Below are positions 1 through 64,000 of a stretch of DNA of 64,000 nucleotides, one piece after another. Source of the stretch: Chrysophaeum taylorii (taxonomy: Eukaryota > Sar > Pelagophyceae > Pelagomonadales > Pelagomonadaceae); contig JAQMWT010000389.1 in assembly GCA_029834535.1 (NCBI GenBank), forward strand, positions 124,001 to 188,000, read 5' to 3'. Every line of letters starts with the position of its first letter. Position 1 is the stretch's first letter. The position numbers and the translations under genes are program-made. The notes beneath the pieces are model-generated. The model had not been told where the DNA came from. It saw only the letters and a program-made list of their open reading frames with translations, and did no database searches.

Positions 1-59
1 AGGTGTTGTGGCAGCCTCGAAGGGTTAATCGGATATTGCGAGATACTTCATGGCCATGC

Positions 60-1510
60 CCAGAAAGACAAAGCACTCTTCCCTGATGGCGTTCGAGGCT
101 CGGCACTACGCGTACGCGTCGCAGCGGATTTTTTCCAAGCGCACCTTTGACTGACGACGAAGATCATCGCAACCTAATTGAGGCGGCGTAGTGTTACCGC
201 GGCGGTGGTGGCGGGAAAGGCAAGCGCCCTCGTTCATGACTCGAAAGGCGCTGTTTGATGAATGGGTGGACGCGGAATATCGTTGTTTTGTTGTTCGAAT
301 CTTGAGGCACGTCGCGTTACGGAGTGTGTTATGAAGCGGCGGCTTTCGGCAATCCATTCGCCCAGGTGCTGCACGACGCCGGCGGGACACTCAAGGATAA
401 GAAGTTCAAGCGACAGGCCGTTGGCATATCCTTCATCTGGCCCGATTGGAGTGGCGTTGAGACGGTGTTCCCGCGCGGGCCTCGTTCCAGCCGACGACGG
501 AACCGATTCCGGCACGGTTTCTCTGCTCCGTTCTGTGATCGCGGAGCGTGTAGGAATCGATATCGATTTGGCGGCCGCAACCATTGTTCAAGACCGGGCT
601 CCCAAATTGGCGTCGCCGACGAACGAATTTTTTGTTGAGGTCGAAGACGCGTGTGACATGCATGATATCTCAAAGATCTATCGGCAGCGGCATGCGGCGA
701 CTTGACGCGATCCAGAGGCAAGCAGGTGATCAATCTATTCCCAGCTCGCCAGGAGCTGCTGAACAGTGGTGGCCACGATGGAGCCAAGTGCTTTTCTTAC
801 GGCAGCACACGTTTGAAGGATCTGCATGCGCTTTTGCCATTACAGCAGCCGGGGAAAAATAAATCGCCGAAGCTCAAGCTCGACCTCAATAAGACGAGGT
901 TCCGGGCGCGATACCAACTTATTCGTTCCTTGCTGCGTATGCACCACGCGCTCAAACTGTACGCGGCTACCAACATTGGACTCCCCTGGACAATCAGTGA
1001 TGAGCAATGGGTGGCGTTGGCTGAATTCGAGGCGATTTTTGCTATAACGGATGGATGACCCCGTTGTTGTTTTCGTGCAACATGAACACTTTTACCTGGG
1101 GGCGTGTGCCGCATTGATCAGGCACAACATGATCGAGTCTCTGCGAGCTGGGACGCTAGAAGAGTCATTGATCTCCCGAACATAACTGCGAAAACCATAC
1201 ACACACGTAAGACTGTCTCGATGTCGACGATCTCAGCGAGACCGGCAAAAACCTGTCTTGAGCGGGCTATACTCGAATATGTGAGCGTCAGTTTTGCGGG
1301 AATAATGAAAACTGCGTGCGTCACTTCAACTACGAATTCAACGATCTCTGTCGACCGCAGAACACAAATGATGACCGATGACGTATCGTCATCAAGAAGG
1401 AGCACGCGTGTTTGTTTGGCGCCTGCCCAAGTCTCGCATAAACTGTATCATATGTTTTCATCCACGAACAGCGGTAATTTGGTCGTGGAATGCGTCGGCA
1501 AGAAGACAAT
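60..1510 (+). mobile_element. Relict of a hAT-like DNA transposase, broken in several frames
   Basis: Pieces in all three plus frames follow the order of a transposase family common in oomycetes and algae. They are DEWVDAEYRCF near 260, GGTLKDKKFKRQAVGI near 380, CDMHDISKI near 655, KLDLNKTRFRARYQLIRSLL near 875, WTISDEQWVALAEFEAI near 990, TCLERAILEY near 1255 and ERQFCGNNENC near 1285. The MHD..K and DLN.TR...R blocks and the later W...EW..L.E segment are typical of hAT-type proteins, recalled from family knowledge. At least three frame changes separate the blocks, so no intact transposase remains. Terminal inverted repeats and target-site duplications were not seen; the left end may lie outside the window. 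Confidence 0.62.
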
Positions 1511-1875
1511 GATTGATTTCTTGGACTGCCCCAGAGTTATTTAAACAACGTTCGGTGTGTTCTGGCGTCCTCCACTCAGCTACGCTTCCATTGTTTTCGG
1601 CGCGCCGCGCAGCCATTGATCGGACGCGCCAGCAAGAACCCTCGCGCTCAAGCTCTTCCGACGGCCGCCGCCTGTCCGGCGTGTCAGGAAGCTTCTTCGG
1701 CGCTTCGCGCGCAAGCCGCGCCATTGTTTGTGATGTGACCACCACAACCTGGCCGCAATTTCCGTACTCGACAACGGAAAAAAGATCCCAGAGGTAGTAG
1801 TAAAAATTGTTCGGAGGATAACAATAATATAGTTCTCCAAAACGGTGTACTCGAATGAATGAAATGAATGAATGA
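1511..1875. other. Intergenic stretch upstream of the membrane-protein gene
   Basis: No convincing gene. The stretch turns AT-rich around 1795-1860 and ends in a short (ATGA)n run that creates several overlapping ATG triplets just before the next gene. Confidence 0.4.
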
Positions 1876-2776
1876 ATGATGCGGGTGGTCGAGTTGATGA
1901 GCTTAGGCGATGCGGCGGCGATTGCGCTGCAAAGCAAGGAGCCGGCGGCGGCGGTAGAGTACGCGGCGCCCGTGACGGCGTCGACGCGCGAGTCGAAAGA
2001 GGATGATATGCCTCTGTCTTTGATGCAGCTGCCTTGCAAGGAAACCGAGGGACCGTCGACGCGAGGGTCGACGCGGCCGCCGTCGAGCGAGTCGACGTCC
2101 GAGTTGGGACGCAGCAAGGTGTCGCGGATGCGAGAAAGCGCCGCGTCGCGCGGCAGCTTCCGGGTGCCGTGGGCTCGGGCTTCGGGGTTGTCGATCGGGA
2201 CGCACGAGGTAGCCGCCTGCGTGGTGAACAGCGCGCTCCCGTGGGAGAAGAAGATGTTTCACGTGAGCGCGAGCGCCGCGCTCGTTTTCGCGCAGTGCGT
2301 TGTCGTCGTTTTGATGTACGACTACGTGTCTTTCGGGTCTTGCGCGATAAGCAACGATTGTCTTTCCGGAATGTACTGTCGGCGCGCGTCGCGGAGCAAC
2401 GGCCTCGAGCGCGTGACAAAGTCGGGGACCGTCGGTTTTTGCGCGGCGTGCGAGTCGGCGTGGCGGGGCTTGTGCGAGTTCGAAGTGCAGAACGTCACCG
2501 CGTTGCCTCCTCTCGACGCCTCGAAATGCGACGCAAAGTTTGGCGAATTCGACGATTGGTCCTGGGCATGCGACCGCGAAAATTTCGAAATGATGTGCCG
2601 GGGATGCGCGAGGGACGACGGCGACTTCGTCTCGCGCCTCGAGAGCGTGACCTACGAGCACCTCCGCATTGGCGTCGGCGAGTTCGTCGCTCTCGCGCTC
2701 TGTTCGATTTACGTTTCCGCCCTCGTCTGCGCCGAGCTCAAGCAAATACGCCGCGCCCGCATCCTACTCCGCCTCT

Positions 2777-2810
<34 letters not shown>

Positions 2811-3699
2811 ATTAGGGGCAGTTTTTTCTTCTCCTGAAGAAGAAGAAAGGAGGCGACGGCGGCCGAGAAGACGACGACGGTGGCTTTTCGGCTTCCGGCA
2901 CGCCGTCATCTGCACGAACGCGCTCCGGCGATTTTTATTTCTGCCGGGCATCGTGACGGCCGTGTGCGAAATGGCCCTCATTCGCGGGAGCGACGTGTTG
3001 TCGATGCTCCTCAACCTCGTCGCGCTGACGTTTTTGCTCGAACTCGACGACGTGAGTTCGTTCGTCGCGCTCGCGCCGACGGTCCAGGAGCACGTCGAGG
3101 CGATGGGCCTCGAGTACAACGAAAGCACCGAGGCCACAAAGGGTCAGGTTGTTGCTGTCAAGGCCCAGAACATCCACATGCTCCTGGTCGTCGGGTCTAT
3201 TTTGGGACGCGTCATATGCGCTCGCCTCGCCGCGTCCCTCCGAGCCCACGCCTACGAGGGCGACGACGTGCGCGATGCCGGCGATTCAAACAGCCTCCTC
3301 TCCCGCGCCTCGCGCGGCGGCTACCAGCTCACCTGTCTCTTCCCGCTCGCCTGGATGCTCGAGCAGGCCCTGTACGGCGATGATCTTCTTCTTCTTACAA
3401 GAAAAAGAAAAAAAACAAGGCAATCAAGGCGCTGTTCTCGCGACCGCGTCTTCTGCGGGGCTCTGCACCGCATGTGCTACGCCTTCTTCGCCCAGTCGGC
3501 GCTCTCGTCGCTGGCCTTTCGCACCCTCGACCCCGCCGTATTCTTTTTGGCGATTTCGCTCCTTCTCGTCTCGGCCATCGCCTACTGCAACTCGGGCACG
3601 ACCCTCCACCGCGCCGTCGTCATCGCCGTCCTGGTCGCCCTCCTCTACTTTTGGCTCAGCGTCCTCGAAGAGCCCTTCCTCTTCGTCAGCGACTACTAA
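1876..3699 (+). CDS. Multi-pass membrane protein with Cys-rich luminal/extracellular loop, unknown function
   Basis: A 607-residue protein of no family I recognise. Residues 1-125 are polar, with Ser/Thr/Arg-rich stretches. A first membrane span at about 130-150 is followed by a Cys-rich loop (about 155-245, with repeated CxxC and CxC pairs) that looks oxidised and outward-facing. Further hydrophobic spans lie near 266-287, 350-368, 372-392, 432-452, 482-498 and two or three more before the C terminus. An Asp run (about 302-311) and an Arg-rich run (about 325-335) sit between spans 2 and 3, probably in the cytosol. The first ATG is one of several in an (ATGA)n run, so the start is uncertain by a few codons. 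Codon use is like that of its neighbours. It could be a transporter, a channel or a receptor. Confidence 0.75.
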
Positions 3700-3720
3700 T
3701 ACCGGACTCCGGCTTCGGAC

Positions 3721-4527
3721 TCAGTCTTCGGAGGATTCTTCTTCTTCTTCTTCTTCTTCTTCTTCTTCTTCTTCTTCTTCTTCTTCTTCTTCTTCTTCTT
3801 CTTCTTCTTCTTCTTCTTCTTCTTCTTCTTCTTCTTCTTCTTCTTCTTCGCTGGGCGCGACGGTGAGGGGGTCGCCGGCTCGAATGGGCTTGAGAGTGAC
3901 GAGGGTATCGCGGAGGACGCGGCAGTTGGGGTCATCGACGCGCGGAAGCGCGCAGTCCGGCAGGTCGCGTTCGGTCAGCACGGTCTGGCCGGCGTCGAGG
4001 TCTCTGGCGGCGAGCGTCGCGTCGAGGTTCCCGGCCCCTACGCCCCCCACGTCGCGCGCGAGACTCGCCGACAGGCGCGTCCCCGGCGGAATTTGGGTGC
4101 GATGTCGCCAGGTACGCGTGTCGATGATCAGGAGGTCGCCCGCATCGCATCGGAGCCGGATCGGCGGGCCGGACTTCCTCACGAACCAGTCCTTCGAGCC
4201 GCAGAGCTGGAGATGCCAGGTGGCGACGGCTGCGAGGTCGTCGGTGTGCTCGGGTCTCCCAGAGATCGGGGTTGTCGAATTGTTGTTGGCACCGACAAAG
4301 TACCAGGAGTGGGGTCCGTGCGGCACGCCGCGCGCGACACCAGGCACCAAATCGTCGGGAATTCCCAGATACGCAGCGGCCGTCGTCGAGATAAACGACT
4401 CGTACCGGCCGTGATCCGAGCCGCTGCTTTCATCGCACGCCTCGACCTCGCCGCGCAGCAGGTGTCGCACCCGCAGGCACCGCCGTCGAGGTATCGGCCG
4501 ATGGGCGCCGCGGACAAGGATGAGCAT
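3721..4527 (-). CDS. JmjC/cupin-like 2OG-type oxygenase domain protein with poly-Glu tail
   Basis: A 268-residue protein read from the ATG at 4527, only 23 bases from the divergent endonuclease gene. The core contains HTDDLAAVATWHLQLCGSKD, a cupin-type HxD metal motif followed by the W.LQ..G.K.W pattern of JmjC-like and phytanoyl-type folds. It continues with DAGDLLIIDTRTWRHRT, which supplies a distal His. After the oxygenase core come a SAF-like stretch (LDAGQTVLTERDLP) and IRAGDPLTV, which resembles the end of a SET domain. The C terminus is a Glu run of almost 40 residues encoded by a (TTC)n array at about 3737-3849. The likely role is hydroxylation or demethylation of a protein or small molecule; the substrate is unknown. 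Longer N-terminal extensions in this frame look like shadow sequence. Confidence 0.62.
   Translation of the reverse strand: MLILVRGAHRPIPRRRCLRVRHLLRGEVEACDESSGSDHGRYESFISTTAAAYLGIPDDLVPGVARGVPHGPHSWYFVGANNNSTTPISGRPEHTDDLAAVATWHLQLCGSKDWFVRKSGPPIRLRCDAGDLLIIDTRTWRHRTQIPPGTRLSASLARDVGGVGAGNLDATLAARDLDAGQTVLTERDLPDCALPRVDDPNCRVLRDTLVTLKPIRAGDPLTVAPSEEEEEEEEEEEEEEEEEEEEEEEEEEEEEEEEEEEEEESSED
3737..3849. repeat. (TTC)n array encoding poly-Glu on the minus strand
   Basis: About 37 tandem TTC triplets with almost no interruption. They lie at the 3' end of the minus-strand JmjC-like gene, where they encode Glu. Confidence 0.95.
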
Positions 4528-4550
4528 AACCCTCCCCTCCCTGTCTGGTG

Positions 4551-5216
4551 ATGAAAGCGGAGCTTTTGGGTGGAGAATGCTGCGTGGTGCGCGGGCGCGA
4601 GGCCATCTCGACCCTCCACGACGGGCGCGAGTGCTTCGGGACGGTGAAGTTGGGCGAACGGGGTGTCGACGACGCGAGCGTGTTCGGCGAAGCGTTTCCG
4701 GAGGGCTCGCCCGCGCGCGAGTATCGTGTTGAACTTCGGTTGATGGTTGAGGAAGAAATATATCTCGCGACAAGAAATCGAATAGAGGTTTTGGGACTCG
4801 ACCGCGAGGCCCACTGGGCCTCGGCGCTCCGGAGGGTCGAGAATTTCGACTCGAAATACCAGGTCTACGACCACATGAGAAGCAAGGGGTACGTCGTGAA
4901 GAACGGTATCCAGTTCGGCGTGGAGTATCTTCTCTACAGAGGATCCCCCGACGATTTTCACGCCGAGTACTGCTGCCTCGTTAAGATTGGGGACCTGTCC
5001 TGGAAGCGCGTTAAGACAATCGCGCGCCTCGCGCAGGACGTGAGGAAGCGACTCGTAATATGCGAAGTCCATCGCGGTAAGGTCTTTGAGATGATCGTGG
5101 ATGACTCCTTCCAGCGACCCCCCGACGTCATCGCCTCCGCCAAACGCAAATTTCGAAACCAGTCCATCGCCGAGACGGCACGCAAACGGCCTAAAATAAC
5201 AATATCCTCCTCCTAA
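4551..5216 (+). CDS. TSEN2: tRNA-splicing endonuclease catalytic subunit (Sen2/Sen34 type)
   Basis: A 221-residue protein that carries the C-terminal nuclease fold of the Sen2/Sen34/EndA family. The segment VYDHMRSKGYVVKNGIQFGV matches the family's dL..kGy.v..G.qFG pattern. It is followed by YLLYRGSPDDFHAEY, which supplies the catalytic Tyr and His, and by RLAQDVRKRLVICEV, which supplies the catalytic Lys. In eukaryotes the enzyme cleaves pre-tRNA introns as a four-subunit complex. Upstream of the nuclease domain is about 100 residues of divergent N-terminal domain. The protein is short for human TSEN2 but normal for algal homologues. Assignment to Sen2 rather than Sen34 is tentative. The first in-frame ATG is 4551. 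It is divergent with the JmjC-like gene, so the two share a promoter of about 23 bases. Confidence 0.75.
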   Translation: MKAELLGGECCVVRGREAISTLHDGRECFGTVKLGERGVDDASVFGEAFPEGSPAREYRVELRLMVEEEIYLATRNRIEVLGLDREAHWASALRRVENFDSKYQVYDHMRSKGYVVKNGIQFGVEYLLYRGSPDDFHAEYCCLVKIGDLSWKRVKTIARLAQDVRKRLVICEVHRGKVFEMIVDDSFQRPPDVIASAKRKFRNQSIAETARKRPKITISSS

Positions 5217-5226
5217 AAAAAAACTA

Positions 5227-5679
5227 CTAAACTTCGTCGAGCCGTGCCATGAGGCGGGCGATCTCCTCCTCCAAGACCCGGCACTCGGCCTCCCCCTCGG
5301 CCTCGACTCTCTTCAACTCCTCGTCAGCCTCCTTGCTCTGGCGCTGCCATTCGTGCAGATCCTGTTCGAGGGACTTGTTGACTTCGTTCGTAAAGTCGAG
5401 CTCCTCCCGCAGCTTGGCGAGCTCCTTGTTGAGCTTGGCGCGCTTCGCCTCGCCCGCCCTAATATCCCGCTTCATCGCGACGATTTCGGCGCGAATTTTT
5501 TCGTCGTTCTCGGCGCGGAGGGCGTTGAGCCTGCTCTCGTAAATTTCGCGCTGCCGCGCGAGCTGGGACCTCAGGAGCTCGTTGAACTCGACAGCCATGC
5601 CTTCGAGCTTGCGGTGATCGGCGTCCCGCGCGGCCGTCGACGCGCGCATCCACTGCCGCCTTCTCACCGCGGCCGAATC

Positions 5680-5717
<38 letters not shown>

Positions 5718-6738
5718 TGTCCAGACGCCGCCGCCGCCGCCGCCGCCGCCCGTCTTCCTCTTCGTCCACGAAGCCCACGGGGACGGCCGAGTCCTGGAGT
5801 ATGCCCTCGTCCGTTTTCTGGAGCGCGAGACGGTGCACGAAGCCTTCGCCCGCGAAGTCCCAGACGTACCTGGTCTGGACGTCGAGCGCGTACGCGTGCT
5901 TCGTAGATTCGTAGTGGGCCAGCGCGTGCTCGCGCTCGCATCCGCAGTGGCCGCACAACAAGCACACCCACAGAGGCGACTCGTCCACCGCGACGTTACA
6001 GACATCGCAGCACGACGCGAGCTCCGCCTGACTCCCGACCTGGTCGTACCGGCACACCGGGCACGGAGCGTCGCGCCACTTCGCGAGGCAGTGCGTGTGA
6101 AAGGTGTGGTCGCAGGCTGTCGTAAAGAGCTGGTCCTCGAGAGGCTCGAGGCAGACCACGCACCTCCTGTCGTCGCCCTCCTCCTCGGGAGGATCGCTGG
6201 CGGCCGCCGTCTCCCATTCGATCGCTTCGACAAACGCGAGCTCGCAGACATCGGGTTCGAAGGAGTTGAAGGCGCGGCCGTGAAGGGTCGCGTACACTTC
6301 CTTTGCCGCCTCGACGCACCGCGTCGTCAGGAGCACGATTGCCGTGTTCGTCGCGTCTATGGACCGCGATACTCTCACGCGAGTTATCGACCGCTGGAAC
6401 GGCTCGAGCAGCCCTATCAGGTCCGACAACACGAACCGGAACGGCACGCCCAGCATCGCGACCACCTCGCTCACGGCCGACGGCACGGGTGCCGCCTCGA
6501 AACTCAGCATGTCGCGCGACGCCGTCTTCTCGACAGCCGCAGTCAATCGCGCGGTCCCCACGCGCAAAGCCGATTCCCCCAGAGCGGGGTTTCCAGTCAC
6601 AAAAGTCACGCTCGGCAACTCCTCCTTCTTTTCCTCCTCCACCTCCTTCTTCTCCTCGGCAGCGGCCACCACCACCACATGCTGCTGCTGCTGCTGCTGC
6701 TGGTTCCGCGCCCTTCTCCTGTGCTTCTTTCCCCCCAT
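5227..6738 (-). CDS. BRAP: BRAP2-type E3 ubiquitin ligase (BRCA1-associated protein homologue)
   Basis: A 503-residue protein with the diagnostic BRAP order. An RRM-like BRAP2 domain (about 45-190) is followed by a RING finger beginning CVVCLEPLEDQLF and ending CPVCR. Next comes a UBP-type zinc finger (CCDVC...WVCLLCGHCGC, then H...H) and a long C-terminal coiled coil rich in Glu/Lys/Arg. BRAP proteins are cytosolic ubiquitin ligases that bind ubiquitin through the UBP finger and, in animals, modulate Ras/MAPK signalling and nuclear import. Insertions here include an N-terminal Gln run, an Arg run and an Asp run just before the coiled coil, each encoded by a trinucleotide repeat. The chosen start is MGGKKHRRR at 6738; the frame is open slightly upstream but has no earlier ATG. 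Confidence 0.88.
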
Positions 6739-6840
6739 GATGATATGATATGCACGCACGTTGCTGCCTTTTTTTGCACGCTTCCTTACTTATTTGTTTG
6801 TTTGTTTGTTTGTTTCTTTCTTTCCAAGTGGAGGCCCACC

Positions 6841-6917
6841 TAGTCCCAATCTCTAACCCCAGTAAGTTCTAAGGTCGTTCGCTTGGTCCCACTAAGTAGT
6901 AGTTCACCTAGAGAGTC
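6841..6917 (-). repeat. Solo fragment of the Helitron-associated GGTGAACTTACTGG motif
   Basis: In reverse complement this short spacer reads the same modules (ggttagagattgggactagg and gaacttactgggg) that occur in arrays at the 3' ends of the two Helitron relicts at 9.5-10.5 and 23.8-24.8 kb. It lies between the BRAP start and the CCT7 stop, so it is a third, tiny trace of that element. Confidence 0.6.
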
Positions 6918-6940
6918 CCAATCTCTCTCTCTCTCTTCTT

Positions 6941-8656
6941 CTACTTGAGGCGGCGCACCCCCTTGTTGCCGGCGACCATGCCTGGCATGCCGGGGCCGCC
7001 GAGAGCCTGGGAGGTGCGCTTTTGCTGGTCCGCGAGGGAAACGCCCCCCGCGGCGTCGCCGGGCTGCTCGGACTTGGGGTTGCGGACCGTCTCGTCGATC
7101 TGGAGGATGAGGGTAGCGGCTTCGGATGCGGCGAAGAGGGCGTTGGCCTTGTTGAGGGCGGGCTCCCATATTTCGGCCTGGAGGGTGTCGACGACGCCTT
7201 CGACATAGCAGTCGACGCCGAACCAGGTGTGTTGGGCGTCGGCGTGCTTCTTGCGGAGGGCGTTGAGGACGTCGGTGGCGTCGAAACCGGCGTTGAGGGC
7301 GAGCTGCCGCGGAATTATCTCGAGGGCTTGAGCGACCGCCGAAATGACGAGCTGGTCCTTGCCGGCGATCTTGAGGGCGTACTCGCGGAGGTGTCGGGAC
7401 AGTTTCATCTCGACGGCCCCGCCGCCGCCGACAACCTTGGAGTGTTCGAGGCCTCGCTTGGCGATCATGAGAGCGTCGTGGATCGAGCGATGGGACTCTT
7501 CGATAAATTGCTCCGAGCCGCCGCGGAGGACTATGGTGGCAGTCTTGGCCTTGGGACAGCCCGTGAACACGTTGTAGCGCTCGCCGCCAACCTGGCGCTC
7601 CTCGAAGTTCGCGCAAGAACCGAGAATCGAGGGGTTGAGGTCGAGGACCGACGTCTGGACGCGACCACCCGTAGCGCGCGAGACCCGTTCCATGTCGTCG
7701 TAGGTGACGCGGCCGGCGCAGAAAACACCCCGGTCGGCGAAGTACTGGGTCGCGAGGTCGCCGATCGGGAGCTTGGAGAGAACGACCTCGGCGCCCGACT
7801 CGATACACTTCTCGAGCTTTTCGTATATAATCCGCCACTCGGCGTCGACGATCGACTGGTAGTCGTCGGGGTCAGTAATCCGGACCTCGGCGTTTTCTTT
7901 TTCCGACTTGAGTTCGAGCTCGACGTTGAGAAGCAGAGCTTTTGGGTTTTCGAAAAATTTGGGTTGCTGTTCGAAACCCGCGTAAGAAAAAGTTTTCTTA
8001 AAAGCCACGCCGTCGACAAAAAATGAATCCGACACAGATCCCCCCGGGACTTTTTTCACCCCAACGAGCGAGAGGTCCCAGGTGTCGAGAGCGAGGATCG
8101 CGTCGACGACCATCGGGGCGAACAGAGACTTGTGGTTGGCGATGAGCTTCGAGTTGAGCGCCGTCGCCGCTAAGACCTCGAGGCGCTTGCGCTCCTCGGG
8201 GAGCGCGACCGAGATCTCGTGGAGCCGCGCGACCGCGAGCGAGGCCGCCTTCCGGACCCCCCGGGCGATCGTCCGGGGGTGAAGGCCGTCCTCGACGAAA
8301 GGCTTGACTCGGGCAAGAATTTCTCCGGCCAGTAGAACGACCGAAGTTGTTCCGTCGCCGACTTCCGCGTCCTGAGAGGTGGATATTTCGGCGAGAACCT
8401 TGGCAGCGGGATGCGCGATGTCCAGCAGCTTCATGATGGTCGCGCCGTCGTTCGATATGGTCACCTTCTTGCCGTCGTAGAGCAGCTTGTCCATGCCGCG
8501 GGGGCCAAGGGTCGTGCGCACGGCGTCCGCCACCGCCGCGCACGCGTTGATGTTCGAGATCAGCTGCGCCTTGCCCTGCGAGCTGTCGGTCCCCTCGCGG
8601 AGGAGGATGATCCCGGGTTGCATGCCGTGAGCTGTTCGCATCGGTGCCTGAATCAT
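6941..8656 (-). CDS. CCT7: T-complex protein 1 subunit eta (CCT7), cytosolic chaperonin
   Basis: A 571-residue group II chaperonin subunit, full length for the family. [20 protein letters not shown] followed by [19 protein letters not shown] is the eta-subunit N terminus. Further family motifs are [28 protein letters not shown] (nucleotide binding), [12 protein letters not shown] and the C-terminal [15 protein letters not shown]7 is one of eight subunits of the ATP-driven TRiC ring that folds actin, tubulin and WD40 proteins. The ATG at 8656 gives a slightly long N terminus; MQPGIILLR, 11 codons further in, is an alternative. No intron is needed. The divergent TPR gene lies about 150 bases away, across an AT-rich tetranucleotide repeat. 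Confidence 0.95.
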
Positions 8657-8726
8657 TTCTTCGTCGTCGTCGTCGCTCTCTCAACGGTCTGTCTTCTCGA
8701 GAGGAGTATGTATTTATTTAACCGTT

Positions 8727-8806
8727 GAATCAATAAAATAAATAAATAAATAAAAATAAATAAATAAAAATAAATAAATAAATAAAAATAAATAAATAAA
8801 TAAATA
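8727..8806. repeat. (TAAA)n microsatellite between CCT7 and the TPR gene
   Basis: Imperfect AAAT/TAAA tandem repeat filling the divergent promoter gap up to the ATG at 8807. It is strikingly AT-rich within GC-rich surroundings and may act as the nucleosome-poor core of the bidirectional promoter (inference). Confidence 0.9.
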
Positions 8807-9499
8807 ATGGAGGCCGAAATCGATGATCTCCGCGCGCAGTGCCGGGCCAATCCCAAGCACCTGCCTTTGCGGCTCGAACTCGGGGATCTCCTGCTGGGAC
8901 GCGGCGACCCGCGCGGCGCATTGGAGGTCTACAGGGAGGCGCTGAGGCTCAAGCCGTCCTACACCAAGGCGCAGCGCAAGGTCCGCGAGGCCGAGGCCCT
9001 CTGCCCGGAGATTCAAAAGGAGCAGGCCTGCGTTCCGTACGCGACCCGCGCGGCCCAGGCGGCGGCCCTCCGCGCCGAGGGAAACCGCCAGTTCAACCTC
9101 CAGTGCTTCGAAAAGGCCTGGGAGTGCTACAGCGAGGCGATAGACATCCTCAAGGCCGAGGGCTCGGGGGACGCCAAGCTCCACACAAACCGCGCCGCCT
9201 GTCTTTTGACTGCCGAGCGCTGGGTCCCCGCGGCCTTTGACGGCGTGATGGCCATCGAGCTCGACCCCGATTGGTGGAAAGGATACTGGTACCACGGCCA
9301 GGGCCTCCTCGGCCAGCTCAAGGGCAAGCGGCCGTCCCGCGTCACGCAACACAAGGCCGAACAGGCCCTCCGGTCCCTCGAGAGAGCGAGCCAGTGCACG
9401 GCCTTTCCCGAAGACAAGCGTGAGCGCGTCGAGCAGCTCCAGGCCCGCGCGCGACACATCGCTTTTTACCTCGCCCAGAACCAGTGCCCCACCTCCTAA
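8807..9499 (+). CDS. TPR-repeat co-chaperone-like protein
   Basis: A 230-residue tetratricopeptide protein. One TPR lies at about 20-52 (LPLRLELGDLLLGRGDPRGA). At least two more follow at about 85-160 (AAALRAEGNRQFNLQCFEKA, then a Y.EAI repeat and the NRA segment of LHTNRAACLLTAERW). The pattern is that of Hop/Sti1, TTC and SGT-type TPRs that clamp Hsp70/Hsp90 tails. The protein ends in a helical region without a recognisable J or STI1 domain. It is divergent from the CCT7 chaperonin gene, which fits a protein-folding role, but the partner cannot be named from sequence. Confidence 0.8.
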   Translation: MEAEIDDLRAQCRANPKHLPLRLELGDLLLGRGDPRGALEVYREALRLKPSYTKAQRKVREAEALCPEIQKEQACVPYATRAAQAAALRAEGNRQFNLQCFEKAWECYSEAIDILKAEGSGDAKLHTNRAACLLTAERWVPAAFDGVMAIELDPDWWKGYWYHGQGLLGQLKGKRPSRVTQHKAEQALRSLERASQCTAFPEDKRERVEQLQARARHIAFYLAQNQCPTS

Positions 9500-9510
9500 C
9501 AGTAAGTAAG

Positions 9511-10531
9511 TCCTAACTACTAATCGACAGATGTTTGTCTGTCTGTCTGTCTGTTTGTCTGTTTGTCTGTTTGTCCCTCGATTTAGGGTAAGGATCAGGT
9601 AGGCGCGAGAGTAAGGATCAGGTAGGCGCGAGAGCCAGACAGTGAACCTCCAAGCCGTATACGGCGACCTCGCAGACTATTTCCACGACCCGCGGCGGCT
9701 CTTTCAACGCGCCATTCTCTCGCCCCGTCGAAACGATGTTGTCGATGCTGACAACGTGCGCATGACCTCGGCCTTTTTTCCCCGGAGACGAGGCGTCGGA
9801 GTTCTTTTCGGCCGACTAGGTTGGGTCGGAAGACGACGCCTCGCTCTTTACAGTAGAGTTTTGAACTCCCTGACGACCAACGGCATGCTGACTTTGATCG
9901 CGAGCTTAATGTCTTCGCAACCTCGACCCGTCGCACGGCCACTGCAACGGTACCAGATACGTGATCGATCGTGTCGTTGTCACCGAGGCTCCTCCAACCT
10001 GTATCCCTTAAGGCCCGCCGACGCCAAACGATCAACAAGAGCCAGGGCCAGACGCCCCGCGAGGTCGGCGTCCTTTTGCCCAAACCCGTCTTCTGCCACG
10101 TCCAGCTCTACGTGGCTCCCTGTCGATCGGCAACCCCGAGGATATAATCATCTGGGTCGACGACTCCACCCTACCCCACACGTGCTGCGCAATACCGATA
10201 AGCCCCCTCCCGGCGTCTACACGCGCACTATAGGTGAACTTACTGGGACCAGGTGAACTTACTGGAACCAGGTGAACTTACTGGGGTTGGAGATTGGAAC
10301 TAGGTGAACTTAGTGACCAGGTGAACTTACTGAGACCAAGTGAGCTTACTGGGGTTTTTAGAGTAAACGCAAAGGATAGCGACGTGTGCGGATAAAAGCA
10401 GCTTAGATTGGCGGGGTGAGAGCGACGAGCTCAAAGGAGAGTGGGGTGAGTGGATGTGAGCACGAGTGGGTTTACGCCGAACTTACTGGGGTTAGAGATT
10501 GGGACTAGGTGAACTTACTGGCCTGCACTTG
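9511..10531 (+). mobile_element. Helitron relict, copy 1 (C-terminal helicase remnant plus 3' repeat array)
   Basis: Spread over shifted frames are the C-terminal landmarks of a Helitron (Pif1-like) helicase. They are VYGDLADYFHDPRRLFQRAI near 9655, FPGDEASEFFSAD near 9779, LNSLTTNG near 9865, NLDPSHGHCNGTRYVIDRVV near 9918, TINKSQGQTPREVGVLLPKP near 10031 and a QLYVA motif near 10106. Several breaks make it inactive. The coding remnant is followed by an array of GGTGAACTTACTGG-like modules (about 10229-10520). A near-identical copy lies at 23763-24834; the shared sequence starts TCCTAACTACTAATCGACAG and stops at CTGCACTTGT. The direct repeat agtaagtaag abuts both ends of this copy and could be a target duplication or a chance match. 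The N-terminal Rep nuclease region is absent. Confidence 0.78.
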
Positions 10532-10618
10532 TAAGTAAGTAAGCGGTAGGTAGGGAAGTAGTACTTCTTCCGTTCGTTTGACCGTTGGTTTTATTGCGAT
10601 CGATCGATCGATCGACCG

Positions 10619-11512
10619 ATGGTTAATCCACAATCGTTGTCGCCCTGGCTCAGCAAGTTCCTCGTTCGTGAAGACCCAGAAGAAGCGGCGCCGCCCCTCG
10701 ATCAGGAGCCGTTGAACGACTTCTTTCTCGCCAACTTTTCCGAGCGATGTCCTCCTCCTCCTCCTCCTCCTCCTCATCCTCCTCCTCCGGAAGCAGACGC
10801 ATCAGAGGATAACGACGACGCGATCTCCGAGCCCCCCGAAGAGAAGCCCGGCGTGGTGTCCTTGAGTAACCTGCCTTTCGGGTCGACGGACGGCGCCGTG
10901 CGGGCGCGGTGCGAGGAGTTCGGCACGGTGTTGAAGGTGGAATCGGGCGCTGCGGGTCGCGCGGTCGCGATTTTCCGGAACGCTTCCGAAGCCGATTTGT
11001 GTAGAAAGGCACTCGATGGAGCGATGTTCGAGGGCCGGCGGCTCCAGGCGCGGGACAAGGCACCGCCGAGGCGCCGGAGCGGTCCTGCGCGGTACTTTTT
11101 GAAAGAAGACGCAGACTCGAAGGGCGGTCGGCGTCGAAATCCGTGCAGTTATTGCGGTCGCGAGGGCCATTTGATGGACGCGTGCCCGAAGACGGTGTGC
11201 GAACGGTGCTTCGAGGAGGGTCACGCCGTGCAGGCCTGCCGCAAGCCGCGGGACTATCGACCGACCGTTGTTTGTACGGCCTGCGGCGCGCTGGGCCACT
11301 CGTGGAAGTGGTGCGTCGACGCGCGCGAGGGCCATCGTCGCCTATCTCGCGGCGCGATCTGCCTCAGCTGCGGCGGCCGGGACCACCTCGTCTGCGGTTC
11401 TCCGAAACTTCCCACAACCCGCGAGGTCTATTGCTCCTGGTGTGCGTCCGAAGGCCACACCGAGCCCTCCTGCCCCGTCCGTCACACAAAGCGAAGGCGC
11501 GTCTCTTACTAA
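10619..11512 (+). CDS. RNA-binding protein with RRM and five CCHC zinc knuckles
   Basis: A 297-residue protein. An acidic, Pro-rich N terminus (residues 45-58 nearly all Pro) leads into an RRM at about 79-148 (LSNLPFG as RNP2, GRAVAIFRN as RNP1). An Arg-rich linker follows, then five zinc knuckles with spacing C-x2-C-x4-H-x4-C at 176-189, 194-207, 219-232 and 272-285, plus a shortened fourth knuckle at 248-259 (C-x2-C-x4-H-x2-C). The protein ends in a basic KRRR motif. Tandem knuckles recall AIR1/AIR2 of the TRAMP exosome adaptor and ZCCHC proteins, but the RRM fusion is not typical of those. A nuclear RNA-processing role is likely; the exact orthologue is unclear. Confidence 0.8.
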   Translation: MVNPQSLSPWLSKFLVREDPEEAAPPLDQEPLNDFFLANFSERCPPPPPPPPHPPPPEADASEDNDDAISEPPEEKPGVVSLSNLPFGSTDGAVRARCEEFGTVLKVESGAAGRAVAIFRNASEADLCRKALDGAMFEGRRLQARDKAPPRRRSGPARYFLKEDADSKGGRRRNPCSYCGREGHLMDACPKTVCERCFEEGHAVQACRKPRDYRPTVVCTACGALGHSWKWCVDAREGHRRLSRGAICLSCGGRDHLVCGSPKLPTTREVYCSWCASEGHTEPSCPVRHTKRRRVSY

Positions 11513-11516
11513 AACC

Positions 11517-11528
11517 CCTAACCCTAGG
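11517..11528 (+). promoter_or_regulatory. Telo-box-like CCTAACCCTAGG upstream of the Cys-rich coiled-coil gene
   Basis: The sequence CCTAACCCTAGG lies 33 bases before the ATG at 11561, immediately after the stop of the preceding gene. It resembles plant telo-boxes (AAACCCTAA) found near transcription starts. Three other genes in the window carry related motifs close to the start codon. Confidence 0.4.
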
Positions 11529-11560
11529 TTCCTACTAGTATTATTAACGCCAATTCAATA

Positions 11561-13312
11561 ATGGACCTTCGAATGGTGGCGCACGCGAAGCGCGCGAGGG
11601 CGAACAAGGATGCTCGGCGGTTCCGGCCGCTCGCCGCGGCCCCCGAGGCCGTCGCCTGGCTCCGGGACCACCACTTTGCCCGACGCGAAAAAAACTCACC
11701 TCCTCCCACATTTGTTGTGGCCGATTCGAGCCTTCGCCGCGCCCTCGAACTCGGACCCGAGGCCGTCGAGGCCATCAAATCTACCTTCCAGGACCTCGTC
11801 GACGACGCCGAGCTCTGCGCGTCGATCGAGAAGGTCCTCCTCTCCGAGGACCCGCAGCCCTTGCGGTCGGCGGCGCGCGAGTTCGAGCGCGAGTGGTCGG
11901 TCGCCGAGATCAACCGCGCGTCGTTTTCGGCCGTCGTCGTGGGCCCCGAGGGCGGCCCCGTGCTTCACGAGGCCATTTTTCGCCTCGTGAGAGCCATGGT
12001 CCTCGCGCGGAACAGAGACGAGGGCAAAGCGTCGCGCGTCGCGCAGCGGATCGTCGACGTTTTGGGGTGGCGCCTTCGGCCGCCCGCGCCCCCTCTTTTC
12101 GATTTGTGCCGCTTCGCGATGATCCGGGGCACGCTCGAGGACATCGACGCGGACCTCCAGACCCTCCGCGATTCGGTCTCCGGCCTCGAGCACTCGCAGG
12201 CGCTCCTGCTTCGGAAGCTCGGGGAAGAGGACGACGGTCGGGATTTTTTTCCGACTCCTCCGAGCCTCCGCGACCTCGACACGGCCCAACTTGTCCGAAA
12301 GCTGGGCGACGACCCAGAGCTCGAGGCGACCTGCGTGGCCGGCAGGATCGACGGCCCCGCGTTGTGGGCGTTTATGGAATCGCGACGTCGTCGAAGGGAA
12401 AGAGAGGACGTCGCCGAGAAGAGGGAGCGCGACGGACGGACGTTGAAACAGCTCAAAATCCGCCTCGCCTCGCTCGAAAGGGAGCGCGACGAACGCGAAC
12501 GCGAAGCCCGCTTCACCTTCGAGCGATGTCCCACGCGCGAAGAGGCGGATTTGATGAACGCGCACCGCCTCCACCTTTTGAACACCAAAGATCTCGTCGC
12601 CGACGACGGACGCCTCCGGTCCTTCGACTGTCCGCTCTGCTGCGCCCAAACCAAGGTCCACGGCCTCGGCGAGGGCGTGCGATGCGACACGCCCGACTGC
12701 ATCGCCTACGGCTTTGTCTGCTATCTCGGCCGCGTCGACGCCCTTAGGCTCGCCCGCTGCGCCCTCGGCGACCGCTGCGCCACTCCCGACGCCCTCTTCG
12801 TCGCCGGTTCCACGGCCGACCGCGTCCAGTGCGCGGCGGCGACCTCTTCTTCTTCTTCTTCTTCTTCTTCTTCTTCTTCTTCGTCTTGGAGGGAAGAATT
12901 TCGCGCTGCCGGAACAAAATGCAGCGCTTTCTTCTGCTCGGCGTGCGCGGCTTCGACCCTCGTCCAGACCACCTCGTGCTGCCAGCTCTGTCGCTGCGGC
13001 CCCTTTTGCGCGACGCACGCGACGGCCCTCATCGCGCGCTGCCTCCGCTGCCACCGCTCGGTCTGCGCGCACTGCGTCCCCGACCTCCGCCTCCGCGCCG
13101 AGGGAAACCACGTCTGGACCTGCCGCGACTGCCTCGGCCAACAACAAGACGAAGAACAAGACGACATCGAGGACCTTCCCCAGCTCGTGGCCTACGACGA
13201 CGAACCGGAGGTCCTGGTCTCCTCCTCGGTTCACACCATCCATCACCACCTCGACGCCGCCTGGCACCCCCCGGACCTCGAAGCCTTTCCCCCGGTCAAT
13301 TTCCACTTCTAA
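11561..13312 (+). CDS. Large Cys-rich protein with coiled coil, unknown function
   Basis: A 583-residue protein not recognised as a known family. The N-terminal half is helical. A charged coiled coil rich in Arg/Glu spans about 283-325. From about 355 there is a Cys-rich half with repeated CxxC and CxxxxC pairs (CPLCC, CDTPDC, CQLCRCGPFC, CLRCHRSVCAHC, CRDC) that should bind several zinc ions. Part of it resembles a B-box/RING-like or cross-brace arrangement, but the spacing does not match a named finger. A Ser run (about 431-444, encoded by TTC repeats) divides the Cys-rich half. The tail is acidic. The architecture, coiled coil plus clustered zinc ribbons, would suit a scaffold or ubiquitin-related protein. 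No catalytic residue can be named. Confidence 0.7.
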   Translation: MDLRMVAHAKRARANKDARRFRPLAAAPEAVAWLRDHHFARREKNSPPPTFVVADSSLRRALELGPEAVEAIKSTFQDLVDDAELCASIEKVLLSEDPQPLRSAAREFEREWSVAEINRASFSAVVVGPEGGPVLHEAIFRLVRAMVLARNRDEGKASRVAQRIVDVLGWRLRPPAPPLFDLCRFAMIRGTLEDIDADLQTLRDSVSGLEHSQALLLRKLGEEDDGRDFFPTPPSLRDLDTAQLVRKLGDDPELEATCVAGRIDGPALWAFMESRRRRREREDVAEKRERDGRTLKQLKIRLASLERERDEREREARFTFERCPTREEADLMNAHRLHLLNTKDLVADDGRLRSFDCPLCCAQTKVHGLGEGVRCDTPDCIAYGFVCYLGRVDALRLARCALGDRCATPDALFVAGSTADRVQCAAATSSSSSSSSSSSSSSWREEFRAAGTKCSAFFCSACAASTLVQTTSCCQLCRCGPFCATHATALIARCLRCHRSVCAHCVPDLRLRAEGNHVWTCRDCLGQQQDEEQDDIEDLPQLVAYDDEPEVLVSSSVHTIHHHLDAAWHPPDLEAFPPVNFHF

Positions 13313-13476
13313 GAAGAAGGAGAAGAAGAAGAGAAGGCATCCTTGCTTGCTTCACGACCGGGAAGGGATATTATTACTTAACTAAATCTACGTTTCATAA
13401 CATCAACCCTTCCACACACCCTATCTCCGCAATCCGTCGTCCTCCTCCTCCTCAAGAAAGAAGATCAATCGTCGCC

Positions 13477-14202
13477 CTAGACGGGCGGATCCAAGTCGGC
13501 GGTAGGAGTGGGGGGGTCGGAGGCGATATCAAGAACGTTCTCCGTACGGTGGAGGACACCGCGATCCAAGCGGCGGCGGCCGCGAACCCTGTCGGCGAAG
13601 GCTTGCCGCTGCGCCCGAAGCTCCTCGTGGTGCTTGTGTCTGACATCGTCCCACTGGCGCCGCGGTGCGCGGGACCCGACGATCCGAGACGCGGCTTCCC
13701 TGCACCGCCGCGCGATCGCCGCTCGCTGCTCGCGAGCCACGTCGTCCAAGTCGGGGCCATCGCACCCCTCGCGCTTTGGCCACTCACCCCTTCGCACCCC
13801 ATTGAGTTCGCGGAGCGCGGGTCCCTCGATCCACGTCTCGCACGGCCTCAAATCGAGAATCGTCAGGGACTTTAGGGGCAAAGCGTGCGGATCGACTACC
13901 TCGAAACAATTGCCCGAGGCATCGAGGACCCTGAGCTCGAAATTTCCAAAGTCCGGCAGCCCTCGGAGCTTATTCCGCGCCACGCTGAGGACCCGGAGCG
14001 TACCGCGGACCGGTTCGAGTCCTTCGAGATCTTCTAAAAAATTGTCGTTCAGATAAAGCTCCAGGAGCCCGACGAAGGCCTCGAGATTGGCCACCCGCGT
14101 CAGCCCGACGCGATTCAGGTGCAGCGATCGCAGCGCGGCGAGCTCCGCGGGCTCGTGGACGTCGAGCGTCCGCGAGACGAGTCCGAGCGTTAAACACACC
14201 AT
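13477..14202 (-). CDS. Leucine-rich repeat protein (SDS22/LRRC type)
   Basis: A 241-residue protein. Residues 20-115 hold four to five short LRRs with the L..L.L..N..L pattern (LRSLHLNRVGLTRV, LLELYLNDNFLEDLEGL, LRVLSVARNKLRGL, LRVLDASGNCFEVV). They are closed by a capping segment, TILDLRPCETWIEGPALREL, of the kind seen in SDS22 and axonemal LRR proteins. The C-terminal half is Arg-rich and probably helical. Proteins of this form include dynein light chain 1 and ciliary LRRC proteins, so a flagellar role is possible but unproven. A perfect TGACGTCA palindrome lies 11 bases upstream of its ATG. Confidence 0.75.
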   Translation of the reverse strand: MVCLTLGLVSRTLDVHEPAELAALRSLHLNRVGLTRVANLEAFVGLLELYLNDNFLEDLEGLEPVRGTLRVLSVARNKLRGLPDFGNFELRVLDASGNCFEVVDPHALPLKSLTILDLRPCETWIEGPALRELNGVRRGEWPKREGCDGPDLDDVAREQRAAIARRCREAASRIVGSRAPRRQWDDVRHKHHEELRAQRQAFADRVRGRRRLDRGVLHRTENVLDIASDPPTPTADLDPPV

Positions 14203-14212
14203 CTCACCCTTA

Positions 14213-14220
14213 TGACGTCA
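14213..14220. promoter_or_regulatory. CRE palindrome TGACGTCA upstream of the LRR gene
   Basis: A perfect 8-bp CRE/ATF-type bZIP site, 11 bases from the minus-strand ATG at 14202. The same palindrome occurs at 37377 between the EF-hand and DNAAF9 genes and at 25741. Confidence 0.4.
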
Positions 14221-14277
14221 TCCATCCTCGGACGCACCAATCAAAAACGCACCATCTCAGCCTTGTCCTCAAAACCC

Positions 14278-14278
14278 C

Positions 14279-14339
<61 letters not shown>
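14278..14339. repeat. (CTGT)n microsatellite
   Basis: About 15 perfect CTGT units between the LRR gene and the SAP18 gene. Shorter versions of the same motif occur at 9535, 23785 and 51403. Confidence 0.95.
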
Positions 14340-14409
14340 CGGGTGTGTGCTGGAAGAGAAGAAAGGCGGTCCACACCAGGTTTCGTTTCGCACCAAAGCA
14401 GAAAGTAGA

Positions 14410-14802
14410 TCAGTCGAGGCCGAGGACGGCGACGTCGACGTAGTCGCCCGTTTGGAAGCGGAGACTGTGTAGGGTCCTCGTGTCGTCGACGGTGGACCTG
14501 GAAGAAGAGGTCTGGACCCATAATCGTCCAACCTCCTTGACGACGGCGCGACCCTGGCGGTCGGGGTAGACGATCGCGAAGCTCAGCTCGCACCGTGGCC
14601 TCCGGATCTGCGGGCGCTGTTCCTTGATCAAATCCGCGAGCTCACGGAGGGTGCAGTCTTCCCAGGTGTAGAGCTGGAGTTCGTCCGAGGGCACGACGTC
14701 CGAGGCCGGGTAGTCGTTCGAGCTGTGGTGGCCGCCCGTCCGGAAGAAGAGCCGCAGCAAGAAAGGGCACGCCGTCTCCCGATCTACCCTGCCCTCGTCC
14801 AT
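14410..14802 (-). CDS. SAP18: SAP18, Sin3-associated / exon-junction ASAP complex subunit
   Basis: A 130-residue protein, close to the full length of SAP18 (about 150 residues). The family signature is clear: RETACPFLLRLFFRTGGHHS at the N terminus, VPSDELQLYTWEDCTLRELA in the middle, a FAIVYPD strand, and DDTRTLHSLRFQTGDYVDVA at the end. SAP18 has a ubiquitin-like fold and belongs to the ASAP/PSAP complexes with RNPS1 and Acinus or Pinin, linking splicing to Sin3 histone deacetylase. The first ATG is at 14802. Nothing essential appears missing. Confidence 0.88.
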   Translation of the reverse strand: MDEGRVDRETACPFLLRLFFRTGGHHSSNDYPASDVVPSDELQLYTWEDCTLRELADLIKEQRPQIRRPRCELSFAIVYPDRQGRAVVKEVGRLWVQTSSSRSTVDDTRTLHSLRFQTGDYVDVAVLGLD

Positions 14803-14811
14803 AATAATCAA

Positions 14812-15418
14812 AGCAGGGGAAGGAAGTAAGTTGCAAAAGAGGAGTTAAGGGTAAGTAAGTATAAGTTGAAAAAGAGTTAACGATGCACAAGCCAAAGAAG
14901 AAGAATCCGACGGTCGCCGTCGTGGTGCGTTCGGGTTTTGTTTCGTGTGGGGGGAGGAAAACCAACCAGAAGCGGATGGATGATGTTTCACAAATAGGCG
15001 CAGCGGTACAAGACGTCGTACCCCGAGCCAACGGAAGTGTCGCGGCAGAACATCGAGCGCCTCGTTGACCCGACGGGCGTCGTCGCCGTCGCGGCCGCCA
15101 TGACTGGGACCCACGTCGTCGGGCGTCGAAACGACGACAAGGTGGTACGCAAGGAGGAAAGACTTGTACTGCTGCAAAGGAGGAGCCGACGGCACAAGTC
15201 CCTGCCCCAGCTTGGCGTTGGGAGAACGACGACGAACCCCCCCCCCGTCGTAGGAGTAGAGGGCGGATTTGTCCAGGAGGAGCAGCAGCACCCGCGGAGT
15301 CGGTCGATGAGCGCGGCGACGTCGGCGATGGCGCTGCCCAAGCTCCGGCACACCCCGGGGCAAGCACCCATCCGTGCTACCGTGCGGGATCTCATTTTAC
15401 GAAAAGGGTAAGAGTAAG
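14812..15418. other. Gap between SAP18 and RPA49 with unresolved minus-strand open frames
   Basis: About 600 bases with long open frames on the minus strand (14845-15363 and 14988-15464), but none is convincing alone. They overlap and contain low-complexity Arg/Ser/Pro stretches. A small spliced gene is possible; I could not assign one. The left end has GTAAGTAAGTAT-like and GGGTAAG motifs. Confidence 0.3.
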
Positions 15419-16447
15419 ATGAAGGTTGTTGTTGTTGTCGATGAGGCCGACGAGGCGTCATCAAACGAGAGGTTGGTGGTGGAGGGGTCGTTTTCGTCGT
15501 TGCTGAACGACGCGACGTTCGAGTCGAATACGTTCGAGACGCCCTACGCCACCTACACGCTCGCCGATGCCCCGCAGAGGTCGCTGCGGTGGGCGATAGG
15601 TGTGTTTGATCCGTCGAAAAACGAGGTAGTCATCCGTTCGTGCGAAGCCAAAGCGCTTCGCGTCGCCGCGAAGAAGGCCAAGCAGAACCCCGAGAGGAAG
15701 GAAGGGTTCGACGAACAGCTCGCCCTCGCGAAGTTCGCTAGTCGGAAGAAACAGAAAATTCTGAAATCTCGGCTGGCTAACGCCGTGCAGGAGGATCAGA
15801 TTGCTGATCTCACGGAGACTATCGAGGGCATCGAGGACAAGGCGTTGACGAGCGGCAAGGTCAAGGCCTCGAACGCGCCGGCGCGACGCGTCGGAAAACC
15901 AATAGAGGAGGCGTACGACTGGGATAATTTGTTTCGCTTGTCCGATCCTGCCCTCGAGACGCAGCTCCGCGCGCTCCGGAAATTCGCCAAGGACCAGCAC
16001 AAGTCGACCTGGATTCCCGAGGGGTGGCCCGACATGCTCAAAACCAGGCTCGAGGTCGCGCCGACCCCGGCCCTCTTGCTGCTGCGCCACGTGATCGAGT
16101 TCTTTTCGGCGACCCCCGCCAAAGGGACCGTGCGGGTCGACCATTTTTCGCGGGAGCACCAGATCCCCGACAAGATTGTGTCCAGGTTTTTCCAGGAATT
16201 TACCGAGCAGCAGAATAGGACGTCCGGTACCACCAAGGGGAAGATCACGTTTGCGCGGCCGACCGCGATGCGGAACAAGCTCCTGATGCACCTCCTGTTG
16301 CTCGCCCTCTACGTCCACGACTTCGACCTCGACACCGCACCCCTCGCTCGAGCCCTTTCCCTCGAGCCAAAGCACTTGGCCCCCCACCTCCGCGAGATGG
16401 GGTTTACGTTTTCCAGCAAGACGTGCCGCGCGACCCCCAAAAAATAA
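15419..16447 (+). CDS. POLR1E: RNA polymerase I subunit RPA49 (A49) homologue
   Basis: A 342-residue protein. The N-terminal region has a YTLADAPQRSLRWAIGVFDP segment and the strand NEVVIRSCEAKALRVAAKKA, typical of the A49 dimerisation domain. The C-terminal half carries the tandem winged-helix region. It includes WIPEGWPDMLKTRLEV and ends with NKLLMHLLLLALYVHDFDLD plus APLARALSLEPKHLAPHLRE, which matches the conserved final helices of A49/PAF53. In the family this subunit, paired with A34.5/PAF49, supports Pol I initiation and elongation on rDNA in the nucleolus. The start chosen is the first ATG, at 15419, followed by a hydrophobic KVVVVVDEADE stretch. Confidence 0.75.
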   Translation: MKVVVVVDEADEASSNERLVVEGSFSSLLNDATFESNTFETPYATYTLADAPQRSLRWAIGVFDPSKNEVVIRSCEAKALRVAAKKAKQNPERKEGFDEQLALAKFASRKKQKILKSRLANAVQEDQIADLTETIEGIEDKALTSGKVKASNAPARRVGKPIEEAYDWDNLFRLSDPALETQLRALRKFAKDQHKSTWIPEGWPDMLKTRLEVAPTPALLLLRHVIEFFSATPAKGTVRVDHFSREHQIPDKIVSRFFQEFTEQQNRTSGTTKGKITFARPTAMRNKLLMHLLLLALYVHDFDLDTAPLARALSLEPKHLAPHLREMGFTFSSKTCRATPKK

Positions 16448-16476
16448 GAAGAAGAGCGATATCCATCAATTATCCT

Positions 16477-17505
16477 ATGGGGCTGTCTGCGCTCTGGACG
16501 GACGTCCTGCGGCGCGGGTCGCAGTCGTGGCTCCTCGGGTCGACGATCGCCTGGATTTCCGGGGTGCGGTGGCCCGCCGACGAGACGTCCGTTCTCGCGG
16601 AGCCCGCCAGCACTTTGATGCAGGCCGTGGCGACGATCTTCGAGTTCGCCAACACGTTAAGGCCGGGGAGTCCTATGGTAGGAACTGCGTTCCGCGCGAT
16701 GCGCGACGCCGGGAAGAAGATCATGAGCTCGGGTCAGCTCGTGCCCATCATAATCAAGCTGCTCACGACCAAGGTCAACACGTACCTCGTCTTTATAGGG
16801 ATAGTCCTCGTTTCCGCGAGCCTCGCGCTGGCCGTGCACGCGCTCCTCGCCAAAATCAAGCATATGAAGGTCGCGAGCTTGCTGGTCCCTGTGGGCGTCG
16901 TCCTCCTCTCCTCGTGGGCCATCGCCGACTTGAGCCTCGGCAAGGAGGTCGCTTTAGAGCTTCAGGTCGCGGCGCCCGTCGTGCGCGCGATATGCGTCGC
17001 GCGATTGGCTACGATCGCCACTTCCCGCGGCGACATCGCGGTGATTTGCATGCAGGCCGCGCCTCTGGTCGGCCGCATCGTGTCCTGGCTCGCGATTGGC
17101 GTTCCGGAAGACCCGTTAGCTCCGGTCGTCGCGTCGGCCGTCGCCGTCGCGATCGTCTCGTACCACGCTATCGAGAAGGGCCGCATCCAAGACGCTTCGT
17201 TGATTCTCGCGGCGGCGGCCATCACCCTCTCTCCGCGCACCGTCGACTACGTCGTCCAGAACCACATTTTCGACAACGCCAAGGCAGTGCACGCTTACGT
17301 AACTCTCCTCAACGTTTTTCTTCTTACCATTCTCCTCGTCTTTACGGCGGGAACGCCCCTTTTCGTCTGCTTTCTAGTTGTCGTCAACGTCCTCCTCAAG
17401 CTCCACGACGTCGACTTTGAGATCGGCGGCTCCGGCTTTGGCGGGACACAGCAACAACAGCACAACCCCCCGCCTCGCCGCCCGCCGTCGACGCGCGGCC
17501 TCTAA
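16477..17505 (+). CDS. Polytopic membrane protein, unknown function
   Basis: A 342-residue protein with about seven hydrophobic spans, spread from residue 88 to 320 (for example TYLVFIGIVLVSASLALAVH, VASLLVPVGVVLLSSWAIAD, TLLNVFLLTILLVFTAG and LFVCFLVVVNVLL). The N-terminal 70 residues are moderately amphipathic and the C terminus is polar with Gln and Pro runs. No transporter signature or conserved charged motif in the membrane was recognised. It lies 29 bases after the RPA49 stop and converges with the sulfotransferase gene 12 bases further on. The first ATG is 16477. Confidence 0.7.
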   Translation: MGLSALWTDVLRRGSQSWLLGSTIAWISGVRWPADETSVLAEPASTLMQAVATIFEFANTLRPGSPMVGTAFRAMRDAGKKIMSSGQLVPIIIKLLTTKVNTYLVFIGIVLVSASLALAVHALLAKIKHMKVASLLVPVGVVLLSSWAIADLSLGKEVALELQVAAPVVRAICVARLATIATSRGDIAVICMQAAPLVGRIVSWLAIGVPEDPLAPVVASAVAVAIVSYHAIEKGRIQDASLILAAAAITLSPRTVDYVVQNHIFDNAKAVHAYVTLLNVFLLTILLVFTAGTPLFVCFLVVVNVLLKLHDVDFEIGGSGFGGTQQQQHNPPPRRPPSTRGL

Positions 17506-17517
17506 AAAAAACAACAA

Positions 17518-18336
17518 CTATAGGTCGTGGTGGTTTCCGTAGGGAGGTGTGAGCCTCGTCGCGTTCTGGTCGAGCATCCACCCGTACTCCTCCGGTTTGT
17601 TGCTGCTTTCGAGGAGCTCGGTCCGGATGCAGGTGGTCGCCTCGATCCCCACGCGCTCCTCGAGCGGGAGTCCAAAGTGAGACTGGGCAGCGTGCCAAGA
17701 CACGTAGACCGGCGCGTCGCACGTGACGTTTTTTCTGAAAAAAATCTTCTCGAACACAACCCGGACAACCCGACACCCATCCCGGACCACGTCAGAAAAG
17801 TCAACGCGCACGACGCGCAGCCCGGCCGCGATAGCGGCGTCGACGCCCTCGACAAAGTCGGCCCTCGCGTTCCGCATCATGTAGAGAGTTCTGTTCGGGC
17901 CGCAAAAGTGCTCCGTCGCCGCGAGGTGTCTGTCGACTGCTTTGAGGTCGCCGTGGCGGCCTTCGAAGCGCGAAAGAAGCCAAGCCAACTCGTTCCGTCG
18001 CCACAAAGCGACCACGCCCGTGAACCCGGCACGCCGCGCCGCGCCGAAGAAGGCCTCCGCCGTCCGCAGCTCGCTTTCGGGCCGACGCAAGTGCATCGGC
18101 TTGAGGTGGGTGAACAGCTCCTTTTCGGCTATGCACCGTGCAAGCAGTTCCTCCGACACCCCCGGTTTGCTCTGCCGGAACGACTCCTTTGCTCCACCGC
18201 AAAATTTCACGTGGGGCGCCATCATAGCCGCGAGGCTCTCGGTCGCGGACCGCCCGTGGGCCCACAGCACACACCCATAAGCATCCAGTGCTCTCGGGTA
18301 AAAACCTAGGATAAAATACCTAGAAACATCACGCAT
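17518..18336 (-). CDS. Sulfotransferase-like protein
   Basis: A 272-residue protein when read from the ATG at 18336. Near the N terminus, VLWAHGRSATESLAAMM is a PAPS-binding loop of the GRSGT/GRSAT type. HLKPMHLRR and GVVALWRRNELAWLLSRFEG follow, the latter filling the place of the 3'-phosphate-binding strand and helix. The C-terminal part (VGIEATTCIRTELLESS, EYGWMLDQ) recalls a large algal sulfotransferase family. Substrates would be cell-surface glycans, lipids or small metabolites; the actual one is unknown. The frame stays open upstream for about 90 codons and there encodes a poly-Ile stretch that could be a Golgi signal anchor, so a longer product overlapping the divergent gene is possible. 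Confidence 0.6.
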   Translation of the reverse strand: MRDVSRYFILGFYPRALDAYGCVLWAHGRSATESLAAMMAPHVKFCGGAKESFRQSKPGVSEELLARCIAEKELFTHLKPMHLRRPESELRTAEAFFGAARRAGFTGVVALWRRNELAWLLSRFEGRHGDLKAVDRHLAATEHFCGPNRTLYMMRNARADFVEGVDAAIAAGLRVVRVDFSDVVRDGCRVVRVVFEKIFFRKNVTCDAPVYVSWHAAQSHFGLPLEERVGIEATTCIRTELLESSNKPEEYGWMLDQNATRLTPPYGNHHDL

Positions 18337-18790
18337 GATTCTTGTGGCATTCCTTTCGACATACACAAGGGTTATGATGATGATGATGATGATGATATTG
18401 GTCGTGGCGTCGGGTGCCATGTCGTTTCGCATTGCACCGCCATGGCCCGCCCGGGCGTCGCGGCTGCTGCGCGCCGTCCCTCTGACCGAAGAGAACGTTG
18501 AAACCGTTTTAGGGTCCGCTCGGGAGGAGTTGTCGGCGTTGTTTGGATACGCGGCGGAGAATCGCGAGGTCGGCATCACGGGCGAGGTCGACTTGGTTGG
18601 CATCGACGGTCCGAGCGTGGTCGTGCGTCTGAGAGGCCGCTTCTGGCACGAGCGCGCTGTCGTGCTCGCGCGAATTGCGAATTATCTCCAGGCAAAAATC
18701 CCCGAGATCTGCGACGTGGCCATCGAGGACCCGTCACAACTCGACGATGATGATAGGAATTCCCTCGACCCACCCGCGGCTCTCTTCTAA
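18335..18790 (+). CDS. Plastid-targeted NifU-like domain protein lacking the CxxC cluster ligands
   Basis: A 151-residue protein. Residues 1-28 look like a signal peptide whose hydrophobic core includes a run of seven Met. The junction VASGA-MSF then resembles the ASA-FAP cleavage site of heterokont plastid preproteins, with Arg/Pro-rich transit-like sequence after it. From about 50 to 135 there is a NifU C-terminal-like fold: LTEENVETVLGSAREELSAL, IDGPSVVVRLRG, ANYLQAKIPEI. The position that normally holds CGSCPSS is replaced by FWHERAV, so no Fe-S cluster can be bound in the usual way. Its ATG overlaps the divergent sulfotransferase ATG within one CATG. Confidence 0.65.
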   Translation: MILVAFLSTYTRVMMMMMMMILVVASGAMSFRIAPPWPARASRLLRAVPLTEENVETVLGSAREELSALFGYAAENREVGITGEVDLVGIDGPSVVVRLRGRFWHERAVVLARIANYLQAKIPEICDVAIEDPSQLDDDDRNSLDPPAALF

Positions 18791-18884
18791 AATAAAAACC
18801 TATCGTCGTCTCGTCGTATATGGTAGGCAAGCCCCTTATTTGTTTATTTATTTCAATATATAATGGGTGTCTCTCGTGTGCGTC

Positions 18885-19106
18885 TCATCTGCCGACGACG
18901 GGACTCTGGCGCCTGCGGACGCGTTCTTCGTGGAGACGGCCGAGATATTTGTTTACGACGGCATAGTCGTCACTTCGCGGGAAACCGATAGTATCGTTGT
19001 TGATCCGGAGTCGTTTTATTCCTTCGGTCGTCTCATCCTCCCGCGACCGCTTCCGCGAGGGCTCCTCGCCGTGGATCCACCAGTTTGGGCGCACGTTCTC
19101 CGTCAT
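18885..19106 (-). CDS. Small nuclear-type protein resembling the VCF1/FAM104 p97 cofactor
   Basis: A 73-residue open frame with a clean ATG and coherent composition. It starts MTENVRPNWWIHGEE, then has a bipartite basic signal (SRKRSRED and IKRLRI). It ends in a predicted helix, DYAVVNKYLGRLHEERVRRR, matching the Y..(I/V)N..L...H pattern at the C terminus of VCF1/FAM104 proteins, which bind the p97/VCP N domain and carry a nuclear localisation signal. That relation is by motif only. An alternative plus-strand frame over the same bases (from 18867) ends in an Arg run made by a GCC repeat and is less credible. Confidence 0.5.
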   Translation of the reverse strand: MTENVRPNWWIHGEEPSRKRSREDETTEGIKRLRINNDTIGFPRSDDYAVVNKYLGRLHEERVRRRQSPVVGR

Positions 19107-19237
19107 AGCCGCCGCCGCCGCCGCCGCCGCAGCCTCTGGAGACAGACAGACGGTTATGTTCCTGTCTCGTGATCCTTCCTTCTTGTGAATGAAGGCTAAC
19201 TAATAAATAACCCTAGTAGCCTTCCTTCATTTACTCC

Positions 19238-19247
19238 TAAACCCTAG
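19238..19247 (+). promoter_or_regulatory. Telo-box-like TAAACCCTAG upstream of dihydroorotase
   Basis: TAAACCCTAG ends 10 bases before the ATG at 19258, and a second ATAACCCTAG lies at 19207-19216. The position matches telo-box-type promoter motifs seen near three other start codons in this window. Confidence 0.4.
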
Positions 19248-19257
19248 AACAATCAAA

Positions 19258-20444
<1,187 letters not shown>

Positions 20445-20492
20445 GGGGTTTTTTTTTTTTTTATTATAGTAAGACACAACAACAAGAACCCC

Positions 20493-20750
20493 GCCCGATC
20501 CCAGCAGGACGTCGCCCTTCGTTGCAGCACATACGGTCGGCGGCAGCATGCGTACGACCTACCAAGGCGGGGCCTTTGGTCCTCCTTCTTCGCCTGCCCC
20601 ACGACACTCGGCGATGACCCCGACGACTAAGTCCCGCGTACTTAATTATCTCCGCCCGTCGTCAGGCACATCCCTCATACCCCACCCACATCCTTCATGC
20701 CCCCCCCACACACGCACACACGCGCCTTATAGTGGAGTCGACATTGTTCC
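20493..20750 (+). mobile_element. 3'-terminal fragment of the RING/RT retroelement (plus orientation)
   Basis: This stretch is the reverse complement of about 43066-43315, the 3' end of the large retroelement at 43-47.5 kb, at roughly 85-90 percent identity by eye. Shared blocks include CGATCCCAGCAGGACGTC, GGCGGCAGCATGCGTACGAC, CTCGGCGATGACCCCGAC and CAGGCACATCCCTCATACCC. Both copies end at GTCGACATT. It is a 5'-truncated insertion that now forms the region just upstream of the DEAD-box helicase start. Confidence 0.85.
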
Positions 20751-20772
20751 AAGACACAGTGCAGCAGAAGGC

Positions 20773-21885
20773 ATGTTGTTGTTGTTCGCGACGTGGGCAT
20801 CTCTCGAGCTGCCGCGGTCGCTCGAGACGCAGCTGCGAGGGCTGTACAGCGCGCCGAGCCCGATCCAGGCCGCCGCGATACCGGTGGTGCGGCGGGGCGG
20901 GGACGTGGCCATCCACGCCGAGACCGGCAGCGGCAAGACTCTCGCGTATCTGGTGCCGTTGGTTGCGTCGGAAGGGCCCGCCATCGTCCTCGCGCCGAGC
21001 CGGCTCCTGAGCCGGCAGATCGCGGCGTGCTGGGGCTCGCTGGCGGGCGCGACACCGAGCACGAACATCTGGGACGTAGGTTCGAGAAGACCCGTCGTCG
21101 TTACTCCGAAAGACGTGCTCGAGGCCACGAAGGAAAAACGGTTCGAAGCGAAGTGCCGCCTCGTCCTCGACGAGGCCGACGCCTTGCTCAAGAAGCCGCA
21201 GGGCGAAAAGGCCGCAAGAGCCCTCGCAAGCCGCGCGACACAGATTGTCGCTGCCTCGGCGACCGTCGGGCGGCCGCTCAGGCGCGTGCTCGACGGCGTC
21301 CGCGCCGAGCGCGGGACGAGGCCCGCGTCGATGATCGCCGTAGTCCGCGATGTGGAGGCCGGCGGAGACCACCACCGCGCCGTCACGGCGCCCGCGACCC
21401 TAACCCACGTCGTCTGTTCGTACGACGTCGAGCTAGATCCGACGGCCGAGGCGATGGGCGCGCTCGACGTCGCCTTGGAGGCGTGTCGCGAGAAACCGCA
21501 CGTCCTCGTCGCTGTGGAAAATAATATGTTGGACGACGCGATGGCCTTCCTTCGGGATACTGGCAGGACGCCAGTTTCTATAAGGGACCGTCTCGTCGCG
21601 GGGGAAACGGCGCCTCTCGTCGTCGCCGAGGCCCGCGCCCTCCGGGGTATCGACCTCCCCGAGCTCGACGCCGTCCTCATACTCGGCAAGCCGGAGTCCC
21701 CCGACGCCTACCTCCACGTCGCGGGCCGCGCGTCCCGCGCGAAGCGCCGGGGACTCGCCCTCACCCTCGCCCCCGGCCGCCAAGCCGACGTTCTCTGTTC
21801 GTGGGGCACGCAGCTCGACCTCCGATTCGCGCGGTGCGCCCTTCGCGACCTCGTCGCGGAGGTGAATACAACAAGGGATGAATGA
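20773..21885 (+). CDS. DEAD-box RNA helicase
   Basis: A 370-residue DEAD-box protein starting MLLLFATWASLELP. Motifs in order: SPIQAAAIP (Q motif), AETGSGKT (I), APSRLLSRQ (Ia), a VVVTPKD strand (Ib), VLDEADALL (II), ASAT (III), RALRGIDLPELDAVL (V) and HVAGRASRAKRRG (VI, replacing the usual HRxGRxxR). Both RecA domains are present, but the protein is small and lacks extended tails. The altered motif VI suggests a diverged, perhaps plastid or mitochondrial helicase; the N terminus does not show a clear presequence. The frame is open further upstream, but that part is retroelement-derived sequence. Confidence 0.8.
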   Translation: MLLLFATWASLELPRSLETQLRGLYSAPSPIQAAAIPVVRRGGDVAIHAETGSGKTLAYLVPLVASEGPAIVLAPSRLLSRQIAACWGSLAGATPSTNIWDVGSRRPVVVTPKDVLEATKEKRFEAKCRLVLDEADALLKKPQGEKAARALASRATQIVAASATVGRPLRRVLDGVRAERGTRPASMIAVVRDVEAGGDHHRAVTAPATLTHVVCSYDVELDPTAEAMGALDVALEACREKPHVLVAVENNMLDDAMAFLRDTGRTPVSIRDRLVAGETAPLVVAEARALRGIDLPELDAVLILGKPESPDAYLHVAGRASRAKRRGLALTLAPGRQADVLCSWGTQLDLRFARCALRDLVAEVNTTRDE

Positions 21886-21922
21886 TTTTCCACTTCTTCT
21901 TCTTGATTAGGCAATAGAGTCA

Positions 21923-22615
21923 TTATTTCCCAAGGTCTTTTTTTCGGCGATACGCCGCCGCGTCGCGGTCGAGGATGTGCTCGAGCTGGGTGACGCGCGG
22001 ATAGGTGCGGTTGGCCTTGCGTTTCTGGGCCGAGGTGAGGCCCTCGAGATTTCGCGGACCAATGTCGGCGTCGTCGTTCAGCGGTTGGAAATACGCTATC
22101 GAAACCCTCTTTCCCTCGACGCGCGGGACGCGGTGAAGCGCCGCCCTTACCCTCCCACCCGTGATGGACTCGAGGGTGTCGCCCGCCAGGACCACGACGC
22201 GGCTCGTGGGCACGACCCATTTATCACGATCCCATATTTCCAATCCCGGCCTCGATTGGTAGACGATCGAAAACAGTTCGTAATCGGTATGCTCCGAAAT
22301 CCCGACGCCGCTCCTCGTCGGCAGATACCGCAGGAGACGCAACACGGCGTTGTTGTTTTCGTCTTTGAGGAGGAGTTCCGTATCGAGGAGGAGGAGCAAA
22401 AGAATTGACTTGGCCAACTTTCGGACCGACTTCAAGTACCGCGCGATCACCGGCGGCATGTCCGGCTTCTTCCGCAACACGAAATCCATCGATTCCACGC
22501 TCTGGGTGGCCGTGCCGGCGTACTGCGGCTCGTCGCTTCTGAGAGTGGTGGTGGTGTCACCAACGTAGTCGCACGCCTCGCGTCCGCCGTCGAGGTCATC
22601 GTATTCCCAATACAT
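21923..22615 (-). CDS. 2-oxoglutarate/Fe(II) dioxygenase (IPNS/flavonol-synthase type)
   Basis: A 230-residue protein with the C-terminal core of the plant-type 2OG dioxygenase superfamily. GISEHTDYELFSIVYQ gives the HxD of the facial triad. PGLEIWDRDKWVVPTS and VLAGDTLESITGGRVRAALH, with HRVPRV, give the distal His, and KRVSIAYF supplies the Arg that holds 2-oxoglutarate. The N-terminal DIOX_N region is short. The family hydroxylates or desaturates small molecules such as hormones and alkaloids; the substrate here is unknown. An N-terminal helix with a run of Leu (residues about 72-79) is unusual. A telo-box-like motif lies 15 bases upstream of the ATG. Confidence 0.8.
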   Translation of the reverse strand: MYWEYDDLDGGREACDYVGDTTTTLRSDEPQYAGTATQSVESMDFVLRKKPDMPPVIARYLKSVRKLAKSILLLLLLDTELLLKDENNNAVLRLLRYLPTRSGVGISEHTDYELFSIVYQSRPGLEIWDRDKWVVPTSRVVVLAGDTLESITGGRVRAALHRVPRVEGKRVSIAYFQPLNDDADIGPRNLEGLTSAQKRKANRTYPRVTQLEHILDRDAAAYRRKKDLGK

Positions 22616-22629
22616 ATAGGAGGAAGGAA

Positions 22630-22640
22630 GTTAGGGTTCG
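22630..22640 (-). promoter_or_regulatory. Telo-box-like CGAACCCTAAC upstream of the 2OG dioxygenase
   Basis: Read on the minus strand, CGAACCCTAAC lies 15 bases before the ATG at 22615, in line with three other telo-box-like motifs close to start codons. Confidence 0.35.
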
Positions 22641-22714
22641 CTTCGCCGCCTAAGAAAAAAACACCCCCTATAACCCTCCCTCATACAAAAAAGTTAGGTG
22701 TGTTTTTTGTATGA

Positions 22715-23614
22715 ATGAAACAACCCCCCCCGAGTACTCTAGATGATGCAATGTCGTCAAGACGACGTAGCATGATGACGCAGCAGCTGAGCACGGCGTT
22801 CTGGTGCACGAACGAGGTCGTTCGCATCCGGGCCCAGAGTTTGGGAGCTCCCGCGCGCCCGGGAACCTCGGTATCCCAGCTTCGCGTCGGCACCTGGAAC
22901 CTCCTGGCCCCCGCCTACGCAAAGGGTTTAGAAAACACCGAATGGCGCGCCCGCCTCGCACGCCAGCAAGAAGTGGTCGACGCCCAAGGCCTCGACGTGG
23001 TCGCCCTCCAGGAATTCTGGGTCGCCCACGCCGAGAGCGTCGACGCGTGGGCGACCTTCGCGGCCGAACGGTCTATGGCTCTCTTCGTCCTCGGAAGAAC
23101 GAGAGGCAAGGCCGACGGGTGTGCGACCCTCGTCAAGAGTCATCTTCTCGGCGATGAACCCTTTGGACTCCACTACGACGACTGGGGGGACCGGGTCTGC
23201 CTGGTCGTGCCTCTGGTCGACGTCGTCGTCTGCAACACCCATTGGACGTTCGCGCACGACAACGATTGGGACCCCGTGATGCGCCGCCACCAGGCGCGCA
23301 AACTCACATCCTTCGCGAATCGCGACCTCAAGGACAAGCGCGTTATCGTATTGGGGGACTTGAACGGCGACGTCAACGACCCGGCCGTCTCGGACTTCGC
23401 TAGCTCCGGTTGGCGCCTCCATCTCCCGCGAGGGGAATGGGTCTCCCACCGCGCGCACACGGGCGCCATGCTCGCCTGCGACTTCATCGCCTCGAACGCG
23501 ACCATACTCTCCGAAGACTGCCGAGTCCACGGCGACCCCGAGGACTTGTTCCCCGCCTCTTCGCCCCGCGTCTCCGACCACAACATGGTCTCGGCAACCC
23601 TCCACCTACGTTAG
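22715..23614 (+). CDS. Endonuclease/exonuclease/phosphatase (EEP) family hydrolase
   Basis: A 299-residue protein of the DNase I-like EEP superfamily. RVGTWNLLAPAYA carries the metal/substrate Asn, DVVALQEFW the catalytic Glu, VVVCNTHWTFAHDN a core His, VIVLGDLNGDVNDP the Asp/Asn pair, and VSDHNMVSATL the final Asp-His. The pattern is close to CCR4-like nucleases, sphingomyelinases and inositol phosphatases, so the substrate class stays open. The first 45 residues are not conserved. Two later Met codons (22751 and 22769) are possible starts, and they would remove a Pro-rich leader. Confidence 0.82.
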   Translation: MKQPPPSTLDDAMSSRRRSMMTQQLSTAFWCTNEVVRIRAQSLGAPARPGTSVSQLRVGTWNLLAPAYAKGLENTEWRARLARQQEVVDAQGLDVVALQEFWVAHAESVDAWATFAAERSMALFVLGRTRGKADGCATLVKSHLLGDEPFGLHYDDWGDRVCLVVPLVDVVVCNTHWTFAHDNDWDPVMRRHQARKLTSFANRDLKDKRVIVLGDLNGDVNDPAVSDFASSGWRLHLPRGEWVSHRAHTGAMLACDFIASNATILSEDCRVHGDPEDLFPASSPRVSDHNMVSATLHLR

Positions 23615-23762
23615 TACGAACTGAATTTAATTCCAAGCTCGATCAGATCAGAGAAGACCCTCTTACAATAAATAATGCGGCGCTGCTGCTGCTCGCGAGA
23701 CGACCAGTTTCTGACGAAGAATACGCGGAAGCGTCGCCCCGATAAAATAGTTGCCCAACGTA

Positions 23763-24834
23763 TCCTAACTACTAATCGACAGATGTTTGTCTGTTTGTTT
23801 GTTTGTCTGTCTGTCTGTCTGTCTGTTTGTCCCTCGATTTAGGGTAAGGATCAGGTAGGCGCGAGAGTAAGGATCAGGTAGGCGCGAGAGCCAGACAGTG
23901 ATCCTCCAAGCCGTCTACGGCGACCTCGCAGACTATTACTCCACGACCCGCGGCGGCTCTTTCAGCGCGCCATTCTCACGCCCCGTCGAAACGATGCTGT
24001 CGATGCTGACAACGCGCGCGTGACCGCGGCCTTTTTTTCCCGGAGACGAGGCGTCGGAGTTCTTTTCGGCCGACTAGGTTGGGTCGGAAGACGACGCCTC
24101 GCTCTTTACAGTCGAGTTTTCAACTCCCTGACAACCAACGGCATGCTGACTTTGATCTCGAGCGTAAAGTCTTCGCAACCTCGACCCGTCGTACGGCCAC
24201 TGCAACGGCACCAGATACATGATCGATCGTGTCGTTGTCACCGAGGCTCCTCCAACCTGTATCCCTTAAGGCCCGCCTACGCCAAACGATCACCAAGAGC
24301 CAGGGCCAGACGCCCCGCGAGGTCGGCGTCCTCTTTCCCAAGCCCGTCTTCTGCCACGTCCAGCTCTACGTGGCTCTCTGTCGATCGGCATCCCCAAGGA
24401 TATACTCATCTGGGTCGACGACTCCACCCTACCCCACACGTGCTGCGCAATACCGATAAGCCCCCTCCCGGCGTCTACACGCGCACGGTAGGTGAACTTA
24501 CTGGGACCACGTGAACTTACTGGGGTTTGAGATTGGGACTAGGTGAACTGAGTGACCAGGTGAACTTACTGAGACCAAGTGAACTTACAGGGGTTTTTAG
24601 AGTGAACGCAAAGGCGAGCGGCGTGTACGGATCAAAGCAGCTTAGATTGGCGGAGGTGAGAGCGACGAGCTCGAAGGAGAGTGGGGTGAGTGGATGTGAG
24701 CACGAGTGGGCTTACACCGAACTTACTGGGGTTAGAGATTGGGACTAGGTGAACTTACTGGGGCCAGGTGAACTTACTGGGGTTAGAGATTGGGACCAGG
24801 TGAACTTACTGGCGAACTTACTGGCCTGCACTTG
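23763..24834 (+). mobile_element. Helitron relict, copy 2
   Basis: This copy matches 9511-10531 along its whole length, at roughly 93-95 percent identity by eye, with the same outer boundaries (TCCTAACTACTAATCGAC at the left, CTGCACTTGT at the right). The Helitron helicase C-terminal landmarks, including the TINKSQGQ-type block, are disrupted here too, and the stop interrupting the SAD-VGSEDD block (GACTAGGTT) is shared by both copies. The 3' array of GGTGAACTTACTGG-like modules (24485-24830) is a little longer than in copy 1. The right end abuts the broken KAP-like NTPase gene. The left flank ends in A and the right flank starts with T, as expected for Helitron insertion between A and T. Confidence 0.78.
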
Positions 24835-24844
24835 TTATAATACT

Positions 24845-25230
24845 ATCGCGAGAAAAAAAAAAAAAAATTAGGGGATCGGCCGTCGGGATGATCTTCAAAT
24901 TGCACGCGTGGCGCACCGGACCTTCCAACTGCGTCGAGGCCGTCAGAGCTTCTACTAATCGGATCGCGAGGGGACTCGGGATCTTGTCGAGGTCGTCGAC
25001 GGTCAACACGATTTGGGGCCACGCGTAGCATCTAAAGAAAAAAGTATCGCGCGTCTAATATCGACACACACCAATTTGCCGCAGCAGGAGGGGCCGGGCG
25101 GTGGACTTCTTCGCGTTTTCACTTCGTTAAACACCTTGCGGTGAACAGAACCACCACGTACCCGGCGGCCGAGAACGCGACGACCGAGGCCGTCGCGAAG
25201 GCGACCGAAATAAAATGCCACGACTAACTC
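24845..25230 (-). pseudogene. Fragment of a KAP-family P-loop NTPase gene
   Basis: On the minus strand, PQIVLTVDDLDKIPSPLAIR is a Walker B strand of KAP type (hhhhDDLD), continued by LVEALTAS and then NLKIIPTADP. Upstream, a membrane-like segment, HFISVAFATASVVAFSAAGY, fits the membrane helices that KAP NTPases insert between Walker A and B. The two parts are separated by a likely 40-bp intron starting GTGTGTGTCG and ending TTTCTTTAG (about 25033-25072). Walker A was not found, and the frame ends in poly-T next to the Helitron. The fragment seems to be what is left of a membrane NTPase gene cut by, or lying beside, the transposon. Confidence 0.45.
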
Positions 25231-26858
25231 TCTTCTAATCTCGGATCTCGCCGTATCGCGCGACTTCTCGCGCGTGAGAGTCCGCCTGCCGTCAATTCAG
25301 CAGCTGCTGCCACAAAAGTTCGTTCGAGAAAGGCCGACCGCCCCGACCCCCGGTTCCCCAACTATCCCGGCGACCTCTTCATCAAACCCCAAAACGGTCG
25401 TTCGACGGCTTGAACAAAGCGCGCTGGTCCACCTCCACCCGAGACACGGCGACCAGCGGGGCAGAGTAACTGCGGAGATACGACTCCTCGGCGACCACGC
25501 AGGTGGCGGCACGCGAATTCGACAGTGATGATGATGATGATGATGATGAGGAGGAGGAGGACTTCTTCTCTTCGCTGTCAAACGAACGGATCCGCGGCGA
25601 GATGATCACGGTATTACTCTCCTCCTCGTCGTGTCGTCGTCCCGCGCCTCTTCTTCGTCCTCGACCACCAGGCACACGTCGCCATCCATGAAGCTTCTCG
25701 AATCCTATATACGTCTAACCGCCGCCGTATCCTCTCTACATGACGTCATCACGACAATCCTGTGTGCTACACAATGATCGTTTTGTTCGTGCTGCAGCGT
25801 GCGCCTCACCGACCGACCGACCGACCGACCGACCTGGGCGGAAACGAGTACTCGTTGCTCTCTTGACATTTGTGAGACGCCAAGTGTCGAGAGGAAACGG
25901 ATTTCCTATTTGATACGTTGAAGACAATCATTTTTTTGGCGCGGCGAGGCAAGTATGCTGAGCTTATCGTCGCCACGGTGTCGCGCGAGGATCATCCAGC
26001 GTCGGCGGTCGTCAAACTACCTTCGAGCGCAAGACGTGATGCTGCGCCAGGAGAACCAACGAGAAGAAACATCAGCAGCCAGCCAGCCAGCCAGCCAGCC
26101 AGCGGGGTTGAAGCCGGCCAAGCCCGAGGAAGTCACCGTTAGTTGCAATGCGGCTTAAACAACTACGCGGAATTTATTTCCGACGCAACCTTTCAGTTTG
26201 ATGATAGGACCACCAAAGAAGCGCCGTGAGCACCAGTCCCACTATGGTAAGTGGAAGTTCGGCGTTCTACTACCGAAACTCGTGCGTTTCGTTGACCAAC
26301 GCCTTCCCCCAACACAATATGCACGGTATGTTCTCGCCGATTGGCGAGCGGGGACGTCATCTCTAGAAAGAGCTCGAGGTGGTGGTAGTACGAGATGCGA
26401 GCCTCCGCGTCTCGTCGAGAAGTCGGTTTTCGTATGGGGGTCGTTCCCTCAATAAGCGCGATTGTAGTGGTGGCTGACAAGGCGAGGGTTTCAGAAGTAA
26501 GGTATCAGAGGCTGGACTGGAGGAGGAGGCACGCTCGATCAAAAACATGCAGCGCGCGTGGGTCGAAGACATCACACTTGGTATTGAGCTGCCAGTAGTA
26601 TTTGCACACTGCGGAGTTGCTGACAGTAAACATCACGATGTCCAGGGTAAAGCTGCCTCTATGGAGAGAGACGACCAGGCTGCCCGACGAGCGGGCGCAC
26701 CAGAAACGATCATCATGGCGTCTGTCTGTTGCCAGCGCTGGACGCCATTCATAGATGAGAGAGGTATAATGCTGTTAATTGCAAGAAGCCTGGGGGTTTT
26801 TTCACCTACTACGCGAGCTATATAATAAGACTATTATTTACTACTATTATTCATTCGT
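25231..26858. other. Gene-poor stretch, possible decayed exons
   Basis: No intact gene recognised. Base composition is less GC-rich than in the neighbouring clusters. The minus-strand frame at about 25390-25510 (reading VVAEESYLRSYSAPLVAVSR) may be another exon of the KAP-like gene. A perfect TGACGTCA lies at 25741-25748, a (GACC)n run at about 25812-25832, and (CCAG)n at 26080-26102. Confidence 0.3.
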
Positions 26859-27815
26859 ATGCGCCGCCGTCGCGTCCGGTGCGCGATTGCTGGGTGGCGC
26901 GGCTGCAAAGAGGTTGTTCGGGCGACGCAGGTCGAGGCCGTCGCCTCCGGCGGCGAGGGAAACCTAGGACTCGTTTGCAAGCGACTTCTTGCGAAGGTTG
27001 CTATATTTCCCTACATCGACGGCGCGGCGGCAGATGCCGCCGTCTTCGAAGCCGTCTTGGAGCCCGAGGAGACGGTGGTGTGGCTCGTGGTGCGCCCCCT
27101 TGCGGCGCGCACCACCCTTGGCGTCGCTATCCCCGCCGACCGCCTCCTCTGGCCTTGGACAGATCTTTGCGATCCTACGGGCATTCCCAGAGCTCAGATC
27201 AAGGCCGCCGCGGCGCTCGACCTCCTCGAGGAAGCCCCAGCCACCAAAACGCCACGACCGTCTTACGTCCCTCCCTTCGCGCTCACAGTCCACCACATTC
27301 CCGGCCGATGCGCTGTCGTGAAAGCTGCACTCGTTCAGCGTACGATAATGACTCGAGGACGCGTGGACTCCGTAGATCTTCGCGAAGGCGACCGCTGCGT
27401 CAGCGCGGGCGCGCACTGCGGTGCGACCGTCGACTTTGGTAATGGTGCGGCCGTGAGACTCCAGGGCCAGTGGGTCGGACGCCACCGCTTATCGCTCTGT
27501 CGAGGAAATCTCGACGTATCGTTCGAACTCGCGTCCGTCGCCAGGGCGGGCTGGCTTTCCCTCCTATTTCGCGACCACCAAGCAGCTCCGGTCAAGCGAT
27601 GGTGCGTCCTCGTCGACGCGACAATTCGCGTTTTTAGACGCCGCGACGCGCTCCGCGCCCACCGTACGATTCACGACCTCTCGCCCGTCGAAATCACCGA
27701 AAAGCGGGGCGCCTGGCGCCTCGCCCCTTCCAACCTCATCGTTGCCCACGCGGAACCCCCCTGGTCGTACCTCTTCCGTCAATTTGCCCCAACCAACCGG
27801 GTGATGACTGCGTAG
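26859..27815 (+). CDS. Protein with a C-terminal PH-like domain, otherwise unknown
   Basis: A 318-residue protein. The last 95 residues fit a pleckstrin-homology pattern: AGWLSLLFRDHQAAPVKRWC, then CVLVDATIRVFRRRD, TIHDLSPVEI and finally NLIVAHAEPPWSYLFRQF with the hallmark Trp of the closing helix. PH domains bind phosphoinositides or proteins at membranes. The N-terminal 220 residues, including EETVVWLVVRPLAARTTLGV and DLCDPTGIPRAQIKA, were not recognised. The start follows an AT-rich stretch, so an upstream exon is possible. Confidence 0.5.
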   Translation: MRRRRVRCAIAGWRGCKEVVRATQVEAVASGGEGNLGLVCKRLLAKVAIFPYIDGAAADAAVFEAVLEPEETVVWLVVRPLAARTTLGVAIPADRLLWPWTDLCDPTGIPRAQIKAAAALDLLEEAPATKTPRPSYVPPFALTVHHIPGRCAVVKAALVQRTIMTRGRVDSVDLREGDRCVSAGAHCGATVDFGNGAAVRLQGQWVGRHRLSLCRGNLDVSFELASVARAGWLSLLFRDHQAAPVKRWCVLVDATIRVFRRRDALRAHRTIHDLSPVEITEKRGAWRLAPSNLIVAHAEPPWSYLFRQFAPTNRVMTA

Positions 27816-29799
27816 CCACGCTTCTTCTCGGGTCTCGCGTCGCCCGAGGGGGGCCATCATCTTGGGTTGTCCGTCCGTCAAGGGGCGTATGCCCTTTAAA
27901 AAACACTGCCTTGGATTATTATTAAATTGGCGACGATGTGACAACAACAAGTTCCGCGCCCTCGGTGCCTCCTTCGGCAGTCGCAACCGACGCAAACCCC
28001 GACCGCGAATCACCCCGACCAAAGGCCGTGCGTTTTTCGGGCTGGGTTTATTATTCATCTAACGAATAGTGTGGGACTTTATCCTCTTCTTCTTCTTCAA
28101 AGCCACCGCTGGTTTCAAACCACCGCTGTATAAAGAGCATCGATGGCGCGGTTGGATGTGAGTTAGCGCGCTTGAGACGTACAGCCTCCTCTCTCGTTGG
28201 CGCTCTTCGACGAATTGTGGTGTTCGAATCGGGCAGCGCTATTACGAGAGGCAGCAACACGAGAGAACTTTATGTGGCGATAGCGGGGATGGTTTTCGGG
28301 CCAGATGCTGGCGATGACGCGCTTGTGGCAGTTTGCAAGCCATCTCGGTGTTGTCTGTCGCTAAGCGGTAGGATACCGAGCGCTGCCGAGCGAAGGAGGA
28401 GCTCAACCTCCTCGCACGCGAGAAGATCTTCTCGCTCGGGCGGTCGGTCCACAACTCGCCGCGCCAGGTTTTCATCGCAGTCTCCTCCTCTCGATGGCCC
28501 TCTCCCCAAATTTGACGACGGGCAGTTTACTCCTCGCTGGGATCGTGATATAATGCTCGGCTGCTACTAGGCTGCGAGAAAAAAAAAACCTGGCGTTTGC
28601 ACCTTTAAAATTACGGCCATACGACGTATGCCCCCAGTGCTTCGCCGCGTGTGAATCTCGCCGCAGGAGCCTCCACGCCTGACCCAACGGATTGCTCGCC
28701 TCAGCAACCGAGTCTTCTTCGCTGGAAGCTCGTCATCATCGCGGCGGACTTTTTTTTTTGGCTGCCTTGCAGCGGGCGCGTGGCTTCGGCACCCGTGTCT
28801 GGTGGACTTGATCGGCGCTGGCGACAACAGCCCGGCGTCGATTTCTCGCCGATTATTACTTCAAACCCAGGTCTTTTTTTGCTGCTTCCAGGATGATGAC
28901 GTAAGCTTACCGCGACGCGACTCGAGGCGCGGGGTTTACCAACACCATTAATATTCTCGGGCTCGTCGCAAAAGGCGTCGAAGCGAGTTCGCGCCACCAA
29001 AAAAAATGTGTCACTCACCACCAATGCCAAGATCACCTCGACCACCTTTGGAACGTGCGCGCGGCCAATCTGATGCCACGCTTGGCGGCCCGCTCGTAGC
29101 CAAAACCTCCCGCGGCCAAAGTTCCTGGGGCTTTCTGGCTATCGCCTCAGCGCGGCGCGAGCTCCTTCGGCCAAAAAGTAGTACGAGTGTCTGCTATATC
29201 GAACGTGGCCTCCGATCGACGCGGCTGCGATTTCCTTGGCGAAAGAAAATAATTGAATCTGAAAGAGTTCGATCCAGGCATGAAGGGAGAAAATGGGGGA
29301 TCCCGTCCGGCCGCCGGCCTCGTCTACTCGAGGATGCCGTCCCGGAAGCAGGCCGTCACTCGCTGCCACGCGCACTACGAACCTTTCTTTTTCCGCGTCG
29401 AGCCTCTTTTTTTTACTTCAGTAGTGGTGCTACTACTACTACTGAGGTAGAAGCAGTCAACGGCTCGCAGGACATATTCCACCGTTCTCGGAATTCTTGG
29501 AAGTGGTTATTCTCAACGTCTACTACGAAGAAGTATGTAATTCAAATTATCAACGGCTAGCATCACATGCACTACACGGAGAAGCGATTATTTATTTATT
29601 AGCGCTCACAAACATCCCGTAAAAAATGTCGTATTTGCACTAACAATTACGTCCGTTTGTTGTTTTTTTAAATTACTTTTCAGGATATTATTATGACGAC
29701 ACCGAAGATGGCCTTTTCTCTGCCTCATGATTATTTAGGTATTCGCAATTATTTCTTAAATGAACGCATACGTAATTGTATAGGCTCCCAGCAAGTCTT
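27816..29799. other. Gene-poor stretch with no assignable gene
   Basis: Several protein-like minus-strand patches exist (28270-28509, 28900-29045 with FCDEPENINGVGKPRASSRV, and 29139-29330). They could be exons of a spliced or decayed gene, but no family was recognised and no intact frame was found. The right end (29580-29800) is AT-rich and probably the promoter of the next gene. Confidence 0.3.
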
Positions 29800-30579
29800 A
29801 TGGCGGGGAATTTCAGTCCCCCAGCGTGTTGTGACAAGCTGCCGTGCGCGAGGGTGTGCGAGCGGTTGAATTGCCTGGGGTTTCTCGAGAGGTACCGACG
29901 GCCCATTTTCTTCTCGCTGTGGGGTTTGACGTTGGCGAGCTTGATCCCTGGCATCATAGCGATGATCGGCGCAGCGCGGGGCAGGCAGCTGACGATCGCG
30001 CCGTGGGCAATCGTCGACGGGAACGGGAAGAATGGGTACGGCGATTTTCGGCTCTACGTTGGGTTCTACGGGGTGTATAGCCGGGGTTCTCTTGGGCGCG
30101 AATGGTACGCGTGGAACGAACTCAAGGACCGAGTTCCGGAATCGAAGCGCGACGACGTCAATAAGTGTCGGGAGGCGGCCGAGGACGAGTTTAGCACTGC
30201 GCTCATCTCCGTCATCACCATTCTTCCCTCGGTCGCGACGCTCTGGACTCGCGCGAATCCTAACTTTGACTCTGGCTGCAACAAGTTTGTCGGAGTTTTC
30301 AGCGGTCTGATTGGAGGGGCGAGCTCCTTCTCGAGCCTCGAAACCTTCGTCGATCGGTGCTATCGGAACCTCCCCACAACCCTGCGGAACGAGACGACTG
30401 GTGTCGTTATCGGCGAGGGGAACAAGCATCGAGGTCCGGGCCTTAGCTGCGAGGCTCTCGTTATCAGCATCACTCTTATCTGCGGCCTGGTCCACCTTCT
30501 CGTCCCCGTGCCCGCTGGGAAAGAGCCGCTCCTTGAGGACGCTCATGACGCCGCCGCCGCTGCCGACGACAAGCTCTAG
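29800..30579 (+). CDS. Small polytopic membrane protein with Cys-rich N terminus
   Basis: A 259-residue protein from the ATG at 29800. A short Cys-rich head (CCDKLPCARVCERLNC) precedes a membrane span at about 36-60 (IFFSLWGLTLASLIPGIIAM). A polar loop follows, then hydrophobic segments near 140-155 (LISVITILPSVATLW), 165-185 and 222-242 (LVISITLICGLVHLLVPVP). The overall four-span layout recalls tetraspan families, but no family motif was recognised. It converges with the PARP receptor gene; about 230 bases separate the two stops. Confidence 0.65.
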   Translation: MAGNFSPPACCDKLPCARVCERLNCLGFLERYRRPIFFSLWGLTLASLIPGIIAMIGAARGRQLTIAPWAIVDGNGKNGYGDFRLYVGFYGVYSRGSLGREWYAWNELKDRVPESKRDDVNKCREAAEDEFSTALISVITILPSVATLWTRANPNFDSGCNKFVGVFSGLIGGASSFSSLETFVDRCYRNLPTTLRNETTGVVIGEGNKHRGPGLSCEALVISITLICGLVHLLVPVPAGKEPLLEDAHDAAAAADDKL

Positions 30580-30808
30580 TAGCCGGCCGCCGCCCCTTGT
30601 ACAACAACAAAAACAACAACAATTGTTACGCGGCCGACGTTAAAAAAAACAAAAAAACGACGATCAGCGAGCTGCTAGGTTCGTTCATCCCAATAAAACA
30701 CTATAAAGGCCGGCCGGCCGGCCGCCCTCGCGCCTCGATTATCCCGTCCTTGAGGAGGAGGAGGAGGAGGAGGCGCAAATACGTGGTGTATGTCGGTCTC
30801 ATACTTTT

Positions 30809-33800
30809 TTATTGAAGGTCTTTCCTCTTGAAGGTGACGAGGTACTCCGGGTAGGCTTGGGCATCGTGGAATACGACCTAGAAGAACGAATGCATAAAAG
30901 ACAATGTCAAAAAAAAAAGAACGCACGTAGATGGATGGGTCGTCGGTGTCGTCGACGGTGGAGTCGTATAGACGCTGGGACCTCTCGTCGCGGACGTCCG
31001 GCGTGAGGACGTCGCGCGTGCCTCGACAATACTCGCCAACGACGACCCGGCAGAGGAAGACGAACTGATTTCCCTTTGCATTCGGGGTCGCGTAGCAGGT
31101 CTTGCACGAATAGGCGGCGTCGCGCGCGAAGTAGACGCCCTTGCCAAAGGCCGTCGCGTTCTTGCCGCAGAAACTCCTGTTAAAGCCTTGCTGGACGATC
31201 TTTGGGACGGTGGGTTCGTTGGTGCCGTGCCACAGAGGGTACCTCTCGAAGCGGGTCGCCGACCTGTTTGTGGTATTCTTCTCTCGCTCTAAGATTGTTT
31301 TGCGCTTGACAGAAAAGGTTTGCCAGGAGCTCACGTTCTGGACGCGGTCGACGGCGAGAACTCGTGGTTTGTCGTCGCGAAAACCAGAGGCGAGAAATAA
31401 TGCTTCGACGCGGTGTCGCTCGCGGCCGGCGGCCGGTCTGAGCTCGGCGACGAGGGGGTCGTCGACTTTCGTCCAGTTTGGAGGCGTCGCGAGCGACGCG
31501 GCCGCGCCCTCTCCCATGAGTTCGGCGACGCGCTGGATGTCTTCGATCGACGGGATCGTCGTGTAGTCGACCAGCGGAAACCAGCCGGATTTTGTCGACA
31601 AGGCCGCGTCGCGCGACGCGCAGAGAAGCGTCGCGTCGTCGGCGCCGAGGTTATCTGCGGCCGACGGCCGGGAGGCCGCCGAGGGCCGGGAGGTCGCCGA
31701 CACCCGGGTAACTGGCGGGGGAAGCACCTCCGAGCCGAAGGCCCATCCGTCGTCGCGCTGCTTGGTGGTTTGGACGAGCGCGCCAACCCTTAGCACCAAG
31801 AAAGGCTCGCCGCTCGACACGAGATCTTCGGGCGGCATCCGCGGCTCGTCGTCGTCGTCGTCGTCGGACGAAGAGCCCTCAAATAGTTGAAGCGCCGCGC
31901 GAGTACTCTTGAGAGAGGGGTGGCGTCGTCGTCCTACGCGGCGGCGGCGCTCGATTGCCCTCCTGAATCCCGTCTTACAGTTTTGCTGGCGCATCGCGGC
32001 GAGGTCGACGAGGTATCGGTTTCCCGTCGTCGCCGCGTGCGCCTTGCGCTCGGTGCCCGTGCTCGAGACCCGGTCCGAGACGTCGATCTCGACGGTCGCG
32101 GGGCCGCCGGCTTGCCAATACCTGTAGGCCGCCTCGAGGTCGGCGGCCACGCTGCCCCCGTACTCGACCCAATTCCCGGGCTGCGCCGTCATCGAGGCGT
32201 CGTGAGACGCGATTCGGCACTCGCTCTCTTGCCAATACCAGCCGACCGACTCCAACAGCAGCAGCCGGTTCCTCAAGAGAGTCGCGTCGTCGAGTTTCCC
32301 GCCGCCGCCGCCGCCGCCGGTGCCGCCGCCGCCGCAAAGAGACGACTTGTAGAAGGGAGGCTCGTAGTCTCGGGTAACGCGAACCATATTCACGATAGAC
32401 CTTTGGACCTCCTCGAGCTCGCGCTTGATGCGCATGATTTTGCGGTGCTGTTTGTACGAGTGCGCGCACGAGAGACAGAGAATCGTTAGGATTCCAACGA
32501 ACACGACGGGCGCGACGATCCGGCTGATTCGGCGCCGTCGGCGCGTCTTAGCCCCCTCCTCCTCCGCGCTCCCGCACGCGTCGCCGATCGTCTCGGCGAA
32601 GCCAGAGCGGATCGATGCGTCGACGGGAGCCGCGCCCAATGCCACCATTGGCTCGATAACCTTGTCGTCTCCGTACAGCCACCGGACGTACTCGAGGCCG
32701 TCGGATATTTCGGTCTGGTCGTCGCACCGGCCGTCGACGTCCCTCGACGGTACCGCAACCACGAAACTCACGGAGATCGGCCAGCAGGAGGACGACTCCG
32801 ACTCGAGAAGATCGGTCTTGTCTGTCAGCACGGAGATTGTCTCGGTGAGATACTCCACCTCGAGGCACGTAAGATTTTGCGTGGAGGCGTTCCCGAGCTT
32901 GGCAGTCGCGACGGAGATGCTTCCGAGGTTCGTCACGTACCCCAGCGCGCCCCGGAAGTACTGGACGGCGGCCTCGACGGTCGAATCCGAGTCGCGCCAC
33001 AGCGTCGTCGCGTTTCCGAGGGTGACGAGCGACGGCTCGATTAATGACGGTTCGGCCGACGCGAGAGCGCGAGTGAAGGCCCACGTAATCTCCGAGTAGT
33101 CCGACCTGCCGACGGAGATGATATCGAGCGAAGGCAAAGCGACCGACGGATTCAGCGCCGCGATCTTCGGGTCGTCCCATCGTCGCACCCGCCCCGCATA
33201 TATCTCCGCGAGTACCGACAGCGACAACGTGATCATCATCCCGTTTTTGCTAGCGGTGGTGGCGGCGGCGTTGTTAGATCCGCCGCCGCCGTCGTCGTCG
33301 AGATTGTAGACGACCGCGACGCCCGCAACAAAGAGCGGGGCGGCGTAGTAGGGTGCCCCCGGCATCGGGGTAATGACCTCGCGCAGAGCCCGCGACGTGG
33401 TGACCTTGACCTCGAACAACAACGTGTCGTTGTGCCAGATCATTTCGGCGTCCCGCGGCGCGTACGGGACGTTCCGGACCTCGACGTCCGCGCGAACACC
33501 CTTGTAGGCGTCGGCATACGTGTTGAAGAGACCGAGAGCGATCTCGGGGACGCTCACGTCGACCGCGCTGCTGAGGGACGAGGCCTGCTGCCCGGTGGTG
33601 GTGGTCCACGCCGGCGTGCCGTCGGCGCACAAGACGTCGAGGAAAAGCCGCTCCAAAACGCCTTCGAAGATCACTTCTGGCAACCGCGAAAAGCCGAGTC
33701 TCTTCTGCGTCGACGCAACCGTCGGGGACGTGTAGAACCATTCCAAAAACTCCAAGGTCGCCGTGCGCGTCGCGCAGTCCCGCACCTGCTCCTCCTTCCG

Positions 33801-34679
33801 GAGCACGAAATACGTCAGTCCGCTCGCCGGCCAAGCGGTCGACGACGAGGCGTCTACGATGTCGGCCGTGAGCCGCTCGTTTTCCAAAAGCAGTCCCGAG
33901 AGCTCGGCGAGGGCAAACTCGACGCTCTCCACCGACGCCTCGACCGTCTCGCCGGCCCTGTTGATCATTTTCGCGTACGTCACGCCGCGCTCCGCGGCCT
34001 CGCTCAGCACCGAATATCCTATCGAGAACGGCTCGCTCAGCACGGCCGCCGCCACGCCGTCGTTCCGGTACGCCGTGATGTACTCTCCGTCCTCCCAAAC
34101 ACTCTCCCAGACCTCGGGATTCGAGGAATTCCCGACAATCGCCGCGAAATCGCCGCTGAACGACGAGAGCGCCTTGGTCCATATCTCCGTCGTGCCCGAA
34201 CCGTCGCTCCTGACGACGACGACTATTCGTTCCGACGGCAGCGTCGCCTCGGGGTTGGTTGTCGCGATATCCGCGTCGTTCCACCGCGTGATGTTCCCCA
34301 TGAATATGCGCGCGAGGGTCTCGCGCGAGAAGACGAGCTGCTGATCGCTCGCGCTCTCTCCGACGACCGGCACGACCGCGGTCGCCGCGCTCGGGTACAT
34401 CTGCAGGTCTGCGTATTCAGCGTAATCATCCTCGGACAACAAACTGTCCGAACCCACGAAATCCACCACCCGATCTGGGTCCTCGCCCTTTATAGCCATC
34501 AACCCCGTCGTCGACCCCGTGCTCTCGTAGCTCACCCTGTCCTCGGGCGCCGTGTAATAGTACGCGAACGCCACTTCCTCGTACAGCTGGGCGGGAAGCG
34601 ACGCCCCGGCACCCCTCACATCGATCCCCGAGACCAACCCCGAGCCCACCACCAGCCCTCGAATCTTTGACCACATCAT
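30809..34679 (-). CDS. Predicted transmembrane ADP-ribosyltransferase: two PstS-like ectodomains, TM, WWE, SH3-like, PARP
   Basis: Two exons (34679-30927 and 30877-30809) give a 1273-residue protein. A short signal peptide precedes RGAGASLPAQLYEE, the start of a PstS-like fold (about 20-355, with ITRWNDADIA and VVRSDGSGTTEIW). A second, more diverged PstS-like domain follows (about 375-700, with VRRWDDPKIAALNP). One membrane span lies at about 721-739, then a basic/coiled stop. A WWE domain (about 811-911: VGWYWQESECRI, NWVEYGG, NRYLVDLAAMRQQN) and an SH3-like stretch (about 961-1038: GALVQTTKQRDDGWAFGS, SGWFPL) lead to a PARP catalytic domain (about 1071-1273). His1151 (LWHGTNEPTVP), Tyr1183 (GKGVYFARDA) and Leu1264 (AYPEYLVTF) make an H-Y-L triad, typical of mono-ADP-ribosyltransferases. 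The architecture implies ligand binding outside the cell or in a vesicle lumen and ADP-ribosylation in the cytosol. The ligand is unknown; phosphate is a guess from the fold. Confidence 0.8.
30878..30926 (-). other. 49-bp spliceosomal intron in the PARP domain
   Basis: On the minus strand the intron runs from GTGCGTTC to TTCTTCTAG. Splicing joins DPSIY to VVFHDAQAYPEYLVTF in phase 0 and restores the end of the PARP fold. Without splicing the frame leaves the family completely. Confidence 0.85.
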
Positions 34680-36598
34680 GTGAATCTTCCTCCCATAATT
34701 CCTCTTTTTGCGCCTCTCGACCAGTTGTTGCCCTTCTGACTCACACCACACGCAATCCTATCATGCCGAGGTCCGTTCTTGTTCTGACCCCCAGACTTCT
34801 TCTGCCCAAAGGGGAGAATTTCAGCTTAACCTTGGGACGACACGAAGCTTTCAGAACCACCACCTGTTGGGACAACCGAAGGATTGATTTTTTTTGCCGG
34901 AGATCGAGAGATCCGAGAGATCCGAAGAGATCCGAGATCGAGACCGACCGACGGAAGACACACAACCAAACCCTCATTCTCCTCCACTACAGACGACTAC
35001 CTCAGCACTTTTTTTTTTAATTTGATTGAGAGCTGCTGGCGAGCGTATTAATTTTGTTGTTGTAAGTCAGTCACAAAAAAAGATCTTGTTGTTTTTTTTT
35101 GAAGTTATTAACAAAGCTAGCTCCCCACGGCTCGAACCTCGTGACGTCGTCGTCGTCCACCGTCTTAGTTATTGCCACGAAATAATAATAAGATACAACC
35201 GCCGTGCTCTTTGCTACTGGACTTGGGGAAAGACGGCCCGCTTGTTGGCGCCCGTCAAGGCCCTCGTTGTTGCGCACACGGCACATTTATGCACGCGCGG
35301 AGCGGTGATATCTCCGCCGCACAAAATCGTCGAACCGCGCTCCGCGATCGCACGGCTGTAAGCGCCTGCTGCTGGTAGCCGCATTGACATGGCGGCCCCA
35401 CACAGGGTCCTTCCTTCTCTGGCGACAGAATGGACGAGAATTATTATTCCGAAGGGACTTCCGGCACGCGAAAACAAACAAACAAACAAAATGGGGTGCC
35501 TCTTTCGACCACGAGATGGAGGAGGATGGTAGCCGGGAGGAGGAGGGAGGGAGGGAGGGAGGGAGGGAAAGGACGCGCTGCACACTGCAACAACGATTTG
35601 GACGGACGACATGGAGGGAGGGTGTTTGCCACCATGATGTGAGCAATACAACAGCAAGAGCCTCGGTGGCCAGGGCACTATGGTGCTGCTGCGGGGTCCT
35701 GATACTTTTATGCGGCGGCGGTTCCAAATCCAAACGCGCCCCCCCTCTCCTCACTACTAAATATTACAATATTGCGAACAATGAAGTTCCGGGCTCATAC
35801 TTTGATTTTTTCAATGGAGGCTCGTCGCAAAGCACACCTCAGCCAAGACAGCAGCAAGTCGCTGCGCGTTTGAAAGGATGTGTTGCAAACCTAGGTTGGG
35901 CGCCGCCTTGGATGATGGTTTCATCTGCTGCTGCGCAGCGTACGCAGGATCAATGTACGGGTCAAACGGCGTTTTTCTGCGGGTTGGTTTCTTCAATTCT
36001 GCGACTTATGAAACCTAAAACGCTCGTTGAATAGATTTGAGCACGAGTCGTCGGTGCGCGGGACATTTATAGGACCGGCAAGTACTATTGCCGAACTGCG
36101 CCGGCGGAGGCTGTTGATCCGACGGTATCCCTCCTCCCGACTGTGGTGGCGATTTTCTTTTTTGTGCGAATGCGCTCTCTCTTTAAACCCCTCAACGCAC
36201 ACGTGCGCGGCCAGTCGCGATGCCTACCCCTGGCAGCAGGTCATCAAACCCATCACGACTTTTTGAGTCAGCCGCAGGATTTCAGCGCCCCTACAAGGGC
36301 GACGCCACGCCGATGTCGCCCATGAATGTCGACGCCTCCAACGATGATCCTCATTGCCCGAGTTCCACCACCACATTTTCACCAGAAAAAAAAAATGAGA
36401 GATAACATCAACATCGTCACTCACGCGGCAGAATCAACAAAATGCAACAAAAGAGGCACGGCGCGGGGGAAAAAAAAAAAACATACACTGTTCCGAGCCC
36501 GACGACTGGTCATCATAACAATAATATCCGATTGTTGTGCGTGAAACAAAAAAAAAAAAACCGAAGACGACGAGGGGCCGAGTTAGAGATTATGCGTC
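34680..36598. other. Gene-poor intergenic stretch
   Basis: No recognisable gene. It holds a small tandem AGAGATCCG-type repeat (about 34905-34940), several poly-A/T tracts (34880, 35010, 35090, 36470, 36550) and a (GAGG)n run at about 35541-35570. Open frames present are low-complexity or chance. Confidence 0.4.
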
Positions 36599-37357
36599 CT
36601 AGCACTGGTCTGCGAGGGCGGTTCCAATGAGCTTGCGGACCGAGCCCGCTTTGGCAATCTGAGCCTTGCCGTGGGCCGACTGGAGAAAAGTGGCGAGCTG
36701 TGTCTTCTCGACGGCTTTGAGGTAGGTGGAAAAGTCAATTTCGCCGCCTTGGGTGCCCGTTTCTTGCATGTCATCTCCGAAGAGCTCGCGGAGTTTGGCT
36801 TCCATGCGAACGCGGCCGTACCTCGCGTAGAGCATGTTCATCGTCTCGTCTACCGATACTCGGAAGTTGTCGTTGACGTCGTAGAGGCAGAACTGGACCA
36901 GATTGAAAAGTTTGGATGGTTCGAGGCCGGATTGGTCGCGGATGTTTCTCTGGAACATGAGTCGCAGCTCGTTCCAGTCGACGCAGCCGTCAAGGTTTTC
37001 ATCAACTTCCCAAATAATCGCTTCAACCTCCTTTTTGGTCGTCTTTTTGCCGAGCGCCTTCATCGCCTCCATGAGATCGGTTGGGGTGATCCGTCCGTCG
37101 CTCGCTGCTTCGAGCCTCTGGATCTTGTCCTTGAGCTCGTCGATGTCGGCGCTCAGACTCTGGAGCTCGGACGCGAGCTCAGACCCAGCGACTTCCTCGT
37201 CGCTAAGCTTTGCGCGCAACACTTCGTACCGCTCCTCCTTTGGTCGGAGCACTTTGTACACTTGACGCTTCGCGCCGTAGTCGCACAGCAAGCTGTACAC
37301 GCGCCGCAGCTGACTTTCCTCTTGTGCGGTCATCCCCATCATTTCCTCCTCCTCCAT
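36599..37357 (-). CDS. EF-hand protein with coiled coil, probable axonemal calcium sensor
   Basis: A 252-residue protein. Residues 1-95 are helical with a coiled coil (LSADIDELKDKIQRLEA). EF-hand-like units follow. ASDGRITPTDLMEAMK is degenerate. DENLDGCVDWNE (about 133-144) is a canonical 12-residue calcium loop. DVNDNFRVSVDE is a third, imperfect loop, and a final EIDFSTYLKAVE closes the second lobe. The composition resembles calcium-binding flagellar proteins of protists. It is head-to-head with the dynein-arm factor DNAAF9, 60 bases apart, around a CRE palindrome, which supports a shared ciliary role (inference). Confidence 0.75.
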   Translation of the reverse strand: MEEEEMMGMTAQEESQLRRVYSLLCDYGAKRQVYKVLRPKEERYEVLRAKLSDEEVAGSELASELQSLSADIDELKDKIQRLEAASDGRITPTDLMEAMKALGKKTTKKEVEAIIWEVDENLDGCVDWNELRLMFQRNIRDQSGLEPSKLFNLVQFCLYDVNDNFRVSVDETMNMLYARYGRVRMEAKLRELFGDDMQETGTQGGEIDFSTYLKAVEKTQLATFLQSAHGKAQIAKAGSVRKLIGTALADQC

Positions 37358-37376
37358 TAGGACTAATAAGAATAAG

Positions 37377-37384
37377 TGACGTCA
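37377..37384. promoter_or_regulatory. CRE palindrome TGACGTCA in the EF-hand/DNAAF9 bidirectional promoter
   Basis: A perfect bZIP-type CRE in the 60-base gap between the divergent ATGs at 37357 (minus) and 37418 (plus). Being palindromic and nearly central, it could serve both genes. Confidence 0.5.
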
Positions 37385-37417
37385 CGTTGTATAGTAACGC
37401 CGCATTCATATACATTC

Positions 37418-40400
37418 ATGGAGACGGCGTTGTGGCGGTTGCGGCGGCTCCAGGCGCACCACCACCACCAACAACAACAACAAAAATGCCCGCTGGTGCT
37501 GCTGTTCGTGCTGGGCGTCGACGGCCGCGATAACGACTTGAGCGCGGCCGTGGTGCGATGGCTCCTTGCCGTGGACGAGATCTCCGAGGCGATGGAGGAA
37601 ACGGTGTTGCTGGTGGGGCCCGACGCCTTGGCCATCTTCTATCACCCCGACGCGCACGACGCGCTGCTGCCGCTCCTGACGGTGCCCATCCCCAAGACCG
37701 AGTACGTCGGGGACGAGGACGTCGAGGCGAACGAAGCGCTCAAGTGGCGAGCGTTTCGAGCTATGACGACGGAAGATATGGTTCCAAAGGGGTTTCGCGT
37801 CGGCATCACGCTCCCGCGCGGCCAGGACGACGCCGTCGAGGAAGTCGAGTACTGGCCCCTCGTCCAGTCGTTCGCGCACGAACATTCCTTCTTCTCGCAG
37901 ACCTACGACGTCGTCGACGCGACGCGAAGCGTATCCGCAGCCCTCGCGTCCCTCGACCCGCCCGCCCTCGCCGACGCGATCAAGCGCGCCACGGTGTCAA
38001 TTAGGCACCACGTCGACGAGCTCGCGATGATCATTGCGGCGCACAACAACAACAACAACACCAGCGACGAAAAAGACGCCCTCGAGACCGCCTGCGCCGA
38101 CGTCCTCCGGTCGGCGCGGGACTACGACGACGACGACGACGAGGAGGAGGACGGAGGAAAAAAAAACAACAAAGGTCGACCGCCGTTCGCTCGCGTGGCA
38201 GAGGACCGTCTCGTGTTCGAGACGCACGAGCCGACTTCGGGGATTCGCGCGTGCCGGACGTACCTGCTACGCTCGACGCGGGAGGCCGAGACGTACGCGA
38301 AGCTCGTCGAGGCGTTCCACGCTGGGTGTCCGCGCGTCCTGCGCCAGCACGCGCTCGTGCTGCGCCAGCGTGAGCCCGCGTGCGAGGAGGTGAGCCGCGC
38401 GATGGAGCGCGTCGTCCTCGGCGCGCGGTGCCTCGTCGAGGTCGTCGCCCCCGACGTCGTCTACGCGCGCGCGACTATCGAGGATGCCGTTTCCGTCGGC
38501 GACACGTTCGTCGTCGTGCCCGCCGCGACAGACGCGCGATCAAAAAAAATCCTCGTTCAGGGCGAGGCCGGCCTCCTGACCGGCGACCACTGCGCGCCGT
38601 ACTACTTTTGCGCGTCGTGCCCGCCGCTCGTCCGTAAAGATCCGATTTCGAGGCGCGAGGCGCTCGGGCCTCGATTAGACTCGGTGCCCTGTCGCGTCGC
38701 CCTTCTCTTCGAACGCGGATCGCTCGGCTGCGGCGTCTTTGGCAACCGGCTCCAGGTGCACGAGGGCGGCCTCGTCGTGTCGGAGAAGCTCGAGGTGTCG
38801 TTTCTAGCGGGCGACGCGACGGACGCGCGCGTCGTCGCGCACGCCGGCGCTTACGCCATCGTGCTTTTCCTCGCGCCTCGCGCCGCGGAACGCCTCGGTT
38901 CTTCTTCTTGCCCTCTCGAAACAAACAAACAAACCGTCGCCGTCGTCGTGCGCGCCCGCAGCGAGGCCGAGCGCGCGCTCCGCTCGGCCCTCGGGCCTTG
39001 GCGCGACCACATCCGCAAGTCGTCGTCGTCGTCGTCGTCGTCGGTTCCCGCGGCCGACGAATCCGTCGTCGTCGTCGACAGCGCTGCCGACGACGTTCGG
39101 CGGCTCGTCGAGGCGCTCTGGGCACCGTCGTCGATCGACAAGCTCATCTCCGACTACGCAAAGGTGGACCGCGCGCGGCTCCTCGACGAGCTGTGGCCGG
39201 CCAAGCGGCCGAACCCTCCGGCGACAAACCCCGTCGACGCCTACGCCCTCGTCGGACCACCTGGGTCGGGCGTCGACGAGGTCGCGGCGGCTATCGTGCG
39301 GCGCGAGCGCGAGGACGACGGAACGCGCTGGGTGCGCGCGCGCGCGGTGATTGATCAAAGGGGCAGCTTGGACGTCGACGCCACGGCGAAGCTCCTCGCC
39401 GAGGTCGATCGCCGAGGTGCCCGCGTCCTCGTGACGGCCTGCTGTCGAGACCAAGCCCTCGGGCTCCTGGCGGCCATGGACCGCGCGCGCACCCTCAAGA
39501 TCCGCGCGTGCGCCGCCGTCGTGTCGGCCTTCGAGCTCGGTCGCGGGTGGCCGCCCGCTCTCTGGGACCACTGCGTGCCCGGCCTCGCGACGGCAGTCGT
39601 CGTCGTCGACTCGACGCGACGCGTCGCTACGGCCAACCTCGCCAGGCGACTCCGCGCCGCCGGCATCGCGGCCACAATCGTTGGCGTTGGCCGCGGAAAC
39701 ACTCTCGGCTACGCCTCGTCGGTCGTCGACGCGCTGCTGGCGGCGGGCTTCGACGACCTCGCGCCGCGCCGCCAACTCCTGCTAGCCGATCGTTGCCTCG
39801 CGGACGCGGGCCTCGCGCCGCGCTCCTCGGGTGGGGCGTGGGTCAAGGTCGACTTCGACCTCGAGCACGCGCTTCTCGTCAAGGCGCTCGACGAGCTTCT
39901 GCCGGGCGCGGCGCTCGTGTCGCGCGCGACGCCACTCGAGCCGACGACCGACCGCGACGACGCGACGTCTTTTGTCGCCGCCTTTTCGCGCCGCAAGGCG
40001 TGGTCGCGCTCCGACATCGCCAAACGCCTCGAGTCGTGGGACGTGGACATCGCTGCGTGGCGCCGCGAGCACGGCAACGGCACTACCGCGGCCCTCAACG
40101 CGCTCGTGCGGGTGGCGACGGGCGGAGACCGGTCTCGAACGGCCGTTGGTCTCGACGGAAACCGCGACGTCGTCTCGCTGTGGCCCGACGCGACGCGCGG
40201 CGACACCTACGTCCTCGCGCAAGGGACCCTCACACCCCGCGGCCTCGCCGACCTTCTCGAGATGTGTGGGGTTGACAAGCCGCGCAAGCCCCGTACCCGC
40301 GAGCACATCACCGAATCAGAACTCGCCAAGATCGAGGCCAGCGTCCCCCTACCCCCGGGCTGGGCCTTCGACGGCCGTGCCTACGTCGACGCCTTCGGCG

Positions 40401-40477
40401 CCCGCTCCGCCGTGCGCCCGGACCTCGACGACCTTGTCGAGGCGTGGCTCTTGAAGGAAAACAACACCACCCCTTAA
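37418..40477 (+). CDS. DNAAF9: DNAAF9/Shulin (C20orf194) homologue, outer dynein arm assembly factor
   Basis: A 1019-residue protein, near full length for C20orf194 (about 1177 in human). Alignable landmarks include VLLFVLGVDGRDNDLSAAVV against GILCILGIDSR, ETVLLVGPDALAIFYHPDAH against the matching DDVIILIKSDS block, YWPLVQSFAHE against KWPIVQAFALE, and CRTYLL against CSRTYFF. It also has YALVGPPGSG, a P-loop-like turn in the central ATPase-like domain. The C-terminal block REHITESELAKIEASVPLPP plus GWAFDGRAYVDAFG matches the human LTQQEI...LPAGYFYNGTQFVNFFG end. In Tetrahymena, Shulin packages inactive outer-arm dyneins for delivery into cilia. The gene therefore implies a motile flagellum. 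Insertions of Asn, Asp/Glu and Ser runs come from microsatellites. Confidence 0.85.
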   Translation: METALWRLRRLQAHHHHQQQQQKCPLVLLFVLGVDGRDNDLSAAVVRWLLAVDEISEAMEETVLLVGPDALAIFYHPDAHDALLPLLTVPIPKTEYVGDEDVEANEALKWRAFRAMTTEDMVPKGFRVGITLPRGQDDAVEEVEYWPLVQSFAHEHSFFSQTYDVVDATRSVSAALASLDPPALADAIKRATVSIRHHVDELAMIIAAHNNNNNTSDEKDALETACADVLRSARDYDDDDDEEEDGGKKNNKGRPPFARVAEDRLVFETHEPTSGIRACRTYLLRSTREAETYAKLVEAFHAGCPRVLRQHALVLRQREPACEEVSRAMERVVLGARCLVEVVAPDVVYARATIEDAVSVGDTFVVVPAATDARSKKILVQGEAGLLTGDHCAPYYFCASCPPLVRKDPISRREALGPRLDSVPCRVALLFERGSLGCGVFGNRLQVHEGGLVVSEKLEVSFLAGDATDARVVAHAGAYAIVLFLAPRAAERLGSSSCPLETNKQTVAVVVRARSEAERALRSALGPWRDHIRKSSSSSSSSVPAADESVVVVDSAADDVRRLVEALWAPSSIDKLISDYAKVDRARLLDELWPAKRPNPPATNPVDAYALVGPPGSGVDEVAAAIVRREREDDGTRWVRARAVIDQRGSLDVDATAKLLAEVDRRGARVLVTACCRDQALGLLAAMDRARTLKIRACAAVVSAFELGRGWPPALWDHCVPGLATAVVVVDSTRRVATANLARRLRAAGIAATIVGVGRGNTLGYASSVVDALLAAGFDDLAPRRQLLLADRCLADAGLAPRSSGGAWVKVDFDLEHALLVKALDELLPGAALVSRATPLEPTTDRDDATSFVAAFSRRKAWSRSDIAKRLESWDVDIAAWRREHGNGTTAALNALVRVATGGDRSRTAVGLDGNRDVVSLWPDATRGDTYVLAQGTLTPRGLADLLEMCGVDKPRKPRTREHITESELAKIEASVPLPPGWAFDGRAYVDAFGARSAVRPDLDDLVEAWLLKENNTTP

Positions 40478-41878
40478 GTCGCAGCATCCGCGTCGACGAC
40501 GGACGACGACCACCCACTCTTGTTGTGTTGTCGAGGGGTGCCCGTCGTCATTGTGATCGGCTCTGGGATGCATTTCTTTATATTCAAGTCGAAATGCGTC
40601 GCGCGCCTCCAACCGGCTCGGAAGATACGCGCGCGCGTCGTAGTATTGGCCGGTAGCTCCAACTTGGCGGCGGCGGCGGCGGACTTGAGGGCGCGGGCCT
40701 CAGCGCGCTGGCACCCCGTCCTCCTCCTGGGCGCGTTTGCGCTTGTGCACGAAGTCCGAACACGGGGTGGATTTTAAAATCTGGATTCTTGTCTCCAAGG
40801 CCTCTCTACTCGTGCTTGGCCTCTTATGAGTACTTTCGGGAGACCGCGGGCCCTAGCGACGGTCCTGAAGGTCGAACTCGTCCGTCTTGCCGCCGATTGG
40901 CGGCGTCGAGTGCGCGACTACTTGGATCGATCGACGCGCGAAGCTGATGATGGTTTCGGTCCATATGATTATTTATTACTCTTGGATGCGGTCGAAAAAC
41001 AAACCAGAGATCATTGCCGTTTGAACACACCGCGGCGCCTCTCGAAATACCGCGCGCAAAAAAGTAATCGGTGAAGAAAGCGCGCGTGGGTACCACCAGT
41101 CTGCGGAGGTCTTGTAGGCGGCGTCGTTGTGCCTCTTACGGGCCAGTAGTAAGATCTGGCACACGCCGATCGCCAGTTCACCACCAATGCCTTCAACCAT
41201 TGGTGGGCATTGATGAGGCCAGCCTTTTTCCTGGTAGTTTAGTTGGTGCGGATTCTGCTTAATGGTGATGACACCCTGTGGTGCCTGGTCAATCAATCAA
41301 GTGCATCGTCCCTCCGATATATGGTACTTGGTGGAGGCTGCCAGAATCTGGCCGATTCTTGCGCCTCTCCTCCCCCCCTGCACTATAGATGAATACGGCT
41401 ACTTCGAAGATCTCGCCGTTTCTTGGTGCCTAATTTTCAGGGTAGGGGACGACGTTACGAACCAAAACCCGTTCGGTACAAAAGACGCTACAAGTAGGTC
41501 CGTCGTCGTACCTGCTGCCCAACAAGTCGTGAGTGCAACGGCCAACTCTTGCTTCCGTTGTGCCTTGGCCGCGCCGGTGTGTTAGTTGCAAATAGGAAAC
41601 AGGCTTCTTCTTCTTCTTCTTCTTCTTCTTCTTCTTCTTCGGGGTGTCTGTCGTAAGGGCAAACATCATCATGACGGACGGCCACACCTCATCGTCGTCT
41701 CCTGAAGAAGAGCTCGATATGTTTTTGTCCGCACGAACCGTCATCGACTGAAAACCGACAAGTATAATGAGGACTACTATTATGCGACGTCGTTGAAAAA
41801 AAAATCGGCTCCGTTGGAAGTTCCGGGTGGTGCTACGGTCGGTAGGTCACGGTCGGACGAAGAGGTTTGTTTTGTTTT
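40478..41878. other. Intergenic stretch with protein-like debris and a (TTC)n array
   Basis: No intact gene. The minus-strand frame at 40976-41293 reads like protein (EGIGGELAIGVCQILLLARK, NDAAYKTSADWWYPRA) but has no recognised family; it may be a decayed transposon. A (TTC)n array lies at about 41605-41641. Plus frames at 40520-40777 and 40826-41074 are weak. Confidence 0.3.
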
Positions 41879-41886
41879 TTGTTTTG

Positions 41887-41955
41887 CTCTGTGATCCTGG
41901 ACCGGCTACTGCCGGCCCAGCCTGGCTCCCATGCCCGGGAGAGGTCCGAAGTTAG
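41887..41955 (+). mobile_element. 69-bp 3' end of a LINE-like element with target duplication
   Basis: The sequence from CTCTGTGATCCTGGACCGGC to GGTCCGAAGTTAG is identical to the 3' end of the insertion at 53854-54052. TTGTTTTG occurs on both sides (41879-41886 and 41956-41963) and fits an 8-bp target-site duplication. It is therefore an extremely 5'-truncated insertion. Confidence 0.7.
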
Positions 41956-42035
41956 TTGTTTTGTCACCCACCCAAAAAACCCCCCAGAGATAATTTTTCA
42001 AAATTTCATACACCTTAAGAAGCTTCTTGTTGAAG

Positions 42036-43067
42036 ATGATGATGATTCCGTTGGCGTTAACGATATTCGGGGTGAGCGCGAACCTCATCGAGGTGTGGTC
42101 CCCCGAGGATGGCGCGATATATCCCTCGCGGTCGGTGCCCGTGTTTGTGGGCGCCTCGGTCGATGATCTGTCTTGCCGGGTGTGCGTTGGGCTCGCAGAG
42201 GCGAACGGCAAGATGGCTACCCTGAGTTGTAGGCCAATCACGGCTCTCGAAACAGAACAGCTCGTGCTCCAGGACCTGCTCCCCGGGACGCGGCGTGTCG
42301 AGATTTCGCTGGTCGACGCGCGGAACAACCGCGTCTTGGCAGCCAAGGAAGTCACCTTTCGTTCCGGAACATCAGGCGTCGACATCGCCGCGGCGAGCGG
42401 AACGTCGCCGTGGGCCCGGGCCGTACCGAGGGCCGCCAACGAGACGGCAGCTAGGCGCGAATACTTCGAGGCGGTGTACGCGACGCGGTTCTGGACGGGT
42501 CGCGACCCCGGTCTCCCCGCCTCGGGCCCGGGGTCGTCTCCGAGAGCCGCGTCGAACGCGAAAAAAGCGATCTCGTCTCTCATCGCCGAGCTCGATATTG
42601 ATTTTCTGCTCGACGCGCCCTGCGGCGACTTCGCGTGGATGGCCGGGGTTCGTCTTCCCGAAAGGTACGCGGCCGTCGATCTCGTCGACGTTGGTAGATG
42701 TCCGAATTTCACTCGTCTCGACCTCGTCTCCGACGACGCTCCGCGCGTCCTCGGGGACATCACAACCGGCGCCCGCAACCTGCTGATCGTGTGTCGCCAC
42801 CTCCTTTTCCATCTTCCCGGCGACGACGCCCGCCGCGTCCTCGCCCATCTTTCTACGATAACTTCTTCTACTTCCTACCTCCTCATCTCGACCTATCTCC
42901 GCGCCGACGACAACGACCGGCCCTTCGTCCTGGCCGATGGTCACCGAACCAACCTCTTCCGACCGCCGTTTTGTGCCCCGGACCCTATCCGCCTCTACCG
43001 CGACGCCCACCATGACCAATTCCTTGGTCTCTGGGAACAACTCCCCGCGTCGTGGGTTTGTCTTTAA
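42036..43067 (+). CDS. Secreted/ER-lumen SAM-dependent methyltransferase with Ig-like N-terminal domain
   Basis: A 343-residue protein from the ATG at 42036. MMMIPLALTIFGVSA is a signal peptide. Residues 15-115 form a beta-rich domain (IEVWSPEDGAIYPSRSVPVF, LPGTRRVEISLVD) like the Ig/fibronectin-type modules found before glycan enzymes. Then comes a Rossmann methyltransferase: DFLLDAPCGDFAWMAG is motif I, RYAAVDLVD motif II, NLLIVCRHLLFHLP motif IV, and TSYLLISTYL the following strand. Methylation of a glycan or secreted metabolite in the secretory pathway is likely. The retroelement begins exactly at its stop codon, so the native C terminus may be slightly changed. Confidence 0.72.
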   Translation: MMMIPLALTIFGVSANLIEVWSPEDGAIYPSRSVPVFVGASVDDLSCRVCVGLAEANGKMATLSCRPITALETEQLVLQDLLPGTRRVEISLVDARNNRVLAAKEVTFRSGTSGVDIAAASGTSPWARAVPRAANETAARREYFEAVYATRFWTGRDPGLPASGPGSSPRAASNAKKAISSLIAELDIDFLLDAPCGDFAWMAGVRLPERYAAVDLVDVGRCPNFTRLDLVSDDAPRVLGDITTGARNLLIVCRHLLFHLPGDDARRVLAHLSTITSSTSYLLISTYLRADDNDRPFVLADGHRTNLFRPPFCAPDPIRLYRDAHHDQFLGLWEQLPASWVCL

Positions 43068-46000
43068 ATGTCGACTGCTAAGAGGGGGGTGTGTGTGGGG
43101 AGCATGAAGGATGTGGGTGGGTTTGTGGGGTATGAGGGATGTGCCTGACGGGCAGAGATAAGTACGCGGGACCTAGTCGGGGTCATCGCCGAGGCGTGGG
43201 GCAGGCGAAGAGAGGACCAAGGGCCCCGCCCGTAGGTCGTACGCATGCTGCCGCCGGACGTATGTGCGAGGAAGGGTGACGTCCTGCTGGGATCGCGCGG
43301 CCTGGGTGGGGTTCCCCGCGGCGGCGACATGGGTGAGGGCAGTGAGGGCACAGCGAGCCTGGCCTAATGCGTTGGCGATCCCCCACTCACGGTAGACGCG
43401 GCGAGTTTTTTTTGGGCCGCCTTTGCCTCTGTGAAGTTGGCGCTGCCGCTTGCCACCCAGGTTCGCGCAGCGATGCGCAGACGCATGTTTGGGCGAGAGC
43501 GTGGCACGCCGCGCTGGCCTCACCGAAGGCACCAAAGACGAGGCCGGCGACGGTGCCGTAGCTACGTAGCCGCTGTTCGACAGGGCCCAAGAAGCCAGGC
43601 GGTGGTGCTGTACCCGGCTGGGGGATGATGGCGTCGATGCCGCGGGCGTGAGCGATGTATTCGGAGTAGACTTGCGCTGCGCGCCGATCGACAGGCGACG
43701 GGTGGGAGGGATGGAGGGCGTGGGCGGTGTACAACGAACCCCAAGCGAGGGTTTTGATGTCGTAGTGTTGCTCCTTGTTGTCGAGCGTGGTGAGGATGTC
43801 TGGGACGACTTGACGTCGGGCGAGATTGCCTCGGTACCGGCCGTAGAGGCGCGTGCGAATGGTAGGGGCGACGACGTCAGCAAAGATGCCGAAAACCTCG
43901 TACAGGGCTGGGATGCCGGCCTCTTTGACGCTGCAGAGGACGCACTCGAGCTGGCCGTCATGCCAGGTGGTCCGCGCTCCTCCGCGGTTGACAAGGTTGG
44001 CCTGCGTGAGAAGCACCTTGCCGTGAGCGTCGAGAACGACGTCAGTGCCCAGAATGCGAGTGCCCACGAGGCCCAAACAAGCTGGAGAGGGGTAGCCAAA
44101 GTACTGGGCACACATCTCACCCCAGCAGCGGTTGGGGATTTGAAGGGAGGAGCCGGGCCGCGAGCTGATGAACGTGGTCGAGAAGCGATCCCATGAGGAC
44201 GCCGCTACTCGAAGTGCTTCGGTGATGGGAAGGGTGGCCGCAAGGCGCTGGAGTGCAGTGGCCCGAGCTGTCTCGCGCTGGAAGGTTAGAGCACGCTGGA
44301 GTTGGGGTATGAGCACGGGGGGTGTCGAGATGGTGGGGTCGACGAGGACGCCCATAAAGACGAATTCGTGGGCGAGAGGACCGTCGACGAGATGAACGTT
44401 GGCGGGGTCGCCGGAACCAGCGCCGCCGTGGGGAAAAGCCAGCGTGGTGCGGAGATCAGCGCGAAGTCCGTCCCACGCAGTCTCGAGCGCTCGCGCCAGA
44501 CGGCAAGCGGAGGATGCGAGGAGGTGGTGCCAACGGTGCAAACTCGTCGTTACCTGCGCGAAAAGAAGTGGCACCCAGGACCGAGGCGAGGCGGGGGAGG
44601 TAGCCAGGGACCTCCACGGCACCCGTAGGATCGCGAAGGTCGACGAGGTGTGGGAGGGCCTGGGCCGCCGTGCCAACAAAGGCGGCGGGGCTGAGGTCGG
44701 CGCAGGAGCGAATGCCGCCACCCCCACTTCGAGCAGGAAGACGGAGGCGTTGGAGGACGATGCCGGTGGAGTCAAAAACCTGACGCGGATCTGCGCCAAG
44801 TGCTGTGGCGACGAAGCTGAGGACGGCAACGTCGAAGCGGCGGAGCGCGCTCAAGGCATTGGTGGGGTAGCAGTGTTGCGCGATGTAGTCCATGCGCGGG
44901 GCGATGCAGTAGCGGCCCAACGAGTACATGCAGTGGAGGGAGACGTTCGGGAGCTTGGGTGCGAATACGGCTCATGTAGCTCACCGTAGATTACGAGGCC
45001 GTCGGCGACAACGGGGATACCAGCAAGAGTACGCGTGCCGTCAGGCGCAACTTGGACGTGGTCGTGAACATCGGGGTGGTCGAGAAGACCCATGCCAAGT
45101 GCCGGACAGAACGCCACGCACTTGTCGAGGCGGAGCTCCTCGCCGCTAGCTCGGATGTCGCGGGCGTACTGCGGGAGGGCGTCGACAACCTCACGAGGGG
45201 AACCAGAGATGACGCCGTCGTCCATGCCAAATCGGGCGTAGCCGGCACACGAACGTAAGCGGGTGTCAAGGGCCTGTGCGGCGTCATGCGTTGCCAGACA
45301 GTACGCCGGTGGATAGGTGGGGTCGCCTTGCTGGCCGCCTTCTTGAGAGTCGAAGGGGGCGCGATCGAGGCCGGTGGGGCCGTGGAGGGCCACCCAGGAT
45401 GCCGGCCGTAATTGCTTGAACATAAAGTGGCCAAAGGCACGCAGCTTAGCGTTGGCGTGGTTTGCGAGTTTATCCACGACGGTCCGGCGCTTGAGCTCGT
45501 TGAAGGCGTTGCGTTTGTCCAGCTTGATGATGACCTGGTCGGGGTTCTGCTCCGCGTGGGTGCGGACGCCAAAGACGAGGCGCGAGGGGCCGCCCTTGAC
45601 GCCGACGGCAACGTTGATCGGGTACAGTGCCTCAGAGAGCTCGGAGTGGAGGCTACGCACAAGGCACCGTCCAGTGGCACGGCGGCGGACGGTGCCAATA
45701 CCGATAGGTCGAACGTCAGGTCCTTGGTTAGCGTCAGCGGCGCGTCGTTTTACCAACGGAATGAGGGTTACCGTGGTGGTGATGAAGTCATACCAGTCAG
45801 GAAGAGCTCCACGAACGAACAAGGTCTCAAGGTTGTCGATTTTGTCCATCGCCGAGCGTGCCTTGACGTTGCTCGGGAAGGGCTGGGCGAAAACGGAGAG
45901 GAATTCATTGCGGCACTGGTCGGGGCCCACACCAGCCTTCGGCCGGAGCGTGCGGTAAGTTTCACGCAGGGCGACCGAGAGTGTGGCGAGCCCTTGCGGG

Positions 46001-47515
46001 TGGTTGGGGAAAGTGTGAAGGTCCTCCTTGCGAGCAGGATGTTTGGACACGAGTTGGCGCATGACGTCTGGGTGGCATGGGTCGGCGATGCCCAGGCTGG
46101 TGAGAATACGGCACGCCCGAGAGAGGTCGCCAGATTCAGCGAGTCGCAACGCACGAAGTGCGTCCGCGTCATCGTCGGGGGCCGCCCGTGAGCGTACATG
46201 GGAGCGCACGCGAGTCACGTCGTGGAGGTAGCCGTCAATGAGGAGGTCGTAACTTCCTGCGGCGAAGGCTGTAAAGCGGTCAGTGAGCACGTCGGGCCGA
46301 CGGGCGCCGCCTCGTGGTGCTCGCCGAAGAAGTAGGCTGTGAAGGCTCATGTACCAAAGGAGGGCACGGTCACGAGCGTTATCGGAAGTGGCGTCTTCAA
46401 ACCATGAACACACCTCGGCCATTGCGCTCGCCCATGCCTCGCGGAATTGGGCGGGAATGGTGCGAATGCGAGAGCACGGCGATATAATGAGGTCTTTGAT
46501 GGAGACCTCGTCGATCGCAGAGCGCAAATCGCTCAGGTCACGTGGACGGCGTGTCAGGAGGGAGGGGGCTGGCCCGGATGACGTAGGGTGGGCGGGGGCA
46601 ACAGACGGTGGCGCCGAATGTGACCGAGGCCCAACGGGAGAACTGCCTATAGACGCGGTCGTGGAGGCTGCAGCCGTGACGGGGGTGTTGCGGTGGCTGG
46701 TGGCAGGGGCAGGGGCGCGGCGGTTGCCAGCGGCAGCGGCGGGGGTGGAGGGGGTGCTCGTAGTGGGGGTGGTCCGGGTGCCAGCGGCAGGGGTGCGGCG
46801 GCTGGCTGTTGCATTCGCAGCGCGGTAGCCAGACGCAGTGGTGCGGCGGTTGCCAGCGGGAGGGGTGGTAGGGGTGTTGCGGGTGCCAGTGGATCGCGTG
46901 CGGGAGCCAATGTGGGAGAGGCGGGCGGCACGGGCAGCTTGAGCAGCGTGGGCGGCAGCGCGACGGGCGAGGTAAGCGTCGGCGCTGGCAGCAGCGGCGG
47001 CGGCCCGTCCCGTGTCGAGTTGGAGTGCCGCAGCAGCGGCAGCAGCAGCGTGCATAGCGGCGAGATGGCGTTCCGCAGCAGCAGCGGCTCGAGCGGTAAG
47101 GGCGGCGTCGCGCATACGCGCTCGAATGCGATATCGGGCGGTAGTGGCGGCGAGGGCTGCAGCAAGTGGGAAAATGCGGTGGGGTGCGGCAGCGCGGACC
47201 TGGGGGAGAGAGTGCACAGACACCCAGCGTTGATGAGGGCGGACCATGCGTATAGGACTGCGGCAGTTGGGGCACGGCGGAAGGCGCGCGCGGTTGGTGG
47301 GCGCCACGTCAGGGTCGCCTCGGTCGCCGGCGAGGTTGCTTATTAGCGCCCACTGACCAACGCAGGCGTGGTGCAGGACCACGCGACAGCAGCGGACTTG
47401 GCAACGGGTAAAGCAAGGGCTGGAGCATATAGGACAAGCGCGGTCCCGGAGGTAGCTGACATAGCGGCCGGCCGTGTGGCGCAGGAAGCGGCGGATTAAA
47501 ATAGCCAGGCATCGA
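43066..47515 (-). mobile_element. Non-LTR-type retroelement with N-terminal RING-like finger and reverse transcriptase
   Basis: A minus-strand element of about 4.4 kb. It begins with a RING-like finger (CPICSSPCFTRC, HHACVGQW, CPNCR) and an Ala/Thr/Pro-rich linker. It continues into a reverse transcriptase with VRPIGIGTVRRRATGR, KLDKRNAFNELKRR (catalytic Asp), GGQQGDPTYPPAY and FGMDDGVISGSP (the catalytic pair is MDDG instead of YADD). After the RT, the thumb-like region and a C-terminal domain (RSYGTVAGLVFGAFGEASAA) continue in shifted frames; about two to three breaks separate the parts. No LTRs, Gag, protease or integrase were seen. The 3' end is at GTCGACATT (43066), shared with a fragment at 20493-20750. 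The catalytic core is whole in sequence, but the element is broken overall. Confidence 0.8.
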
Positions 47516-47771
47516 CGAGCACGTAATCGCTTCCAGGCTCGAAATTGGTGCGGAAGAAGGGCCGCTGCGTAGTGGAGTGGCGGGCCAGGAGTCTGGCGCG
47601 AGGCCGCGACGCGGTTTTGCCGGGCAGCACGTGCTTGAGCGTGTTGAGTGCGGGTGCGTACAACGTGGGTTTGTTTGTCGCTAGCAGAAGGAAGCTTCCA
47701 GTAGTCGTCTTAATAATTGGATTCTTCTTCTTCTTCTTCTTCTTCTCTGAGATTTTGATTGATTGATTGAT

Positions 47772-48779
47772 ATGTGGGGAAGGCTGGTGCTGGCAGTGAT
47801 TGCGACGACGGCGACGACGGTCGAGGCGTGGAGCTTCCACCAACGGAGCGCCTGGTGCGGGCAGGTCGCGCCCGCGGAGGCCCTCGTGGAGCTGCCGTCT
47901 CCGTCGGTGTGGGAGGACTTGTCGACCAAGTTCATGGATGTTTTGAACCAGCAGGTGAGCCGGAAAGTGCCCGCGACGACAAACTGGCGAGCCCCCGCGA
48001 AATACGAGGAGTGCGAATTGATAGTGTATTTCGCGCCGCACGCCGGACGAGCGTTGCGGCGGGTTTTGGATGACGCGTGCGGGAACGACACGGGAACGTA
48101 CGCGGAGATGCACCAAGTCGCGAGAGGCGACTACTCGCTATACACGCGCCTCGCTGTGGTCCGCGACCCCATCGACCGGCTGCTGGGTGTCTACAATGCC
48201 TTTCCCGACGTGGATATGGAACTAGGGTATCTCGAAGAGCGCGACGCGCGACAAATTCGAACGACGTTAGAGCCGAAGTTCGACGACGTCGTCTGGCGCT
48301 TCTGGCTCTTTCTCAAATGGTACCGCGAATTCGTGAGGTACAAGTGGACCACCCCCAACGCCCGCGCGGCGCGCTTCGTCGCGCACTCGAGGCCCCACGT
48401 ATCTTACTACCTGAGTCCGCACGGCATGGATACGAAACCGAGATACGTCTACGGTCCGCCGAACGCGCTCGCGCGCGCCGAAGATGTCCGAGCTGTGCTC
48501 GTCGCCCTCAAAAACCCCAAGTTCAGGGCGGCCCTCGCAAAAAAGCCCTACGTCCTCGAGAATATATACCCCAAGCTCCGTTCTCCCTCGAAGAATTCTC
48601 CGTGGACCGTCAACCCGTGCCACCTCGCCGACGACGCGATATTTCAGAAAATAGACGACCTCGTCGCGGTCGAGTACCTCGTCTTTGGCGCCGACACCTT
48701 TGCGGGCAACCTCACGATTCGCATGGCCCCAAAGTCGGACGACAACGACGACGACGACGTTGCCGACCCTATGCGCTGA
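47772..48779 (+). CDS. Sulfotransferase-like protein with signal peptide
   Basis: A 335-residue protein from the ATG at 47772. MWGRLVLAVIATTATTVEA is a signal peptide. LIVYFAPHAGRALRRVLDDA occupies the place of the PAPS loop but lacks the usual Lys. TRLAVVRDPIDRLLGVYNAF is a good 3'-phosphate-binding motif (RDP..R). A C-terminal His/Cys-bearing NPCHLADD segment and AVEYLVFG follow, as in chondroitin/HNK-type Sulfotransfer_2 proteins. It would act on glycans in the Golgi. The degenerate P-loop leaves activity in doubt. The tail is Asp-rich. The upstream (TTC)n and (GATT)n repeats separate it from the retroelement. Confidence 0.6.
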   Translation: MWGRLVLAVIATTATTVEAWSFHQRSAWCGQVAPAEALVELPSPSVWEDLSTKFMDVLNQQVSRKVPATTNWRAPAKYEECELIVYFAPHAGRALRRVLDDACGNDTGTYAEMHQVARGDYSLYTRLAVVRDPIDRLLGVYNAFPDVDMELGYLEERDARQIRTTLEPKFDDVVWRFWLFLKWYREFVRYKWTTPNARAARFVAHSRPHVSYYLSPHGMDTKPRYVYGPPNALARAEDVRAVLVALKNPKFRAALAKKPYVLENIYPKLRSPSKNSPWTVNPCHLADDAIFQKIDDLVAVEYLVFGADTFAGNLTIRMAPKSDDNDDDDVADPMR

Positions 48780-49067
48780 AAAAAAAATATCATTTTGACT
48801 TTTGGAGCGAGTTTTTGTCGATTTACTCCTCCTCCTCCTCCTCCTCCTCCTCCTCCTCCTCTCCGGCGCGCAGGCAGGCAGACAGACAGACAGACAGGCT
48901 TTCCTACGTTGCGCGGCCTACGCGCACAGGCAGGCCCCTTCTTTCTTTCTTTCTCCCTTTCTTCCTCCCGGGCATTTATTTATTTCTTTATTGCTTGCGC
49001 TCTTATTACTTGCCCACCCCCACACGCAGCGCCGCCGCCGCCCCCGCCGCCGCATGAATATTTTGAG
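48780..49067. repeat. Simple-repeat-rich spacer
   Basis: Contains (TCC)n at about 48826-48862, (CAGA)n at about 48878-48897, a TTTC-rich tract and (GCC)n at about 49027-49052. No gene. Confidence 0.8.
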
Positions 49068-49955
49068 TCAAAAAATTTTTACGGAAGAAGAAGAAGAAGA
49101 AGAATTCTTGTCGTCGTAGGGAGCTATTCGGACGTAGCCAAACTTGCCCGTGGCCCAGAGGACCAAATTTTCGCGAATTCCGTCTTCGAGGGGCGAAGCC
49201 GCGTGGAGGTGTTGGCCGAGGTGAAGGAGCGCAACCCCAGGCTCGTGGGGAACGGGGACGGGCGGCTGCAGCTCGGCGTCGTCGTCGCGGAATCTGACGC
49301 CGCGAAAAAGTAGATCACCGCCTCGGAATTCGTGGCCGAGGCATACGTTTAATGTGAGGGCGGCGCCGTCGGCGTGCTGGGCCAGGGCGAGGTCTTTTCC
49401 ACGGGCATAACGGATCGAAAATCCGTAGAGTTCCTCGAGGTCCGGCTCTCGAAGGGCCCGAGGAAAGAGCGCTAACCCTAAAGGTCGCATGACTCCTCGA
49501 GCAATCGACTCAAGCAGGCCGTCGAATCCCAGGTGCGAGAGGATACAGCCGTCGCGGTTCATGCCGTTGGGCCGCCGCAGCGGAATCCCGCTCGATCGCA
49601 GATATTCGAGTTCCTCCCTCAAATCCTTCGCGAACTCGGCCCGGAGAAGGGGTATCGCGAAGACGCCCGCCGCGTTTGTCGGGGTCGCGAGGTCGCACAA
49701 CGCCGACCGGTTCCCGAGCGCCGCGACCACCTCCTCCCGGAAGCACGAGGTCCCCGACGGATCGTAGACGTGCGCATGTTTGGGTCCGAGCTCGAGGTGT
49801 GCAGCTTCGAGGAGCTCCCGGTTTTCTTCCCAGAACTCGGCGCCTTCCACATCTCCTCCTATCTCGACGCACGCGCGCGGTGCCTCGAGCTGCCGCGCGA
49901 TCGCGAGCTTGCTCGCGTTCTGCGTGCTGATCAAACCGGCAGCAACGAGCCGCAT
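49068..49955 (-). CDS. 2-oxoglutarate/Fe(II) oxygenase (prolyl-4-hydroxylase-like fold)
   Basis: A 295-residue protein. The C-terminal core has ALAQHADGAALTLNVCLG (HxD), FRGGDLLFRGVRF, LLHLGQHLHAASPLEDGIRE (distal His) and ENLVLWA, whose preceding Arg should bind 2-oxoglutarate. This is the GG.L.F...H...PV..G.R..L pattern of P4H/PKHD proteins. The N-terminal 130 residues contain a helical domain (FREEVVAAL, PLLRAEFAKDLREELEYLRS). The substrate is not predictable. The tail is a Ser run encoded by a repeat. It is the second of at least two 2OG oxygenases in the window. Confidence 0.75.
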   Translation of the reverse strand: MRLVAAGLISTQNASKLAIARQLEAPRACVEIGGDVEGAEFWEENRELLEAAHLELGPKHAHVYDPSGTSCFREEVVAALGNRSALCDLATPTNAAGVFAIPLLRAEFAKDLREELEYLRSSGIPLRRPNGMNRDGCILSHLGFDGLLESIARGVMRPLGLALFPRALREPDLEELYGFSIRYARGKDLALAQHADGAALTLNVCLGHEFRGGDLLFRGVRFRDDDAELQPPVPVPHEPGVALLHLGQHLHAASPLEDGIRENLVLWATGKFGYVRIAPYDDKNSSSSSSSVKIF

Positions 49956-49963
49956 CACTCTTG

Positions 49964-51199
49964 CTAATAATAACCCTTATTATTTTTGACAAGGCGAAAC
50001 CTGCTGCTGCTGCTGCCCTCCTCTTCCACAACATCAGCTCGGAAGAGTCGGGGGATGCGGTCGTCGCCCGCGGCGACGACGAGGTCGGAGGTGGGGGCGT
50101 AGACGACGGCCATCGCGAGGAGGGCGTCGGTCGCGCCCTCGAAGACGAGCAAGGTGTCGCCGGAGCGCGCATCGACGTTCCGGAGTTTACCGTCGGCAGC
50201 GGCCACGTAGAGGCGCGGCTGCGTCGGGTGCCAGTCGAGCGCGACCACCGCGCGGTCGGAGAGTTCGAGGTCGTGGCGCCGCGCGGGTTTCGTGTAGTCC
50301 CATATCTGGAGGCGGCCCAGGACGTTCCCGACGGCCACCCATCGACCCCAAAAAGCGACGGCCGTATCCTCCTCCCCTCGATCCAACTCGGCGACGACTC
50401 TCTTGTGCTTGAGGTGGAGGACGCTCGCGCCATCCTCGGCGGCGGCGGCGACGAGATCGGGGTCCGTTGGGTGCGCGTGGAGGGCCACGACGGGACCCCT
50501 CGTGAACCCCGCCGCGGAAGCGAAAGAATGTCGACAGACGCCTTTTTTAGGACCCCACGCGCGCACCGTGCCGTCCGAGCTGCCGGTAACCACGAGGTTG
50601 CCGTCCGAAGTGAAGAGCCCGCAGGTCACCGCTCCGTCGTGACCTACGAAAACCCTCAGGCACTCGCCTTTGATCGCGTCCCAGAGCCAACACGTTCCGT
50701 CTCGCGCGCCCGCGACGATCACCTCGCCGCGGGGATGCCACTCGAGCCACTCGACGTCGCCGGGGCCTTCGAGAGTTTTCTCTAACGCGCCCCGGGCGTT
50801 CCAGACCTTGACGGACCCGTCGTAAGACCCCGTGGCGACGAATTCGCCGCGGCGAGATATGCCCGAGCACGTCACCGAATCAGAGTGTCCGAGGAGTTCG
50901 ATCGTTGTTGTTGTTGTTGTTGTTGTTGTTGACAGGATGGCCCGCTCGTCCCCGCCTCCCGTCACGATAATCCTCGTATCCCCAAATTCTTTCATAGCCA
51001 CGGCGTAAACAGAATCATCGTGCGGTGGCAAATCGCGAATCGCGTCTGACGGAACCTCCGATTCAACTATAATATGCTCGTCGTCGTCGTCGGCGATCGC
51101 ATCGTCCTCCTCCTCCTCGACCAGGATCTCGCCGTCCTCGTCGGCGAACCCAGCGTCGACCTCCATGGACGCCATGTCGGCGCTCAAATCCTCCTCCAT
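49964..51199 (-). CDS. AAMP: WD40 protein AAMP / SQT1-like ribosome assembly chaperone
   Basis: A 411-residue protein with an acidic N-terminal 60 residues, then WD repeats. They run from HDDSVYAVAMKEFGDTRIIV and ELLGHSDSVTCSGISRRGEF through FVATGSYDGSVKVWNARG, DVEWLEWHPRGEVIVAGARD and FVGHDGAVTCGLFTSDGNLV to the last blades near 395. The acidic head, the (D/E)DAI segment and the WLEWHP blade match AAMP in animals and Sqt1 in yeast. Sqt1 escorts ribosomal protein uL16 co-translationally. A Thr run in the first blade is a repeat insertion. Telo-box-like motifs lie 20-36 bases upstream of the ATG. Confidence 0.82.
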   Translation of the reverse strand: MEEDLSADMASMEVDAGFADEDGEILVEEEEDDAIADDDDEHIIVESEVPSDAIRDLPPHDDSVYAVAMKEFGDTRIIVTGGGDERAILSTTTTTTTTTIELLGHSDSVTCSGISRRGEFVATGSYDGSVKVWNARGALEKTLEGPGDVEWLEWHPRGEVIVAGARDGTCWLWDAIKGECLRVFVGHDGAVTCGLFTSDGNLVVTGSSDGTVRAWGPKKGVCRHSFASAAGFTRGPVVALHAHPTDPDLVAAAAEDGASVLHLKHKRVVAELDRGEEDTAVAFWGRWVAVGNVLGRLQIWDYTKPARRHDLELSDRAVVALDWHPTQPRLYVAAADGKLRNVDARSGDTLLVFEGATDALLAMAVVYAPTSDLVVAAGDDRIPRLFRADVVEEEGSSSSRFRLVKNNKGYY

Positions 51200-51218
51200 G
51201 TCGGTCAGTCAGCGATTG

Positions 51219-51235
51219 AGGGTTTGAGGGTTTGG
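51219..51235 (-). promoter_or_regulatory. Double telo-box-like motif upstream of AAMP
   Basis: On the minus strand CCAAACCCTCAAACCCT carries two AAACCCT copies within 36 bases of the ATG at 51199. Confidence 0.4.
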
Positions 51236-51349
51236 CTACAGGATGTAGAACGACTCATCCAACCGCAACACCCCGGCCGGCCAAAGAAAACGAAAAGCAA
51301 CTCGAGGTCGGGCACAGTAGAAAATAAAGGAATATAGAAACACGAGGAT

Positions 51350-51387
<38 letters not shown>

Positions 51388-51591
51388 TACGCGCTATGTC
51401 TGCATGTCTGTCTGTCTGTCTGTCTGTCTGTCTGCCGCAGGAGTCCGCGCGGTGGTCGGGTCGTCCGTCCGTCCGTCGAAAAAGGAAGAGGATCGTGGCG
51501 CCGCCATCGTACATAAGGACGTCGACTTTGTCGTCGTCGTCGTCGGAAGAGGTGGTGATTTTTTTTTTTTTTTTTTATATTGCGTAGGTAT
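51236..51591. repeat. Repeat-rich spacer between AAMP and Rab2
   Basis: Holds a (TCG)n array at about 51345-51386, (TGTC)n at about 51404-51433 and a poly-T tract at about 51560-51576. No gene seen. Confidence 0.85.
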
Positions 51592-52230
51592 TCATCCGCA
51601 GCCGCAGTCGATGTTGTCCTTGTTTTGGGCGTTGGTCTGGCTTAGCTTGACGGAGGGTGACTTGGCACGAGGGTTGGACTTTTGGACGTTCAAGACACGA
51701 TGCGCGCTCTCCAAAAAAATTTGTTCCACTTTCGCCCGGTCCTTCGCCGAGAGTTCGGTAAACAGCATGCCGTGCAGATCGGCAAAGGCCTTGCCTTCGG
51801 CGCGGCTCACCTTCCGCTGAGTCTCGAGATCGACCTTGTTGGCCACCAACATCAAGACGAGGTTTGGATTGGCCGCGTTCTGCTTGGCCTCGTTGAGCCA
51901 CCGCGGAAGATGTTCGAACGACTCGCGCCGGGAGACGTCGTATACCAAGAGGCAGCAGTCTGTTCCGCGGTAGTAGGACCGCGTGATCGACAGATAACTT
52001 TCCTGGCCCGCCGTGTCCCATATTTCAAGATTGGCCAGACTCCCGTCGCTCAGCGCGATCGACCTGCTGTCGAACTCCACGCCGATAGTCATATCGTGGG
52101 CACTCTGAAAGTGCTGCTCGGTGAACATCAGCATGATCGACGACTTACCCACCTCGGTGTCCCCGATGATTATGTATTTGAACAGGTGCGGCGAACTGCT
52201 GCTGCTGCTGCTGGCACTCTGCCGAGACAT
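51592..52230 (-). CDS. RAB2: Rab2-type small GTPase
   Basis: A 212-residue GTPase. FKYIIIGDTEVGKSS is the P-loop, HDMTIGVEFDSR holds switch I, EIWDTAGQESYLSITRSYYR is the Rab2-specific switch II and following helix, and NKVDLETQRKV and TELSAKD are the G4 and G5 motifs. In other eukaryotes Rab2 acts in ER-Golgi and late endosomal traffic. Two oddities stand out. The P-loop has Glu where Rabs carry Gly (GDTEVGKS for GDTGVGKS), and the C terminus ends CGCG instead of CC or CxC. Both may affect nucleotide binding or prenylation. The N terminus has a Ser run. The first ATG is at 52230. Confidence 0.88.
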   Translation of the reverse strand: MSRQSASSSSSSSPHLFKYIIIGDTEVGKSSIMLMFTEQHFQSAHDMTIGVEFDSRSIALSDGSLANLEIWDTAGQESYLSITRSYYRGTDCCLLVYDVSRRESFEHLPRWLNEAKQNAANPNLVLMLVANKVDLETQRKVSRAEGKAFADLHGMLFTELSAKDRAKVEQIFLESAHRVLNVQKSNPRAKSPSVKLSQTNAQNKDNIDCGCG

Positions 52231-52593
52231 CTCCAACAGTTATTATTATTATTATTTCGACACGACTCGACACGACTCGACTCGACTCGACGGGGGGAGG
52301 GAGGGAGAAACGGGGGAAAATAATGAAAATTTCGCTGGCTGCTCTCGCGTTGTTTGTTGGGGGGTGTGGCTTCCATCGAATCTCCACCCGCTGGAATGCG
52401 AGGCCCTGCGAGGGCCATCATCATCATCACGGCCATTGTGCGCCTCTTTCCTCCTTTCCCTGGTGGAGTAACGGTGCCTACCTCCTTACGGCAACAACAA
52501 GTAGGGGGCGGCCGGCGGAGATGGTGGGTGGTGCCGGCATCCGTTCCTTCCACAACGGACCGATTATTAGTGATTTGGTGGACGACAGCAACG
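52231..52593. other. Spacer between Rab2 and SelW
   Basis: Contains (ATT)n at about 52241-52256 and imperfect (GACTC)n at about 52262-52290. The plus frame is open over part of it upstream of SelW but shows no protein-like pattern. Confidence 0.5.
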
Positions 52594-52866
52594 ATGGCGG
52601 CGCCGGGCAATAAGAAGAAAATAGAGATGACGATTCAGTACTGCGGCGGATGAGGGTACGACCGGTTCTCGGTCGCGCTCAAGCGCAAGATCGAGAGCGA
52701 GTTCCCCACCGCCAAAGTCCGCGAGATCCGCGACCCTGGCGTCACGGGGAACTTCGAGGTCACCCTCAACGGCACCCTCATCCACTCCAAGACGAAGATG
52801 GGCCACGACCGCGCCGAAACCCCCGCTTCGACAAAAAAAATCCTCGACAAGATCCGCGCTCTCTAG
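52594..52866 (+). CDS. SELENOW: Selenoprotein W with in-frame UGA (Sec)
   Basis: A 90-residue protein when TGA at 52651-52653 is read as selenocysteine. IQYCGG-U-GYDRFSV gives the CxxU redox motif of SelW at the usual place, right after the first strand. Downstream, LKRKIESEFPTAKVREIRDP, then NFEVTLNGTLIHSKTK and TPASTKKILDKIRAL follow the SelW/Rdx fold to the TAG at 52864. Without readthrough the protein would stop after about 19 residues, while the conserved sequence continues in the same frame. SelW is a small cytosolic thioredoxin-like protein. The gene needs a SECIS in its 3' UTR; a candidate is noted at 53012-53066. MTIQYCGG at 52630 is an alternative start. Confidence 0.9.
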
Positions 52867-53024
52867 CCACTCGCACCAAAACTTTCATTCATGACGGCAC
52901 CCTCATCCACTCCAAGAAGACGAAGATGGGCCACGACCGCGCCGAAACCCCCGCTTCGACAAAAAAAATCCTCCTCGACAAGATCCGCGCTCTCTAGCCA
53001 CTCGCACCAAAACTTTCATTCATG
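52769..53024 (+). repeat. Tandem duplication of the SelW 3' end
   Basis: A 125-bp unit (52769-52893), covering the last 33 codons and some 3' UTR, is repeated as a 131-bp unit (52894-53024). The copies differ almost only by two 3-nt insertions (AAG and CTC) in the second. Both end ACTTTCATTCATG followed by AC. Confidence 0.95.
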
Positions 53025-53066
53025 ACAGCACCCGCTCCACCCCGCGCCGAGGTGCCTGACCCTTTA
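53012..53066 (+). ncRNA. Candidate SECIS element of SelW
   Basis: ATGAC at 53022 and TGAC at 53057 could form the UGA/GA quartet. The helix GCACC (53028) to GGTGC (53051) lies between, and CGC can pair with GCG around a C-rich loop. The apical loop would carry CC instead of the usual AA, and the helix is short, so this is only a candidate. Confidence 0.3.
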
Positions 53067-53067
53067 G

Positions 53068-53535
53068 TTAAGACGAGTCTCGCTGGACCATTTTGTCGGG
53101 ATCGGCGAGGGCCGCCGGGTCCACGCCCTCGGCCTCCATCTTGAGCCTGATCTGCGGCTCGGGGACGCCGAGCTTCTGGAGCCGGAAGTACGGCTCGTAG
53201 TCGGGATGGCTTCGGATCGGGATCAAACCCTCGTCCTGCGGTGCCTCCTCCTCCTCCTCCTCCTCCTCCTCGGCCTGGGGAAAGGGCTCCACCTCGGCTT
53301 TTTGCTCGGCGACGACACCCGGCACCGAATTGAGCTTGGCTTCCAGCAAACTCAACGTCAATTCCACGTCGCTCAACCGATCGCTCACCCCGGACAGCTT
53401 CTCCTCGCACGTCGCCGCAAACACGTTCAGGAACGCGGTCGTGTTCGCGATAAAATTGTTCACTAGCAACACGCTCTTCACCTGCGGAATCGCCGGGGAC
53501 GACGACTCCTTCCGGCCATACTCCATCTCACCCAT
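53068..53535 (-). CDS. WASHC3: WASH complex subunit 3 (CCDC53)
   Basis: A 155-residue protein. SVLLVNNFIANTTAFLNVFA, then TCEEKLSGVSDRLSDVELTL and LLEAKLNSVPG are the CCDC53 signature (compare LVNHF..T..FLN.F...CEEKL). The C-terminal block YEPYFRLQKLGVPEPQIRLK followed by MEAEGVDPAAL is the second conserved segment. The linker holds a Glu run. WASHC3 is part of the pentameric WASH complex, which activates Arp2/3 on endosomes for retromer-dependent sorting. It converges with SelW; its stop lies directly beyond the candidate SECIS. Confidence 0.88.
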   Translation of the reverse strand: MGEMEYGRKESSSPAIPQVKSVLLVNNFIANTTAFLNVFAATCEEKLSGVSDRLSDVELTLSLLEAKLNSVPGVVAEQKAEVEPFPQAEEEEEEEEEAPQDEGLIPIRSHPDYEPYFRLQKLGVPEPQIRLKMEAEGVDPAALADPDKMVQRDSS

Positions 53536-53622
53536 CACCCCCTTACCCTCGTGAAAAAGGGCTAGAAATTCATGAGATTGATTCCCCGTCCTCAATTATT
53601 TGATGCTGGTTTTTTCCTACCG

Positions 53623-53785
53623 ATCGGGGTCATTGCCGCGGGGCAGGCGAAGAGAGGACGGACGGGCCCCGCCCGTAGGTCGTACGCCTGTTGCCGCTGC
53701 CGGACGTATGTGCGACGAAGGTTGACGTCGGCCCGGCCAGGGTGGGGCTGCCCGATGCGGCGGCGGCGGCGGCGACATGGCTGGG
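53623..53785 (-). mobile_element. Diverged 3' fragment of the RING/RT retroelement
   Basis: Matches about 43173-43335 in the same orientation at roughly 80 percent identity by eye (shared GGGGCAGGCGAAGAGAGGAC, CCCGCCCGTAGGTCGTACGC, GGACGTATGTGCGA). It is older than the fragment near 20.5 kb. Confidence 0.75.
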
Positions 53786-53853
53786 CTTCTGCTCGTTTTG
53801 TGTTCGAACATGAAGGCCAGGGCCTAGTTTTAAATTTTCTTATTCGACCCTGG

Positions 53854-54052
53854 CACTCCGGAAATGCGACATCCCCTTCAACTCGTGGCACGACCTCGCA
53901 CAAGACCGCGCGCAGTGGCGGTCCGCCATCAACGGCTTTTCATCCCTCGCCTCTACCCCAGCTGTGTGATTTTTGCTCTGTGATCCTGGACCGGCTACTG
54001 CCGGCCCAGCCTGGCTCCCATGCCCGGGAGAGGTCCGAAGTTAGTTAGTTAG
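53854..54052 (+). mobile_element. 5'-truncated LINE insertion with 13-bp target duplication
   Basis: The inserted 199 bp encode RKCDIPFNSWHDLAQDRAQW, the end of a LINE protein (W..LA.DR..WR), then a short 3' UTR and a (GTTA)n tail. TATTCGACCCTGG flanks both sides (53841-53853 and 54053-54065) as a clear target-site duplication. The last part matches the fragment at 41887. Confidence 0.85.
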
Positions 54053-54099
54053 TTATTCGACCCTGGAAGGGAGAGAGAAAAAACAACACATTCCTCCTA

Positions 54100-54113
54100 A
54101 ACAAATAAACAAA

Positions 54114-54148
<35 letters not shown>

Positions 54149-54172
54149 ACAAATAAATAAATAAATAAATAA
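54100..54172. repeat. (AAAT)n microsatellite
   Basis: Imperfect AAAT/AAAC tetranucleotide array between the LINE insertion and the ankyrin-like gene. Confidence 0.95.
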
Positions 54173-54216
54173 ACTTGACGAGACTTCAGAGAGACGTGCG
54201 ACGAAAGAACGTCAAA

Positions 54217-55667
54217 TCAGGGAGCTTGCGATGCGTGGTGTGTGGGAAGCCGTCGTGAATAGAGGCCGAAATTCTCGTTCGTGCAGAAGCATATAACGGC
54301 ATTCGTAATTCTTAAGCTCAGCAATTCCACGTCGCGGTCGTAAAGCACCTTACGGAAGGGTTCATCTTTGTACCGTCCCCAATGGAAAACCATTTCTCTG
54401 TGGCTCTCTAGCACCGCTTCCCTGACTTTTTTGCCTATCTGCATGGAACATTCTTTGAGTTTTTTGAACAACGAGCCTGCAGACATTTTTGCTTTTGGAT
54501 CTTTCTCGAAAAGCCGAACAACAACCGGAAAAGCGTCCGAAATGCAGAAAACTCTGTCGTCATCGAGCTCTGGACGACGAACCTCCTTGGTCGAAAGTCG
54601 TACAATTTTATCCCAATTTTCTTGGTCTTCAGGTAGTAATAAATCCGAGCCGTCCGCGGCCGAGAGTCTCGGCTCGATGCACCGTCGGCGGCGATGTTCA
54701 AAGGCGTTTTATCCTTGGCGTTCTTTACCTTCAAAAGGTCCCACAGTTCGAGATCTTTCAACAAATACTCGATCACACCAGAATAATTCGGATTTTCGAG
54801 GGTGCCGTAACGCTTTGGTCTGTCCCTGGGTCGCGTTGCCATACGAAGCACCGCGTTTGCTTTGAATTCCCCCTCGCACCAAAATCGAATCACTCTGAGA
54901 TCGGTGCCGCTTGCTACACATTCCTGCAGGCTCCCCAAGTCACCCTCCCAAACATGATAGAGAGCTTGCTTTTCTGGATCAGCCACTTTTTTGGTCGCGT
55001 CCGAAACCAGGTCTGCTGCGTGGTAATAATGTTCGGGCTCAAACTCAAATTCGTTGGTGTCAAAGGAAGCGCTCTCGCTCGATGCATTACCGTCGTGCGG
55101 CGGCGGCGGTGTTCCCAAAGGTGATGTATCACCTCCGATGAACTGTATCAGGCTTGGCGACTCCTCGTCAACAACCTCGTAGTAGAACTTCTTTTCGGGA
55201 TCGAGACGTTGATATTTCGACGAATGGACTTTTTTTCTTAAAACGCGAAGCGGCGACGACACGACGGCATCGCGGGCCAGTTCCCGGATGAGCGAAAAGC
55301 AAGCTCCTTTGGAGTTTTCGGGGACTTGACGACTGCGCGAAATACGCATCGGCGAATGCACGATACCCAAACCGTCGTCGTCGAAGACGTGCGGCGTAGA
55401 CGCTGTTAGATCTTGAAACTTCAGGTACCTACCCGAGGGCCCGCAAATTGAGGCGGGTCTTGGGCCGAGGACCAGCATACTTTTCCCATCTTGTTGAGCG
55501 AAGAGTGATTCCATCTCCTTTTTCGACGATACCCGGGCTATCATATCCGCCGGAGCCTCCGCACGGGACGACTCGAGCAGGCCAAAGATCTGCCGCTTGT
55601 TGTCTCTCATCGTAAGCTCTTTCAAATCGTCGTGCAACCTTCTGATGCTCGACGACGACATTATCAT
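54217..55667 (-). CDS. Ankyrin-like protein with a reading-frame break
   Basis: Read from the ATG at 55667 (or 55661), about 325 residues precede a single frame change at about 54680-54690, after DKTPLNIAADG. The protein-like sequence then continues in another frame (EPRLSAADGSDLLLPEDQEN, ELDDDRVFCISDAFPVVVRL, KMSAGSLFKKLKECSMQIGK) to a stop at 54217. The middle part (DPEKQALYHVWEGDLGSLQE, SGVIEYLLKDLELWDLLKVK) resembles two or three degenerate ankyrin repeats. No GT-AG intron fits the break, and about one base appears missing. It may be a sequencing error, a pseudogene or a real frameshift. The N-terminal half is not recognised. Confidence 0.5.
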
Positions 55668-57588
55668 TATTACAAGCCGCCGTCGCGTGCAAATGGCAAA
55701 AAAACACACCTCACATTCCTTATTACCCCCCTGTTTAGGAACCACTTCCCCTCGTCGTCGGGACCGACCGCCTTAAACGGACGGTCTTCCCTCGCATGCT
55801 TGCTGCCATGGGTGGCGCGGTGCTCGGCGAGCCGCTCGCGCCTTTCCTGGGGCGACGCTCTATGGTCGGCCAACTTTGCCTCGCGCTTCTCGGCTCTCCT
55901 CGCTGCGTTCTCCCAGCTAACGTCTTTTCGCGGACCGCTTTTCGCGCGCGGGCCGGGAAGCCCGACGAGGGATCGCGGCGGTACAACGGCGTTTTGACGC
56001 AACACCTCCTAATGGGAAGGTCGGGCGGTGACGAAGTAATGCGAGGCTTCTTCGAGTCAAGCGTCTCGACGCCGATCTTCGCGCTAACCCCGAGTCGTCC
56101 TTCCCGTCGAGCAAGCTCTCGCGGTTCGAACAGCGACTTCCCGGAGCTCGTTGTGGAAACTTCCTCAATCCGTAGTCGTCGTGGCCACTTCCTCTATGCG
56201 TAACGGCTGCGTTCCGCCGTCGACGACCGCGGCGTCCTCGGTTACTTCTCGTACGCAACATCTTGATCGCGGACGGACAATCGCCTCGTCGACCGCGACG
56301 GCGTTTGGTCCCGCGCGTGCGACTCGATCCTTTATGTGCCTAGTAGCCTCTTGCACCGCGATGCACGTTGTCGAGCCTTCGTCGTGTTTGTTGTCTTGGC
56401 ATCGAGTTCCGTTTAAAAACTCGTGGAGTCCACCGCGAAGCTCGTCGCTGCCTTTTCTAACGTCAATCCGTTGGGAACGCCAACCCCGCGCGGTCTCTGA
56501 CTCGGTCATCACTACAGTGTTTGTCTCGAGGGCGGTGCGAGATCCGCCCGCCAAGCAGGCAGGCATATCTTTGTGATAAATCAGTCGACAGATCGCTCGT
56601 GCCCGAACGCCTCGTCTACGTCTATCTCCCGGCAGCCGACTTCCTGGTGGCAGGCACTCCGACGGCTAGGCTCTCTGCCGTCATCTGCGAACGGCCCATT
56701 GACTGGCTCGCGCTTTGCCTGCGTCTCCGTCTTCTTGTCCTCCCTCCCTCGCTCATCCCGCTCTGCTCTCGCGCTACTCTATCCCCGCCTTCCTTCCTTC
56801 GCCCGGGGCCGGCCTTGCCGGGGCTGCCGTGCCAGAACTCAAAACTGTTACCATCGTAGGGACTTGGTTGGTTGGGTGCCCCAGTTCGCACGCGCCCCCT
56901 TTCTGCAGTCGGTCGGCCTCCAAAATCCCGACAAATCCGCCTGAACGCCCTGCGTGTTCCGCTTAGCACCCCCCTCTTCGCAGTCGCCCTGGGCTGGGCC
57001 CAGTGGGGATCCGAGCTCTGAGCTGAGCGCACGAGCACGCGCAGTGCCGCGGCGCATCGTCATGTCCGAAGGCCATGGTGATACTCCGAACTAGTAACAT
57101 TGCGCTCATCATATGGACCCGCGCGGCAGATAGATACTCTTATTGCGCGCCCCAGCTCGAGAACATGGCTGTTGTGGCTCCCACAAAACGGCCAAATTCG
57201 AGTCGTGCACACCACCCGGCGGGCTGTTGGGGGCCGCAGTGCTACGCGACGACACCGTGGTGATCGACGTGCTCAGACATGGAGCACCCAGACACGTCAT
57301 GAATCTCCAGTCTGTCTGCCTCGACGTCGAGCGCGCCCCGCGAGGTCATCATCATCATCAAAAGCCTCCATACCTAACCACTTTTCCGTTTAATAACCGG
57401 CAAATAAGCTGACGTGGTGGTTGACATCATATTATTTTGTGGTGATATCTTAAGAGTTTATAATTTATTTACTTACCCTTGTGCCTGATTTCAGGAGTCA
57501 GTCAGTCTCCTTCTTCGGTTGTAATAATTCTTCGACGACGTACGTGTGTAAAAACGAGGAAGCAGCTGAATTCAAAAACGAACAAAGG
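55668..57588. other. Stretch with a probable spliced or decayed minus-strand gene
   Basis: Minus-strand coding-like blocks lie at 56165-56566 (SQRIDVRKGSDELRGGLHEF, TCIAVQEATRHIKDRVARAG), about 55950-56160 (SAKIGVETLDSKKPRITSSP) and 55722-55930 (SWENAARRAEKREAKLADHR, FKAVGPDDEGKWFLNRG), in changing frames. They read as consecutive parts of one unknown protein. 56600-57480 holds no assignable gene; an AT-rich, acceptor-like GATTTCAG lies at 57487-57494, just upstream of the exonuclease gene. Confidence 0.35.
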
Positions 57589-58476
57589 ATGGCAGGAGCT
57601 CAAAGCATAGAGGTGATCATCACCAATATCGTCGAAGAGACCGCCGACGAGAACGGGTCGTCGGACCTCGCCACGATCGGTTCTCTGTTGAAGGAGCGGA
57701 TGGTCAAACTCCCGAAGAAGAAGCTCTCCACGTTTATGATCTCCCTGGGCTACGCGTACTCGGGCCAAGAAGCCGATAAACGCGCCCGCGTCCGTAAAAA
57801 GGAGTACATGTCGGTTGATGTCGAATGTGCCGCGACAGGCAAAGGACACAACGATCGCGCACCCTGTCGCATCGCGGCGATCGACGGCGCCGGACAGCAG
57901 CTTCTCGACGTGATCGTTCGAGTTCCGGGCATGTATGATCCCCTCACTCCCATCACTGGCCTCGACGCCTCGACGATCGACAAAGGCGTGGAGCTGGCGG
58001 AGGCTGTTGGCAGTCTCAAGCAGCAGTTTTTGTTGGGGCCGCACGTCGTGTTGGTCGGTCAGGCAATAGAGAAGGACATCGCTTGGCTCGGGTTGAAATC
58101 CGGCGTTGACTTTTGCGATTTTGTTGATCTCGCCGAGAAGTTCAAGTCTTGGAACTCGAAGAGGGAGATGTGGAACAAGTACTCGCTCCGCAAAGAAGCG
58201 TACTGCCTCCTCGGTATCGAGATGGACGCTGGCGCGCCTCACGATCCGACTAAGGACGCAAAAATTTCGATGGCCCTCTTCAACAAGTACGTCTTACCAG
58301 GGACCCATAAAAAGGCAGCCAAAAGACTTAAAGACATGTCGCTCAATCGCCAATTCCCAGAGTCGCTCGACGCGAACCTCTGGGAGATCAACGCAGTGTG
58401 CTGTTCGGCTTTCGACCCGCGCCGGTGCTCCTGCGGCCAGCCGACGCTTCGCGACCAGCCCACGCTTCGTCGCTGA
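57589..58476 (+). CDS. DEDDh 3'-5' exonuclease of REXO4/ISG20 type
   Basis: A 295-residue protein from the ATG at 57589. MSVDVECAATGKGHNDRAPC gives exo I (DxE), with RIAAIDGAGQQLLDVIVRVP next. LVGQAIEKDIAWLGL gives exo II (Asp). Exo III is formed by APHDPTKDAKISMALFNKYV (His and Asp). The TGLDASTIDKG block between them is typical of REXO4/ISG20 (SGI....L). Such enzymes trim RNA, often pre-rRNA, in the nucleolus. The N-terminal 90 residues hold a helical region (ATIGSLLKERMVKLPKKKLS) not part of the nuclease. The C-terminal QPTLRDQPTLRR is a small internal repeat. Confidence 0.78.
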   Translation: MAGAQSIEVIITNIVEETADENGSSDLATIGSLLKERMVKLPKKKLSTFMISLGYAYSGQEADKRARVRKKEYMSVDVECAATGKGHNDRAPCRIAAIDGAGQQLLDVIVRVPGMYDPLTPITGLDASTIDKGVELAEAVGSLKQQFLLGPHVVLVGQAIEKDIAWLGLKSGVDFCDFVDLAEKFKSWNSKREMWNKYSLRKEAYCLLGIEMDAGAPHDPTKDAKISMALFNKYVLPGTHKKAAKRLKDMSLNRQFPESLDANLWEINAVCCSAFDPRRCSCGQPTLRDQPTLRR

Positions 58477-59875
58477 ATCAAAGTCAAGTCCTCCTCGTAT
58501 TCTTTTGACTCACCGGAAATTGTCGAGTCCAGGAACACACAACACCGCGACCTTTAGCCATTGCTCCCGTTCTTCCAACCTTTGCCTCGGAGAATTTCCG
58601 TTCTTGCTTCATCCTTCTACCCCTCTAAGCGCTTATCCTTCGTATTCTTGCTGCTTCCTTGTTTCCTTGCGCTCATCCATTCTGGCTCTTTGAGCCTCTG
58701 GGTGTTGCAAACCATAATAATTGGTTGACTAAACTTGTACTGTTAGAGAGCAAACATAATAAGGGTTCATTGACAAAACAAGGGCCGCCGTGATCAAGCT
58801 TTCGGCGGTTCTGCATTTCGCGCTGTGACTGACTCCGGAGCTAACTTCGACTTCGAAACGAACGACGAGGAGGACGGTATCGATGCGGGTTTCGTCGTCG
58901 CTCGGGTCGCGTGGTGGTAACAAACACGCCGACGTCGGTTGACCACGACGCCGAGAAAGAAAGCAAGAAGTCGCGTGCCCAGACGAAGGTAAACGACTAT
59001 GAGAGATCGCCGAGTACGCTGTCGCAGCTCAGAGCGCGCAAAAAAATACGAGGGTAGTCCACTTTTCTCGACCTAATAACCAAGATGCCAAGTGCAGCAG
59101 CATGTGTGTTCTCGAGGCCGACTTGCAGCAGATGATGTTGTTCGACGACACGGGCGGCAAGTTTTTAGACGGCGCGTACAACAACATGGTTAACAACAGC
59201 GCGACAGCATTGTCGTTCAATTGCAAGATACAAGGCTGCAGCTTTTATGTGCGTGCTGCCCGTTTTGATATGCAAGTAGACAATATCGTCGCGTGTGTTG
59301 GAAAAGGCACACCTGCTCCGAACCTTCGTGCCGACAAAGACCCAGCTATCGCGCGAAGCACTTCTGCGAGGCCGTGTCGGTCCTCATCAAGGGCTTTGTG
59401 GAGGGCAAGTCAGGCGCCTCTTCTCAGCATATGCGTTTGATAGACATCTGCAACAATGTCATCCGCTAAAGGCACGAGATGACGAACCCTAAGGATCGTT
59501 CGCTGTAGTCTGTCATAAACATCGAACTAATAAGGTGCATCCGAATAATAATCTTGGGCGACGAAAAAAACAGCGCGGTATCAGCGCGGTGTCTTGCGCA
59601 GGCCTTCTTTGTGGTTGTTGTTCTGCGAGTGTTCGCATGTTGATGCATGTGTATGGTCAAACTTGAAGGCTTCGTGACCAAACTTGCGACATCGTTGACA
59701 AAACTTTGTCATTTCAAACGTGATCATCAAACGTCATGTAATCAAACTTGCATATTTTTGACGAAATTTCTTCTATCTTTTTCCTGGTGCAAAAAAACCT
59801 AATTTAATTTGCTGTGATGAAACTTTCAACAATACACATCATAAACTTGTGGTATTTGAGTCTCATATCGCTTTG
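58477..59875. other. Gap with decayed coding-like sequence
   Basis: Plus-strand blocks in shifting frames at about 58830-59460 (NFDFETNDEEDGIDAGFVVA, DAEKESKKSRAQTKVNDYER, TGGKFLDGAYNNMVNNSATA, HFCEAVSVLIKGFVEGKSGA) look like one decayed protein, probably of a mobile element. I cannot name the family. 59690-59870 is AT-rich. Confidence 0.4.
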
Positions 59876-59909
59876 ATGGATGGATGGATGGATGGATGGA
59901 TGGATGGAT
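59876..59909. repeat. (GGAT)n microsatellite
   Basis: Eight GGAT units in a row, upstream of and partly within AT-rich sequence. Confidence 0.9.
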
Positions 59910-59916
59910 GATAGGG

Positions 59917-60465
59917 TTAGAAAATTACGGCGGTGGTGTCAGCGACCTTGCTTGTATTTGCCGACTTTCTCGTCTGCAGTGCTCGGCGGTGCAGCAGCAG
60001 CTCCCGGGGAGATCTTGCGGCGGGGCGGGGTTGTCGAGATGCTCGAGGAGGAGGAGGAGGAGGAGGAGGAGGATAAGGAGGTGTTCTGTGAGGGGCTGTT
60101 TGTGCGGGCGTAACGGCATGTGTTCGCGTCGCCGTCCAATGTCCAAGCTGGACAGCTAGCTCCGGATCGGGTACGCGACGGTGAGGAACTCCTGAACGGG
60201 TCGCGTGGTCCTGCACAGTCTCGCGCAGGCGTTGGAATACAACGGGTGCGGTTCCCTCCCTCCAGGAGCGTTGCCTCGCGCGGTTTCGTTTCTCGAGATC
60301 GTCGAGTTTCGCCTCTGGCGCGATATCCGCTTGTTGCCGAAGAAGAATGGCGGACGACCGCGGCAACAGCTCCATGACGATATGTCGTTGTTTTTGCGGC
60401 GGTCTTTGCGCGCGAGAGACGCCGCGGCTGGCTGGCTGGTCCCGCGAGGCGTCGCCATCATTCAT
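59917..60465 (-). CDS. Hypothetical protein, possibly with an intron near its 3' end
   Basis: A 182-residue frame from MNDGDASRDQPAS at 60465. The first 110 residues look like real protein (RHIVMELLPRSSAILLRQQA, KLDDLEKRNRARQRSWREGT, VVFQRLRETVQDHATRSG). The rest is Pro/Arg-rich and may be shadow after an unseen splice site. No family recognised. (GAG)n at about 60043-60071 encodes the Pro run. Confidence 0.4.
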   Translation of the reverse strand: MNDGDASRDQPASRGVSRAQRPPQKQRHIVMELLPRSSAILLRQQADIAPEAKLDDLEKRNRARQRSWREGTAPVVFQRLRETVQDHATRSGVPHRRVPDPELAVQLGHWTATRTHAVTPAQTAPHRTPPYPPPPPPPPPRASRQPRPAARSPRELLLHRRALQTRKSANTSKVADTTAVIF

Positions 60466-60519
60466 TTCTAGGGGGCGCGCACGCACGCACGCACGATGTG
60501 CAACTGACTACTACTAGTA

Positions 60520-61593
60520 TTAGGGCAGATCTAGAAAGTCTCGGATCGCGGCGGCGGTGGCCTCGGGGGCCTCCTCGTGCGGACAGTGGCCTACGTCGCG
60601 CAGGGTGATGATTTTTGAATTTGGGAGGAGGGCGTGGAGTCGGTTGGAGTTGGCGAGGGGGATGACGGGGTCTTGGTCGCCGTGGATAATGAGAATGCGC
60701 GGGAGTTCCGTCGCCCTTCGGATTAAACGTTTATCGTCGTCTGGCGCGAGAATCCTGGCCGCTGCGAAGTTGACCAGCCCCTTGTCCCAGCCTTTGAGGC
60801 GGGACGGGAGGGCGTAGGCTTGGGCGGTCTTGTTGAGGGCGGCCTGGTTTTGGCGGCGCGACGTGGCCGACCAGCACAAGCCGAGGGAAGTCGGCCAGAA
60901 ACGTTCGGAGGAATGCACTACGCGTCTGAGGATAAACCTCGTCGGAAGTGCGAAGGGCCAGGCGGCGCCGAGCCTCGCGAGGGGGACCCGGAGCCACCGC
61001 GGGAGCCGCACCCCGCGAGGGGTGAGGGCCGGAGCTACGAGCACGACAGCAGTCACATTTTTCCTGATGCCGGCGTCGAGCGCGGCGATAGCGCCCATGG
61101 AATGGCCTAAGAAAACGGTGGCCCCGGTGGCCGCGGCGAGGTCGCCGTCGAGAAAATACCCCCTGAGACCCTCGGGTCTCCTCGTCAACCCGAACCCCGG
61201 TTGGTCGTGCGCCACGCCGCGCACCGGTAGCAGTCGCATGAGAGCGTCGAACGATAACGCGTTCGACCCAAAGCCGTGAGATGCGTGCAGTAAGACCCCC
61301 TCGGATCCCCAGGAGACGGTGTGGACGGGGCCGACGTACTCTCCGACGGCGGGCATCGTCGCTGTCCACGCCGGGGCGTGGAACATTTCGCGCAACGCCT
61401 CGCGGACGACGATAGCTGTCGACGCGCCAAGACATAACCGCAGCCGCCTGGGCCCGGCGAGCGCCGCGCCAGCACCTAGACAGAGGGCTCCCGCGTTCTC
61501 GCGCACCCCGAGTTTCCCGTACGTCAGGTACGGCGTCTTCAGAGCCTGCGTCTTCGCCACCAACATCATCTTCAACAACGATATCCTCCTCAT
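60520..61593 (-). CDS. Alpha/beta hydrolase fold enzyme
   Basis: A 357-residue protein with a complete catalytic triad. VFLGHSMGAIAALDA is the nucleophile elbow with Ser, LIIHGDQDPVIPLANS holds the acid Asp, and DVGHCPHEEAPEAT the His. The oxyanion strand reads LLHASHGFGSNALSF, and DQPGFGLTRRPEG follows, as in the epoxide-hydrolase/haloalkane-dehalogenase/acyl-esterase group. The N-terminal 90 residues hold a hydrophobic Ala/Gly stretch that could be a presequence or membrane anchor; plastid targeting is possible but has no clear cleavage motif. The substrate is unknown. Confidence 0.82.
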   Translation of the reverse strand: MRRISLLKMMLVAKTQALKTPYLTYGKLGVRENAGALCLGAGAALAGPRRLRLCLGASTAIVVREALREMFHAPAWTATMPAVGEYVGPVHTVSWGSEGVLLHASHGFGSNALSFDALMRLLPVRGVAHDQPGFGLTRRPEGLRGYFLDGDLAAATGATVFLGHSMGAIAALDAGIRKNVTAVVLVAPALTPRGVRLPRWLRVPLARLGAAWPFALPTRFILRRVVHSSERFWPTSLGLCWSATSRRQNQAALNKTAQAYALPSRLKGWDKGLVNFAAARILAPDDDKRLIRRATELPRILIIHGDQDPVIPLANSNRLHALLPNSKIITLRDVGHCPHEEAPEATAAAIRDFLDLP

Positions 61594-61833
61594 ATTCCAG
61601 GCTATCTATCTATCCAACGGTGCCACTGGAGAATGGCATTGACGTCGGCTTGGGAGAGAGGGGCAACGTCGACGAGGCAAACGTGCTCGGCAGGTCGCGG
61701 CGCAGGGAGCTTCGACGGCGGGGAACAACGGTTTTTGATCGGCTGGCCAGGGCTTCGGTCTGCTCTCGCTTGGGCTCTCGATCATTTGGCAGCCCAAGGT
61801 CAACAAGGCGCGTGCGAGAGGTTTGCACTCGAG
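61594..61833. other. Spacer before the minisatellite
   Basis: No gene recognised. It includes an inverted partial copy of the minisatellite unit (GTGCGAGAGGTT at about 61813-61824). Confidence 0.4.
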
Positions 61834-62112
61834 CACGGAGAACCTCTCGCACGGAGAACCTCTCGCACGGAGAACCTCTCGCACGGAGAACCTCTCGCAC
61901 GGAGAACCTCTCGCACGGAGAACCTCTCGCACGGAGAACCTCTCGCACGGAGAACCTCTCGCACGGAGAACCTCTCGCACGGAGAACCTCTCGCACGGAG
62001 AACCTCTCGCACGGAGAACCTCTCGCACGGAGAACCTCTCGCACGGAGAACCTCTCGCACGGAGTACCTCTCGCTCGGAGAACCTCTCGCACGGAGAACC
62101 TCTCGCACGGAG
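61834..62112. repeat. 16-bp minisatellite, about 17 units, open in all frames
   Basis: Unit GCACGGAGAACCTCTC repeated about 17 times, nearly perfect, with a few variants at 62055-62090. Because 16 is not a multiple of 3, each frame reads the same 16-residue cycle per 48 bp (plus: HGEPLARRTSRTENLS; minus: REVLRARGSPCERFSV), with no stop in any of the six frames. Confidence 0.98.
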
Positions 62113-62189
62113 ACGGAGGTGCGGTTTTCGCGCGGGGGAATAATTTTTTTTTGCCGATGGCAGGTTGACCACGCGTCGGTAGCTCACGA

Positions 62190-62460
62190 TTCGAGCGAGG
62201 CGTTGCAGACGACGAGAAAAAAAAGGACGCGACGGTGTCGCCGACCTCGAAGAGGTGGTCCAAACTGACGAGCTGGACGTCGTCGAAGACATCCTGGACG
62301 CGCGCGAGTTAGCCACGTAAGCGCCTTTTTTCCCGCCGGCGGCCACCCGCGGCGTCGGGTACTCCGACTCCAAGACTTCGACCCCCCGAGGAGGAAACGT
62401 TGCGTCGATGTCGTCGCAGTCTTGTGAAAGCCCGCGTGCACAACGAGGTGGCCCAGCGGC
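62190..62460 (-). pseudogene. Relict of a sulfotransferase gene
   Basis: LVVHAGFHKTATTSTQRFLL (about 62380-62440) is a PAPS-loop strand of a sulfotransferase. PPRGVEVLESEYPTPRVAAG with GKKGAYVAN and then DHLFEVGDTVAS follow in different frames. At least two frame changes lie within this short stretch. The remainder runs into the 16-bp minisatellite, so the gene appears broken and truncated. Confidence 0.5.
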
Positions 62461-62904
62461 CTGGCCCGCCTTGACCTGCCAAAACAGCAGAGCACACACC
62501 TCGATGATAATGTCTTCGAGCAGCAAGCGCGCGACGAACCAAGTACGGTCCACCGCTGAAGGAGGAATACGTGCGTCGTGGAAGGTATATCCGTCCTTCG
62601 TAAGGAGGCTGACCGTCAGATCTACTTTCTCGTGGCACACCCGCTGCTGCAACTTCGTAATATCAGGGGCCGGCCAACCAAGAGCGACCGACCACGCAGT
62701 GCGACCAGATGGAGGAGCAGAGGAGCCAGGGAGCGGACCACCCCCAGCAAGTTTCACATCGTTTGCGCTGGCCCATACGATGGTGTGTGCCCCCGACCCA
62801 CCCGAAACGAGCGCGGTCCGCGGCAATAGAGGTGATCCACTACGCGCTACTCGCAGCATGGCTGGATTTTTCGAAGACAGAGAGGAACTGGCGCCAAAAC
62901 GCAT
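62461..62904 (-). CDS. Open frame of unknown function, possibly partial
   Basis: A frame of about 148 residues with protein-like composition (GGSGAHTIVWASANDVKLAG, ITKLQQRVCHEKVDLTVSLL, SAVDRTWFVARLLLEDIIIE). No family recognised. It may be part of a transposon or the 5' part of the neighbouring broken sulfotransferase locus. The frame stays open through the minisatellite, so its true end cannot be told. Confidence 0.3.
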
Positions 62905-62909
62905 TTGAG

Positions 62910-63996
62910 CTATAGACGAACGAGCGCCTCAATCGGCCGTGTCGCGAGACCACCCCGATGCAACAAACGCGTCATCCACTCCAGACGATCCGCATGAATT
63001 TTGTGAAGACAGGATGGTAAGTAAGCCGGCACCTCAAAGGGTTGCGGGTCGCCCCAGGATGGTGCTACGCCGGCACCTCCGAGGGTTGCGGGTGTTCGCA
63101 AAACCAACCGATTGGTTCGTTCGTCCAAAAAGTGCACGCTTCAAAACAACAGAGACTCTACTTCACGTTGAAGTGAATCCACAAAGCGCTGTTCGAAACG
63201 CTCAAAATCAAAGCGGCAAAAAAGCTTGCTCCAGAGCGCACTTTTGGTCAACAAGGTAGCGTGTGCTATCCGAAGATACCGGAACGGCGCTGAGTTTAGC
63301 GACATAGTCGTCGACAATGTGGTTAGTTGAATCTGCAATGTCACAAGATACTCGCGAGCGGAAGACCACTGGATCCCCAAGTACCGCACACCGTTGTCAA
63401 TAGGAATAATAACCGAAAGTTCACCCACATTTGGCCGATAAAAAGACCCAACACCGAGCTGTAAGCGTCCATGGCGAAACAAGACGCGGTATCGTAGACC
63501 CACAAGGCCGCCAATTCTGTGGCGCGAGATCGAGGGTGCCCTTGAACCACCACTCGAGGCCCAGCGCTTTGGTTTTGTGGTGTTGGATTTCGAAGAACTC
63601 GAGAAAGAGGCTGCAGACTTTGACCCCTAGCTTTAAGCTAACTAGCTACCTATGGCCAAGCCCGGTGCATGGGGCGTAGGCAAATCCTAGTAGTAGCTCT
63701 AAGCCGCGGCGCGTAATCGAATACCACAAAGCATCAGCAACAAAGGATAAGTAGGCCGTGCCGCGAGTGGGGTCGTGGGTGGTGGGAACACAGGTAGAAC
63801 CAAACTCGGGAGGTCGCCGCAATCCCGAACCAGCGACTTCGATATGGCCATATCGGGAACAAGACGAGGGACCGCGTGCATATCCGACAGTATGGAATAA
63901 AATGCCAACCAGAGATACTGGGGGATTCGGACGGACGCACCTTGGGCAGTAAGTACCTCGGGCAAAAGATGATAAATACCCATCATCGTTCCCCAC
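62910..63996 (-). mobile_element. Relict of a reverse-transcriptase-bearing retroelement, continuing past the window
   Basis: Minus-strand blocks read like the post-catalytic part of a non-LTR-type reverse transcriptase: EFFEIQHHKTKALGLEWW near 63580-63633, VRYLGIQWSSAREYLVTLQI, RYLRIAHATLLTKSALWSKL and a GGAGVAPSWGDP block near 63065. Further up, PTYPLLLMLCGIRLR suggests the RT core beyond the edge. Several breaks are present. The class is uncertain; no LTR, Gag or integrase was seen. Confidence 0.55.
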
Positions 63997-64000
63997 GAGG

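Follow-up and report, generated by a model that had tools for sequence, protein, structure and literature searches.

A candidate single-pass membrane receptor with tandem PstS-like domains and a predicted mono-ADP-ribosyltransferase output in Chrysophaeum taylorii

The window analysed here is a 64,000-nucleotide stretch of the C. taylorii genome. As read directly from the sequence, one gene in it encodes a PstS domain, a diverged second PstS-like domain, one membrane span, a WWE domain, an SH3-like region and a PARP domain, in that order. The product is probably a single-pass, enzyme-linked membrane receptor, or 'receptor PARP', in which an outside ligand would gate mono-ADP-ribosylation on the inside. 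Table 1 gives the coordinates of its features.

Table 1. Features of the receptor-PARP gene and of its product, in positions of the window.
Feature	Position	Strand	Basis or detail
Whole coding region, ATG to TAA, 1273 aa, two exons	30809..34679	-	ORF/translation
Exon 1	34679-30927	-	starts at ATG 34679
Intron, 49 nt, GT-AG (GTGCGT...TTCTAG)	30926-30878	-	splits PARP region
Exon 2	30877-30809, incl. TAA	-	encodes residues 1252-1273 at 30877-30812
N-terminus, residues 1-18, weak signal-peptide-like stretch	34626..34679	-	best 11-residue KD 1.99
PstS domain 1, residues 21-354	33618..34619	-	Pfam, NCBIfam, site alignment
PstS-like domain 2, residues 365-716	32532..33587	-	domain-only profile, solved PstS chains
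Membrane span, residues 721-739	32463..32519	-	hydropathy
WWE domain, residues 834-911	31947..32180	-	Pfam
SH3-like region, residues about 955-1042 (DGWAFG...GWFP)	31554..31817	-	homology to paralogs matching SH3_2; no direct hit
PARP catalytic region, residues 1062-1273, intron-interrupted; H1151, Y1183, I1250	30812..31496	-	Pfam, PARP14 alignment

Exon 1 is an open stretch of 1252 codons, and a short last exon completes the protein. The stop-to-stop frame is 1360 residues long, as compared to a mean of 325 and a maximum of 453 for the longest frames in 40 windows simulated at matching composition with a first-order Markov model. GC3 is even along the gene, at 0.75-0.90. A paralog on another contig, C673, has the same domain order in a single uninterrupted frame, lacking an intron at this position (AIFVTYHDAQAYPEYLV). 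An assembly accident is therefore highly unlikely, and split genes or a chimera were rejected because of the same paralog. The single-gene architecture put forward in the preliminary description is thus borne out, both by C673 and by a larger set of genes in which a span is joined to the WWE, SH3-like and PARP module.

Support from profiles for binding-protein folds in residues 20-700 had been set beforehand as a test of that description, and was obtained. Within residues 1-1252, Pfam PBP_like_2 (PF12849) matched two stretches with an E-value of 2.1e-33, over its curated cut-off, and the NCBIfam PstS profile TIGR00975 gave 267.2 bits for the whole protein, summed over two stretches, against a cut-off of 205. 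Evaluated alone, domain 1 scored 204.8 bits with TIGR00975 against this cut-off (205 with its neighbours). Domain 2 alone scored 27.7 bits with PBP_like_2 (cut-off, 27) and matched solved PstS chains with an E-value of 1.1e-12.

Residues S27, L28, S56, D78, R157, D159, S161, G162 and T163 of domain 1 correspond, in the same order, to T10, F11, S38, D56, R135, D137, S139, G140 and T141 of E. coli PstS, which we take to be the phosphate-ligand set of that protein. All are kept except for T10S and F11L; F11 presumably binds phosphate by its backbone. Because these site residues are kept, phosphate, the ligand guessed initially, is a sound proposal for domain 1. Domain 2 keeps R525, D527 and S529, and has A, A, E and I for S38, D56, G140 and T141, as well as T10S and F11V. 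Thus, the modules described as tandem PstS-like ectodomains both match PstS/PBP profiles but are not equivalent, the phosphate site being kept in domain 1 only. The C673 counterpart of domain 1 also keeps S38, D56, R135, D137, S139, G140 and T141, with T10 replaced by S.

No PstC permease was found in six frames of the genome (0 matches), using a search that rang in 14 of 14 control genomes and exceeded the cut-off in 12. A transport role for the PstS-fold domain is therefore without support, and an ABC transporter component was rejected. In the genome-contig collection, alignment A1 found no relatives; with alignment A2, the best 80 of 571 PstS relatives were bacterial and archaeal at 29-36% identity, and no recent donor was recognisable among these 80. 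Two scans of viral contigs, using the whole protein and a cytosolic-module alignment, found no relatives.

The WWE-PARP module of the preliminary description was confirmed by Pfam matches in residues 1-1252, both over curated cut-offs: WWE (PF02825) with an E-value of 1.5e-6 and 29 bits (cut-off, 21.1), and PARP with an E-value of 3.7e-20. The WWE profile matched 12 of 13 family rows at E ≤ 1. The spliced C-terminus aligned to PARP14 with an E-value of 1.3e-37, and the closest solved catalytic domains are of the PARP14/PARP15/PARP10 type (E-values of 1.3e-37 to 1e-35). In a close alignment with PARP14/15, H1151 and Y1183 are intact, as are the motifs around them. I1250 aligns to the Leu of PARP14, such that the triad is H1151-Y1183-I1250 and not H-Y-L as first reported. 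Glutamate at the third position, which characterizes poly-ADP-ribosylating PARPs, occurs neither here nor in any family row (0 of 18). Based on established PARP knowledge, this non-Glu residue predicts that the H-Y-I domain is a mono-ADP-ribosyltransferase. The claim of an SH3-like domain has support through the paralogs, in that SH3_2 matched 5 of 13 family rows (best E-value, 1.4e-4) with the DGWAFG/GWFP core aligned, but this protein gave no direct profile match, and its SH3-like region alone returned chance matches to solved structures (best E-value, 0.28). Pfam detected no macrodomain in this protein; the genome contains three macrodomain matches.

Hydropathy analysis revealed one strong hydrophobic span, as had been described, at residues 721-739 (KD 2.61). 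It precedes the WWE and PARP domains, and a PARP16-type tail anchor was rejected on this basis. The signal peptide was overstated: a signal-like stretch is present at the N-terminus but is weak. Searches for an upstream signal-peptide exon in both PstS-type genes yielded many mechanical candidates, none convincing, and the C673 frame lacks a signal peptide beside its PstS domain. Signal-peptide-like hydrophobic starts occur in four paralogs (C129, C125, C323a and C606), as judged by eye and hydropathy with no predictor. The flanks of the span are basic on both sides in this protein (net +4 before, +3 after), and the positive-inside rule therefore gives this member no orientation. Across 12 members, basic charge is higher on the C-terminal side in 7, equal in one and lower in four, this protein among them. 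Overall, the gene has the one span and both flanking modules of a single-pass receptor, together with a weak signal peptide and ambiguous flanking charge.

The locus is not alone but one of 18 related PARP loci found in the 70.8-Mb genome of this photosynthetic alga (84 light-harvesting matches). At thirteen loci, this one included, a single open frame encodes both a span and the PARP module, whole or in part. C673 is 59% identical to this protein in domain 1, 52% in the PARP domain and 23% around the span. At 11 further loci, a span is joined to the same cytosolic module; a 5'-nucleotidase C-terminal domain occurs at 10 of them, and all six that were scanned also have an ANF_receptor domain. 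The triad His is kept in 16 of the 18 PARP rows and lost in C606 and C322; some members may therefore be scaffolds. The relatives bear sequence signs of constraint; Ka/Ks was 0.34 for the ectodomain and 0.20 for the cytosolic part in one near pair, C129/C125, neither of which is this gene. In the PARP tree, the two PstS types do not form a joint clade. The same tandem PstS ectodomain is borne by C695, a class C GPCR with a 7tm_3 domain, which Pfam did not find in this protein. Domain 1 of C695 groups with that of this protein (SH-aLRT 99); the grouping of these two with C673 could be inflated because C695 and C314 form long branches and this protein, C673 and C695 have a skewed letter make-up.

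We infer the topology, ligand, gating and substrates of the receptor PARP as follows. The N-terminal half would face the cell exterior or a compartment continuous with it, where PstS domain 1 would bind inorganic phosphate or a similar oxyanion. Having lost much of its site, domain 2 would act as a structural or dimerisation module. Closure of the Venus-flytrap clamp would shift the span and alter cytosolic PARP activity. The PARP domain would then use NAD+ to mono-ADP-ribosylate itself or its neighbours, with the WWE domain reading ADP-ribose marks on receptor or substrate, the SH3-like region recruiting partners, and macrodomain proteins reading or erasing the mark. This member may thus couple external phosphate directly to a signal made by tagging proteins.

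Among other readings, the PARP output could be real and the PstS modules generic Venus-flytrap folds, serving dimerisation or another ligand such as an organic phosphate, an amino acid or a peptide. The partial loss of the site in domain 2 is consistent with this, as are the 5'-nucleotidase-like and ANF modules of sister receptors, which make it likely that the class recognises a variety of ligands. Nevertheless, the site conserved in domain 1 and its C673 counterpart argues against it, and we consider this reading unlikely, though not negligible. It is also rather unlikely that the protein resides in an intracellular membrane (ER, plastid envelope or vacuole), with PstS domains reading lumenal phosphate and a cytosolic PARP, which would place the same coupling elsewhere. 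Such a location would suit the weak, undefined N-terminal targeting signal, and the known transmembrane PARP, PARP16, is an ER protein according to the available text of PMC10450202. The signal-peptide-like starts of the four paralogs and the ectodomain shared with the 7tm_3 receptor point instead to the cell surface, although each is compatible with an inner membrane too.

Improbable, too, is a pseudo-receptor or scaffold whose catalytically weak PARP serves as an NAD+- or ADP-ribose-binding adaptor. The two relatives lacking the His provide some precedent, as does human PARP9, a clade 3 PARP described as apparently inactive in the available part of PMC4245714; the intact H1151, Y1183 and nearby motifs argue for an active enzyme here. 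Finally, the joining in silico of a bacterial-type pstS to an algal PARP gene is highly improbable: no supporting point was found, and it is contradicted by the unbroken 1360-codon frame, the even GC3 over the whole gene, the different contig of C673 and the occurrence of the PstS ectodomain on a GPCR.

Phosphate limits ocean productivity. If correct, the receptor reading would provide a concrete candidate for the sensing of outside phosphate by a phytoplankton cell, and membrane receptors would gain a new output chemistry. More tentatively, with the balance tilted slightly against it, receptor PARPs could represent a new class of enzyme-linked receptors, with about 13 or more members here, that swap ectodomains with class C GPCRs and couple outside phosphorus status to inner mono-ADP-ribosylation. 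The swapped modules would be PstS, for phosphate, and the combination of ANF with a 5'-nucleotidase module that appears inactive, whose ligands might be nucleotides or organic phosphate. We rate the receptor PARP as categorically new because its output would be ADP-ribosylation; if all enzyme-linked single-pass receptors are considered one kind, it would be a variant set apart by that output. Among the papers listed in searches of open-access literature, the titles and abstract starts showed neither a PARP receptor built on a binding-protein ectodomain nor a receptor class with an ADP-ribosyltransferase output. Such algae were formerly thought to be PARP-poor: in its available text, a 2010 survey reported no PARPs in diatoms and listed Aureococcus among species without one (PMC2964712), and the corresponding part of a 2014 survey reported some in one diatom and one brown alga (PMC4245714).

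The protein resembles bacterial PstS in its TIGR00975 and PF12849 scores and in the phosphate-site residues of domain 1. It differs in being tandem, membrane-anchored and fused to a cytosolic enzyme, in a genome without detected PstC. The clade 3 mono-ADP-ribosyltransferases PARP14, PARP15 and PARP10 similarly have a WWE domain upstream of the PARP domain and a non-Glu third triad residue, whereas this protein has no macrodomain match and carries a receptor-like N-terminal half, a span, and an SH3-like region between WWE and PARP. Receptor guanylyl cyclases are organized as ANF_receptor-TM-kinase homology-cyclase. They share with receptor PARPs a Venus-flytrap ectodomain, one span and an enzymatic output, and with the sister receptor PARPs the ANF_receptor domain; their output is cyclic GMP, whereas that of receptor PARPs would be ADP-ribosylation. 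PARP16 likewise combines a PARP domain with a span, located C-terminally, after the catalytic domain, in the available text of PMC10450202 and PMC4245714. The latter, in the same portion, describes a sponge clade 3 PARP as an N-terminal TM followed by PARP and nothing more, and names ZnF-RBZ, H_lectin and a TM domain in rhizarian clade 3 PARPs; the available text of neither source describes a ligand-binding receptor design for transmembrane PARPs. Some diatom class C GPCRs have PBP and 5-nucleotide-C domains, according to the available part of PMC3727952, as do the sister receptor PARPs; class C GPCRs differ in having seven spans as opposed to one span and a PARP domain.

The window gene lies in a stop-to-stop frame of 1360 codons, about three times the longest frame (453) in 40 simulated Markov windows, and its GC3 was even along its length (0.75-0.90). 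Splicing completed the PARP C-terminus, which ends in YPEYLVTF and matched PARP14 with an E value of 1.3e-37. In the protein, PBP_like_2 (two stretches), WWE, and PARP each scored above the Pfam cut-off, and NCBIfam assigned the N-terminal part to PstS. E. coli PstS aligned with residues 21-354 (domain 1). Domain 2 is a diverged copy of domain 1 (27% identity, E = 5e-14); on its own, it matched solved PstS chains at 1.1e-12 and scored 27.7 for PBP_like_2, barely above the cut-off of 27. A single hydrophobic span was found at residues 721-739. Profile searches of the region between WWE and PARP gave no direct match; this interval aligned with paralog regions matching SH3_2 (5/13 family rows, best 1.4e-4). 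At E ≤ 1, WWE matched in 12 of the 13 rows and PARP in six; several rows stop before or inside PARP at a locus end or intron. Across five aligned rows, WWE has unvarying W, Y, Q, and R positions.

Coordinates of the proposed receptor PARP gene, its window neighbours, and related loci
Feature	Location	Strand	Description
Receptor PARP gene	window 34679-30809	minus	1251 full codons, 49-nt GT-AG intron, 22-codon last exon; 1273 residues
Chaperonin gene	window 6944-8680		Cpn60_TCP1; ordinary neighbour
Amidohydrolase gene	window 19207-20313		dihydroorotase-like by eye; ordinary neighbour
Tandem array	window 61833-62113		16-base unit, 17.6 copies, 98% matches
C695	L045:1232-5500		class C 7tm_3 protein (E 8e-31), tandem PstS-like ectodomain
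C314	L046:1060-2802		single PstS, signal-peptide-like start, C-terminal span
C606	L054:40-4644		receptor PARP, His lost
C322	L058:2621-4720		receptor PARP, His lost

The genome (70.8 Mb, 697 contigs; window on C389) is that of a photosynthetic organism, with 84 light-harvesting matches. A protein query retrieved a paralog, C673, with the same domain order in a single 1257-codon frame. It lacks an intron at the site corresponding to that of the window gene and has a similar PARP ending. Identity between the two was highest in domain 1 (59%) and PARP (52%), intermediate in the SH3-like region (45%), domain 2 (36%), and WWE (34%), and lowest around the span (23%). Overall, 13 loci have a single open frame that encodes a span together with a full or partial PARP module: C389 (counted although its last 21 residues sit in exon 2), C673, C242, C129, C125, C149 (whose frame stops after the His and is continued by the following exon), C370, C379, C323 (three copies, for two of which the reading starts at the span), C606, and C322. 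In C388 and C439a, ectodomain, span, and PARP pieces are spread over exons; C439b, C439c, and C480 were seen in part. C323 and C439 each hold three clustered copies, those of C439 partly seen. The C323 copies are nearly identical across the PARP region, which suggests a recent local expansion.

The E. coli phosphate site, which we take to comprise T10, F11, S38, D56, R135, D137, S139, G140, and T141 (residues confirmed by counting along the chain), corresponds to S27, L28, S56, D78, R157, D159, S161, G162, and T163 in domain 1; C673 carries the same nine letters. Domain 2 keeps the second-loop R, D, and S, with A, A, E, and I replacing S38, D56, G140, and T141. Based on these residues, each chain likely has one working phosphate site, not two.

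Beyond C389 and C673, 5_nucleotid_C matched in 10 of the 11 single-frame loci; no ectodomain was identified in C322. The match was accompanied by ANF_receptor in all six loci Pfam-scanned whole or nearly so (C242, C129, C125, C370, C379, and C323a). Of the 18 5_nucleotid_C matches in the whole genome, 14 fall in receptor-PARP loci, made up of these ten, one at C388, and three at C439. Active 5'-nucleotidases carry DAGD and GNHEFD motifs. The parts checked have DLGG, DMGG, DSGG, or DAGN for the former and NSRDF- or SPRDF-type forms for the latter, in a partial scan in which several patterns gave no match. As Metallophos was also unmatched in Pfam scans of these proteins, the 5'-nucleotidase-like part looks catalytically dead. 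The proteins on L047-L052 (C242, C129, C125, C370, C379, and C323) may be nucleotide or organic-phosphate sensors. For the near pair C129/C125, Ka/Ks was 0.34 over the ectodomain, compared with 0.20 over the cytosolic part.

The preliminary description gave the PARP triad as H-Y-L; it is H-Y-I, formed by H1151 (WHGT), Y1183 (GVYF), and I1250 (SIYV, aligned to SLFV of PARP14). Either triad predicts mono-ADP-ribosylation. None of 18 related PARP rows from this genome has Glu at the third position. The His is lost in two (C606 and C322; motifs LYLEP, FRGT) and the Tyr also in C322, both being likely pseudo-enzyme receptors. In a PARP tree, receptor PARPs and C495 split from the PARP1/2-like C360 and C552 (100/99), and 15 non-PstS rows formed a group (93/88); the base was not settled for the window protein, C673, C480, and C495.

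Orientation is the weak point. The N-terminal sequence of the window protein, MMWSKIRGLVVGSGLVSGIDVRG, makes a poor signal peptide, none adjoins the PstS domain in the C673 frame, and a search for upstream signal-peptide exons gave no convincing candidate for either gene. Net charge was greater after the span than before in 7 of 12 members, equal in one, and reversed in four, including the window protein. We therefore infer an external ectodomain on the grounds that C125, C129, C323a, and C606 have N-terminal starts judged hydrophobic by eye and hydropathy, and that PARP needs cytosolic NAD+.

PstS-type profiles matched four genes: C389, C673, C695, and C314. C695 is a candidate phosphate-sensing GPCR. 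No output domain was recognised in C314, possibly a co-receptor. In a quick domain 1 tree without bootstrap (E. coli and 29 of the best 80 of 571 bacterial or archaeal PstS relatives), the window protein, C673, and C695 formed one clade (SH-aLRT 99), albeit with a long C695 branch and skewed letter make-up in all three rows; C314 was separate, on a long branch. This grouping suggests, without proving, one PstS source common to the GPCR and PARP outputs. PstC had no match in this genome and matched in 14/14 control genomes. The genome has three 7tm_3 matches versus at least 13 receptor PARPs.

On the model of receptor guanylyl cyclases, ligand would close the clamp, rearranging the span and juxtamembrane stretch and switching the PARP. 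WWE may bind ADP-ribose-type marks, the SH3-like region may bring in partners, and the genome's three macrodomain matches could supply mark erasers or readers.

No receptor PARP was found in the open-access literature searched, long result lists being covered in part. Since the search was so bounded and the eukaryote comparison was this genome alone, others may have noticed the architecture before. Aureococcus is listed in a 2010 survey as one of the species lacking PARPs (PMC2964712), and class C GPCRs that carry PBP and 5-nucleotide-C domains are already known from diatoms (PMC3727952). Span-bearing PARPs described include PARP16, a sponge protein, and rhizarian clade 3 proteins bearing TM or H_lectin; in the portions of these accounts considered, a ligand-binding receptor design does not feature (PMC4245714, PMC10450202).
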